Origin: Bacteroidota bacterium
GTDB lineage: Bacteria > Bacteroidota > Bacteroidia > B-17B0 > Aurantibacillaceae
DNA: 39,774 nucleotides
Direction of reading: 5' to 3'
NCBI GenBank assembly: GCA_013297775.1
Contig: JAAFIL010000018.1
Location: 1-39,774, forward strand
Part shown: positions 1-39,774 of the stretch, piece by piece
How the letters are laid out: each line of letters begins with the position of its first letter
Position numbering within the stretch: the first letter of the stretch is position 1
Made by a program: the position numbers and the translations under genes
Notes under the pieces: model-generated
What the model was told of the DNA's origin: nothing
Databases searched by the model: none
What the model saw: the letters and a program-made list of their open reading frames with translations, nothing else

Positions 1-82
1 ACTTCAATCCTAATGCACGGTAGGTAATCTTTGTAGTTAATTTTTCGGCAATAATACTCTCTTTTAAGTTTTCTGTTATCAT
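1..82 (-). CDS. Start of an unidentified gene, cut off by the left edge
   Basis: Reading the minus strand from an ATG at 82 gives 27 codons with no stop before the window ends: M-I-T-E-N-L-K-E-S-I-I-A-E-K-L, then T-T-K-I-T-Y-R-A-L-G-L-K. The composition (Lys/Glu/Ile-rich, amphipathic) looks like a real N-terminus of a cytoplasmic protein. There is no signal peptide. An inverted repeat lies a few bases upstream at 87-106 and may be an operator. The family cannot be named from so few residues. The call rests on an open frame, ATG start and protein-like composition only. Confidence 0.4.
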   Translation of the reverse strand, partial: MITENLKESIIAEKLTTKITYRALGLK

Positions 83-86
83 TTTA

Positions 87-106
87 GTTGACTTTTATGG
101 GTCAAC
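87..106. promoter_or_regulatory. Operator-like inverted repeat upstream of the truncated gene
   Basis: GTTGAC, eight bases, then GTCAAC: a perfect 6-bp inverted repeat starting five bases upstream of the minus-strand ATG at 82. Further half-site-like GTCAA words occur at about 127 and 137. The position and symmetry suit a dimeric repressor site, possibly autoregulation. This is inference; no promoter box was clear here. Confidence 0.3.
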
Positions 107-665
107 CTATTTTAGGACGAGACAGTCAAAATTTATGTCAATTAATTCTGTTGTATTCACTCGTTTCAATTTGTCTGTTGGGGTCGTCCTAGGCTTGCCA
201 GTAACTCCCATATACCCGTCAACTCATACCTCCACTATATTGGCGCAACTCTAGCATTTTGAGTTCGTTATTTTTTATATTATAATTGTCCTTTGCTGCT
301 CTGATTGCATATCCGCAACCGATTAATCAAATATAGTAAAAGTTTATGGTGTATCCGATGTCTTAACTATTCCATATAACCTGTTGCTCATTTCTTGAAA
401 TTACATGTTTGGAAGTGGACTGTCCTATTTCATTTGAAGCAAGGTGTTCTTAAATTTAGTTTGAACTCTTTTCCGTGAGGGATATTTCGGCTTCGCTCAA
501 TATAAATTCAACGGCAGCCCAATGCAGGCTTTGGCATGATTTTGCGCGAGCGAGGCGGCTGAGGCACGAAGACCCCGCAGCGACTTCGGCAGGCTCAGTG
601 CAGACCGTTGCAAAAGCCGCCAAAGACAAATTGGCTAAAGTTGACAGCCCGACCCGATACTAATT
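107..665. other. Gene-free stretch with a GC-richer patch
   Basis: No convincing gene on either strand. Positions about 480-660 are visibly richer in G and C than the surroundings and contain words such as GGCAGGCTCAGTGCAGACC. An open frame covers 475-663, but its Arg/Ala-rich translation does not look like a protein. It may be a relic or a dispersed repeat. No second copy was seen in this window. Confidence 0.3.
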
Positions 666-827
666 TAAACCGAGATTATGCAATAGAAATCTATTACGAG
701 CCGAAATCCCTTCAAAGCAGTAAACTTCGTCACTTTTTCTCCTTCACCATAGAAGCACTATGCCTCAGTCGAAAAAGTACCTGTTTTATTGGGCTTTCGC
801 CTCTCACTACGATTCCTATTGCATAAT
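666..827 (+). repeat. Repeat family R1, copy A (162 bp, inverted ends)
   Basis: Inverted copy of 22741-22912. Both begin TTAAACCGA[G/T]ATTATGCAATAG or nearly so, and end in the reverse complement (CTATTGCATAAT...). The interior is self-complementary: CACTTTTTC near one side pairs with GAAAAAGTG on the other, and the apex is CATAG-loop-CTATG. No coding capacity is evident. It looks like a small non-autonomous mobile or hairpin element (MITE- or REP-like). The family name is unknown to me. Confidence 0.75.
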
Positions 828-828
828 T

Positions 829-846
829 CCATCTAACTCATTTTTT
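829..846 (+). repeat. Repeat family R4, partial copy
   Basis: CCATCTAACTCATTTT here matches the start of the R4 copy at 1068-1132. It sits directly between the end of R1 copy A and the start of R2 copy A, as though an R4 copy had been interrupted. Confidence 0.45.
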
Positions 847-1009
847 AAGCGTTTCTTAATTTCTCTTTCCCCTCGTCCTTGTTTGAGCGTTAGCGGAAAC
901 GAGGACGTGCTAAATGGGCGTTTGTAACGCCAACGCTATCAATTTATCTGCGTTACAAACGCAGTTCTAAAACGTCCTCGTTACGCTTCGCTAAACAAGG
1001 ACGAGATAA
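845..1009 (+). repeat. Repeat family R2, copy A (165 bp, four hairpins)
   Basis: Inverted copy of 35703-35868. Four stem-loops follow one another. An outer stem built on CGTCCTTGTTT / AAACGAGGACG is at about 874-907. GGCGTTTGTAACGCC is at about 917-931, and CTGCGTTACAAACGCAG at about 948-964. A second outer stem (ACGTCCTCGTT...ACAAGGACGAG) lies at about 972-1005. The left flank TTAAGCGTTTCTTAATTTCT is also shared with copy B. The element carries no gene. Confidence 0.75.
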
Positions 1010-1067
1010 AAACATTTCTAATCACTGCGGCAGGTTTTGTTTTGTGATAGATTTCGACGGTTTATCT

Positions 1068-1132
1068 CCATCTAACTCATTTTCAAATTTTGATTTTAAA
1101 CATTTTACAGAGTTAGCTATTTTATTCTAAAG
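1068..1132 (+). repeat. Repeat family R4, copy A
   Basis: Starts CCATCTAACTCATTTT and ends TTTATTCTAAAG. It matches the reverse complement of 22040-22091, with about a dozen extra bases in the middle. CTAACTC and GAGTTAG inside it form an inverted repeat, so it can fold as a hairpin. The stretch 1133-1414 downstream shows no gene or further repeat. Confidence 0.6.
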
Positions 1133-1414
1133 AACTTCTTTCTTAAAATCTCGGTTAAACGTTTTTAATTTAAAATGAATAAGGGGAGCAACGCATACAA
1201 CATAAGAAATGAAACCAGGGACACGCCCAAAAAAAATAATAAATAATTGAGATTAAAATCTATCGAGTTGATTTGTTGTAAATGGATTAAAAACAAACAT
1301 TCAAACTAAGTTATAAATTTATTCTATAGTCTCTCTTTCTTTAAAATCCAGACCAAAGTGTAAAATATAAACTAAGTAGTACTTAACTGCATCGAAAGCC
1401 ACTCGCTAACCCGC

Positions 1415-2470
1415 TTAACGTTCTTTTTTAATGTGGCTAAAGGCTAAAGGGTTGGCCGAAATTTGACCATGGAGTTGACGGTTACGGTACACATCAATAG
1501 CCATGTAGATGGCGTTTTTAAACGACTGCTCGTTGGCTATTCCTTTTCCGGCCATATCGAAAGCTGTGCCGTGGTCGGGACTGGTGCGCACAATGGGCAA
1601 GCCAGCGGTGTAGTTTACGCCTGTATTAAATGCTAAGGTTTTAAAGGGAATTAAACCTTGGTCGTGATACATGGCCAAAACGGCATCGAACTGTTGATGA
1701 GTATTGCTTCCAAAAAAGCCATCGGCCGAGTAAGGCCCCAACACAAGTTTTGTTTCGGCAGCTTTTTTAATGGCAGGTAAAATGGAATCGCGGTCTTCGG
1801 TGCCAATGGTGCCGTTATCGCCAGCATGTGGATTTAATCCTAACACCGCAATTTTTGGTTTACGGATTCCAAAATCGCTAACAAGGGTAAAATGCAATTG
1901 CTCTATCTTTTGTAATACTTTATCGGTTGTAATGCGGTCGGCCACTTCGCGCAAGGGTAAATGCCCGGTTACAACGGCCAGGCGCAGGCCACCGCTCGAA
2001 CACAGGAGCATCAACGGATCGCCACCAAATTTAGCACCAAAATATTCGGTATGCCCAGGGTAGTGAAATTGCGCACTTTGAATGGTTTGTTTGTTGATAG
2101 GACCTGTTACAATAGCGTGAATATCGCCATTTTGCAGGGCTTGTGTGGCTTTATCTAAAGAGATGTGTGCATACTTACCCCCTACATCACTGGCTTTACC
2201 CATTTCGATGTTAACTTCTTCTTCGTAACACACCATCACGTTAGGTTTACGGGTATTCAATTGCGTAAAATCGCGCATGGGGTTAAAATTAAACTCTTCT
2301 AACCCTAATACTTTTCGATAATAGGAAACGGTTTTTTGAGAACTAAATAAAACGGGTGTACAAATTTCGGACATCGCAGGTTCGATGAGTGTTTTTAAAA
2401 TCACTTCTAAACCTATGCCGTTTACATCGCCTTGCGTGATGCCAATGATTAATTTATCGTCTGTTGTCAT
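1415..2470 (-). CDS. pdxA: 4-hydroxythreonine-4-phosphate dehydrogenase PdxA
   Basis: Oxidises 4-phosphohydroxy-L-threonine in the DXP-dependent pathway to pyridoxal 5'-phosphate (vitamin B6); a cytoplasmic NAD-dependent, metal-requiring homodimer in the family. The 351 residues are slightly longer than the E. coli enzyme. The N-terminal GITQGDVNGIG, the GPINK segment (about 123-127) and YPGHTEYF (137-144) are family hallmarks. The three metal histidines expected of PdxA are visible: His170 in VTGHLPL, His215 in NPHAGDNG and His269 in YHDQGL, followed by the conserved TSPDHGTAFD. The ATG at 2470 lies 11 bases after the upstream gene's stop, so it is the last gene of a three-gene operon. Its partners are amidohydrolase homologues with no known link to B6. 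Identity is very secure. Confidence 0.96.
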   Translation of the reverse strand: MTTDDKLIIGITQGDVNGIGLEVILKTLIEPAMSEICTPVLFSSQKTVSYYRKVLGLEEFNFNPMRDFTQLNTRKPNVMVCYEEEVNIEMGKASDVGGKYAHISLDKATQALQNGDIHAIVTGPINKQTIQSAQFHYPGHTEYFGAKFGGDPLMLLCSSGGLRLAVVTGHLPLREVADRITTDKVLQKIEQLHFTLVSDFGIRKPKIAVLGLNPHAGDNGTIGTEDRDSILPAIKKAAETKLVLGPYSADGFFGSNTHQQFDAVLAMYHDQGLIPFKTLAFNTGVNYTAGLPIVRTSPDHGTAFDMAGKGIANEQSFKNAIYMAIDVYRNRQLHGQISANPLAFSHIKKER

Positions 2471-2481
2471 TTGAGTTTCAT

Positions 2482-3780
2482 TTATTTAATGCCGTATTTG
2501 GCTTTGTATTTTTCGTATAATTCGGTTTGTTGATTGGAGAGCGTTACAGGTTTCCCATTCAAATAGGCCATTACCACTTGGCTGCTGCGCATGTCTAAAA
2601 TATCGCCTTGTGAAATTACCAAACTGGCTAGTTTACCAGCTTCTAAGCTGCCTAGTTGTTTATCTATTCCTAATATACGTGCGGCATTTAAGGTTATGGC
2701 AGTTAACGCAGCTTCTTTTCCTAAGCCGTAAGCAGCGGCCGTGCCAGCAATAAAAGGTAAATTTCGACTTTGCATACTTTCCATGTCGCCATAAGCACTT
2801 AAACAAAATAAAATACTGTCTTTACTTAATTGCGCTGGCAGTTTAAATACGGCATCTATGTCGTCGCTTTCCAAATCGGGTAAATCGTGTAGGCGACTTA
2901 ATATAACTGGAATTTTACTGGTTTTTAAAACTTCGGCTATTTTGAGTGCGTCTCTGGCTCCACAAATAACAGGGGCTTTAATGCTATATTGTTTTACAAA
3001 TTGAATAGCGGCTAACATTTCGTGGGCTTTAAAGGCAGTAATGTATAAACGTTGTGTGCCACTAAACACGCCTCGCATGGCTTCGAAGCGGATATTTTTT
3101 TCGTTGGGGGTTGCCTGTAAACAATAGGCTTGTGCTTGCGAAAAAAATTGATGGAGTTTATTTAATTGTTCGGTATAGTTTTTATTTTTTTTAAGGTTCA
3201 TGCCTTTTTCCTCATCCCAACCCATGTATTTTTCAACTGGAAAGTTTAGGTGAATGCCATCATCGGCTTTGAGAACGGCATCTTCCCAGTTCCATCCTTC
3301 GAGCGATAAAATAGATGATGTGCCCGCTATTAAATTGCCGCGTGGTGTAACTTGAGTATAAAGTACGCCATTGGTTTTTACGGTGGGTGTTATTTTATTA
3401 TCGGTGTTGTACGCAATTAAACTGCGTACATGCGGATTAAATTCGCCTACCTCTTGAAAGTCGAGTGTGGCGCGCACAGCATCGGCATCGTGCAAGCCTA
3501 AAATGCTGTTGGTATTTATTAAAGCGGGATAAACGTGCTGCCCTTGCAAGTCAATAACCGTGTCGTAAGCCGGAGGGTTTAAGCGCAAGCCTTTCATGTC
3601 CATTACCATTTCGAGGGTTTGCCCTTGCAGGGTTACAATGCCTGTTTCGTAAACAGTACCATTGCCAACGTGTACTACGCCGTTAATAAAGGCAATGTGT
3701 GTTTTTGTTTTTTGCGCTTGCAGAAAACTGCCTAATAAGGATAGGCTGAATAGGCTATAAAATTTAAGTAATTTGCTCAT
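2482..3780 (-). CDS. Exported amidohydrolase-family protein lacking metal ligands
   Basis: 432 residues with a signal peptide (about 1-22, ending F-L-Q-A-Q). The fold signature is that of imidazolonepropionase-like amidohydrolases: an N-terminal beta part, a GQHVYPALIN strand at about 84, and a C-terminal LTAITLNAARILGID plus GSLEAGKLASLVI module. The HxH after the P-x-L-I-D strand is replaced by INTNSIL. The later metal-site His positions and the Asp near the C-terminus (here F-C-L-S-A-Y-G-D) are also not recognisable. I infer a non-catalytic or strongly altered homologue, perhaps a partner of the two-domain protein encoded just upstream. Its ATG is 10 bases after that gene's stop. Periplasmic or outer-membrane location is likely. 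Confidence 0.8.
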   Translation of the reverse strand: MSKLLKFYSLFSLSLLGSFLQAQKTKTHIAFINGVVHVGNGTVYETGIVTLQGQTLEMVMDMKGLRLNPPAYDTVIDLQGQHVYPALINTNSILGLHDADAVRATLDFQEVGEFNPHVRSLIAYNTDNKITPTVKTNGVLYTQVTPRGNLIAGTSSILSLEGWNWEDAVLKADDGIHLNFPVEKYMGWDEEKGMNLKKNKNYTEQLNKLHQFFSQAQAYCLQATPNEKNIRFEAMRGVFSGTQRLYITAFKAHEMLAAIQFVKQYSIKAPVICGARDALKIAEVLKTSKIPVILSRLHDLPDLESDDIDAVFKLPAQLSKDSILFCLSAYGDMESMQSRNLPFIAGTAAAYGLGKEAALTAITLNAARILGIDKQLGSLEAGKLASLVISQGDILDMRSSQVVMAYLNGKPVTLSNQQTELYEKYKAKYGIK

Positions 3781-3790
3781 GTCTAATTTT

Positions 3791-6700
3791 TTAACGGTGT
3801 CCGGTTTCTTCTTCGCTTACGCCTTCGATGGTGTTGCAATGGTATAAACGTTGGCGTTTGGTTGTAGGTTTCACCACTTTTACGCCTTTGTGTTTTTCGG
3901 CAATTAATAAGCCTACCAAGCGGGCGCGCTCTACTTTAATGTCTTCGCGTAAGCGGGTATCTTCTTCGCGATCGAAATAAATTTGTCCATCAATAATTGT
4001 TTTTTCGGCCTTAGCGTAAATACTAAGTGGGTTATCGCTCCACACCACCAAATCGGCGGTTTTGCCTACTTTAATGCTGCCTACTTTATCGTCGAGGTGC
4101 AACATTTTTGCAGGATTTAAAGTAACAAGTTTTAATGCTTCGATTTCTGATAACCCGCCGTATTTTACTGATTTAGCGGCTTCTTGATTTAAGCGGCGAG
4201 CCATTTCGGCATCGTCGGAGTTGATGGCAGTAACCACGCCCATTTTGGTGAGCATGGCGGCATTATGTGGAATGGCATCCATCACCTCATTTTTGTAAGC
4301 CCACCAATCGGAAAACGTAGAGGCGTTGACTCCGTGTGCTTTCATTTTATCGGCTACTTTATAACCTTCTAAAATATGGGTAAAAGTATTCACTTTAAAC
4401 CCAAAGCTGTCTGCAATGTGCATAAGCATATTGATTTCGCTTTGCACATAACTGTGGCAAGTGATGAATCGTTTTTTGTTTATAATTTCGGCTAAGGCTT
4501 CGAGTTCTAAATCGCGCCGTGGGGCTACTCGTTTTTCTTTTTCAATTTGTTTAGGGCTTAGTTTGGTAAACTCGCTCCATTGTTTATCGTATTCTTTAGC
4601 GCGGGTAAAGTAGTCGTTATACACTTGCTCAACACCCATGCGGCTTTGCGGGAAGCGTACGCGGTTCATATCGCCCCAGTTGGATTGTTTCACGTTTTCG
4701 CCGAGTGCAAATTTTATAAAGCCATCTGCTTTTTCAAATTTCATGTCTTCGGCTGTGGCACCCCAACGTAGTTTAATGATGGCACTTTGACCGCCAATTG
4801 GATTAGCTGAACCATGCAGCAATTGCGCCGAGGTAACACCGCCGCTCAACTGCCTGTAAATATTAATATCTTCTGGATTAATGACATCGCCCATGCGCAC
4901 TTCGGCACTACTGGCTTGTGTGCCTTCGTTTACGCCTCGGGTTAAAGCAATGTGCGAATGTTCGTCTATAATCCCTGGAGTTAAATGTTTTCCTTTGGCA
5001 TCAATAACTTTGGCAAATGCCCCCGCAGGTGCGTCTATGTTGGGCGCAATGCGTACAATTTTTCCTTCTACAACATATACATCGTATTCTTTTAAAATGC
5101 TGTCGCCTTCGTTTGTCCAAACATTGGCATCTTTAATAAGAATGGCTTGATAGCGGTTTTTAAATTTTTTCCATTGGTCGCGTAGCAAGCCACTGCTTTC
5201 GGGTAGGGGTTCGCCGTAGGCTTGAAAGGGATAAATAATTTTACCGAGTGTTGGCAGTTTCTTTTTAGGGGTGGTTGTTTTTTTGCTGGTGTCGGGCGAT
5301 TGAAAGCGCAAGTTGTAATTGTACCAAGTACCATCGGCCCATTGACCTTTTCCAACAAAGGTTTTTTTATCGCTTTCGTAAACACCGTTTAAGCGCGTAA
5401 TGAGGACAGAGTCGTATTTAAAACTCATGGTCATCACGCCGTCATCTTGGTAATTAAACTGCGCGTTAACTTTAATCGAATCTAAGTACACGGTAACCGT
5501 TGGCTTAGAGCCTTCGCCTTTCATGTTAACGTTAAAGTTGCGGGCAGAGGTATTTAGTAGGTAATTCCCTTGAAACTCGGGTTGATTAACTTCTTTATAA
5601 ACAGAAGGTAACCCATTGGTCCAATGTTGAAGAATGTTGGCTTCCTCTTCAAAAATGGAAGTAGTACTAACAAAAAAATTGGCGAAATATCCTTTTTTGA
5701 TTGCGCCTAATTGATTTTGCATGTTTATAAATTGCGCTGGTGTGGTTGTTAATGCCTTAAGGGCTGCTTTTTCAGAAAGCCCGTACTGTATGGCTTTGCG
5801 AAGGTGGCTTAAAAATTTGGCCTTTTCTTTTAAACCTGAAGTGGTTAAACAAAACGGCATATTATTTTTTTCGAAGGCGGCGGGGTTTGTTGGCGCAAGT
5901 TCCCAATGTTTGAGATCGGCATAAGCTACTAACTCGGCATCGTAAGGGTCTTCAACATCTATTGCCTCCGGAAAATTAAGCGGCACAATAAAACGTAAAT
6001 CGGTTTGTTGCAGTTCAGAAATACGTTGGTATTCATCGCCTCCTGCTTTAACGATGTATTTTATATTTAGTTCTTGCCCCAAGCGGGCAATGCGTAGTGC
6101 GTTAAATTTATCTTCTCCATCAAAAATAGAAGGCAAGTTTTGCAGTTGATTAAAGGCTTCTAAGGAGATGTTGTATTCCGATTTATTAGTGGTGGCTTTG
6201 TACCATTGGGCATCGTAATACGTTTGGCGCAATAGGGCAACTGCTCCTGTTAAAGAACTTGGATAATCTTGTGTTGAACTGCCTTTATTGAAGGCATAAA
6301 AACCTGCTACTCTATCTTTGTAAATACATTCGTTTTCGTTGGCATCACTCAAATGCACTAAAGTTCCGCTCCCCCTCACAACTCCATCTTTAGCGGCACT
6401 AAGCACCACGCCAAACCCTATTTTTTTTAAATCATCGGCTTGTTCTTTGTTATGTTGAAATACTTTATGCGCTTCATAATCGGCTTTAATGGCTTGGTTC
6501 CAACCGAATGCCCCTTTAACCGACGATTCCATTTGTGGACCGTTCCATTGGCGTGGAGCTGGTTTGTTGCTAGGAATGCCATACTCGCTGTATAAATCAA
6601 TAAAAGAAGGATAAATGTGTTTCCCTTTTAAATCATAAACAATGGCATTAGAAGGAATAACAGCTTTTTCGCCAACCTCTAAAATAACATTATCTTGAAA

Positions 6701-6892
6701 CACTAACACTGCATTTTTTAGTTCGGTGTTTTCATCGGTGTGAATGGTGGCATTTTTAAATGCGTAAATACTGTGGGTGAGGTGGGGTGCTCCATTAACT
6801 GGAAAAGTAGTTTGTGCATTTAGGTGCGTGAGCATACTTGTAACTAAAATGCTTAATCCCGAAAAAAAATAAAAAGATTTCATGCGCTTCAT
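3791..6892 (-). CDS. Exported two-domain amidohydrolase (one active-looking, one degenerate domain)
   Basis: 1033 residues with a signal peptide (about 1-27, ...THLNAQ). Two amidohydrolase modules lie in tandem. The N-terminal one (about 40-435) keeps the fold landmarks (KHIYPSFIDLYSEYG at 91-105, AALKALTTTPAQFINM, LGAIKKGYFANFFV) but has no HxH. A beta-rich linker spans about 450-535 and a Lys/Thr/Pro hinge about 536-550. The C-terminal module (about 580-1033) has the metal motif DEHSH (His645, His647), His813 in TCHSY, His839 in FTHILEG and Asp893 in INSDDAE, so it should be catalytic; the substrate is unknown (peptide-like or cyclic amide in relatives). It is first gene of the operon with the next amidohydrolase and pdxA. 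A second in-frame ATG at 6883 (MKSFYFF) is an alternative start that suits the promoter position better. Confidence 0.85.
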   Translation of the reverse strand: MKRMKSFYFFSGLSILVTSMLTHLNAQTTFPVNGAPHLTHSIYAFKNATIHTDENTELKNAVLVFQDNVILEVGEKAVIPSNAIVYDLKGKHIYPSFIDLYSEYGIPSNKPAPRQWNGPQMESSVKGAFGWNQAIKADYEAHKVFQHNKEQADDLKKIGFGVVLSAAKDGVVRGSGTLVHLSDANENECIYKDRVAGFYAFNKGSSTQDYPSSLTGAVALLRQTYYDAQWYKATTNKSEYNISLEAFNQLQNLPSIFDGEDKFNALRIARLGQELNIKYIVKAGGDEYQRISELQQTDLRFIVPLNFPEAIDVEDPYDAELVAYADLKHWELAPTNPAAFEKNNMPFCLTTSGLKEKAKFLSHLRKAIQYGLSEKAALKALTTTPAQFINMQNQLGAIKKGYFANFFVSTTSIFEEEANILQHWTNGLPSVYKEVNQPEFQGNYLLNTSARNFNVNMKGEGSKPTVTVYLDSIKVNAQFNYQDDGVMTMSFKYDSVLITRLNGVYESDKKTFVGKGQWADGTWYNYNLRFQSPDTSKKTTTPKKKLPTLGKIIYPFQAYGEPLPESSGLLRDQWKKFKNRYQAILIKDANVWTNEGDSILKEYDVYVVEGKIVRIAPNIDAPAGAFAKVIDAKGKHLTPGIIDEHSHIALTRGVNEGTQASSAEVRMGDVINPEDINIYRQLSGGVTSAQLLHGSANPIGGQSAIIKLRWGATAEDMKFEKADGFIKFALGENVKQSNWGDMNRVRFPQSRMGVEQVYNDYFTRAKEYDKQWSEFTKLSPKQIEKEKRVAPRRDLELEALAEIINKKRFITCHSYVQSEINMLMHIADSFGFKVNTFTHILEGYKVADKMKAHGVNASTFSDWWAYKNEVMDAIPHNAAMLTKMGVVTAINSDDAEMARRLNQEAAKSVKYGGLSEIEALKLVTLNPAKMLHLDDKVGSIKVGKTADLVVWSDNPLSIYAKAEKTIIDGQIYFDREEDTRLREDIKVERARLVGLLIAEKHKGVKVVKPTTKRQRLYHCNTIEGVSEEETGHR

Positions 6893-6899
6893 AAAGTAC

Positions 6900-6930
6900 C
6901 AAATTTAAGTAAACGCTTTAATTAAGCCAA
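6900..6930 (-). promoter_or_regulatory. Bacteroidota promoter of the amidohydrolase-pdxA operon
   Basis: On the minus strand TTG (6928-6930) is followed after 20 bases by TAAATTTG (6900-6907), matching the phylum's -33/-7 promoter consensus. The ATG at 6892 is only seven bases beyond the -7 box, so the leader would be almost absent. Initiation at the second ATG (6883) would give a short but normal leader. Confidence 0.6.
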
Positions 6931-6990
6931 TTGAAATCTACTTATTTAATGCCATTTTAATTGCTAATTTTACCACAAAATTAAATTAAG

Positions 6991-7611
6991 ATGTATAAAG
7001 GATTTTTACACACGCATTATTTGGTAGTAACTTTGTTTTTATTGATTTACGTGGTTAAGACCATTTTATTGATTAGTAATAGAAGCGATTTATTAAAAAC
7101 GTTTTCTAAGAAAGTGAAAGTGATTGAAATGGTAGTGAGTACCTTATTTTTAGTAACGGGAATTTATCTAATGACAAAAGTGCCATTTGGTGGGCATTAC
7201 GACCATTTGTTGTGGATTAAATTAGTGATGGTGGTTGCATCTATTCCCTTAGCTGTTATTGGGTTTAAACGCGAGAATAAAATTTTAGCGGCTTTAAGTT
7301 TATTACTTATTACCGGAAGTTTTGGTTTAGCCGAAGTGTTTCATAAACGTAAAGCGGTGGCGGCACCACAAACGGCTACTGCGGGTATGGATGGGAGAGC
7401 TTTATACGAAGCCAATTGTAAACTTTGCCATGGCAGCGATGGGAAAGCCATGTTAGCGGGTGCTTTAGATTTATCTGTTACGGGTTTAGATGAGAATGGA
7501 ATAAAAGATGTGATTTTAAACGGACGTAATTTAATGGTAAAAGTAAATGTAAGCGAGTTAGAAGCACAAGCCATTAGTGTGTATGTACTCAATGAATTAA
7601 AAGGGAAGTAG
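6991..7611 (+). CDS. SirB-like membrane protein fused to a cytochrome c domain
   Basis: 206 residues in two parts. Residues 1-115 hold four hydrophobic segments (about 9-28, 46-62, 75-92, 98-116) with HTHYLVV and the pattern of the SirB/SirB2 integral membrane family, whose function is poorly defined. After a short Ala/Pro/Thr linker, residues 133-206 form a small mono-heme cytochrome c: DGRALYEANCKLCHG with Cys143, Cys146 and His147, and a probable axial Met182 in NGRNLMVKV, ending with the usual Leu-rich helix. The cytochrome would sit on the periplasmic side. Electron transfer linked to a membrane redox partner is inferred. hflX begins 23 bases downstream on the same strand. No frameshift is needed to join the two domains. 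Confidence 0.75.
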   Translation: MYKGFLHTHYLVVTLFLLIYVVKTILLISNRSDLLKTFSKKVKVIEMVVSTLFLVTGIYLMTKVPFGGHYDHLLWIKLVMVVASIPLAVIGFKRENKILAALSLLLITGSFGLAEVFHKRKAVAAPQTATAGMDGRALYEANCKLCHGSDGKAMLAGALDLSVTGLDENGIKDVILNGRNLMVKVNVSELEAQAISVYVLNELKGK

Positions 7612-7634
7612 TTTAAATGATTAGTTGTTGTTAA

Positions 7635-8834
7635 ATGAAACCAGTTGCTTTATCTACCGCTAAACAGCAATATTCTTGTGTGTTGATTGGTGTGCTGAAT
7701 AAATTTCAGGACGATAGTATTGCCCGCGAATATTTAGAAGAGCTAGCGTTTTTAGCAAGTACCTATGGCTTGGCTACGCAAAAATGGTTCACCCAAAAAT
7801 TAGAACGTCCGGATAAAGCTACTTTTATTGGCAAAGGTAAATTAGAAGAGGTTAGTTTTTTTGTAAACGAACACCAGGTAGATGTTATTATTTTTGACGA
7901 TGAGTTAAGCCCCTCGCAGCAACGTAACTTGGAAAAAGTATTGGGTAAAAAAATACTAGATAGAACCACTTTAATTTTAGAGATATTTGAGCAACGGGCA
8001 CAAACGGCACACGCTAAAACGCAAGTACAGTTGGCGCAGTATCAATACATGTTGCCCCGCTTAACAGGTATGTGGACTCACTTAGAGCGGCAACGTGGTG
8101 GCACGGGTACACGCGGGGGTGCAGGTGAAAAAGAAATTGAAACGGATAGACGGATTGTGCGCGATAAAATTGCATTATTGAAAGAGCGGTTGCGCGAAAT
8201 TGATAAGCAAATGGCCACGCAGCGTAAAAACCGTGGCGAGTTAATTCGGGTGGCTTTAGTGGGCTATACCAATGTGGGTAAAAGTACAATCATGAATATG
8301 ATTAGTAAGAGTGAGGTGTTAGCTGAAAACAAATTATTTGCCACATTAGATACAACGGTAAGAAAAGTAACTATTGAAAATTTATTTTTTTTAATGAGCG
8401 ATACCGTGGGCTTCATTCGTAAATTACCTACGCAGTTAGTAGAAAGTTTTAAAAGTACTTTAGATGAAGTGCGCGAGGCCGATTTACTCATCCACGTGGT
8501 AGATATTTCGCATAAAAATTTTGAAGATCATTTGAATGTGGTGAAACAAACCTTACAAGATATAGGTGCTGGCGATAAACCCGTTATTTTGTTGTTTAAT
8601 AAAATAGATGCGTTTACTTATACACCTAAAGAAGAAGACGATTTAACACCTACCACCCGCGATAATTTAAGTTTAGAAGATATTAAAAATACGTGGATGA
8701 AACATTTGAACACGACTTGTTTATTTATGAGTGCTCTAAAGAAGCAAAACGTAGATGAGTTTAAAAACGTGTTGTACGAACAAGTGAAAGCCATGCACGT
8801 TAAACGTTATCCATACCATAATTTGTTGTATTGA
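7635..8834 (+). CDS. hflX: Ribosome-associated GTPase HflX
   Basis: 399 residues, the usual HflX length. The N-terminal domain (about 15-200) carries the family segment FIGKGKLEEV, the QRNLEK region and the Gly-rich loop RGGTGTRGGAGE (about 154-165) followed by a coiled helix. The G domain has G1 GYTNVGKST (210-218), G3 DTVGF (256-260) and G4 NKID (322-325). HflX binds the 50S subunit and splits or rescues stalled ribosomes, notably under stress; that role is established for the family, not shown here. Its stop shares one base with the ATG of the next gene (8834), implying coupled translation with the acetyltransferase. Confidence 0.96.
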   Translation: MKPVALSTAKQQYSCVLIGVLNKFQDDSIAREYLEELAFLASTYGLATQKWFTQKLERPDKATFIGKGKLEEVSFFVNEHQVDVIIFDDELSPSQQRNLEKVLGKKILDRTTLILEIFEQRAQTAHAKTQVQLAQYQYMLPRLTGMWTHLERQRGGTGTRGGAGEKEIETDRRIVRDKIALLKERLREIDKQMATQRKNRGELIRVALVGYTNVGKSTIMNMISKSEVLAENKLFATLDTTVRKVTIENLFFLMSDTVGFIRKLPTQLVESFKSTLDEVREADLLIHVVDISHKNFEDHLNVVKQTLQDIGAGDKPVILLFNKIDAFTYTPKEEDDLTPTTRDNLSLEDIKNTWMKHLNTTCLFMSALKKQNVDEFKNVLYEQVKAMHVKRYPYHNLLY

Positions 8835-9331
8835 TGCGTGTAACTTTTACATACGCTACATTAGATATGTTACCCGCTATTGTTGAAACCTACAATGCCA
8901 CTATTCCATCGCGTTTGGTTACCGCCGATTTGGAGCCAGTTACGGCAATGGATCGTTTGCAATGGTTTAATGCGCACACCAAAGAAAAACGGCCCTTATG
9001 GTTGGTTTATAAAGATGGGGCGTATGCCGGTTGGATGAGTTTTAATAGCTTTTATGGTCGGCCTGCATACAATGGCACCGTAGAAGTTAGTATTTATTTA
9101 GAAAAAACATTTCAAGGGCAAGGCTTGGGTAAAGCGTGTTTACAGCATGCGCAAGAGGTAGCCCCTAGTTTACACATCTCTACTATTTTAGGATTTATCT
9201 TTGGGCATAATACCCCCAGTTTAGAATTGTTTTATAAATTTGGATACGAAAAATGGGCGCATTTACCACGCGTAGCCAATTTAGAAGGCGTAGAGCGCGA
9301 TTTGTTGATTTTAGGGAAGCGCGTGGGGTAA
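8834..9331 (+). CDS. GNAT N-acetyltransferase, phosphinothricin-acetyltransferase-like
   Basis: 165 residues. The order of motifs fits the PAT/Bar branch of GNAT enzymes: an N-terminal AIVETYNATIPSRL-like segment, the strand WMSFNSFYGRPAY (the family's S-x-F-x-x-R-x-A-Y), VEVSIYLEKTFQGQGLGKAC with the acetyl-CoA pyrophosphate loop Q-x-x-G-x-G, then IFGHNTPSLELFYKFGYEKW. It probably acetylates a small amine such as a phosphinothricin- or methionine-sulfone-like compound; the substrate is not proven by sequence. The frame is open from a TTG at 8831, but the ATG at 8834, overlapping the hflX stop by one base, is the natural start. Confidence 0.85.
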   Translation: MRVTFTYATLDMLPAIVETYNATIPSRLVTADLEPVTAMDRLQWFNAHTKEKRPLWLVYKDGAYAGWMSFNSFYGRPAYNGTVEVSIYLEKTFQGQGLGKACLQHAQEVAPSLHISTILGFIFGHNTPSLELFYKFGYEKWAHLPRVANLEGVERDLLILGKRVG

Positions 9332-9418
9332 CCAACATCTGCTTATTATTTTTTTAAATAAGTTTGGAACTCTGCAAAGAATAGCTTTAATTTGTTCTGC
9401 AACTATTACAACTTTATT

Positions 9419-9688
9419 ATGAAAAACGAGCAATCTATCGAAAACAAATCGGGGCATTCTAGCACCAATATTAACAATATTATTAACGTTAATGCACCTC
9501 AACCGCAGCGTAGGACGGGGTCAAAAAAAGTACCAAAAACATCTTGGTTAAATAAAGCTATTATTGGGGGTGTTATTGCTTTAATTGTATCTCTTGCTGG
9601 ATTTTACATTAAGAGTAGTTTAAGCAAAGGCAGCAACATGCGTGTTTCGCCGAATAGCACAATGATTGAAGGGGTTAAGCAAAACTAA
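9419..9688 (+). CDS. Small single-pass membrane protein, function unknown
   Basis: 89 residues. The first half is polar and Asn/Ser-rich (SSTNINNIINVNAPQPQRR at about 14-32), followed by a basic stretch. One transmembrane helix of about 20 residues follows (WLNKAIIGGVIALIVSLAGF), then a short polar tail. The positive side precedes the helix, so the Asn-rich N-terminus would be cytoplasmic. The frame is open further upstream from a TTG at 9392, but the ATG at 9419 is preferred. I do not recognise the family. It sits between the acetyltransferase and the collagen-like lipoprotein. Confidence 0.6.
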   Translation: MKNEQSIENKSGHSSTNINNIINVNAPQPQRRTGSKKVPKTSWLNKAIIGGVIALIVSLAGFYIKSSLSKGSNMRVSPNSTMIEGVKQN

Positions 9689-9724
9689 TTACTAAATAAA
9701 AACAATAACTAAACATCTATCCAA

Positions 9725-10240
9725 ATGAAAACAATTTTATCTTTAAGTTTAATGGCGTTGGTATTAATAACAACCTTTACGAATTGCGAAAAGGGACAAC
9801 AAGGACCTGCGGGTAAAGATGGTGCTAATGGTGCTAGTGGGTCTGCCAACATTACGTCGCGAACTTATACTATAACTACTTGGACAAGTGGCTCATCTTT
9901 TTGGTATAGCGCATTATCTACGCCCGAGTTAACAAGTAGCAATATTAACAATGCTGCCATATTGGTATATGTTAGCGAAGTTTCAAACACTTGGGTGCCC
10001 GTTCCTGCAACTATTGTAAATTCTACCAATTATTTTTGGAACTATGCTGCTACAATTGGCTCGGTTGAATTAAGATGGGAATACAATGGGATCGGGAATG
10101 GTAGTAATCCAAATACCTATTATAGCGCAACGGTTAAGGCTAAAGTGGTTGTTATTCCTGCAGCGCGAGTAATACAAAACCCAGACGTGAATTTGAAAGA
10201 TTATGAAGCCGTAAAAGCGGCTTTTGACTTAAAAGACTAG
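9725..10240 (+). CDS. Collagen-like lipoprotein
   Basis: 171 residues. An N-terminal hydrophobic signal ends T-T-F-T-N-Cys21, a lipobox of the relaxed type common in this phylum. It is followed directly by collagen-like Gly-x-y triplets (GQQGPAGKDGANGASG, about 24-39). The remainder is a beta-rich domain with many Ser/Thr/Trp (SGSSFWYSALSTPEL, VELRWEYNGIG), ending in an acidic/basic helix. Proteins of this layout are frequent in Bacteroidota and are presumably surface-anchored; no function is known. It is separated by only 23 bases from the downstream dGTPase gene, but composition and role look unrelated. Confidence 0.8.
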   Translation: MKTILSLSLMALVLITTFTNCEKGQQGPAGKDGANGASGSANITSRTYTITTWTSGSSFWYSALSTPELTSSNINNAAILVYVSEVSNTWVPVPATIVNSTNYFWNYAATIGSVELRWEYNGIGNGSNPNTYYSATVKAKVVVIPAARVIQNPDVNLKDYEAVKAAFDLKD

Positions 10241-10263
10241 GGCGTATATAATACGTTTATTTT

Positions 10264-11688
10264 ATGGATTGGGATTTGTTATTAACGAGTAAGCGCCTTC
10301 GTAACTCAAAGGGCAGATCTAGTGTTGATGCACGTAATGATTTTGAAAGCGACTTTGGTAGGATTATTTTTAGTCCAGCCATCAGAAGAATGCACGATAA
10401 AACACAAGTATTCCCCCTTACAACTGACGACAACATACACTCTAGGTTAACACACTCTATGGAGGTGATGTCGGTTGGTTTTTCGATGGGGATTAAATTG
10501 TGTGAAGAGGACGTATTCTTAAAAAAATTTACGAAAGATAAATTTCGTTTAATCAGAGAAGTTCCTGTATTACTCAAAAATATTTGTTTAATACATGATA
10601 TTGGTAATCCTCCTTTCGGACACTTTGGTGAAACGGTCATCCAGAATTATTTTCAATCGTTTTTTAAAAAGAACTGTGTAAATTTATCGGATAAGGATTT
10701 GTCAACTGTAGAAAAACAAAGTAAAAAAATAAGTTTAGTTTTAAGTGAAGCGGAACAAAACGATTTTTTATATTTCGATGGAAATGCGCAAGGATTAAGG
10801 GTACTAACAAAACTTCAAGTATTAAACGATAAATATGGTTTAAACTTAACGTTAGCAACACTTGCCTCTTACATTAAATATCCAAATCTTGAAAAACCTA
10901 GCGAAGAAAGTATAGCTAAAAGTAAGAAAGGTATTTCGTACTCCGAAAAAGATTATTTTTTTGAAATAGCTAAAGGTTGTGGTCTCGAAATAGGAAAGGA
11001 TTTTATTAGACATCCTTTTTGCTTTTTAATGGAGGCGGCAGACTCTATTTGCTATTTAACGATGGATATTGAGGACGGTTTTTCTAAGGGGCTTATTAGT
11101 ATTGACTATATATACGATAAACTTAAAAATTGTGCTTCGATCTCTAATAAACTTGGCGAGATCTTTTTGGATAAAGATAAAATTTATAAGAATGATGTAA
11201 CCAAAATGGTCAATTTTAGGATAGTAATCATTCAACGACTTGTGGATTTATCTATCCAAAATTTTATAGCTAATATAGATAGTATAGCGCAAGGGAATTA
11301 TCAAAACGAATTATTAAAAGATGATATCGAATCGTTAGCAAAACAATTAGGATTAATTTGTAAGGAGAAAATTTTCAGTTCACGAGAAATTAACTCTTTA
11401 GAAATTACGGGGCACTCTGTAATTAAAGGGTTACTTGATTATTACATTGAGTTTTTATTTCATGAAAATAAGGCTTATAAAAAGAGGGCTTTGGCTTTAT
11501 TATCAGGCAGTACATTGAAGGCTACTTTTGAAGAAAATAATTTATTGGATACTACCTCTAATTTTGATAACTTTGAGCAACTAAAGGATTATAGTAAACT
11601 TCGGGTTATTGTAGATTTTATATCAGGAATGACCGACCAATATGCGTTAAATCATTTTCAAAAAATAAGTGGCCAAAAGATTACTTAA
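10264..11688 (+). CDS. dgt: dGTPase-family HD triphosphohydrolase
   Basis: 474 residues. The family hydrolyses dGTP (or other dNTPs) to deoxynucleoside and triphosphate. All HD-site residues are visible: His64 in SRLTHSMEV, His111-Asp112 in LIHDIGNPPFGHFGE, and Asp260 in MEAADSICYLTMDIEDGF. The early RRMHDKTQVFPL (41-52) and DGNAQG (172-177, usually EGNAQ) are family landmarks. By eye the gene is clearly richer in A/T than hflX or the secreted-protein genes around it. The stop overlaps the next gene by 20 bases, tying it to a nucleotidyltransferase-like protein. Some dGTPases deplete dNTPs to block phages (established), so the pair is a defence candidate (inference); a housekeeping Dgt is the alternative. 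Confidence 0.9.
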   Translation: MDWDLLLTSKRLRNSKGRSSVDARNDFESDFGRIIFSPAIRRMHDKTQVFPLTTDDNIHSRLTHSMEVMSVGFSMGIKLCEEDVFLKKFTKDKFRLIREVPVLLKNICLIHDIGNPPFGHFGETVIQNYFQSFFKKNCVNLSDKDLSTVEKQSKKISLVLSEAEQNDFLYFDGNAQGLRVLTKLQVLNDKYGLNLTLATLASYIKYPNLEKPSEESIAKSKKGISYSEKDYFFEIAKGCGLEIGKDFIRHPFCFLMEAADSICYLTMDIEDGFSKGLISIDYIYDKLKNCASISNKLGEIFLDKDKIYKNDVTKMVNFRIVIIQRLVDLSIQNFIANIDSIAQGNYQNELLKDDIESLAKQLGLICKEKIFSSREINSLEITGHSVIKGLLDYYIEFLFHENKAYKKRALALLSGSTLKATFEENNLLDTTSNFDNFEQLKDYSKLRVIVDFISGMTDQYALNHFQKISGQKIT

Positions 11689-12385
11689 TATAGAGCAAGC
11701 TATTTCCGAAAAAGCAGATGTCTTTCGGGCGTTTTTCCTATCTAATTTATCCAACTCCATCCGTGAATTTATTTTTGACTTAAGTTACAGAACTAATGTT
11801 TATTTATTTAGTGGAATTATTCGTAATTTCTATTTGAATACTAAAACTAGTGGCTTTAGAGATATTGATTTAGTTATTGAAGATGATATACTGCTCGAAA
11901 CACTTTACCCTAATCTCCAGTTAAAACGGAACAGTTTTGGTGGGTATAAAATTATCATAGATACAATCGCTATAGATATTTGGGTAATAAAATCAACTTG
12001 GGCTTTAAATCAAGGTCAGTTAAAGTTACCGTTACAATTGAGTTATCAAATTCCGGATACCACCTTTTTTAATTTTTCATCTATTCTTTATTCATTGAAT
12101 GATAATACGTTTATTATAGGTAAACAATTTAAACGGTTTTTAAGAGATAAAAAGATAGACATTGTATTGACCGAAAACCCTTATCCTGAGTTGTGCATTG
12201 TTAATTCATTTTACTATTCAGATACTTTACAACTCAAGTTATCAAGCCGGATAATTGGGTATATAAAAACAAACTTCGAGATCTATAAATCTAAGTTAGA
12301 ACCTGTCCAATTAAAACACTTTGGAGAAATAAAGTACTCGATAGATACATTAGAGAAACGGGTATCTCAATTATACCAATCCTAA
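11669..12385 (+). CDS. Predicted Pol-beta-type nucleotidyltransferase partnered with the dGTPase
   Basis: 238 residues, starting at a GTG inside the dGTPase gene (20-base overlap). No in-frame ATG precedes the catalytic segment. Residues 45-69 read YLFSGIIRNFYLN...FRDIDLVI, which fits the minimal nucleotidyltransferase pattern G-[G/S]-x-x-R-[D/N]...D-x-D as in poly(A)-polymerase/CCA-enzyme heads. Asp65 and Asp67 are the first metal ligands, and Asp103 in DTIAIDIWVI is a good third carboxylate. The C-terminal half (about 125-238) is helical, ending in Lys/Glu-rich helices; no RNA-binding domain is recognised. The substrate (tRNA, protein or nucleotide) is unknown. Its strict coupling to the dGTPase suggests one functional unit. 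Family assignment comes from the motif only. Confidence 0.7.
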   Translation: MAKRLLNIEQAISEKADVFRAFFLSNLSNSIREFIFDLSYRTNVYLFSGIIRNFYLNTKTSGFRDIDLVIEDDILLETLYPNLQLKRNSFGGYKIIIDTIAIDIWVIKSTWALNQGQLKLPLQLSYQIPDTTFFNFSSILYSLNDNTFIIGKQFKRFLRDKKIDIVLTENPYPELCIVNSFYYSDTLQLKLSSRIIGYIKTNFEIYKSKLEPVQLKHFGEIKYSIDTLEKRVSQLYQS

Positions 12386-12420
12386 TGATTATTAATTAAT
12401 GCATAACTTCTACTAATCTC

Positions 12421-12436
12421 TTTCGCCGCAGCGAAA
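12421..12436. terminator. Short hairpin after the dGTPase/nucleotidyltransferase pair
   Basis: TTTCGC, four bases, GCGAAA: a perfect 6-bp stem 36 bases past the stop, followed by TTTAAT rather than a clean T run. It could be a weak terminator or chance. The rest of 12386-12637 shows only the next gene's promoter box. Confidence 0.25.
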
Positions 12437-12623
12437 TTTAATATTATCAGTTTCACATAAGCAGCACATATTGTATTCTTAATTTTCGTTCGCGTCAGCA
12501 ATAAAGGATATTTTTCAATACTATAATTGATAACCAACCTCTAAAACAGTTTAATAGCCGAAAAAAATGAGTAAACTCGTCCATCTTTTGAGCCAAATCT
12601 TACAACACCCCCTTAAAAAGGCT

Positions 12624-12631
12624 TACCTTTG
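12624..12631 (+). promoter_or_regulatory. -7 promoter box of the T9SS type B protein gene
   Basis: TACCTTTG matches TAnnTTTG and lies seven bases upstream of the ATG at 12638. No TTG is found at the usual distance, so only half of the promoter consensus is present. Confidence 0.4.
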
Positions 12632-12637
12632 ATTCCT

Positions 12638-15322
12638 ATGAAAAACCTCCTTTTGGTTCTATTTTGTTTTAGCATTTCCTACGTTTCGTTTTCGCAAGGT
12701 TCGTGTCAAACGGCTGCCCCATTTTGTTCGGGTACAACGTATAATTTTCCAGCAACGGTAAATGGTCCGCCTGCGCAAGCTGGTCCTGATTATGATTGTT
12801 TGTTTACACAACCTAACCCAGCTTGGTATTATTTGCAAATAGCGGCACCAGGTCCATTAACACTTACTATTCAGGGGCAAATTAATGGCGGGCCTGGGCA
12901 AGATGTAGATTATGTATGTTGGGGTCCTTTTCCAAATCTGAATAATGTATGCAATAGCCTAACAGCGGGTAATGTAGTGGATTGTAGCTATTCGGGGAGT
13001 TTTACCGAAACGCTAGTTATTCCGAATGCACAAGTAGGGCAATATTACATGGTGTGTATTACCAATTTTGCGAATGCAGCTCAAAACATTGTGTTTAATC
13101 AACCTAATATTGGGCCAGGCGCAGGTACTACCAATTGTGCCATTTTGTGTCAAGTAACCGTAGCCAATTCGGGTAGTGTTTGTACAGGTGGTAACGTATC
13201 GTTAACAGCGAATACGACTACAGCCGTTACTTCGTTTACTTGGTCGGGGCCTGGTGGGTTTACCTCCAATCAACTTAACCCTGTTATTACCCCTACGGTC
13301 AGTGGCACGTACAGTTTAGTGGCTACTACATCGGCAGGTACTTGTTTAGCTACTACCAATGTTACAGTAGCGGGTTTAGCCACACCTACCATTAGCAATG
13401 TGGGGGCTACATGCCAAGGCATGAATTTCAATTTAACAGTAACAGGCGGGCCGCCCGCTGTTTTTAATTGGACGGGTCCCAACGGATTTAATAGCCCTCA
13501 ACAAAACATTGCGTTTACAAATGCTTCGCCCGCTATGTCGGGTAATTATTTGGTTACAGTAACCTCGGGCTTATGCACCCAAACCGCAGCTATAAACATA
13601 AGCGTAACTCCCATGCCAACGGTTATGGCTTCTAACAATGGGCCATACTGTGTTGGGCAAGGCATTACGTTAAGTGGAGGCGGCGCAACCAGTTATACGT
13701 GGACTGGGCCAAACAATTATAGTTCCAATGCGCCCATTGTGGTTATACCTGCCGCCGCAGTTGTTAATACAGGGGCTTATACACTTATTGGTGCTAATGG
13801 CACGTGCAGCACCTCGGTCAATACAAATATTATTGTGAATCCCGCACCTGTTATTAATATCTCTAACAATAGTCCCGTTTGCGAAAATTTTCCATTGCAA
13901 CTCAATGCTTCGGGAGGCAACACTTACTCGTGGATAGGTCCCGGAAATTTTAACACTTTAAATCAAAATCCGCTTTTGTTGCAAGCCCCATTAAGTGCCA
14001 ATGGTTTATTTAGTGTTTATGTAACGGGAGTAAACGGATGTACGGCTATTGCTACGACCTCTGTTTCGGTGAATGCAAAACCTAGCCCAACTATAAAAAT
14101 ACCTAATGTGTGTACAGGCGAAAATTTAAACCTAGAAGCCACAGGTGGTGGGCAATACAGTTGGACAGGGCCTAATGGCTTTACCTCTACGCAGGCTAAT
14201 CCTATTATAAATGCAGTTAGTAATGCGGCGGCTGGTTTTTACACCGTTACTATTACTGCGCCGGGAGGTTGCACCGCAGCAGCCGTAACCAATGTTCAAG
14301 TTTATCCTTTACCCGAAGTTAGAATTTTAGGTACTAATTCGTTGTGTCCTGGAGGTGTATTTAGCTTTTTAGGGCAAGGTGCAAACTTTTACAAATGGTT
14401 AATTCCACCAGGTGTTTTATCTACCGAAAATAATTATACCGTTTCTACAAACGACCCTTTATTGCAGCCCACTTATACCCTTCAAGGCGCAGATAATAAC
14501 GGTTGCATCAATTATGCTGTTGTTTATCCATTGGTTTTGCCTTTACCGCAAGGTGTGGTGCAAGCCAAAACAAGCGGGTCGTGTAATCCTTTATGTACAT
14601 CGTTTACGTTCTCTACCTCTGCCAGTTTGATTAGTAATTTTTGGAGTTTGGCAGGCTTTAGTACTGTCAGTAATCGCGACTCGGCAAGCCAATGTTTTCC
14701 AAATCCTGGGGTCTATCCCATTTCAGTAAAAATGGTCAACATTTATGGTTGCGAAAACACCGCCACTACTTCGGTTGAAAGTTACCCCATTCCGTCGGCT
14801 AATTTCTCTAACGACCCCGATAAACCTACTATTTCAGAACCCATTGCTAATTTTTATGATAATACTTCTAATGCGAAACCTGTAAAATGGTTTTGGGATT
14901 TTACCAATACTGGACAAGATACGTCTAGCAGCTATAATCCTTCTTTTCAATTTTCCGAGATTGGAGAGTACTTAACCACATTAGTAGTAACTAGCGAATA
15001 TGGTTGCATGGACTCCATCACCAAAAAAGTAACCATCACCGACGATTTTTCGATTTATTTGCCCAATGCGTTTACCCCAAATGGCGATCAGCGAAATGAT
15101 GTATTTGGTGCAAAGGGCAGCGGTATTAAAAAATACCAATTAAGTATTTTCGACCGCTGGGGCGAATTAATATATACGTCTAACGATTTACAAAAGGGCT
15201 GGGATGGTTCGGTTAAAGGTGGGCGTGTTGCTCCTGAAGGCGTTTACATCTGGAAAGTAAATGCCGTAAGTATTTTTGGTGTATCGAAAGAGTATAAAGG
15301 GCAAGTAAGTCTTATACGGTAA
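12638..15322 (+). CDS. Secreted Ig-like/PKD repeat protein with T9SS type B sorting domain
   Basis: About 894 residues. It has a signal peptide (MKNLLLVLFCFSISYVSFSQ) and then a Cys-containing N-terminal domain. Next come at least five Ig-like modules of about 75 residues, each with a Trp-x-Gly-Pro strand (FTWSGPGGFTS, FNWTGPNGF, YTWTGPNNY, YSWIGPGNF, YSWTGPNGFTS). A PKD-like module (WFWDFTNTGQD...YGCMDS) precedes the end. The last about 90 residues (IYLPNAFTPNGDQRNDVF...IFDRWGELIY...GWDG...GVYIWKV) are the gliding-motility-associated CHU_C domain that directs type IX export and surface attachment. It is a likely adhesin or matrix protein; the ligand is unknown. The frame is open from a TTG at 12629, but the ATG at 12638 begins the signal peptide. 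Confidence 0.9.
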   Translation: MKNLLLVLFCFSISYVSFSQGSCQTAAPFCSGTTYNFPATVNGPPAQAGPDYDCLFTQPNPAWYYLQIAAPGPLTLTIQGQINGGPGQDVDYVCWGPFPNLNNVCNSLTAGNVVDCSYSGSFTETLVIPNAQVGQYYMVCITNFANAAQNIVFNQPNIGPGAGTTNCAILCQVTVANSGSVCTGGNVSLTANTTTAVTSFTWSGPGGFTSNQLNPVITPTVSGTYSLVATTSAGTCLATTNVTVAGLATPTISNVGATCQGMNFNLTVTGGPPAVFNWTGPNGFNSPQQNIAFTNASPAMSGNYLVTVTSGLCTQTAAINISVTPMPTVMASNNGPYCVGQGITLSGGGATSYTWTGPNNYSSNAPIVVIPAAAVVNTGAYTLIGANGTCSTSVNTNIIVNPAPVINISNNSPVCENFPLQLNASGGNTYSWIGPGNFNTLNQNPLLLQAPLSANGLFSVYVTGVNGCTAIATTSVSVNAKPSPTIKIPNVCTGENLNLEATGGGQYSWTGPNGFTSTQANPIINAVSNAAAGFYTVTITAPGGCTAAAVTNVQVYPLPEVRILGTNSLCPGGVFSFLGQGANFYKWLIPPGVLSTENNYTVSTNDPLLQPTYTLQGADNNGCINYAVVYPLVLPLPQGVVQAKTSGSCNPLCTSFTFSTSASLISNFWSLAGFSTVSNRDSASQCFPNPGVYPISVKMVNIYGCENTATTSVESYPIPSANFSNDPDKPTISEPIANFYDNTSNAKPVKWFWDFTNTGQDTSSSYNPSFQFSEIGEYLTTLVVTSEYGCMDSITKKVTITDDFSIYLPNAFTPNGDQRNDVFGAKGSGIKKYQLSIFDRWGELIYTSNDLQKGWDGSVKGGRVAPEGVYIWKVNAVSIFGVSKEYKGQVSLIR

Positions 15323-15378
15323 CAATTTGGTAACATTCTCGTAAAATTTAACTCAATCTAACTTGTCATCTTTACATT

Positions 15379-15699
15379 ATGAAAATGTGGAGATTCCTTC
15401 TAATTGTTTTATCTTTTCTTGGTTTTCATTTATCTATTGAGGCCTCAACTGGGAAAGAAAAATCTAACGCACCCACTACTGTTCGTGTTAAGTTAATAGA
15501 CCCAAGTGGTCAAGAAATACCTGGGGCTAAACTTGAATTAACAACTAATAAACAAACCTTTATTTCTGACATGAATGGTTTTGTTACAATTCAAAAAACA
15601 GGAGTTATTGAAATAAATGCACTCGGATTTATGCCCAAAACTATATCTAGCAACACCATTTCTAATTTCTCAGAAATTACACTTACCCCTATAAATTAA
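15379..15699 (+). CDS. Small secreted carboxypeptidase-regulatory-like protein
   Basis: 106 residues. A hydrophobic signal segment (about 3-22, RFLLIVLSFLGFHLSIEAS) leads into one beta-sandwich domain. Its V-R-V-K-L-I-D-P-S-G-Q-E-I-P-G-A-K, SDMNGFVTI and INALGFMPKTI segments are those of stand-alone carboxypeptidase regulatory-like domains, used in this phylum as exported or plug-associated modules. No catalytic domain is attached. It lies 56 bases after the type B protein on the same strand and could share its transcript. The role is unknown. Confidence 0.7.
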   Translation: MKMWRFLLIVLSFLGFHLSIEASTGKEKSNAPTTVRVKLIDPSGQEIPGAKLELTTNKQTFISDMNGFVTIQKTGVIEINALGFMPKTISSNTISNFSEITLTPIN

Positions 15700-15791
15700 C
15701 ATTTGTGTAAATTTAATATTAAATTATTGTTCTCTCAATGTTTCTTAACCGTTAAATAATTACTTTTATATCTAAGAATCGTATAATAGAT

Positions 15792-16256
15792 ATGAAAAAG
15801 ATAGTTTTAGTTTTAATGGTTTTGATGGTGAGTAAACTAAGTTATGCTCAAAAGCAAAACGAAAAAGGATTATATATAGATGAAAACGGGCAATTGTTAA
15901 GTGCCGTTATTAGTTCGGTTAATAATGGTGTTAAGTCTGAGTTAACGGTTGTTAATGGGATTATTGAGGGCGAGGCGAAGTATTATGCTGCTAACGGACA
16001 AGTATTAGAAACGGGGTCGTTTAGTAATGGGTTAAAAAACGATAAATGGATACGTTATAACGCTAATAATACAGTAAGTGCCGTGGCATTTTATAATATT
16101 GGTAAAAAACATGGCACATGGTTAGTATTCGACGAAAAGGGAATAAAGCGCATGGAAATGAACTATAATAACGGTGATAAAACTGGAGTTTGGTTTACTT
16201 ACGATGAAGCTGGTGCCTTAGTATCGTCTAAAGATTATACGCAAGCCGCTAATTAA
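15792..16256 (+). CDS. Secreted YwqK/MORN-like repeat protein
   Basis: 154 residues. The signal peptide (MKKIVLVLMVLMVSKLSYAQ) is followed by repeats of about 23 residues of the form G-x-x-x-x-Y-x-x-N-G-x-x-x-x-x-x-x-Y-x-x-G-x-x-x-G-x-W. Examples are GEAKYYAANGQVLETGSFSNG, IRYNANNTVSAVAFYNIGKKHGTW and KRMEMNYNNGDKTGVWFTYDE. This is the variant MORN pattern annotated as the YwqK family ('antitoxin' by an old transfer of name). Here it is exported, so a toxin-antitoxin role is doubtful. An envelope function is possible but unproven. Confidence 0.75.
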   Translation: MKKIVLVLMVLMVSKLSYAQKQNEKGLYIDENGQLLSAVISSVNNGVKSELTVVNGIIEGEAKYYAANGQVLETGSFSNGLKNDKWIRYNANNTVSAVAFYNIGKKHGTWLVFDEKGIKRMEMNYNNGDKTGVWFTYDEAGALVSSKDYTQAAN

Positions 16257-16417
16257 TTCTTATTACACACTTAACCTACTGCAATAGATTTGTGAGAAAC
16301 CACTTATCAAAAATGATTTTATGAGTGTTGTTGGTTTTTCACGCTTATTATCAAAAACATTCAAATACCCGAATAGATAATTATTCTAGCTATGTATGAA
16401 TTGAATTATGAAAGAAG

Positions 16418-16489
16418 TTTTCTTTAAAAACTTAGCCCCATTAATTTCATGTATTTTTCCTTTGCGTCCTTTGCGAACTTTGCGTGCCA
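16418..16489 (+). repeat. 72-bp direct repeat, copy 1
   Basis: Almost identical to 16521-16592 (period 103 bases). Each copy ends in three 9-base units of the form CCTTTGCGT, CCTTTGCGA, ACTTTGCGT. The region 16257-16606 contains no gene; it holds only this duplication. Confidence 0.8.
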
Positions 16490-16520
16490 TCACTTAACAA
16501 AAACAGTTATTCCAAACTAT

Positions 16521-16592
16521 TTTTCTTTAAAAACTTAGCCCCATTAATTTCATGTATTTTTCCTTTGCGTCCTTTGCGAACTTTGCGTACCA
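16521..16592 (+). repeat. 72-bp direct repeat, copy 2
   Basis: Second copy of the unit at 16418-16489, differing near its ends (GTACCA instead of GTGCCA). It ends 14 bases before the stop codon of the converging antiporter gene, so it may be transcribed as that gene's 3' tail. Confidence 0.8.
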
Positions 16593-16606
16593 ATAGCCCA
16601 TTAGAT

Positions 16607-18751
16607 TTAAGACTTCCCGCTAAACAATCCTTTAATACGATCGGTGAGGCGTTTTACTTTCTCAAAATTTTGTTCAATAGAAGGGGCGGCAATGTCGCTT
16701 AAACGACCATCAGTAAGGGCTTTCGAGAGTTCGGGATACACCACCGTAAAACTTGTAAACTCATTATTGCGGTTGAGTAATTTTGGCATATCATCTACAT
16801 GAAAATCGTAACTAATCGTTTGCTTACGCGCACTTAAAAAAACAAATAAATCATCTTCTTGAACTTCGGTTATAACTTTTGATTCTTTAAAATCTTCGGT
16901 TTCGGTATATTTAAAAAAACTACGTTTACGATCGTTAATAACCGACGAAAACGCTTTGATGGTAGCGTTAGTTCCAAATACAATTACCTCATCGCCCACC
17001 TGACGCGCGATTTTATTAATATTTTGAACAGCACGGTAAAACCCGTTTTCTAATTCGGCATTTGGCGAAAGCACAATTTTAATACGCTGATAAGTATTTA
17101 GCGGTTGAATAATTTTAGAGATAATAATGCTTTGTTTAGACTTGGTTAAAAGGTTATCGGCAATAGAACCAAACATAAAGTTACCAGTGCCTTGTTGTGC
17201 TTTATAACTAATGATGATGTCGGTAATGTTGTATGCTTTAGCCGTTCGGGCAATGCCATCTACAATACTTAAATCTACTTTTTTCAATACTTCTACTTTA
17301 CTATCGCCACTTGCAATTTGTTCAACAACGCCCTCAATAACCTTGCGCACGACATTAATTTTTTCATCGGCATCTTCATCGTCTTCAACAATCGAAAGCG
17401 GATAAATTGGTTCTTGCGAGTTATCATCTTTAATCAATAATGCAAAATCAATAAGGCGTTGTATGTTTTCGGGATTACTAACTGGGATTAAAATACGTTC
17501 GATGCGATCGTTACTTTTCTTTACCACATCCTTTTCGGCAATTGCAATTTTGCGGGCGGCGCGTTCACTCACAAAAGAACTAACCATGCACGAGATGAGA
17601 ATTAAAATAATAGTGCCATTGATAACGTTTTGATCAAACAAATGAATGTCAAAGCCCACTTTAATAACCGCTAAAGTGGCTGCCGCATGAGATACGCTTA
17701 ATCCAAATAGAATATTGGTTTCGTTGCGGTTATATTTAAACATGATACCCGTTAACAATGCGGCCATGTATTTTGTAAGCACTGCTACTAAACTTAGCAC
17801 ACCAGCAAACACTAAGGCATCTGTTCCCTTTGTAAACAAGCGCAAATCTACCAACATACCTGCGCTAATTAAGAAAAAAGGAATAAAAAGTGTGTTGCCA
17901 ATAAATACAATACGGTTCATCAAAATACTGTTATGTGGCACTACTTTGTTTAAACCCAATCCTGCTAAAAATGCACCGATGATGGGTTCTACGCCTGCTA
18001 ACTCACTTAAAAATCCGGCAATAAATACAACGGCTAACACATAAATGTATTGCGAACTGGCTTGTGCTTCAACGTTTCTAAAAAACCAACGGCTTAGTTT
18101 GGGCAATACATACAACGTTGAAAATACCAACAGTGCTAACGATAAAATGAGTTTAAGCCAAAACGTTCCGCTCATGTCGCCAATTACCAAATTAGTAATG
18201 ATGCCCAACAGAATTAATACGGCGGCATCGGTTATAATGGTACCTCCAAACGCAATTTGCACGGCTCTGTTTTTAACGATACCCATATTGCTCACTATTG
18301 GATAGCTTAACAACGTGTGTGTACTAAACATACTGGCTAGTAGAACGGCTGGCCAAAAGCTAAATTTAAAAACATAAATACAAACGAAATAACCGAGTAC
18401 AATGGGAATAAAAAAAGTTAGGGCACCAAAAATAAGACTTTTACTGCGGTTGTTTTTAAACTCTTGCATGTCAATTTCTAAGCCTGCTAAAAACATAATG
18501 TATAACAAGCCCGTTTTACTTAACAATTCAAAACTATTGGTACTTTCGAGAATATGAAAAGAGTTGGGTCCAATTAATACACCTGCTATGATAAGCCCTA
18601 TGATACCTGGAATGCGAAGCCTACGAAAAAGTAAAGGAGCAAATAAAATAATTAAAAGGGTGAGTGCTAAAATAAGCACCGGATTTTTTACTGGTAAATA
18701 ATGATTAAAAAAATCTTGGAGGCTTAACCAATAGCTTGTTAGCGTTGTCAT
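16607..18751 (-). CDS. CPA2-type cation:proton antiporter with Usp-like cytoplasmic domain
   Basis: 714 residues. About 1-400 form a 12-13 helix membrane domain of the monovalent cation:proton antiporter-2 family: FRRLRIPGIIGLIIAGVLIGP near residue 45, GLLYIMFLAGLEIDM, FSTHTLLSYPIV, and FLAGLGLNKVVPHNS with LFIPFFLISAGMLVD. The remaining about 300 residues contain a Usp-like nucleotide-binding-type region (ILIPVSNPENIQRLIDFA, IISYKAQQGTGNFMFGSIADNLLTKS). It should exchange Na+ or K+ for protons at the inner membrane, with the tail as regulatory domain; ion choice cannot be read from sequence. The nearest minus-strand gene upstream (18767-19456) ends 15 bases before this start, so the two are probably one transcript. 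Confidence 0.88.
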   Translation of the reverse strand: MTTLTSYWLSLQDFFNHYLPVKNPVLILALTLLIILFAPLLFRRLRIPGIIGLIIAGVLIGPNSFHILESTNSFELLSKTGLLYIMFLAGLEIDMQEFKNNRSKSLIFGALTFFIPIVLGYFVCIYVFKFSFWPAVLLASMFSTHTLLSYPIVSNMGIVKNRAVQIAFGGTIITDAAVLILLGIITNLVIGDMSGTFWLKLILSLALLVFSTLYVLPKLSRWFFRNVEAQASSQYIYVLAVVFIAGFLSELAGVEPIIGAFLAGLGLNKVVPHNSILMNRIVFIGNTLFIPFFLISAGMLVDLRLFTKGTDALVFAGVLSLVAVLTKYMAALLTGIMFKYNRNETNILFGLSVSHAAATLAVIKVGFDIHLFDQNVINGTIILILISCMVSSFVSERAARKIAIAEKDVVKKSNDRIERILIPVSNPENIQRLIDFALLIKDDNSQEPIYPLSIVEDDEDADEKINVVRKVIEGVVEQIASGDSKVEVLKKVDLSIVDGIARTAKAYNITDIIISYKAQQGTGNFMFGSIADNLLTKSKQSIIISKIIQPLNTYQRIKIVLSPNAELENGFYRAVQNINKIARQVGDEVIVFGTNATIKAFSSVINDRKRSFFKYTETEDFKESKVITEVQEDDLFVFLSARKQTISYDFHVDDMPKLLNRNNEFTSFTVVYPELSKALTDGRLSDIAAPSIEQNFEKVKRLTDRIKGLFSGKS

Positions 18752-18766
18752 AAATAGGTAGGCTTG

Positions 18767-19456
18767 TTAATCCACATGGTAGCGGCTACGGGTACTCTTA
18801 AAAATATTAAATTTATCTGGAAGTTTAATATCGTAACGCAAGCCACCGCCATAACACACATCCATGATATTGAATTGATTTCTACGTTCCATTTTTCCGA
18901 CGCGCATTCGGTAATTAAAGAAAAAGGTGAAGCCTTTGAAAGAATGCTCTAAACCAGCACCAATGTTGCCGCCTAACCAATTGGTAGTAATAGTATTCTG
19001 CACAGGATAAAGCGTTCTTAAATTTTGAAAGTCGTTAATACCTGTAAAATAGGCATTAAAGGTGTTGTAACTGATTCCAAAAAGTGGATAAAACAAAGTA
19101 CGCGAATTTAAAAAGCGTGCACAGAGTTGTGCATTTAATTCATAAGTATATGCTTTGATATTGAGCCACGTTGGTTCGATGTTTATTGTATTGTAGCGAG
19201 TAACCTCGGCCATAAACCGCCAACTGCTTTTGGTTTGGTAGGCAAAACTGCCCGTGTAACCTAAGGCATCGTTCTGTTCTTTAATATTTCGGCTGAGGTA
19301 TAAAACGCTTCGTGTAACTCCAAAACCAAAACCAATTTTAGCGGGCTCTGTTGCTTTTATCTTACGTTTTTTGATAACCTGAGGCTTATTAATTTGTGCT
19401 TCTAATGAGTTTAGCATTAAAAAAAAGCAGATGATATGTAAGGTAAATGCTCTCAT
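18767..19456 (-). CDS. Predicted outer-membrane beta-barrel protein, function unknown
   Basis: 229 residues from the ATG at 19456, with a signal peptide (MRAFTLHIICFFLMLNSLEAQ). The frame is open from a TTG at 19504, but that start would put 16 residues before the signal. The mature part begins with a basic stretch (KPQVIKKRKIKATE), then alternating hydrophobic/polar strands rich in Tyr, Phe and Gly (IGFGFGVTRSVLYL, GYTGSFAYQTKSSWRFMAEV, LFYPLFGISYNTF, NIGAGLEHSFKGFTFFFNYRMRVG). This is the texture of an 8-10 strand outer-membrane barrel of the PorT/OmpA-like kind. I cannot name the family. Confidence 0.65.
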   Translation of the reverse strand: MRAFTLHIICFFLMLNSLEAQINKPQVIKKRKIKATEPAKIGFGFGVTRSVLYLSRNIKEQNDALGYTGSFAYQTKSSWRFMAEVTRYNTINIEPTWLNIKAYTYELNAQLCARFLNSRTLFYPLFGISYNTFNAYFTGINDFQNLRTLYPVQNTITTNWLGGNIGAGLEHSFKGFTFFFNYRMRVGKMERRNQFNIMDVCYGGGLRYDIKLPDKFNIFKSTRSRYHVD

Positions 19457-19461
19457 TAATA

Positions 19462-19469
19462 CAAAAATA
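19462..19469 (-). promoter_or_regulatory. Possible -7 box before the beta-barrel gene
   Basis: TATTTTTG on the minus strand, five bases from the ATG at 19456. It matches TAnnTTTG but would make the mRNA nearly leaderless, and there is no TTG at 18-20 bases. It may be coincidental. Confidence 0.25.
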
Positions 19470-19586
19470 AGAAACTTTAACGTAAAAAGGTTACCAGTTA
19501 TCAAATCTTTATGACCACTTGCAAAAATTGTTAAGGGAGTTTGGGGGCGGCATCGTGTGTTTCAATAAATTCGGTAATTTTAACTG

Positions 19587-20237
19587 ATGAAAAAATCCGT
19601 TTTAGGTTTTATGTTGGGTTGGTTAGCATTGTTTTTTGTTGGCCAGTCGCAAACGGTTTCAACCACTGCTTCTACCAATCTGGTTCAGTTTTCGGGTGTG
19701 GTATTAGATCAAGACAGTTTAACGCCTATCCCTTTCGTTTCCATTCTTATTAAAGGTACCAACAGAGGTACCGTTACCAATTACTACGGATTTTTCAGTT
19801 TGGTGGCAAATCCAGGCGACGAACTTCAATTTTTTAGTATCAATCATAAAAACAGAACTTATAAACTAGCCGATACCATTAGACAAAAGTATTATTATGC
19901 GCTGCAAGTACTAACCAAAGATACATTAACATTAAAAGAGGTAGATGTTTATCCTTGGCCTTCGCGCGAAGAATTTCGTAAAGCATTTTTGGCTTTAGAT
20001 TTAAAAGATACCGATTTAGAGCGCGCCGATCGGAATTTGAATAAAGAAACTTTAACTTATTTAGAGCGAACGCAAGGAAGTGATGCCGCCGTTAATTACC
20101 GAATTGTGATGCAAAATTACTTTACCAAAGTTTACACGACAGGGCAAGCACCAAGTAACCGTTTACTAGACCCTATTGCTTGGGCCAGTTTTATTGATGC
20201 TTGGCGTAAGGGCAAGTATTCTAAAAAGAAAAAATAA
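19587..20237 (+). CDS. Secreted protein with carboxypeptidase-regulatory-like domain
   Basis: 216 residues. A signal peptide (about 1-22, ...FFVGQSQT) is followed by a regulatory-like beta domain (about 33-115: FSGVVLDQDSLTPIPFVSIL, NRGTVTNYYGFFSLVANPGD, LKEVDVYPWPSREEF). A charged helical tail follows (RKAFLALDLKDTDLERADRNL...) and a Lys-rich C-terminus. The second half resembles proteins in which this domain is linked to a helical extension, common in the phylum and of unknown role. It converges with the next gene; the two stops are five bases apart. Confidence 0.75.
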   Translation: MKKSVLGFMLGWLALFFVGQSQTVSTTASTNLVQFSGVVLDQDSLTPIPFVSILIKGTNRGTVTNYYGFFSLVANPGDELQFFSINHKNRTYKLADTIRQKYYYALQVLTKDTLTLKEVDVYPWPSREEFRKAFLALDLKDTDLERADRNLNKETLTYLERTQGSDAAVNYRIVMQNYFTKVYTTGQAPSNRLLDPIAWASFIDAWRKGKYSKKKK

Positions 20238-20242
20238 AAAAG

Positions 20243-20674
20243 TTAGCCTTTTTTCACAAGAGCAACATTCCCTTCAATTTTAAACTGCCAACCCGTTTCA
20301 AATATTTTTGGGAGGTAACGTTTATATAAACTCATGCGTGCATTTTCGTTTTTTGTTTCTGGTTCTCCCTCTCTACCCACCGCATTAAATTCGTAAACGT
20401 TTACTTTAGGATGCTCCTTCATGTAATTTTTAACAATGCTTACAATCGTATTCATTACTTGATATACTTCGCCTCTATTGGTTGTGATGTATTCTTCTCC
20501 TTCAAACTCATCGTTGATAACACCAAACACAATATTAGCATGTAAAATGTTATCTTGTAATCTCCCAAAACGTACTTCGTAACGCAAACCACTCGTTGTA
20601 TTAAAATAGTAAACCCCAGCACTCGGAATGCTGGGATATTCTATTGGTAACACATTGGAATAGCTTTGACTCAT
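20243..20674 (-). CDS. Conserved-type hypothetical protein (DUF6934-like)
   Basis: 143 residues, cytoplasmic, no signal or membrane segment. A beta-rich N-terminal half (VYYFNTTSGLRYEVRFGRLQ, HANIVFGVINDEFEGEEYITTNRG) leads to a helix (VYQVMNTIVSIVKNYMKEHP), a strand with YEFNAVGREG and R-M-S-L-Y-K-R-Y-L. The T-N-x-G ... V-x-x-T-I/V ... R-x-x-L-Y-x-R order recalls the DUF6934 group of small Bacteroidota proteins, but I could not align it fully. No function is known. It shares strand with the dehydrogenase gene upstream (54 bases apart). Confidence 0.65.
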   Translation of the reverse strand: MSQSYSNVLPIEYPSIPSAGVYYFNTTSGLRYEVRFGRLQDNILHANIVFGVINDEFEGEEYITTNRGEVYQVMNTIVSIVKNYMKEHPKVNVYEFNAVGREGEPETKNENARMSLYKRYLPKIFETGWQFKIEGNVALVKKG

Positions 20675-20728
20675 CGGTAAACAGTAAAGGTTATACGATC
20701 CCCTTCATTAAAAGATTGATAATATTTG

Positions 20729-21619
20729 TTATTTTTTAAATTGATTAGCAACTACTAAATCTTTTCCACCGCCACTATAATCGTAAAATCCTTTCCCTGA
20801 TTTGGCACCCAAATGCCCAGCAGTAACCATGTTTACCAATAAAGGGCAAGGGGCATATTTCGGATTACCAAACCCATCTTGTAGTACGCGTAAAATATTT
20901 AAGCAAACGTCTAAGCCAATAAAATCGGCCAGTTGCAATGGTCCCATGGGGTGAGCCATTCCTAACTTCATAACGGTATCTATTTCTTGCACCCCAGCCA
21001 CGCCTTCATAAAGGGTAATAATGGCTTCGTTAATCATGGGCATTAAAATTTTATTAGCAACAAATCCAGGGTAATCGTTTACTTCTACAGGTATTTTCCC
21101 AAGCTTTTGCGAAAGCTCCATAATCGTTTGTAAGACAGAAGCACTCGTATTGTAGCCCTTAATAACCTCTACCAATTTCATAACAGGAACAGGGTTCATA
21201 AAGTGCATGCCTATTACCTTATCGGCACGGTTGGTAACCGCCGCTATTTGTGTAATGGAAATAGAAGAGGTGTTAGAAGCTAAAATAGTTTCGGGTTGGC
21301 AAATACCATCTAGTTGCTTAAAAATTTTAAGTTTAACCTCTAAGTTTTCACTAGCCGCTTCAACTACTAAGTCAGATTGGGCTGCGCCAGCCGTTAAATC
21401 GGTAAACGTTGTGATATTTTTAAGTGTACTTTGTTTCGCTTCTTCTGTCAAAACGCCTTTACTAACTTGCCGATCCAAATTTTTTGTAATGGTAGCCATT
21501 GCTTTTTGTAAAGCCTGTTCGTTAATATCTACCAGATTAACATTGAAACCAAATTGTGCAAATGTATGTGCAATGCCATTTCCCATGGTGCCACTACCGA
21601 TAACCGTTATATTTTTCAT
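20729..21619 (-). CDS. 3-hydroxyacyl-CoA (3-hydroxybutyryl-CoA) dehydrogenase
   Basis: 296 residues, the size of single-function short 3-hydroxyacyl-CoA dehydrogenases (Hbd/PaaH type). The NAD-binding VIGSGTMGNGIAHTFAQFGF is at residues 5-24, with the acidic VDINEQA after strand two. SNTSSISITQIA and the active-site MHFMNPVPVMKLVEVI follow, then VNDYPGFVANKILMPMINEA and GMAHPMGPLQLADFIGLD of the C-terminal helical domain. It catalyses NAD-dependent interconversion of 3-hydroxyacyl-CoA and 3-ketoacyl-CoA in fatty-acid oxidation or butyrate-type metabolism. No other beta-oxidation genes lie nearby, so the pathway direction is open. Confidence 0.93.
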   Translation of the reverse strand: MKNITVIGSGTMGNGIAHTFAQFGFNVNLVDINEQALQKAMATITKNLDRQVSKGVLTEEAKQSTLKNITTFTDLTAGAAQSDLVVEAASENLEVKLKIFKQLDGICQPETILASNTSSISITQIAAVTNRADKVIGMHFMNPVPVMKLVEVIKGYNTSASVLQTIMELSQKLGKIPVEVNDYPGFVANKILMPMINEAIITLYEGVAGVQEIDTVMKLGMAHPMGPLQLADFIGLDVCLNILRVLQDGFGNPKYAPCPLLVNMVTAGHLGAKSGKGFYDYSGGGKDLVVANQFKK

Positions 21620-21805
21620 GTATTAATTTAAGAGTCTAAAACTAATAGAGGAAAACGGGATAAGCAAGCTATATTTTTCAGTAATTATTTTTGATCTCAA
21701 AATCGGCTTGTCTCAAAAATAATTTTGTTACAAATTGCTCTCCACTTTGAAATTGTACCAAACACACCATTACAGAAAATACCAAATTTCAAGAAAGTAG
21801 TACTT

Positions 21806-21970
21806 TATACCAACATCATTTCTAAAAGATACGTTGACCCAGTTTCTTTTTCTCTTATACTTCCTCAAAAATTATACCCGTAGGCCTTGCTACGCCTATA
21901 ATTTTTTCGTCGCCTAAAAGAAAAATAATTCTGGTTCAACTTGTATCTTTTAGAACCGATAGTGGTATTA
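21806..21970 (+). repeat. Repeat family R3, copy A (about 165 bp)
   Basis: Direct copy of 23272-23424. It starts TATACCAACATCATTTCT and ends CGATAGTGGTATTA, an imperfect terminal inverted repeat of about 28 bases sharing TTCTAAAAGATAC. Inside, GTTGACCCAG pairs with CTGGTTCAAC, and AAAATTATA...GTAG / CTAC...TATAATTTT form the apex, so the whole unit folds as one long hairpin. Confidence 0.75.
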
Positions 21971-22039
21971 GAATAAAGGCCATAACCTTTCTCCAAGACT
22001 TTGATTACTTTTAAATCCTAAATTTCAAGAAATCGGACA

Positions 22040-22091
22040 CTTTAGAATAAAATAGCTAACTCTGTAAAATACTTAAAAATGAGTTAGATGG
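22040..22091 (-). repeat. Repeat family R4, copy B
   Basis: Reverse-complement copy of 1068-1132: CTTTAGAATAAAATAGCTAA at one end and GAGTTAGATGG at the other. The unit contains the same CTAACTC/GAGTTAG inverted repeat. It lies immediately before the transposase remnant. Confidence 0.6.
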
Positions 22092-22151
22092 AAAAGACAT
22101 TCAAAGAAGGAAACGGTCTGCGATTAAGTATCTGCAAGGATTTCGAGGTAA

Positions 22152-22307
22152 ATCATTTGTAAGAAATCCTTACAGTTTCTAAAACAAGTACTAGCGAGTA
22201 CTTCTGCTGAATCTTTCATTGCTAAAATTAAAGCCTTCAGAACTTCTTTTTGAGGTGTCAAAAACGTTAGCTTCTTCCTTTTTAGACTCTCCAATATTTA
22301 TACTTAG
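22152..22307 (+). pseudogene. C-terminal remnant of an ISL3-like transposase
   Basis: Reading frame from 22152 gives K-S-L-Q-F-L-K-Q...STSAESFIAKIKAFRTSF, stop (TGA at 22251), then GVKNVSFFLFRLSNIYT and a terminal TAG at 22305. This closely fits the C-terminus of Bacteroidota ISL3-type transposases, which from memory runs roughly N-x-S-A-E-S-F-N-A-K-I-K-x-F-R...G-V-x-N-x-x-F-F-L-F-R-L. The TGA replaces the expected CGA (Arg). There is no N-terminal part or DDE core upstream, so it is a dead fragment. The match is from memory of the family, not a search. Confidence 0.65.
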
Positions 22308-22381
22308 ATTTTATTCCCCAAACTTTTCCGATTGATCCTTTATAATGGCTTCATTATCAAACGATTTACTGGGAAAGCATA

Positions 22382-22417
22382 AAGGGGACTTTTGCGATAA
22401 TCTGCAAAAGTCCCCTT
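22382..22417 (-). terminator. Terminator after tRNA-Leu
   Basis: Perfect 14-bp stem AAGGGGACTTTTGC / GCAAAAGTCCCCTT with an 8-base loop, three bases past the 3' end of tRNA-Leu on the minus strand. The T run after it is short. Confidence 0.8.
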
Positions 22418-22420
22418 GCG

Positions 22421-22504
22421 TACCCGGGACGGGACTTGAACCCGTACATCCGTGAAGATACAGGATTTTAAGTCCTGCGTGTCTACCAATTCCACCACCC
22501 AGGC
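22421..22504 (-). tRNA. tRNA-Leu (anticodon TAA)
   Basis: On the minus strand the 84-nt unit has acceptor arms GCCTGGG/CCCGGGT (one G-T at each of two positions), D-loop TGGTAGAC, anticodon stem GGACT/AATCC-type pairing around loop CTTAAAA (TAA), a long class II variable arm (TATCTTCACGGATGTA) and the T-arm GGGTTCAAGTCCC. No CCA is encoded. It reads UUA (and UUG by wobble). It follows tRNA-Gly, with a terminator hairpin between them. Confidence 0.93.
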
Positions 22505-22528
22505 ATTCCCCTTTCGGGAGGTGATTAA

Positions 22529-22553
22529 AAAAAGAGCCATTTTAGCTCTTTTT
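22529..22553 (-). terminator. Terminator between tRNA-Gly and tRNA-Leu
   Basis: On the minus strand AAAAAGAGC, a 7-base loop, GCTCTTTTT and further Ts. This is a classic intrinsic terminator placed one base after tRNA-Gly, so the downstream tRNA-Leu either depends on readthrough or has its own start. Confidence 0.75.
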
Positions 22554-22554
22554 G

Positions 22555-22627
22555 AGCGAAAGACGGGTCTCGAACCCGCGACCTTAACCTTGGCAAGGTT
22601 ACGCTCTACCAACTGAGCTACTTTCGC
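22555..22627 (-). tRNA. tRNA-Gly (anticodon GCC)
   Basis: 73 nt on the minus strand. Acceptor GCGAAAG/CTTTCGC with discriminator T, D-arm GCTC-AGTTGGTA-GAGC, anticodon arm TAACC-TTGCCAA-GGTTA (GCC), and T-arm GCGGG-TTCGAGA-CCCGT. No CCA is encoded. It decodes GGC/GGU. A consensus promoter lies just upstream (22638-22666). Confidence 0.95.
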
Positions 22628-22637
22628 TTTGGGAGTG

Positions 22638-22666
22638 CAAAAATAACTATTTTTTCGTATTGGCAA
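22638..22666 (-). promoter_or_regulatory. Promoter of tRNA-Gly
   Basis: TTG (22664-22666, minus strand), 18 bases, TATTTTTG (22638-22645), ending ten bases before the tRNA. It fits the Bacteroidota consensus well. Confidence 0.65.
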
Positions 22667-22740
22667 TAATTTTTTGAATTTTTTTCATTTTTTTCTATTG
22701 CCTTCATACTCTAATACCAAATGTTAAGAACAACTTACTT

Positions 22741-22912
22741 TAAACCGATATTATGCAATAGGAGTCGTAGTGAGAGGTGAAAGCCCAATAAAACAGGCAC
22801 TTTTTCGACTGAGGCATAGTAGTACTATGGTGAAGAAGAAAAAGTGACGAAGTTTGCTGTTTTGAAGGGATTTCGGCTCATAATAGATTCCTATTGCATA
22901 ATATCGGTTAAA
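22741..22912 (-). repeat. Repeat family R1, copy B (172 bp)
   Basis: Reverse-complement copy of 666-827. The ends are near-perfect 20-base inverted repeats (ACCGATATTATGCAATAG and its complement). The stem CACTTTTTC / GAAAAAGTG and an AAACAG/CTGTTT pair are kept. The apex is CATAGTAGTACTATG here versus CATAGAAGCACTATG in copy A, so the closing pairs are preserved while the loop differs. Confidence 0.75.
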
Positions 22913-23042
22913 ATAGGCATGATAACTGAATTAATTGCTTTTATGGCACGCAGAGGCGGAAATTAAATTTTGAAAAAGGATTTCAGAATAAATCATTGCT
23001 TGTATTAACTACTATGAGTTAAGTTATATGGAAAGCAAATAT

Positions 23043-23230
23043 ATTTTAGTCCAATCTTTTGATAAAATTAGCATTTCTTTCGTTGCTAATTTTTGACAGG
23101 GTAAATACCCAGTGGGTATTTAAGCCAGTTTGTGCGGAGTTGGCTAAGCCTTTAATTACCGCCTCAATCCTACCAATTTTTAATGGCAAAATCTTTAAAC
23201 TAAAATATATCTGCATTTGGTATTACTTTT
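23043..23230 (+). repeat. Diverged intergenic repeat R7, copy A
   Basis: Resembles 30183-30315: TCCAATCTTTTGATAAAATT, TTGGCTAAGCCTTTAATTA, the CAATTTTTAATGGC segment and TGCATTTGGT occur in the same order. Copy A carries about 56 extra bases that include AAATACCC-AGT-GGGTATTT (23103-23121), a perfect 8-bp inverted repeat. No protein-like frame is shared by the two copies. Confidence 0.5.
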
Positions 23231-23271
23231 CATTTCTTGTATTTTGCTACTAGAAAATGAGTTATACCAAC

Positions 23272-23424
23272 ATCATTTCTAAAAGATACGTTGACCCAGT
23301 TTCTTTTTCTCATGCTTCCTCAAAAATTATACCCGTAGGCCTTGCTACGCCTATAATTTTTCGTCGCCTAAAAGAAAAATAATTCTGGTTCAATTTGTAT
23401 CTTTTAAACCCGATATTGGTATTA
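23272..23424 (+). repeat. Repeat family R3, copy B (about 153 bp)
   Basis: Direct copy of 21806-21970, with small deletions near the CTCATGCTTCC segment. The same paired ends and the same internal hairpin (CCCGTAGGCCTTGCTACGCC) are kept. Confidence 0.75.
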
Positions 23425-23521
23425 GCGTTTTTATAATTAAAAAATACTTTTTTGAAAATTGGGTTAAACCTTTAAAAAAATAAATAGCAACTAATACACT
23501 GGTAAAAGCTAACGCTTCACT

Positions 23522-25168
<1,647 letters not shown>

Positions 25169-25191
25169 TTATAGTGTTAAATTGGAAAGTG

Positions 25192-26028
25192 ATGCGTGTA
25201 ATACTCGTTGGATTATTTTTAAGTGGCTTTACTTTAGTGAATGCACAAATATTGCTGCAAGGCAAAGTGTTAGATAAGCGCACCAACCAAGGGATTGCCT
25301 TTGTGGCGGTTGGTATATATAAAAAACCGATTGGAGTTATTGGCGACGAGCAGGGGCAATTTATATTAAAATCGAAACTTATTGAGCAAGACGACTCAAT
25401 ACAAATTACGGCCATTGGTTATAAAGCCCGTTTGTTTTGCTTGGCTGAATTGACAGGGAACGAATTGATGCGAACCATTGTATTAGAACCCGAGCAAATT
25501 AAATTAACAGAGGTAGCAGTTGATGCCAAGAAATTGTATAGTAAAGTGTTAGGAACGACCCGCTACTCGGTAAAAAACTGTAGTGGTTTTGTTAAAAATG
25601 AAGAAAGTTGGAAAGGCTCGGAAAGTGCGATTTTAATTGAAAACAAGAGAGATGCACTTGTTGACGATTTTCGGTTTTTTATTATTCGGAATAGTTACAC
25701 TGATTCTTTACAATTTCGTCTTATGTTTTACGAAAAACAAGCGGATGGAAAAGTGGGCGAAACCTTTTTGAAAAAGCCTATTTTATTCAAATTAAAGCAA
25801 GTAAAAGGCGAGTTTATTTTGCCTTTGCGTGAGTATAACATTCGCGCCTCTGGCGATTTTTTTGTGAGTTTAGAGTGTTTAATGGACGAGATGGATATTA
25901 CCCAATTTTGTTATGCGGGTTCTTACAAAGTGCCTTCTTACATTAAAGCCTCACATTTTCAAAGGTGGCGGCGTATTAGGGGGGGAGGCTCAGATTATGG
26001 CGTGAAGGTAAGTTATACGAAGGAATAG
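25192..26028 (+). CDS. Secreted protein with carboxypeptidase-regulatory-like domain
   Basis: About 278 residues from the ATG at 25192, with signal peptide MRVILVGLFLSGFTLVNAQ. The frame is also open from a GTG at 25174, but the ATG fits the signal better. Residues about 22-105 are a regulatory-like beta sandwich (LQGKVLDKRTNQGIAFVAVG, GVIGDEQGQFILKS, QITAIGYKARLF, VLEPEQIKLTEVAV). The rest is a beta-rich domain (FFIIRNSYTDSLQFRLMFYEK, GDFFVSLECLMDEM) seen in many Bacteroidota exported proteins with this head. The function is unknown. It is transcribed divergently from the ABC-F gene. Confidence 0.75.
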   Translation: MRVILVGLFLSGFTLVNAQILLQGKVLDKRTNQGIAFVAVGIYKKPIGVIGDEQGQFILKSKLIEQDDSIQITAIGYKARLFCLAELTGNELMRTIVLEPEQIKLTEVAVDAKKLYSKVLGTTRYSVKNCSGFVKNEESWKGSESAILIENKRDALVDDFRFFIIRNSYTDSLQFRLMFYEKQADGKVGETFLKKPILFKLKQVKGEFILPLREYNIRASGDFFVSLECLMDEMDITQFCYAGSYKVPSYIKASHFQRWRRIRGGGSDYGVKVSYTKE

Positions 26029-26041
26029 TTTTAGACTATTT

Positions 26042-26082
26042 GTATCAACATCATTTCTAAAAGATACATTGACTTAGTTTTT
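26042..26082 (+). repeat. Repeat family R3, partial copy C
   Basis: GTATCAACATCATTTCTAAA and the following GATACATTGAC correspond to the left end of R3 with a few changes; the rest of the element is missing. It abuts the 80-bp tandem repeat. Confidence 0.6.
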
Positions 26083-26090
26083 GGAAATGT

Positions 26091-26250
26091 ATTAGATCTC
26101 TTTCATAGTTCAATGGCATACATCGTTGGAATGGTTACCAGTTCTCGTACCTGAGTATTTTAATAAAAATATTAGACCTCTTTTATAGTTCAATAGCATA
26201 CATCGTTGGAACGGTTGCCAGTTATCGTACCTGAGTATTTTGATAAAAAT
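26091..26250 (+). repeat. Tandem duplication of an 80-bp unit
   Basis: Two adjacent copies, 26091-26170 and 26171-26250, each starting ATTAGA[T/C]CTC and containing GGCATACATCGTTGG or its AGCATAC variant and CGTACCTGAGTATTTT. They differ at roughly seven positions. The remaining 26251-26520 shows no gene or recognisable element. Confidence 0.8.
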
Positions 26251-26520
26251 AGTGAAATGTCTTGAACACAGATAATTCATTCTCATTATGTACACCGTAT
26301 TGCTCTTTGATAAACGGAATAAACCTTGTTGAATTATAAAAGTGGTCTATTTAAAGATGATTAGTAACAAGGTTTGAGTTCCTTAACCTAGGTTGAAGAA
26401 AGTTCATCGAAACGCGAATACCTTGCTACTTTTTTAGGGGTTCTAATGGCACTATCTCTCTATCATAAATTAGTTTTATTGCTTCTTACTGTTTGCTATC
26501 TATTTCTAATTATAGGAAAC

Positions 26521-26555
26521 AAAAAAGCCGATTTCAAAATAGAAATCGGCTTTTT
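26521..26555 (-). terminator. Terminator of the T9SS beta-propeller gene
   Basis: AAAAAGCCGATTTC, six bases, GAAATCGGCTTTTT: a perfect 14-bp stem with A and T runs on either side, 17 bases past the stop codon at 26572. Confidence 0.88.
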
Positions 26556-26571
26556 ATAAAAACGTTAAAAA

Positions 26572-29500
26572 CTAGTTAGATAAAATTAATTTGCCAACGT
26601 GTTTTGTGCCTCTATCGCCACGCACCGTAACTAAATAAATACCAGCATTTAAACTGCTTAAATCAGCACTAAAGCTAACTTCTAAAGCGTTGGTTTTGCC
26701 AATATTATTAGCAAAAACTACTTTGCCCGAAATGTCCATTACTTCCATAGTTAACACTTCGCCATTAGCAGCTTTGCAATCTATAGTTACATTCCCATCG
26801 CTAGGGTTAGGATACATTTTCAACAAATTCGTTTTATCAGCTGTATTTTCAGTAACACCAATAAACGATTGTGAGAAGAAGGCATCTGTGCTCCAAACAC
26901 CACGGCCATTGGTAGCGGCATAAATAACTCCCGAGTTATACGATTTCCAATTTGGTAATTTTTGTTGCTTAATATCAAATACTTCAATATTAGGAATTTG
27001 ATTATTGTTGACGTTGTTCCAGATAGGGTTGCTTGCCGAAATATCATTGGTCATAAACACACCGTTGCTTGTGCCCAATAATACTTTCTTATTGTCGTTG
27101 CGCTCGGCTAATACTGAAAAGATATTAGTATTGGTAGGGAAAGTTCCTGTTTTGTTAACAAACTGCGCCATTGAAGCCGTTGCTGTGCTGGTGATAATAG
27201 CAGTGCGAGGATTAGGACAAACATAAATACGTGCACTTGATGGGTTTGTACCCGAACGAACGGCTGTTACAATTAAAGAACTGTCGCTTTCTGTAAAACG
27301 TAAGCTAGTAATTACAGAGTCAATGCGTCCAATCATTGTAGTGCGGTAAGGCGATCGGCTATTTAAAGTAAAGGTTTGTGGGGCAGGGGGAGGACCAGAA
27401 GTTCTAACGTTAACGTGGGTGCTAAACAAGCCTCTGTAGTTGGTAAACGACGAGTCAATAATAGCATTGATGTGCGATACACGGAAAATAAAAGAGGTGG
27501 TATTTGTTCCACTAGTAACAGCACTTACAAAGTAAAGTTCTGTTCCTGACGATGACCACTCCATAAGGCGCACACGGCTATTATTAGGGCGAACTTGAAT
27601 TGAAAATGTAGAAACACCTCCAGGGCCATCAATATAATAGTTATTTCCTGTAATAAGCTGACGGATAGGTGAGTCGGCAAAATCCATCATATTACGGCAA
27701 ACACTAATGCCTTCGGTAGAAGCAAATGCAAAACGCGACGAAAAAGGTAGCGCAATTTTTGTTGCACTCGTGTTGCCAATTGGCACACCATTAGGTTTAC
27801 GGTAAGTATTAAGTACTTTAATGTTATCCGAAACAACAATGTTTTTAGTACTTATCTCATTATTGGTTAAAGTAATTTTATCGCCAATATCGTATTTATA
27901 ATACGCCTTTGCAAAACATCTAACTGTGGCGCTATTAACAGCAACGGTACTACCAACGCCTAAAGGACAGGTAAGTGTGCTTGTTAGTGCTGGGTTATTT
28001 AAAAAGGTAAGTGTTGTAATATCTTTTAGCGTTACTGGATTGTAATCAATAGATGCAAAATTTTGTGCATTTTGAACGGCAGACGTAGCACCAGTTATAT
28101 TTAGAGAAGGGCTAAGGGTAGTAGTTGTTGGCGGCGTGTAATTATTTACAATTACACTAATAGTTTGAGGTGTAACTGCACCAACATTACAAGTTCCAGT
28201 AATCGTTGTGATGTACGAAACGCTATCTAATTTAGCTGAAAATTGTGGGCGAAGAAATGTAAATGAAAGTGGCGCATTTACATTGGCTGGCGAAGCGGGA
28301 ATAACAACACTACTGGTTAAAGGCTCGTTAAAGAAAATTAAAGAGTCGCACGGGCGCACAGTAGGGTTGGCAGCTGTTGGATTTAATTGTCCGCTATTTT
28401 CAAAGTAGGCAAAAGGTGTTCCTGTAACATTAAAGGCTGTATTGATAAAGTTGGCCGTACCTGCCGAGCCTGTCGAAAATTTGAAACCAAATTGTATATA
28501 ATCTTGAGTAGTGAAATCACTCGTTCTCCAAATAGTTCCATCTGCTCGTGTAACAACACTCGCTTTTGGTAAAATATCAGATATAATAATGTTGTTAAAC
28601 TCTCCAGTACTATAATCTTCTTCTTGTGTTATGTTTGGATAATTACCTTCGTAATAAGTAATACCCGATGTAACACCCGAGCCCACAAAACCAGAACGAG
28701 GCACAACTGCCGATCCAGGATTGGATAAATTTGGAGAGGCAGGTTTAGCAACAATGGCAATGTTGTTAAAGGCAGCAGCATTTAAACCTTTAAACGCTCC
28801 AATATAAGAGATACCACCATCTGTAGAGCGGTAAACCGCTCCATCTGTTGCAACAAATATAGTGTTTGGAGCGCCTGGCTTGAATAAAATTTGGTGTACA
28901 TTTTTTGGCAAATACAAAACGGTATTAACAGCCCCGTCGTTCCCTAAGCGTGTCCAAGTACCAATGTTAGGGGCAACGTTACGCGTCCATCTAAAGAATG
29001 CGTAACCACCAATAAAAATAGTATTTTCGTCGGTTGGAGAAACCACTAAAGCATGCGAATAGTCAGCCCAACCGAATCCACCACCGCGCATTGGATCTAA
29101 TTGAACCGATCCTTCTAAAATTAAACTGGGCGTTGTAGAGTTAGTAGAAAAATTTTCGTAAACAAATAAGCCTGCTAAGGTTGAATTGTTACCTCCTGTA
29201 AATGGGCCGCCGCACGAAATATAAATTTTATTAGGATTAGAGGCAGGTATAGCAATCTCTATACGGCCGTAGTTATTAGGAATAATATTTATAGTAGGTG
29301 TAATTTCAGTTGTAAAGCTTCCAGGATCGCCGTTGGTAGAACGGAATACTTTAGAGCCTCCAGTAATACTTCCAACACTGGCATAAGCCGAACCGTCGCT
29401 GGCAATCTCAACATCGTAAGATTGACCTGTGGCTGTAGTAGCAGTGCCTAAAGCCCAAGTTGTTCCACCATCGGTACTAACGTATAAGCCAGTTGCGCTG

Positions 29501-29988
29501 GCTACATAAATACGTTGCGCGTTGGTTGGATTGATAAGAATTTTATTGATGTTACCCATCGTGGATGTACCAACTACAGGTAATAAATTACCATTCGAAA
29601 ACGTGTAAATACCACTACCAGGAAGGGTTTTAGCCAATTGATTGGGGCGCGCATAGTTTTCGCCTGTACCTGCATAAATAAGCCCGCTAGGCGATTGCGC
29701 TAAACAACTAATATTTTTAACAGACGCTTGATCACTTAACGGCGACCAATTTAATCCACCATTGTTAGACTCAAAAAGCCCACCGTTAACACTTCCACCA
29801 AATAAACGGTTTCCCGAAGGGTCTTGATTGTCTAAAATCAAAGAGCGAACTCGACTAGGCGTGGTAACAGGCCCCGCTTGAGACCAGTTCATTTGAGCAA
29901 ATGTTGGTAATTCCATTGCTACCAGAGCCGATAATACGGTCAGTTTTCCAACTAATTGACCCGATTTTCTAAGTATATTTAAAAACAT
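26572..29988 (-). CDS. Secreted beta-propeller (BNR/sortilin-like) protein with T9SS type A sorting domain
   Basis: 1138 residues. An N-terminal signal (about 1-31, ...VAMELPTFAQ) precedes about 400 residues of repeats with S-x-N/D-G-G-x-x-W/Y turns (ESNNGGLNWSPL, VSTDGGTTWALG, RSTDGGISYIGAF) and D-x-x-G/N-x-x-Y/I-x-G strands. This is the BNR/VPS10-like propeller pattern. The middle (about 450-850) is Thr/Ser-rich beta domains. The end (LKMYPNPSDGNVTIDC...LSSLNAGIYLVTVRGDRGTKHVGKLIL) is the type A sorting signal removed on T9SS export. It is probably a surface or released protein; propellers of this kind bind glycans or proteins, but no active-site set was identified. Confidence 0.88.
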   Translation of the reverse strand: MFLNILRKSGQLVGKLTVLSALVAMELPTFAQMNWSQAGPVTTPSRVRSLILDNQDPSGNRLFGGSVNGGLFESNNGGLNWSPLSDQASVKNISCLAQSPSGLIYAGTGENYARPNQLAKTLPGSGIYTFSNGNLLPVVGTSTMGNINKILINPTNAQRIYVASATGLYVSTDGGTTWALGTATTATGQSYDVEIASDGSAYASVGSITGGSKVFRSTNGDPGSFTTEITPTINIIPNNYGRIEIAIPASNPNKIYISCGGPFTGGNNSTLAGLFVYENFSTNSTTPSLILEGSVQLDPMRGGGFGWADYSHALVVSPTDENTIFIGGYAFFRWTRNVAPNIGTWTRLGNDGAVNTVLYLPKNVHQILFKPGAPNTIFVATDGAVYRSTDGGISYIGAFKGLNAAAFNNIAIVAKPASPNLSNPGSAVVPRSGFVGSGVTSGITYYEGNYPNITQEEDYSTGEFNNIIISDILPKASVVTRADGTIWRTSDFTTQDYIQFGFKFSTGSAGTANFINTAFNVTGTPFAYFENSGQLNPTAANPTVRPCDSLIFFNEPLTSSVVIPASPANVNAPLSFTFLRPQFSAKLDSVSYITTITGTCNVGAVTPQTISVIVNNYTPPTTTTLSPSLNITGATSAVQNAQNFASIDYNPVTLKDITTLTFLNNPALTSTLTCPLGVGSTVAVNSATVRCFAKAYYKYDIGDKITLTNNEISTKNIVVSDNIKVLNTYRKPNGVPIGNTSATKIALPFSSRFAFASTEGISVCRNMMDFADSPIRQLITGNNYYIDGPGGVSTFSIQVRPNNSRVRLMEWSSSGTELYFVSAVTSGTNTTSFIFRVSHINAIIDSSFTNYRGLFSTHVNVRTSGPPPAPQTFTLNSRSPYRTTMIGRIDSVITSLRFTESDSSLIVTAVRSGTNPSSARIYVCPNPRTAIITSTATASMAQFVNKTGTFPTNTNIFSVLAERNDNKKVLLGTSNGVFMTNDISASNPIWNNVNNNQIPNIEVFDIKQQKLPNWKSYNSGVIYAATNGRGVWSTDAFFSQSFIGVTENTADKTNLLKMYPNPSDGNVTIDCKAANGEVLTMEVMDISGKVVFANNIGKTNALEVSFSADLSSLNAGIYLVTVRGDRGTKHVGKLILSN

Positions 29989-29992
29989 AGTG

Positions 29993-30024
29993 TAAATATA
30001 TACGCATTAATAAATTTTAACAAA
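29993..30024 (-). promoter_or_regulatory. Promoter of the T9SS beta-propeller gene
   Basis: TTTG (30021-30024, minus strand), 20 bases, TATATTTA (29993-30000), one base off the TAnnTTTG consensus, four bases from the ATG at 29988. Confidence 0.45.
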
Positions 30025-30182
30025 ATTGTTATTTTTTTCTCAAATATAAAAATAAAAGAACAAATCAAGTTTCACTTTTTTTAAATCTGGTGGGTTTTTC
30101 TTTAAAAGTGGTCGGATTTAACATAAAAGCGAGTAAAATAATTTTTGATTGGGCAGTTGTTGCTACACAAGGCACATCTTTT

Positions 30183-30315
30183 TTATCCAATCTGTTGATA
30201 AAAATTGACGTTATTTTCGCTTTAGCCACTTGCTAAGCCTTTAATTAATGCCTTAATCTCTTCAATTTTTATTGGCGAAATCTCAAATTAAAGCAGGGTT
30301 GCATTTGGTGTAAGA
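30183..30315 (+). repeat. Diverged intergenic repeat R7, copy B
   Basis: Similar in order and spacing to 23043-23230 but without the 56-base segment holding the AAATACCC hairpin. Shared words are TGATAAAA, TGCTAAGCCTTTAATTA, CAATTTTTATTGGC and TGCATTTGGT. Apart from it and the promoters, 29989-30362 holds nothing recognised. Confidence 0.5.
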
Positions 30316-30324
30316 TATATTTTT

Positions 30325-30354
30325 TTTGAAGTCTGTTACCTTTGGTTAAATTTG
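30325..30354 (+). promoter_or_regulatory. Promoter of the surface-polysaccharide operon
   Basis: TTTG (30325-30328), 18 bases, TAAATTTG (30347-30354), nine bases upstream of the ATG at 30363. A second box, TACCTTTG (30337-30344), overlaps but lacks an upstream partner at the right distance. Confidence 0.55.
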
Positions 30355-30362
30355 TAGGCTCT

Positions 30363-30944
30363 ATGTCAGAAACAAAAAATTATTTTGCACATCCCTCGGC
30401 TATTATTGATGAGGGCTGTAGCATTGGTGCAGGCAGTAAAATCTGGCATTTTTCGCACATTATGCCCGATTGCAGCATTGGCGAAAATTGTAATATTGGT
30501 CAAAATGTTGTCATTTCACCAGGGGTTAGTTTAGGTCGAAATGTTAAAATTCAAAATAACGTTTCCATTTACACAGGTGTTACCTGCGAAGACGATGTAT
30601 TTTTAGGCCCATCCATGGTTTTTACTAATGTTATTAATCCGCGAAGTGCCGTCAATCGTAAAAATGAGTATGCCAAAACCCATGTTGGAAAAGGAGCGAG
30701 TATTGGTGCCAATGCAACCATTGTTTGTGGGCACAATATTGGCGCGTATGCCTTCATTGGAGCAGGAGCCGTAGTTACTAAACATGTTCCCGATTATGCG
30801 TTATTGGTTGGTAACCCAGCTCGCCAAACGGGTTGGATGAGCGAGTACGGTCATAAATTAAATTTTGATAGCAATGGTTTGGCTGTTTGTCCTGAGTCGG
30901 GGCAACACTATCAATTAAACGGTAATAAAGTAAGTCGCATTTAA
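30363..30944 (+). CDS. wbpD: Nucleotide-sugar N-acetyltransferase, WbpD/WlbB-like
   Basis: 193 residues from the ATG at 30363; an open frame from a TTG at 30342 is ignored. It is a left-handed beta-helix protein of isoleucine-rich hexapeptides: [76 protein letters not shown] and [16 protein letters not shown]. WbpD/WlbB enzymes acetylate the 3-amino group of UDP-2-acetamido-3-amino-2,3-dideoxyglucuronic acid, using acetyl-CoA, in making diacetylated uronic acids for O-antigens. The WlbA- and WbpA-type neighbours support that role strongly. It ends one base before the next gene's ATG. Confidence 0.9.
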
Positions 30945-30945
30945 G

Positions 30946-31974
30946 ATGGTAAGAAAAATAAAGTTTGCAGTTATAGGGCAAGGGCACATCGGTAAACGTC
31001 ACGCAGAAATGATACGTCGTAACCCAGATTGTGAATTGGTAGCCGTATGCGATGTGTTACCAAAAGAAAGTTTAGGACTCGAACCATTACAAGAAAATTT
31101 TTACAACGCCATCGAAAACTTATTGAGTGCGCATCCAGAGGTAGAGGTGGTAAATATTTGCACACCCAATGGGCTTCATGCCGAACATGCTTTGTTAGCT
31201 TTACACAAAGGCAAACATGTGGTTGTTGAAAAACCAATGGCACTTAGCAAGGCCGATTGCGAGAAAGTTATTTACGCAGCTTTGCACCACCACAAAACTG
31301 TTTTTTGTGTGATGCAAAACCGGTATTCGCCTCCAAGCATTTGGTTAAAAGAAATCGTTGATAAAAAAATTATTGGCGAGGTTTACATGGTGCAATTAAA
31401 TTGCTATTGGAATCGCGATGAACGTTATTACAAAAAAGGAGGATGGAAAGGCACCGCCGATTTAGATGGTGGCACTTTATTTACGCAGTTTAGCCATTGG
31501 ATAGATATTATGTATTGGATTTTTGGAGACATCACTAACATTCAAGCTAAATTTGCCGATTTTAATCATCAACAAACCACAGCATTTGAAGACAGCGGGT
31601 TTGTCAATTTCGATTTTGTGAATGGTGGCATGGGTTCTATTAATTACAGCACTTCGGTGTGGGAAAAAAACTTAGAGTCGTCGTTAACCGTTGTAGGCAG
31701 CAAAGGCAGCATTAAAGTAGGTGGTCAATACATGGATCAAATCGAAACCTGCAATATACAAGGTTACGTGATGCCAACCCTCGAAGAAACCAATCCAGCT
31801 AACGATTATGGAGCTTACAAAGGCTCGGCCAATAATCATCACAACGTTATCGAAAATGTGATAGACACAATAAGTGGAAAAAATAAAATTACAACCAACG
31901 CTTTAGAAGGATTAAAAGTAGTGGACATTATTGAGCGTATTTATCAATTACGACCAGAAAAAGTATTAAAATAA
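30946..31974 (+). CDS. wbpB: Gfo/Idh/MocA oxidoreductase, WbpB/WlbA-like (UDP-GlcNAc uronate 3-dehydrogenase)
   Basis: 342 residues. The Rossmann motif AVIGQGHIGKRHAEMI (about 8-23) is followed by VVNICTPNGLHAEHALLALH and the catalytic-lysine motif VVVEKPMAL. The C-terminal half has GGWKGTADLDGGTLFTQFSH and WIDIMYWIFGD, typical of the WlbA group. WlbA/WbpB oxidises C3 of UDP-N-acetylglucosaminuronic acid, preparing it for transamination. The acetyltransferase upstream and the 6-dehydrogenase downstream are the neighbouring steps. Spacing is one base to the upstream gene and 22 to the downstream. Substrate is inferred from context and family. Confidence 0.88.
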   Translation: MVRKIKFAVIGQGHIGKRHAEMIRRNPDCELVAVCDVLPKESLGLEPLQENFYNAIENLLSAHPEVEVVNICTPNGLHAEHALLALHKGKHVVVEKPMALSKADCEKVIYAALHHHKTVFCVMQNRYSPPSIWLKEIVDKKIIGEVYMVQLNCYWNRDERYYKKGGWKGTADLDGGTLFTQFSHWIDIMYWIFGDITNIQAKFADFNHQQTTAFEDSGFVNFDFVNGGMGSINYSTSVWEKNLESSLTVVGSKGSIKVGGQYMDQIETCNIQGYVMPTLEETNPANDYGAYKGSANNHHNVIENVIDTISGKNKITTNALEGLKVVDIIERIYQLRPEKVLK

Positions 31975-31996
31975 TTATAAGTAACCCGCATTAAAA

Positions 31997-33292
31997 ATGA
32001 GTAGCATATACACTAAAATTTTAAAGAAAGAAGCCAGCATTGCCGTTATTGGTTTAGGATACGTTGGATTGCCGATTGCTTTAGCGTTTGCAAAAAAAGT
32101 AAAAGTAATTGGATTCGATATTAATGAACAACGGGTTAACCTAATGAAAAAAGGCATTGACCCCAGCAACGAATTAGAAAAAAAAGATTTTGAAAAAAGC
32201 GATATCACGTTTACACACCAACTCGAAGATTTAAAGAAAGCAAGTTTTTTTATTATTGCGGTGCCTACGCCCATAGATGAACACAATTTACCCGATTTAA
32301 AACCACTCATTGGGGCTTCTACTTCGGTTGGAAAAGTTCTTAAAAAAGGCGATTATGTCGTTTACGAATCAACTGTTTATCCAGGCTGCACCGAAGAAGA
32401 CTGCATTCCTGTGCTCGAACAACACAGCAATCTTAAATTTATAAAAGATTTTAAAGTAGGGTATTCGCCAGAGCGCATTAACCCAGGCGATAAAGAACAT
32501 ACCATTACCAAAATTTTAAAAATTGTGAGTGGTTGCGATAAAGAAAGTTTAGAGGCCATTGCTAAGGTTTATGAAATTATTGTAGAACCTGGCACACACC
32601 GAGCCTCCTCCATTAAAGTAGCCGAAGCCGCTAAAATTATAGAAAATACCCAGCGCGATGTTAACATTGCATTGATGAACGAATTGTCTATTATTTTTTC
32701 GCGCATAGGCATTAACACTTACGATGTGTTAGAAGCCGCTGGAACCAAATGGAATTTTTTAAAGTTTTCGCCTGGGCTAGTAGGCGGACATTGTATTGGT
32801 GTTGACCCTTACTACCTCACTTACAAGGCCGAAGAAATGGGCTATCATGCACGGGTTATTAACAGCGGGCGATACGTTAACGATAGCATGGGATTTTATG
32901 TAGCCAAAACCTGCGTAAAAAAAATAATTGCAGCGGGTAAAAATCTATCGAAGTCGAAAGTGTTAGTAATGGGCGCAACGTTTAAAGAAGATGTAAGCGA
33001 CATCCGAAATAGTAAAGTTGCCGATATTGTAAAAGAATTAAAATCGTTTGGTGTAAAAGTTGAAATTATAGATCCATACGCCAATAGTGCCGAACTTAAA
33101 CACGAGTATGGCTTTGGCTTAAATAAATTATCGAAAGGTTACGATGGTGTTATTGTGGCCGTTAACCATAAGGTTTATAAAACATTAGAGGAAGCATTCT
33201 TTACAAAAATACTCAGTAAAAAAGGTGTTTTAGTAGATGTGAAAGGATTGTATAAAGACAAAATAACAAATCTAACGTATTGGAGTTTGTAA
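31997..33292 (+). CDS. wbpA: UDP-N-acetylhexosamine 6-dehydrogenase (WbpA/TviB-like)
   Basis: 431 residues of the UDP-glucose/GDP-mannose dehydrogenase family. The NAD-binding VIGLGYVGLPIALAFAKK is at about 17-34, then AVPTPIDEHNLPDL, YESTVYPGCTEEDCIPVLE, VGYSPERINPGDKEHT (the substrate-binding set of the TviB/WbpA/WecC branch), and the catalytic Cys in GGHCIGVDPYYLTYKAEEMG. The C-terminal domain has KVLVMGATFKEDVSDIRNSK. It oxidises the C6 hydroxyl of UDP-GlcNAc (or UDP-GalNAc) to the uronate with two NAD+. With the two upstream genes it gives three of the enzymes for UDP-diacetamido uronic acid; the 3-aminotransferase (WbpE/WlbC) is not in the window. Confidence 0.9.
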   Translation: MSSIYTKILKKEASIAVIGLGYVGLPIALAFAKKVKVIGFDINEQRVNLMKKGIDPSNELEKKDFEKSDITFTHQLEDLKKASFFIIAVPTPIDEHNLPDLKPLIGASTSVGKVLKKGDYVVYESTVYPGCTEEDCIPVLEQHSNLKFIKDFKVGYSPERINPGDKEHTITKILKIVSGCDKESLEAIAKVYEIIVEPGTHRASSIKVAEAAKIIENTQRDVNIALMNELSIIFSRIGINTYDVLEAAGTKWNFLKFSPGLVGGHCIGVDPYYLTYKAEEMGYHARVINSGRYVNDSMGFYVAKTCVKKIIAAGKNLSKSKVLVMGATFKEDVSDIRNSKVADIVKELKSFGVKVEIIDPYANSAELKHEYGFGLNKLSKGYDGVIVAVNHKVYKTLEEAFFTKILSKKGVLVDVKGLYKDKITNLTYWSL

Positions 33293-33333
33293 TTCACTTC
33301 CATTAAAGATGTGTTAGTGGTTACCTCAAAAAC

Positions 33334-34497
33334 ATGCAAAAGCATTTACACATCGTAGCGTTCGACGTACCTTATCCCCCCGATTATGGCGGTGTCATAG
33401 ATGTATTCTATAAACTTAAAGTACTTCATCAGGCAGGTTTTAAACTGCATTTACATTGCTTTCAATATGGGCGCGCCAAAGCCCCTGAGTTAACTCATTT
33501 TTGCGAGTCGGTAAACTATTATCCACGAAATCAAAAAAATTGGAAAGCCCTTTTTTCACTTCAACCGTTTACCGTTTATACCCGCCAATCAAAAACACTC
33601 GAAGACAATTTATTGCAAGATAATTATCCCATTTTATTTGAAGTATTGCACACCTGCTATTTACTAAACGACGAGCGGTTTAAAACCCGCATCACCTTTT
33701 TTAGACACAGTAATATCGAGCATCACTATTACAAACATTTGGCATTGGCCGAAAAAAATTGGATTAAAAAAATTTACCTTCGTTTAGAAGCCATTAAATT
33801 AAAACGCTTTGAACCCGTTGTAACCAATGCTTCTGCTATTTTGGCGGTTAACGAAAACGATACGGTTTATTTTCAGAAAAAATACCCCAATTTAAAAACT
33901 TATTTTTTACCTTCTTTTCACGAACACGATGCGGTAAATATTGAACTTAAAACGCAAGCAACACCTTATCTACTTTACCATGGCAACCTTAGTATTTCCG
34001 AAAATTATCAAGCCGTTTTGTGGTTAGTCAATCAAGTATTTAATCGCTTGCCTGCCATTAAAATAATTATTGCAGGAAAAAATCCGCCAGCATTTTTACA
34101 GCAAGCCCTCAGCAACTATTCGCACATAACGGTATTCGCTAATCCCAATTCTTCTGAAATGGAAATGTTAATAGCCCAAGCTAAAGTACATGTATTATAT
34201 ACCCAACAAGCTACCGGACTTAAATTAAAACTTCTCAATGTGTTGTTTAAAGGGCAATACATTATTAGTAATCCGCTCATGTTACACGGTACCGTTTTTA
34301 AAAATGCGCAACCCTCCACGGGGCTTATCGTTGCTACTACTCCCGATGATTATGTTACACACATCACCCATTGTTTTAATACCGCTTTTGATGAAACTTT
34401 AATTAGTAAACGCCAACAATTAATGGAGAGCAGTAGAACTTCTTGTATTACTCAGACCTTTGTTCAAGTATATTCCACTTTTCAATCTTCACTTTAG
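33334..34497 (+). CDS. Glycosyltransferase, GT-B fold (family 4-like)
   Basis: 387 residues. The N-terminal VAFDVPYPPDYGGVIDVFYK (about 8-27) has the Gly-rich acceptor-side loop of GT-B enzymes. The C-terminal domain starts at about 210 (TPYLLYHGNLSISENYQAVLWLV) and has IKIIIAGKNPP, ITVFANPNSSEMEMLIAQAKVHVLYTQQATGLKLKLLNVLFKGQYIISNP. The K-L-L-N-x-L/M segment is the usual donor-binding helix. It probably transfers a sugar, perhaps the uronic acid made by the upstream enzymes, in lipopolysaccharide or capsule synthesis; donor and acceptor are unproven. It follows the dehydrogenase by 41 bases, and its end overlaps the convergent RlpA-like gene by 50 bases. Confidence 0.82.
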   Translation: MQKHLHIVAFDVPYPPDYGGVIDVFYKLKVLHQAGFKLHLHCFQYGRAKAPELTHFCESVNYYPRNQKNWKALFSLQPFTVYTRQSKTLEDNLLQDNYPILFEVLHTCYLLNDERFKTRITFFRHSNIEHHYYKHLALAEKNWIKKIYLRLEAIKLKRFEPVVTNASAILAVNENDTVYFQKKYPNLKTYFLPSFHEHDAVNIELKTQATPYLLYHGNLSISENYQAVLWLVNQVFNRLPAIKIIIAGKNPPAFLQQALSNYSHITVFANPNSSEMEMLIAQAKVHVLYTQQATGLKLKLLNVLFKGQYIISNPLMLHGTVFKNAQPSTGLIVATTPDDYVTHITHCFNTAFDETLISKRQQLMESSRTSCITQTFVQVYSTFQSSL

Positions 34498-34903
34498 TAA
34501 GCCCACGGCTAACGAAGTTTAATTGTTTGGCAGCACGCCATGTTAAATCAATACAACGTTTCGAGTTTTTGGGGAGGCGATCGTTTATTTTTACAATGAC
34601 TACGCTGTCATTTTTTAGATTAACAACTTTAACCCAAGTTCCCATTTTTAAAGTTTTATGTGCCGCGGTTAATTTATCGTGTTGGAAACGTTCGCCACTA
34701 GCGCATCGGCGGCCTTCAAAGCGTTTGGCATAAAAACTAGCAATCCCTATTTCGCTATAAAGTGTATCGCGTATTCCTATTTTGACAACGCTATCGGTTA
34801 CAGCTTTTTCTTTAGTTGGTAAACTATCGGTTTGTGCTTGTCCGCTACAAAACATAATGGCTAGTAGTAAAAAACTATAGGTAATATATTTATTTATCAT
34901 CAT
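34448..34903 (-). CDS. rlpA: RlpA-like double-psi beta-barrel protein
   Basis: 151 residues with a signal peptide (about 1-23, ...MFCSGQAQ; a relaxed lipobox at Cys19 is possible). The mature protein is mostly one double-psi beta-barrel domain: IGIASFYAKRFEGRRCASGERF (22 residues, around 52-73), KLTAAHKTLKMGTWVKVVN, VIVKINDRLP and IDLTWRAAKQL. RlpA proteins act on or bind peptidoglycan, some as lytic transglycosylases for naked glycans. There is no SPOR domain, so localisation to the septum via denuded glycan is not indicated. A second ATG lies directly after the first (34900). The last 50 bases overlap the 3' end of the converging glycosyltransferase gene. Confidence 0.88.
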   Translation of the reverse strand: MMINKYITYSFLLLAIMFCSGQAQTDSLPTKEKAVTDSVVKIGIRDTLYSEIGIASFYAKRFEGRRCASGERFQHDKLTAAHKTLKMGTWVKVVNLKNDSVVIVKINDRLPKNSKRCIDLTWRAAKQLNFVSRGLTKVKIEKWNILEQRSE

Positions 34904-34999
34904 GTCTTTTAAAGATAAGTAATCTTTTCAACGAATCCGTTTTCACTAAAGGATTAATCAAGTGGTATTAATAGTATATTCGAAACTTATTTTAATAAA

Positions 35000-35587
35000 A
35001 TGAAGTTAGCCGATTATATTGCTCAACGTAGCCAAAATAAATGTGAGTTATGCAGTTCTCCCTCTAACCTCGAAATAATGGAAGTAAGCTTTGCCGATGT
35101 AATAAATGAAACCTCGTGTATTTTGGTGTGTGTAACGTGTAAAAATCAAATTGAGAAACGTGAGGAATTAACTAGTAAACATTGGGAATGTTTAACAACA
35201 AGTATGTGGAGCGAAATACCTGGTGTGCAAGTAACTGCTTGGCGTCTATTAAACCGCTTGCGTAGCGAAACTTGGGCTAACGATTTATTAGACATGTTGT
35301 ATTTAAGCGACGACCATTTAGCTTGGGCAAAAGCCGGTGGCGACGACCACGACGTAGATGAAGTTTTAGAGTTACATAAAGACAGCAATGGAATTGTTTT
35401 ACAAATAGGCGATTCGGTTGTGCTAACAAAATCGTTAGATGTAAAAGGCTCGTCGGTTAATGCAAAAATAGGAACGGTAGTTAAAAATATAAAATTGGTG
35501 GCTAACAACACCGAACACATTGAAGGAAAAATAGATGGGCAAGCAATTGTCATTTTAACCAAATACTTAAGAAAGCAAATGAAGTAA
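35000..35587 (+). CDS. PhnA-domain (YjdM-like) zinc-binding protein
   Basis: 195 residues. The N-terminal part has two CxxC-type pairs, KCELCSS at about 14-20 and VCVTCKN at about 43-49, forming a likely zinc ribbon. A helical stretch with W-x-x-L-T-T-S-M-W-S-E follows, then the C-terminal PhnA domain (about 135-195: DSNGIVLQIGDSVVLTKSLDVKGSS...KIGTVVKNIKLV...HIEGKIDGQAIVILTKYLRKQ). This is a longer version of the 111-residue E. coli YjdM/PhnA. The old phosphonate label is not supported by biochemistry, so the role is unknown. It stands alone on this strand. Confidence 0.85.
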   Translation: MKLADYIAQRSQNKCELCSSPSNLEIMEVSFADVINETSCILVCVTCKNQIEKREELTSKHWECLTTSMWSEIPGVQVTAWRLLNRLRSETWANDLLDMLYLSDDHLAWAKAGGDDHDVDEVLELHKDSNGIVLQIGDSVVLTKSLDVKGSSVNAKIGTVVKNIKLVANNTEHIEGKIDGQAIVILTKYLRKQMK

Positions 35588-35684
35588 GCACCAAACTTAT
35601 TTTATACCTAAGTTATCTTTAAAAACGACGTTAATATAAGCAAAGAATAGTGCCTAATATTTTCAGAATGACTACTATTTAACG

Positions 35685-36035
35685 TGAATTATGGATGACC
35701 CCTTATCTCGTCCTTGTTTAGCGAAGCGTAACGAGGACGTTTGAGAACTGCGTTTGTAACGCAGATAAAGTAATGGTGCGGGCGTTACAAACGCCCGTTT
35801 AGACCGTCCTCGTTTCCGCTAACGCTCAAACAAGGACGAGGGGGAAAGAGGAATTAAGAAATGCTTAACGTATTAAATAACTTGAATTATGGATTAAAAT
35901 AATTGATTTTCAATCACTTTCTGTATAGCATTCAAAATGAAAATTGTTTTATGTTATTTGATTACCCTGTAAAATCAATAAGTCCAAGTTATTAGGTTAA
36001 CTATTAAAAAATTACAATCCATAATGCACGTTATT
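35685..36035. repeat. Composite intergenic repeat: flanking AACnTGAATTATGGAT words
   Basis: AACGTGAATTATGGAT ends at 35696 and AACTTGAATTATGGAT ends at 35894, so nearly identical 16-base direct repeats bracket the R2 copy. A third, inverted version (ATCCATAATGCACGTTA) lies at 36017-36033. It looks like a small element bounded by inverted ends, into or beside which R2 has been placed. Otherwise the stretch 35588-36030 holds no gene. Confidence 0.5.
35703..35868 (-). repeat. Repeat family R2, copy B (166 bp, four hairpins)
   Basis: Reverse-complement copy of 845-1009. From left to right it has the outer stem-loop CTCGTCCTTG...CGAGGACG, then CTGCGTTTGTAACGCAG, GGGCGTTACAAACGCCC and the second outer stem-loop. 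The inner spacers differ between the two copies, while the stems are kept. Confidence 0.75.
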
Positions 36036-36219
36036 TATTTAATAAGTTAACAAAACTGCGTGTAGTTAAAGTATGCGCTTCGCTGCGCCATGTTTTTCTT
36101 AACTCTTTACCCAATACTTTACTGGTTTGAAAAAAAGCTACTAAAGCAAAAGCAACAACTGTAATTTGTAAAGCCGATTTTAAAGTTTTCGTTTTCATAC
36201 GTTTATTTTTAAGTTTCAT
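36031..36219 (-). CDS. Possible small membrane protein
   Basis: 62 codons: a basic N-terminus, one hydrophobic stretch (ALQITVVAFALVAFFQTS, about 16-33) and a basic tail. A second ATG at 36198 would give 55 residues. The last codons and stop lie in the inverted repeat word at 36017-36033. No family is recognised and no promoter box stands out, so it may be a chance frame. Confidence 0.35.
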   Translation of the reverse strand: MKLKNKRMKTKTLKSALQITVVAFALVAFFQTSKVLGKELRKTWRSEAHTLTTRSFVNLLNK

Positions 36220-36434
36220 GGTTCAAAGTTACAGTGCCTTAAAGCCTAAGCGAAACGGATAATTGCGCCACTAATTGAAGATTCAGTAAAAAAAGCAAGC
36301 GGGCTGTTGAGGTTCATTAAAAAACGGTACTATTTGCGAAAAGCACTACTTACGTTTGCACTTTTGCGTTTTTTGCAAAACAGAAGGCTACTAAAAGGAA
36401 ATTTTAAGAAACAAATTGCAAGTTATGGCAAAAA

Positions 36435-38324
36435 TTACTCTATAACTTGTTTGATTAAGCGAATGGTTTCACCCTCTTGGTTTATAATTTTAATCAAATA
36501 AAGCCCTCGTGGATAATTGGTAAACGCTAAAACAAGTTCCGACTCGGCCCGAAGTGTTGTGATGGGGCTTAAGAGTTGTCCCGTTAAATCATAAACACTA
36601 ATGTTTAAGTCGTTGATGTTGCCTGTGCTGGTAATGGTAACTAAACTAGAACTAGGATTTGGAAATATAGCCACTGTTGGTTGCTCTGTTTGATTAACTG
36701 TAACCTCACGAATGACAGATGTTGAAAGACTGCCATCGGCATACACCAAAGTGATGCGGTAATAATTTATACCCTTACGTGGATACGCATCTACATACTC
36801 GTAAAGTTGTTGTGCCGATTTAGAAGATAAGGTGGTACGAATTTCCCAATCCACCGCATTGCGACTGCGCTCTACACGAAAAGCCAACAAAGGTTTCGAC
36901 TCTACCACCCGCCACTTTAAAAGTGCTTTTGAAACTTCGTGAATGCTGGCTTCAAAACTTAAAAACTCGACTGATAAGGCCCCATTTATATTGGTAAAAA
37001 TACCTTGATTATTACTACCGCCAGCTGTTCCCGCCGAAGAAGTGCATGGCACATCGCCGTTGTTACAACCTGGCGTTCCATTATTAGTATTTGCCTGAAC
37101 GTTTAGCGTAGGTTGCGAACTCGAAAAAACAAGCACCCCTTGCGCTCCTGCACCGCCTCCAGCGTGTGTACTCGAATTAACCGTTCCGCCATTGCCGCCA
37201 TTAGCCGCAATGATTAACGAGCAAGTTCCAACTACCGAATAACTGGGCACTTGCAAAACAATAGTCCCCGCTGCGCCGCCGCCGCCAGCCCCGTCGTTTG
37301 CTGCTGTTGCCGCCGAAACGCCATTGGCTGTTATCGAAATGGGTGTGCCACAACTGCCAGTCGTTGCAATCCTATTAGCTCTAATGATAATGATTCCACC
37401 ACCATTTCCGCCATTTGTTCCTACGGTGTTATTTTGTTGGCCACCACCGCCGCCGCCGCCCATAAAAATACGACTTGGTAAAATAGATGACGATAACGAT
37501 AAGCCTCCTAAACCTGCGGGCGATGAAGCCACCGGACACCCAGCCGCGGTGCTGTTCCAGCCAATGCCGCCTAAGCCCCCAGCCGTGTAATTGCCGCCGC
37601 CGCCGCCGCCGCCATTCACATCTTGTCCGCCGCCGCCGCCGCCATTGAGTCGCCGACCTAAACCATTTGTAAAGTTTACATTCGTACTTTTATAAATGCC
37701 TTCGCCTTTAAATGCTGAGTTGGTAGAGGCTGTTGCATAATCTATAAGTGTACACGTGGTGCCACCGCCATAATAATCGTTCGAGCGATTACCCCCTCTA
37801 AACCCTAGGCCATTAGCCGAAATGCTGTGGTTAAGCGTTAAGGTTGTGCCAACCTCTAAGGCAACTATGCCCCCAACTGTTCCATTCCAAGCTGCGCCAG
37901 TAATAGCCGCCGTGGTGCTAAACGCCGCCGCATTTAACAAACGAAAACTAATCACTTGAACCGATGTGTTGACCCCAATGTTGTAGGTATTAACCAAAGG
38001 TGTCGAAAAACTAAGGGTTTGCAATACTCCCACCGAACGCGTTTGCGCCGAAATGGTTTTAATTTCCCATAAACCCGCACTTTGAATACTTCCCAAATTG
38101 CCAAAAGTAGCTGTATTTAACGTATTAGTGCCAATCACGTTATCTTGCATTTGCATCACAACCACCTTCTCGCCAGTAACAAAGGTGTGATTGGTTTCGT
38201 TAACGTTATTTACGGTGAATGTAGTACCCGAAATAGTTGTTACATTGGCATAGGCGTTGTAAATAACTTGCGCTTTTGCAAGTAAAAAACAAAGTATAAA
38301 TAATAGTGTGCTGTAATGCTTCAT
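36435..38324 (-). CDS. Secreted glycine-rich protein with T9SS type A sorting domain
   Basis: 629 residues. The signal peptide is MKHYSTLLFILCFLLAKAQ. Residues about 20-200 are beta-rich (ISGTTFTVNNVNETNHTFVTG is a typical strand run). About 215-430 is very Gly-rich, with oligo-Gly runs such as RLNGGGGGGQDVNGGGGGGG, GGAGGG and GGNGG, encoded largely by repeated GGC codons. A fibronectin-like module follows (ALLKWRVVESKPLLAFRVERS...YEYVDAYPRKGINYYRITLVY). The end, VAIFPNPSSSLVTITST...ISVYDLTGQLL...YPRGLYLIKIINQEGETIRLIKQ, is the type A sorting domain. A surface-exposed or released structural protein is likely; no catalytic motif was seen. Confidence 0.88.
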   Translation of the reverse strand: MKHYSTLLFILCFLLAKAQVIYNAYANVTTISGTTFTVNNVNETNHTFVTGEKVVVMQMQDNVIGTNTLNTATFGNLGSIQSAGLWEIKTISAQTRSVGVLQTLSFSTPLVNTYNIGVNTSVQVISFRLLNAAAFSTTAAITGAAWNGTVGGIVALEVGTTLTLNHSISANGLGFRGGNRSNDYYGGGTTCTLIDYATASTNSAFKGEGIYKSTNVNFTNGLGRRLNGGGGGGQDVNGGGGGGGNYTAGGLGGIGWNSTAAGCPVASSPAGLGGLSLSSSILPSRIFMGGGGGGGQQNNTVGTNGGNGGGIIIIRANRIATTGSCGTPISITANGVSAATAANDGAGGGGAAGTIVLQVPSYSVVGTCSLIIAANGGNGGTVNSSTHAGGGAGAQGVLVFSSSQPTLNVQANTNNGTPGCNNGDVPCTSSAGTAGGSNNQGIFTNINGALSVEFLSFEASIHEVSKALLKWRVVESKPLLAFRVERSRNAVDWEIRTTLSSKSAQQLYEYVDAYPRKGINYYRITLVYADGSLSTSVIREVTVNQTEQPTVAIFPNPSSSLVTITSTGNINDLNISVYDLTGQLLSPITTLRAESELVLAFTNYPRGLYLIKIINQEGETIRLIKQVIE

Positions 38325-38607
38325 TCTAATCGTTAACTGGTTTTACTAACTCATTCAAAAACAGCCTCAACACATCATTGTTTTTTACGTTTGGGTATTT
38401 TTGTTAGTACAAAGAGTCTTCAGCTTTAATTCATTTTCTTTTTAATTGCCATTATCCATTGAATAATAGCCTTTAAATATACAAATAAAAACGAGTATAA
38501 ATTAATTTAGATTGGCAAGAGGTTACTAAACTATTACGTTTTTTAGAAAATCGAAAAATTAATTCGTTAAGCCCAAAATATGCTAATAAAAAAGGAGGGG
38601 TCTTCTT
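38325..38607. other. Intergenic stretch without recognised content
   Basis: AT-rich, no open frame of note and no repeat seen elsewhere in the window. It must hold the 5' control region of the glycine-rich gene and the 3' end of prfA transcription, but neither a consensus promoter nor an intrinsic terminator is clear. Confidence 0.4.
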
Positions 38608-39684
38608 TTAAGCGGTCATTCCACCTTCTTTTAAGCGTTCGGCGTTTTCGGCAAATTGCAATTTATCAATCATTTCTTGAATATCGCCGTTAACAAAATT
38701 TTCTAAATCGTAAAGGGTTTCGTTAATGCGGTGATCGGTGATTCGGTTTTGCGGGTAGTTATACGTTCGTATTTTAGCACTTCGGTCGCCCGTAGTAACC
38801 ATTGTTTTGCGCCGTTTAGAGGTACTTTCTAAACGCTTTTGGTATTCAATATCGTATAACTTTGAGCGCATGGTTTGCATTGCTTTTTCGCGATTGCCTA
38901 ACTGATTGCGCTCGGTTTGGCACATCACCACCATGCCCGTTGGTTTATGCGTTAAAATAACTTTACTTTCTACTTTATTTACGTTTTGACCACCAGCACC
39001 TCCGCTTCGGGCGGTTTGCATTTCTATATCCGAATCTTTTAACTCTACATCAAACTCTTCGGCTTCGGGCAATACCACTACGGTAGCGGCGCTGGTATGC
39101 ACACGCCCCTGTGTTTCGGTGGCGGGCACGCGCTGCACACGGTGTACGCCACTTTCAAATTTTAAAACACCATAGGCATTAGTACCAGTAACATTGAAAA
39201 CAATTTCTTTATACCCTCCCATTGTGCCAGCACTGCTATCTACTACTTCAATTTTAAATCCTTTCGTTTCGCAAAAGCGCGAATACATTTCAAATAAATT
39301 GCCTGCAAAAATACTGGCTTCGTCGCCTCCAGTTCCTGCACGCAATTCCATTATACAGTTTTTAGCATCTTCGGGGTCTTTGGGTATTAGCATCAAACGT
39401 ATTTCATCGGCTAGTTCAACTTCGCGAAGACGGTTTTCTTCCAACTCCATTTTAGCCATTTCTAAAAACTCTTTATCTTTTTCGTTGGCTAATATTTCTT
39501 TTGCGTTGTTAATGTTACCCACTACATTTTTATAAACGTTAATGGCCTCAACCACCAAGCCCAACTCTTTGTATTCAATGTTCAATTTCTTGAATGCCTT
39601 CATGTCGGCAATGGTAGCCGGATCTGAGAGTTTAAGTTCTACATCCTGATAGCGTCGTACAATTTCTTCTAACTTCTCTAACAT
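38608..39684 (-). CDS. prfA: Peptide chain release factor 1
   Basis: 358 residues, full family length. It recognises UAA and UAG and triggers peptide release. The tripeptide Pro187-Ala188-Thr189 in [12 protein letters not shown] is the RF1 (not RF2) stop-codon motif. Gly231-Gly232-Gln233 in [15 protein letters not shown] is the catalytic GGQ. The N-terminal helical domain, the [19 protein letters not shown] segment and the C-terminal [21 protein letters not shown] are all present. It stands as a single gene with a consensus -7 box upstream. No frameshift is seen. Confidence 0.97.
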
Positions 39685-39701
39685 GTTTAAAATTAAGGCT
39701 G

Positions 39702-39709
39702 CAAAGATA
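39702..39709 (-). promoter_or_regulatory. -7 promoter box of prfA
   Basis: TATCTTTG on the minus strand, 17 bases upstream of the ATG at 39684. It is an exact TAnnTTTG match; no TTG is found at the standard distance. The rest of 39710-39774 shows no gene. Confidence 0.55.
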
Positions 39710-39774
39710 CGGATTTTTTAGTGGACTTACGCTTGGCTATTTACGGTTTAACGCTAATAAAAAAAGCAACACTT

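Follow-up and report, generated by a model that had tools for sequence, protein, structure and literature searches.

A probably exported set of one active-looking and two metal-less amidohydrolase modules conserved in Bacteroidota

Why would a bacterium keep two amidohydrolase modules that lack a metal site directly beside a third that has one? The question is raised by two neighbouring genes of a member of the Bacteroidota (assembly GCA_013297775.1, contig JAAFIL010000018.1, positions 1 to 39,774), and the whole stretch of 39,774 nucleotides is referred to here as the window. Both reading frames are intact, lie on the minus strand and are 10 nt apart (P0001, 2482-3780; P0002, 3791-6892). An earlier note, made from the sequence letters, had described three amidohydrolase-like modules encoded back to back, and this layout holds, with the modules N and C located in P0002 and the module S represented by P0001. 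Members of the amidohydrolase superfamily are metal hydrolases, which is the basis for taking C as one. The features of the locus are as follows.

3791..6892, minus strand: P0002, 1033 aa; a degenerate N module, a beta domain and an active-looking C module, fused
6815..6892, minus strand: predicted signal peptide of P0002, residues 1-26; hydrophobic segment, cleavage expected before Gln27
5594..6775, minus strand: N module, residues 40-433, degenerate amidohydrolase (hhalign, model, ligand counts, Pfam)
6584..6592, minus strand: Y101-S-E103 of the N module, at the HxH place (hhalign mapping)
5297..5569, minus strand: small beta domain, residues 442-532, between N and C (eight strands in the model)
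3953..5155, minus strand: C module, residues 580-980, active-looking amidohydrolase (Pfam, phmmer, model, fold search)
4952..4960, minus strand: H645-S646-H647, predicted metal ligands (both His columns conserved in 195/195 C modules)
4697..4699, minus strand: Glu732 of the FALGEN motif, invariant in C, candidate bridging ligand
4454..4456, minus strand: His813, predicted metal ligand (195/195 C modules)
4376..4378, minus strand: His839, predicted metal ligand (195/195 C modules)
4214..4216, minus strand: Asp893, predicted catalytic/metal ligand (195/195 C modules)
2482..3780, minus strand: P0001, degenerate module S, the downstream gene, 432 aa (ORF, model, fold search)
3715..3780, minus strand: predicted signal peptide of P0001, residues 1-22; hydrophobic segment, cleavage expected before Gln23
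3502..3510, minus strand: N91-S-I93 of P0001, at the HxH place (hhalign mapping)

Both proteins score above the Pfam gathering cut-offs of PF01979 (P0001 34.6 and P0002 88.6 vs 25) and PF07969 (36.1 and 88.3 vs 29.7), and a stretch of the N module also exceeds the former (29.5 bits vs 25; residues 357-415, window positions 5648-5824). Profile-profile comparisons with hhalign link all three modules, with E-values of 4e-69 for C vs S, 1e-55 for C vs N and 2.1e-92 for S vs N. The best solved relative of both P0001 and the C module is 3ooq from Thermotoga maritima, a crystal structure titled 'amidohydrolase' (phmmer 1.8e-23 and 2.2e-53, respectively). The model of P0001 (pLDDT 91.7, pTM 0.89) superimposes on 3ooq with Z 45.3 and rmsd 2.6 over 364 aligned residues, and that of the C module with Z 41.3 and rmsd 2.0 over 371, placing S and C in the superfamily fold. 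The N module is barely covered by the rows of the fold search; the P0002 model and hhalign indicate the same fold for it. Judged by the profile-profile E-values and the match of the P0001 model to 3ooq, the amidohydrolase kinship of the modules is more than chance. The single-chain model of P0002 (pLDDT 86.7) reaches a pTM of 0.85, a value that would be hard to attain with N and C placed independently of each other. It is the single structural hint that bears on binding between the modules, and so on the earlier suggestion that the pseudo-enzyme modules may build a platform or regulate the active one. More specific family models were rejected: Xaa-Pro dipeptidase NF051886, the best NCBIfam match of P0002 (86 bits; P0001 30.1 bits), misses its cut-off of 500, as do imidazolonepropionase HutI TIGR01224 (67.1 and 23.0; cut-off 298.15) and NagA TIGR00221 (74.2 and 24.5; cut-off 225.65).

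The metal site separates C from the other two modules. In agreement with the earlier note, which had assigned the ligands to C alone, an HxH motif occurs once in the two proteins, as H645-S646-H647, and His813, His839 and Asp893 lie at the positions named in that note. Orthologue alignments, initially of 109 C, 109 N and 111 S modules and then of 195 C, 195 N and 183 S modules, showed all five ligands in 195/195 C modules, together with an invariant Glu732 (109/109 in the first set, 100% of the 195 in the second). Neither Glu732 nor the beta domain between N and C had been picked up in the earlier note. The full set of HxH, His, His and Asp is thus present throughout C and absent from N and S. 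Among the S modules, 78 retain none of the five ligands, 85 retain one and 20 retain two, never more; the corresponding numbers for N are 165, 28 and two. Removal of identical sequences, which left 191 C, 181 S and 191 N, did not change this picture. The former ligand places vary widely in N and S, except for a Gly at the H839 place (172/183 S). At the H645 place, 116 of the 195 N modules have Tyr and 32 have Phe, and the commonest surviving ligand in S is a His at the H813 place (82/183). Thus, the check proposed earlier, an alignment of orthologues, found the loss of HxH conserved across the sampled Bacteroidota. An alternative ligand set in the degenerate modules, which would have spoken against the earlier view, did not emerge: every His or Cys column in S and N stays below 90%, the best being H37 in S (81%) and H329 in N (65%). 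On this evidence the ancestral metal site is absent from every N and S sequence of the set. The two modules have near-invariant positions of their own. In S these are D107 (183/183; Gly there in 96/195 C) and P146 (183/183), at the place of which C carries His693 in 195/195 sequences; in N they are R222 and R267 (192/195 each).

Since dS against the window was mostly saturated, dN/dS was computed on close pairs among the relatives, and values come from those pairs with a computable dS. They do not exceed 0.30 for S, N or C and mostly range from 0.01 to 0.1; the maxima (S 0.30, N 0.24, C 0.21) were found mainly in Hymenobacter-type pairs. In six genomes of the same genus, identity to the window is about 60-65% for N and S and 83.5-85.3% for C, and in the nearest relative the values are 77% each for N and S and 91% for C. 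N and S are less identical to the window than C and therefore evolve faster. The earlier note had named fast-evolving or frameshifted copies as evidence against its reading. The first of these applies in part, as N and S are faster than C, but the dN/dS values place them under strong constraint. With regard to the second, in-frame stops were listed in strong P0002 matches (seven rows from six genomes in one search, three rows in another), involving nine genomes in total. Six of these (G031, G008, G015, G035, G194 and G183) have full-length ORFs, and their stops must therefore sit at the ends of the matches; G014 looks truly broken, with P0002 split, and G019 and G164 fell outside the ORF check. 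The orthologue sets, in which no ORF was left unclassified, were built from long ORFs, a procedure that hides broken copies. On a plasmid of Hymenobacter volaticus (L257, 2152-6211), the copies of N, C and S are fragmented into a number of shorter ORFs and apparently decaying. The earlier argument against random decay is nevertheless borne out by the intact frames, the conserved HxH loss, the purifying selection and the retention together with the active module. By these sequence patterns, the ligand loss is old and fixed and not a case of recent decay.

In a sample of 198 Bacteroidota genomes of at least 90% completeness (S detected at E <=1e-40, C at E <=1e-85), 108 contain both C and S, none S alone, one C alone and 89 neither. 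In the single genome with C but no S (G067) the locus is interrupted by a run of the letter N, and an apparent 2531-codon 'fusion' in this genome was resolved as the same kind of run. Fisher's test for the co-occurrence gives p 1e-56, a figure that takes no account of relatedness and should not be read as a true probability; the 108 genomes represent a number of independent events far below 108. In the family nearest to the window, 60 of 61 genomes match P0002, three of them weakly (G020, G036 and G039, all incomplete assemblies); the one genome without a match, G011, is 99% complete. Of 90 S loci fetched, 42 have N and C fused, 37 have them as separate genes and 11 have neither beside S. The order N-C-S on one strand was found in 37/37 three-gene loci, mostly with overlapping genes or short gaps, and outliers were one gap of 1032 nt and one overlap of 1486 nt. 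The S gene lies downstream in 72/80 named loci, a figure biased upward by match ranking. All 11 genomes without N-C beside S carry N-C elsewhere. For two of them (L099 and L109) the contig starts close upstream, which makes the separation less sure; in two single-contig genomes (G103 and G119), distances of about 1 Mb and 1.4 Mb separate S from N-C. Six of the unlinked N-C places were fetched, and the S gene is absent from all six. The surroundings of the set gave no clue to the substrate: a comparison of ORFs of at least 150 aa at 199 loci in Bacteroidota brought up no functional neighbour that is conserved. The recurrent neighbours, named by eye, are divergently oriented genes for an HflX-like GTPase (35/199 loci) and a small membrane or cytochrome-like protein (34/199); the next most frequent neighbour cluster occurs at 12/199.

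The earlier note had also assigned signal peptides to both proteins. On the evidence of a simple hydrophobicity script and visual inspection, exported-type N-termini are indeed found in the two window proteins and in their relatives: hydrophobic segments start 145/151 fused proteins, 169/182 S, 36/37 separate N and 36/37 separate C proteins, and the misses may stem from cut contigs or wrong starts. The likely cleavage site is followed by Gln in 123 fused, 135 S, 36 separate N and 35 separate C proteins, and the Gln27 column of N has Q in 189/195 sequences. A Gln after signal-peptide cleavage (the Q-rule) is usual for most exported Bacteroidota proteins, according to the available text of PMC5837995. 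A link to pyroglutamate chemistry was dropped for this reason, as the feature is shared by most exported proteins of the phylum. Sec-type export of both proteins is thus likely, with the periplasm as a possible destination.

The combination of an active-looking and a metal-less module recurs outside the trio. In several Bacteroidota, a paralogous pair (L155-L163) consists of an upstream gene, pC, and a downstream gene, pS; in 9/9 loci the set of HxH, His, His and Asp is complete in pC but not in pS, and seven of the nine genomes have no N-C-S trio. At the place of the invariant Glu732 of C, pC has a Thr (9/9). A search of plasmid records with P0001 returned five matches, from two Sphingomonadales, Acetoanaerobium, Nonomuraea and the broken Hymenobacter copy. 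In the two Sphingomonadales, Qipengyuania and Novosphingobium, a C-type gene with the five ligands and Glu732 is followed by an S-type gene with no ligand, and an N-type ORF is absent from the stretches examined. The Qipengyuania pair (L253, 2123-7123) belongs to an operon-like run that encodes a POT peptide transporter (PF00854, 211 bits) directly upstream, the C-type protein, the degenerate S-type protein and an FKBP-type prolyl isomerase. The C-type amidohydrolase of this run has a lipobox-like N-terminus. Acetoanaerobium and Nonomuraea, whose records of 2.6 and 11.9 Mb are perhaps chromosomes, have one homologue per stretch, which retains all ligands but shows no clear signal peptide. In a tree of 66 modules, C and pC are set apart from N, S and pS. 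A tree of 41 modules that includes the Sphingomonadales pairs (aC, aS) and the solo enzymes has N, S, pS and aS on one side of a single branch and C, pC, aC and the solo enzymes on the other (support 99/98), and aC groups with C at 100/99. As the tree is unrooted and the N rows are long, it allows for the metal site having been lost just once but does not prove this. The grouping of the metal-less modules could also partly reflect long-branch attraction, given the long branches of N.

The reading that we favour, and hold to be probable if far from certain, is that the two genes encode one exported, three-module hetero-oligomeric hydrolase with C as the catalytic part and N and S as obligate pseudoenzyme subunits. 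P0002 and P0001 would together form an amidohydrolase of three homologous TIM-barrel modules. Only C would be catalytic, its divalent metal held by H645, H647, H813, H839, D893 and probably E732, and its periplasmic reaction would be the hydrolysis of an amide bond in a small molecule, for which a short peptide or an acyl amino acid is the likeliest candidate. N and S may descend from an old paralogue that lost its metal site and took a place in a former homo-oligomer, and would now lend stability to C, help to form its substrate pocket, or both. That they are structural partners is suggested because N and C are fused in some lineages but encoded apart elsewhere, because S is retained with C even where the genes are unlinked, and because the pairing of an active with a metal-less module recurs in two more pairs. 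The physical assembly, metal content, activity and substrate of the set are what we infer from these patterns. The substrate class is a guess from the Sphingomonadales transporter neighbour and the nearest named models, all of which score below cut-off, and the hint at peptides hangs on this single neighbour gene in another phylum. Against this reading, the fold seems able to function without partners, to judge by the solo relatives of C (3ooq, L255 and L256), and N and S could have separate roles elsewhere, with nothing more than the operon in common.

Known systems offer partial parallels. 3ooq is one protein that keeps HxH in the alignment, whereas the set described here has one such module and two metal-less ones and is probably exported. 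In the aspartate transcarbamoylase of Pseudomonas aeruginosa, an inactive dihydroorotase-like chain (pDHO) is necessary for the activity and assembly of its partner (PMC7053772, available text). The likeness is that an inactive chain is homologous to an enzyme of the amidohydrolase superfamily; the need of the partner for this chain has been seen for pDHO and is proposed here. The partner of pDHO is a transcarbamoylase, however, whereas here it would be an active-looking amidohydrolase paralogue with two pseudo modules, and no transcarbamoylase-like neighbour was recognised by eye among the window genes. The Xaa-Pro and Xaa-Lys/Arg dipeptidases and carboxypeptidases (2qs8, 3mtw, 3feq/3n2c) have the same fold, and NF051886 is the nearest named NCBIfam model for P0002; we know of no pseudo partner for these enzymes. 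Inactive metallopeptidase homologues regulate or scaffold active paralogues, as described in the available text of a review (PMC11266112), and belong to other enzyme families than the amidohydrolases considered here. Metal-dependent bile-salt hydrolases of the amidohydrolase superfamily, compared in PMC13081902 with YtcJ-like proteins, were set aside as a parallel; the available text of that paper notes no paired pseudo chain. In the literature searched, with subscription journals mostly outside reach, no description of the N/C/S set was found.

Other explanations for the metal-less modules have to be weighed against a hetero-oligomer. That they are plain tandem duplicates in decay is hardly credible: the Hymenobacter plasmid copy is broken up and the P0002 copy of G014 is split, but this idea is already contradicted by dN/dS far under 1, by a loss pattern fixed in the sampled lineages and by the co-retention. 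That N and S are enzymes with a metal-independent chemistry or an alternative metal site would fit the strong purifying selection and the acidic residues still present in S (D107, E110) and in N (D99, E274). However, the lack of any His or Cys column at 90% (H37 and H329 being the best) and the wide variability of the former ligand places, save for the Gly at the H839 place, make it improbable.

Alternatively, N and S might be ligand binders whose empty barrels take up substrate or product and pass it on to C or a receptor, with no stable complex being formed. Such a role would fit the near-invariant residues D107 and P146 of S and R222 and R267 of N, at places where C differs, as well as the joint retention of S and N-C even when their genes are unlinked. 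That N and C are fused in one set of lineages speaks rather for physical contact, and no transporter or receptor gene among ORFs of at least 150 aa is conserved beside the set in Bacteroidota; we regard this role as unlikely. A further scenario is that N and S are entrenched passengers, needed only because C lost the capacity for solo assembly, and add no function. The replacement of a homomer by a heteromer after duplication is a modelled route (PMC11066126, available text), and the faster evolution of N and S than of C is in line with it. Residues invariant across whole lineages in S and N argue for more than bulk packing, however, and although sequence alone would look the same for such passengers as for the hetero-oligomer with functional pseudo-subunits, we consider the passenger scenario rather doubtful.

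If the hetero-oligomer exists, its history may reach back beyond the Bacteroidota trio. We put forward tentatively, and with less than even confidence, that N, S, pS and aS are one ancient pseudo lineage. The metal site would have been lost once, before the group split, and the lineage would ever since have stayed with its active sister in an obligate hetero-oligomer whose pseudo-subunits complete the pocket; the arrangements seen today would record the steps from a solo enzyme to an exported pair, an exported trio and a fused trio. The solo, pair, trio and fused forms are directly comparable and provide a natural series for how enzymes acquire pseudoenzyme subunits. By family models each of the three modules is an amidohydrolase, although the metal site found in their relatives is missing from two. 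The metal-less modules are kept alongside the active one, which suggests that these inactive copies contribute as functioning components to a single enzyme complex. The presence of the set in 108 of 198 sampled Bacteroidota genomes, with S never found without C, points to an undescribed exported enzyme complex.

The beta domain that follows N may be optional, as the 37 separate N proteins comprise 10 of 438-504 aa and 27 of at least 558 aa. Near the C-terminus of P0002, a Cys at residue 1019 is conserved in 94% of the 195 C sequences.
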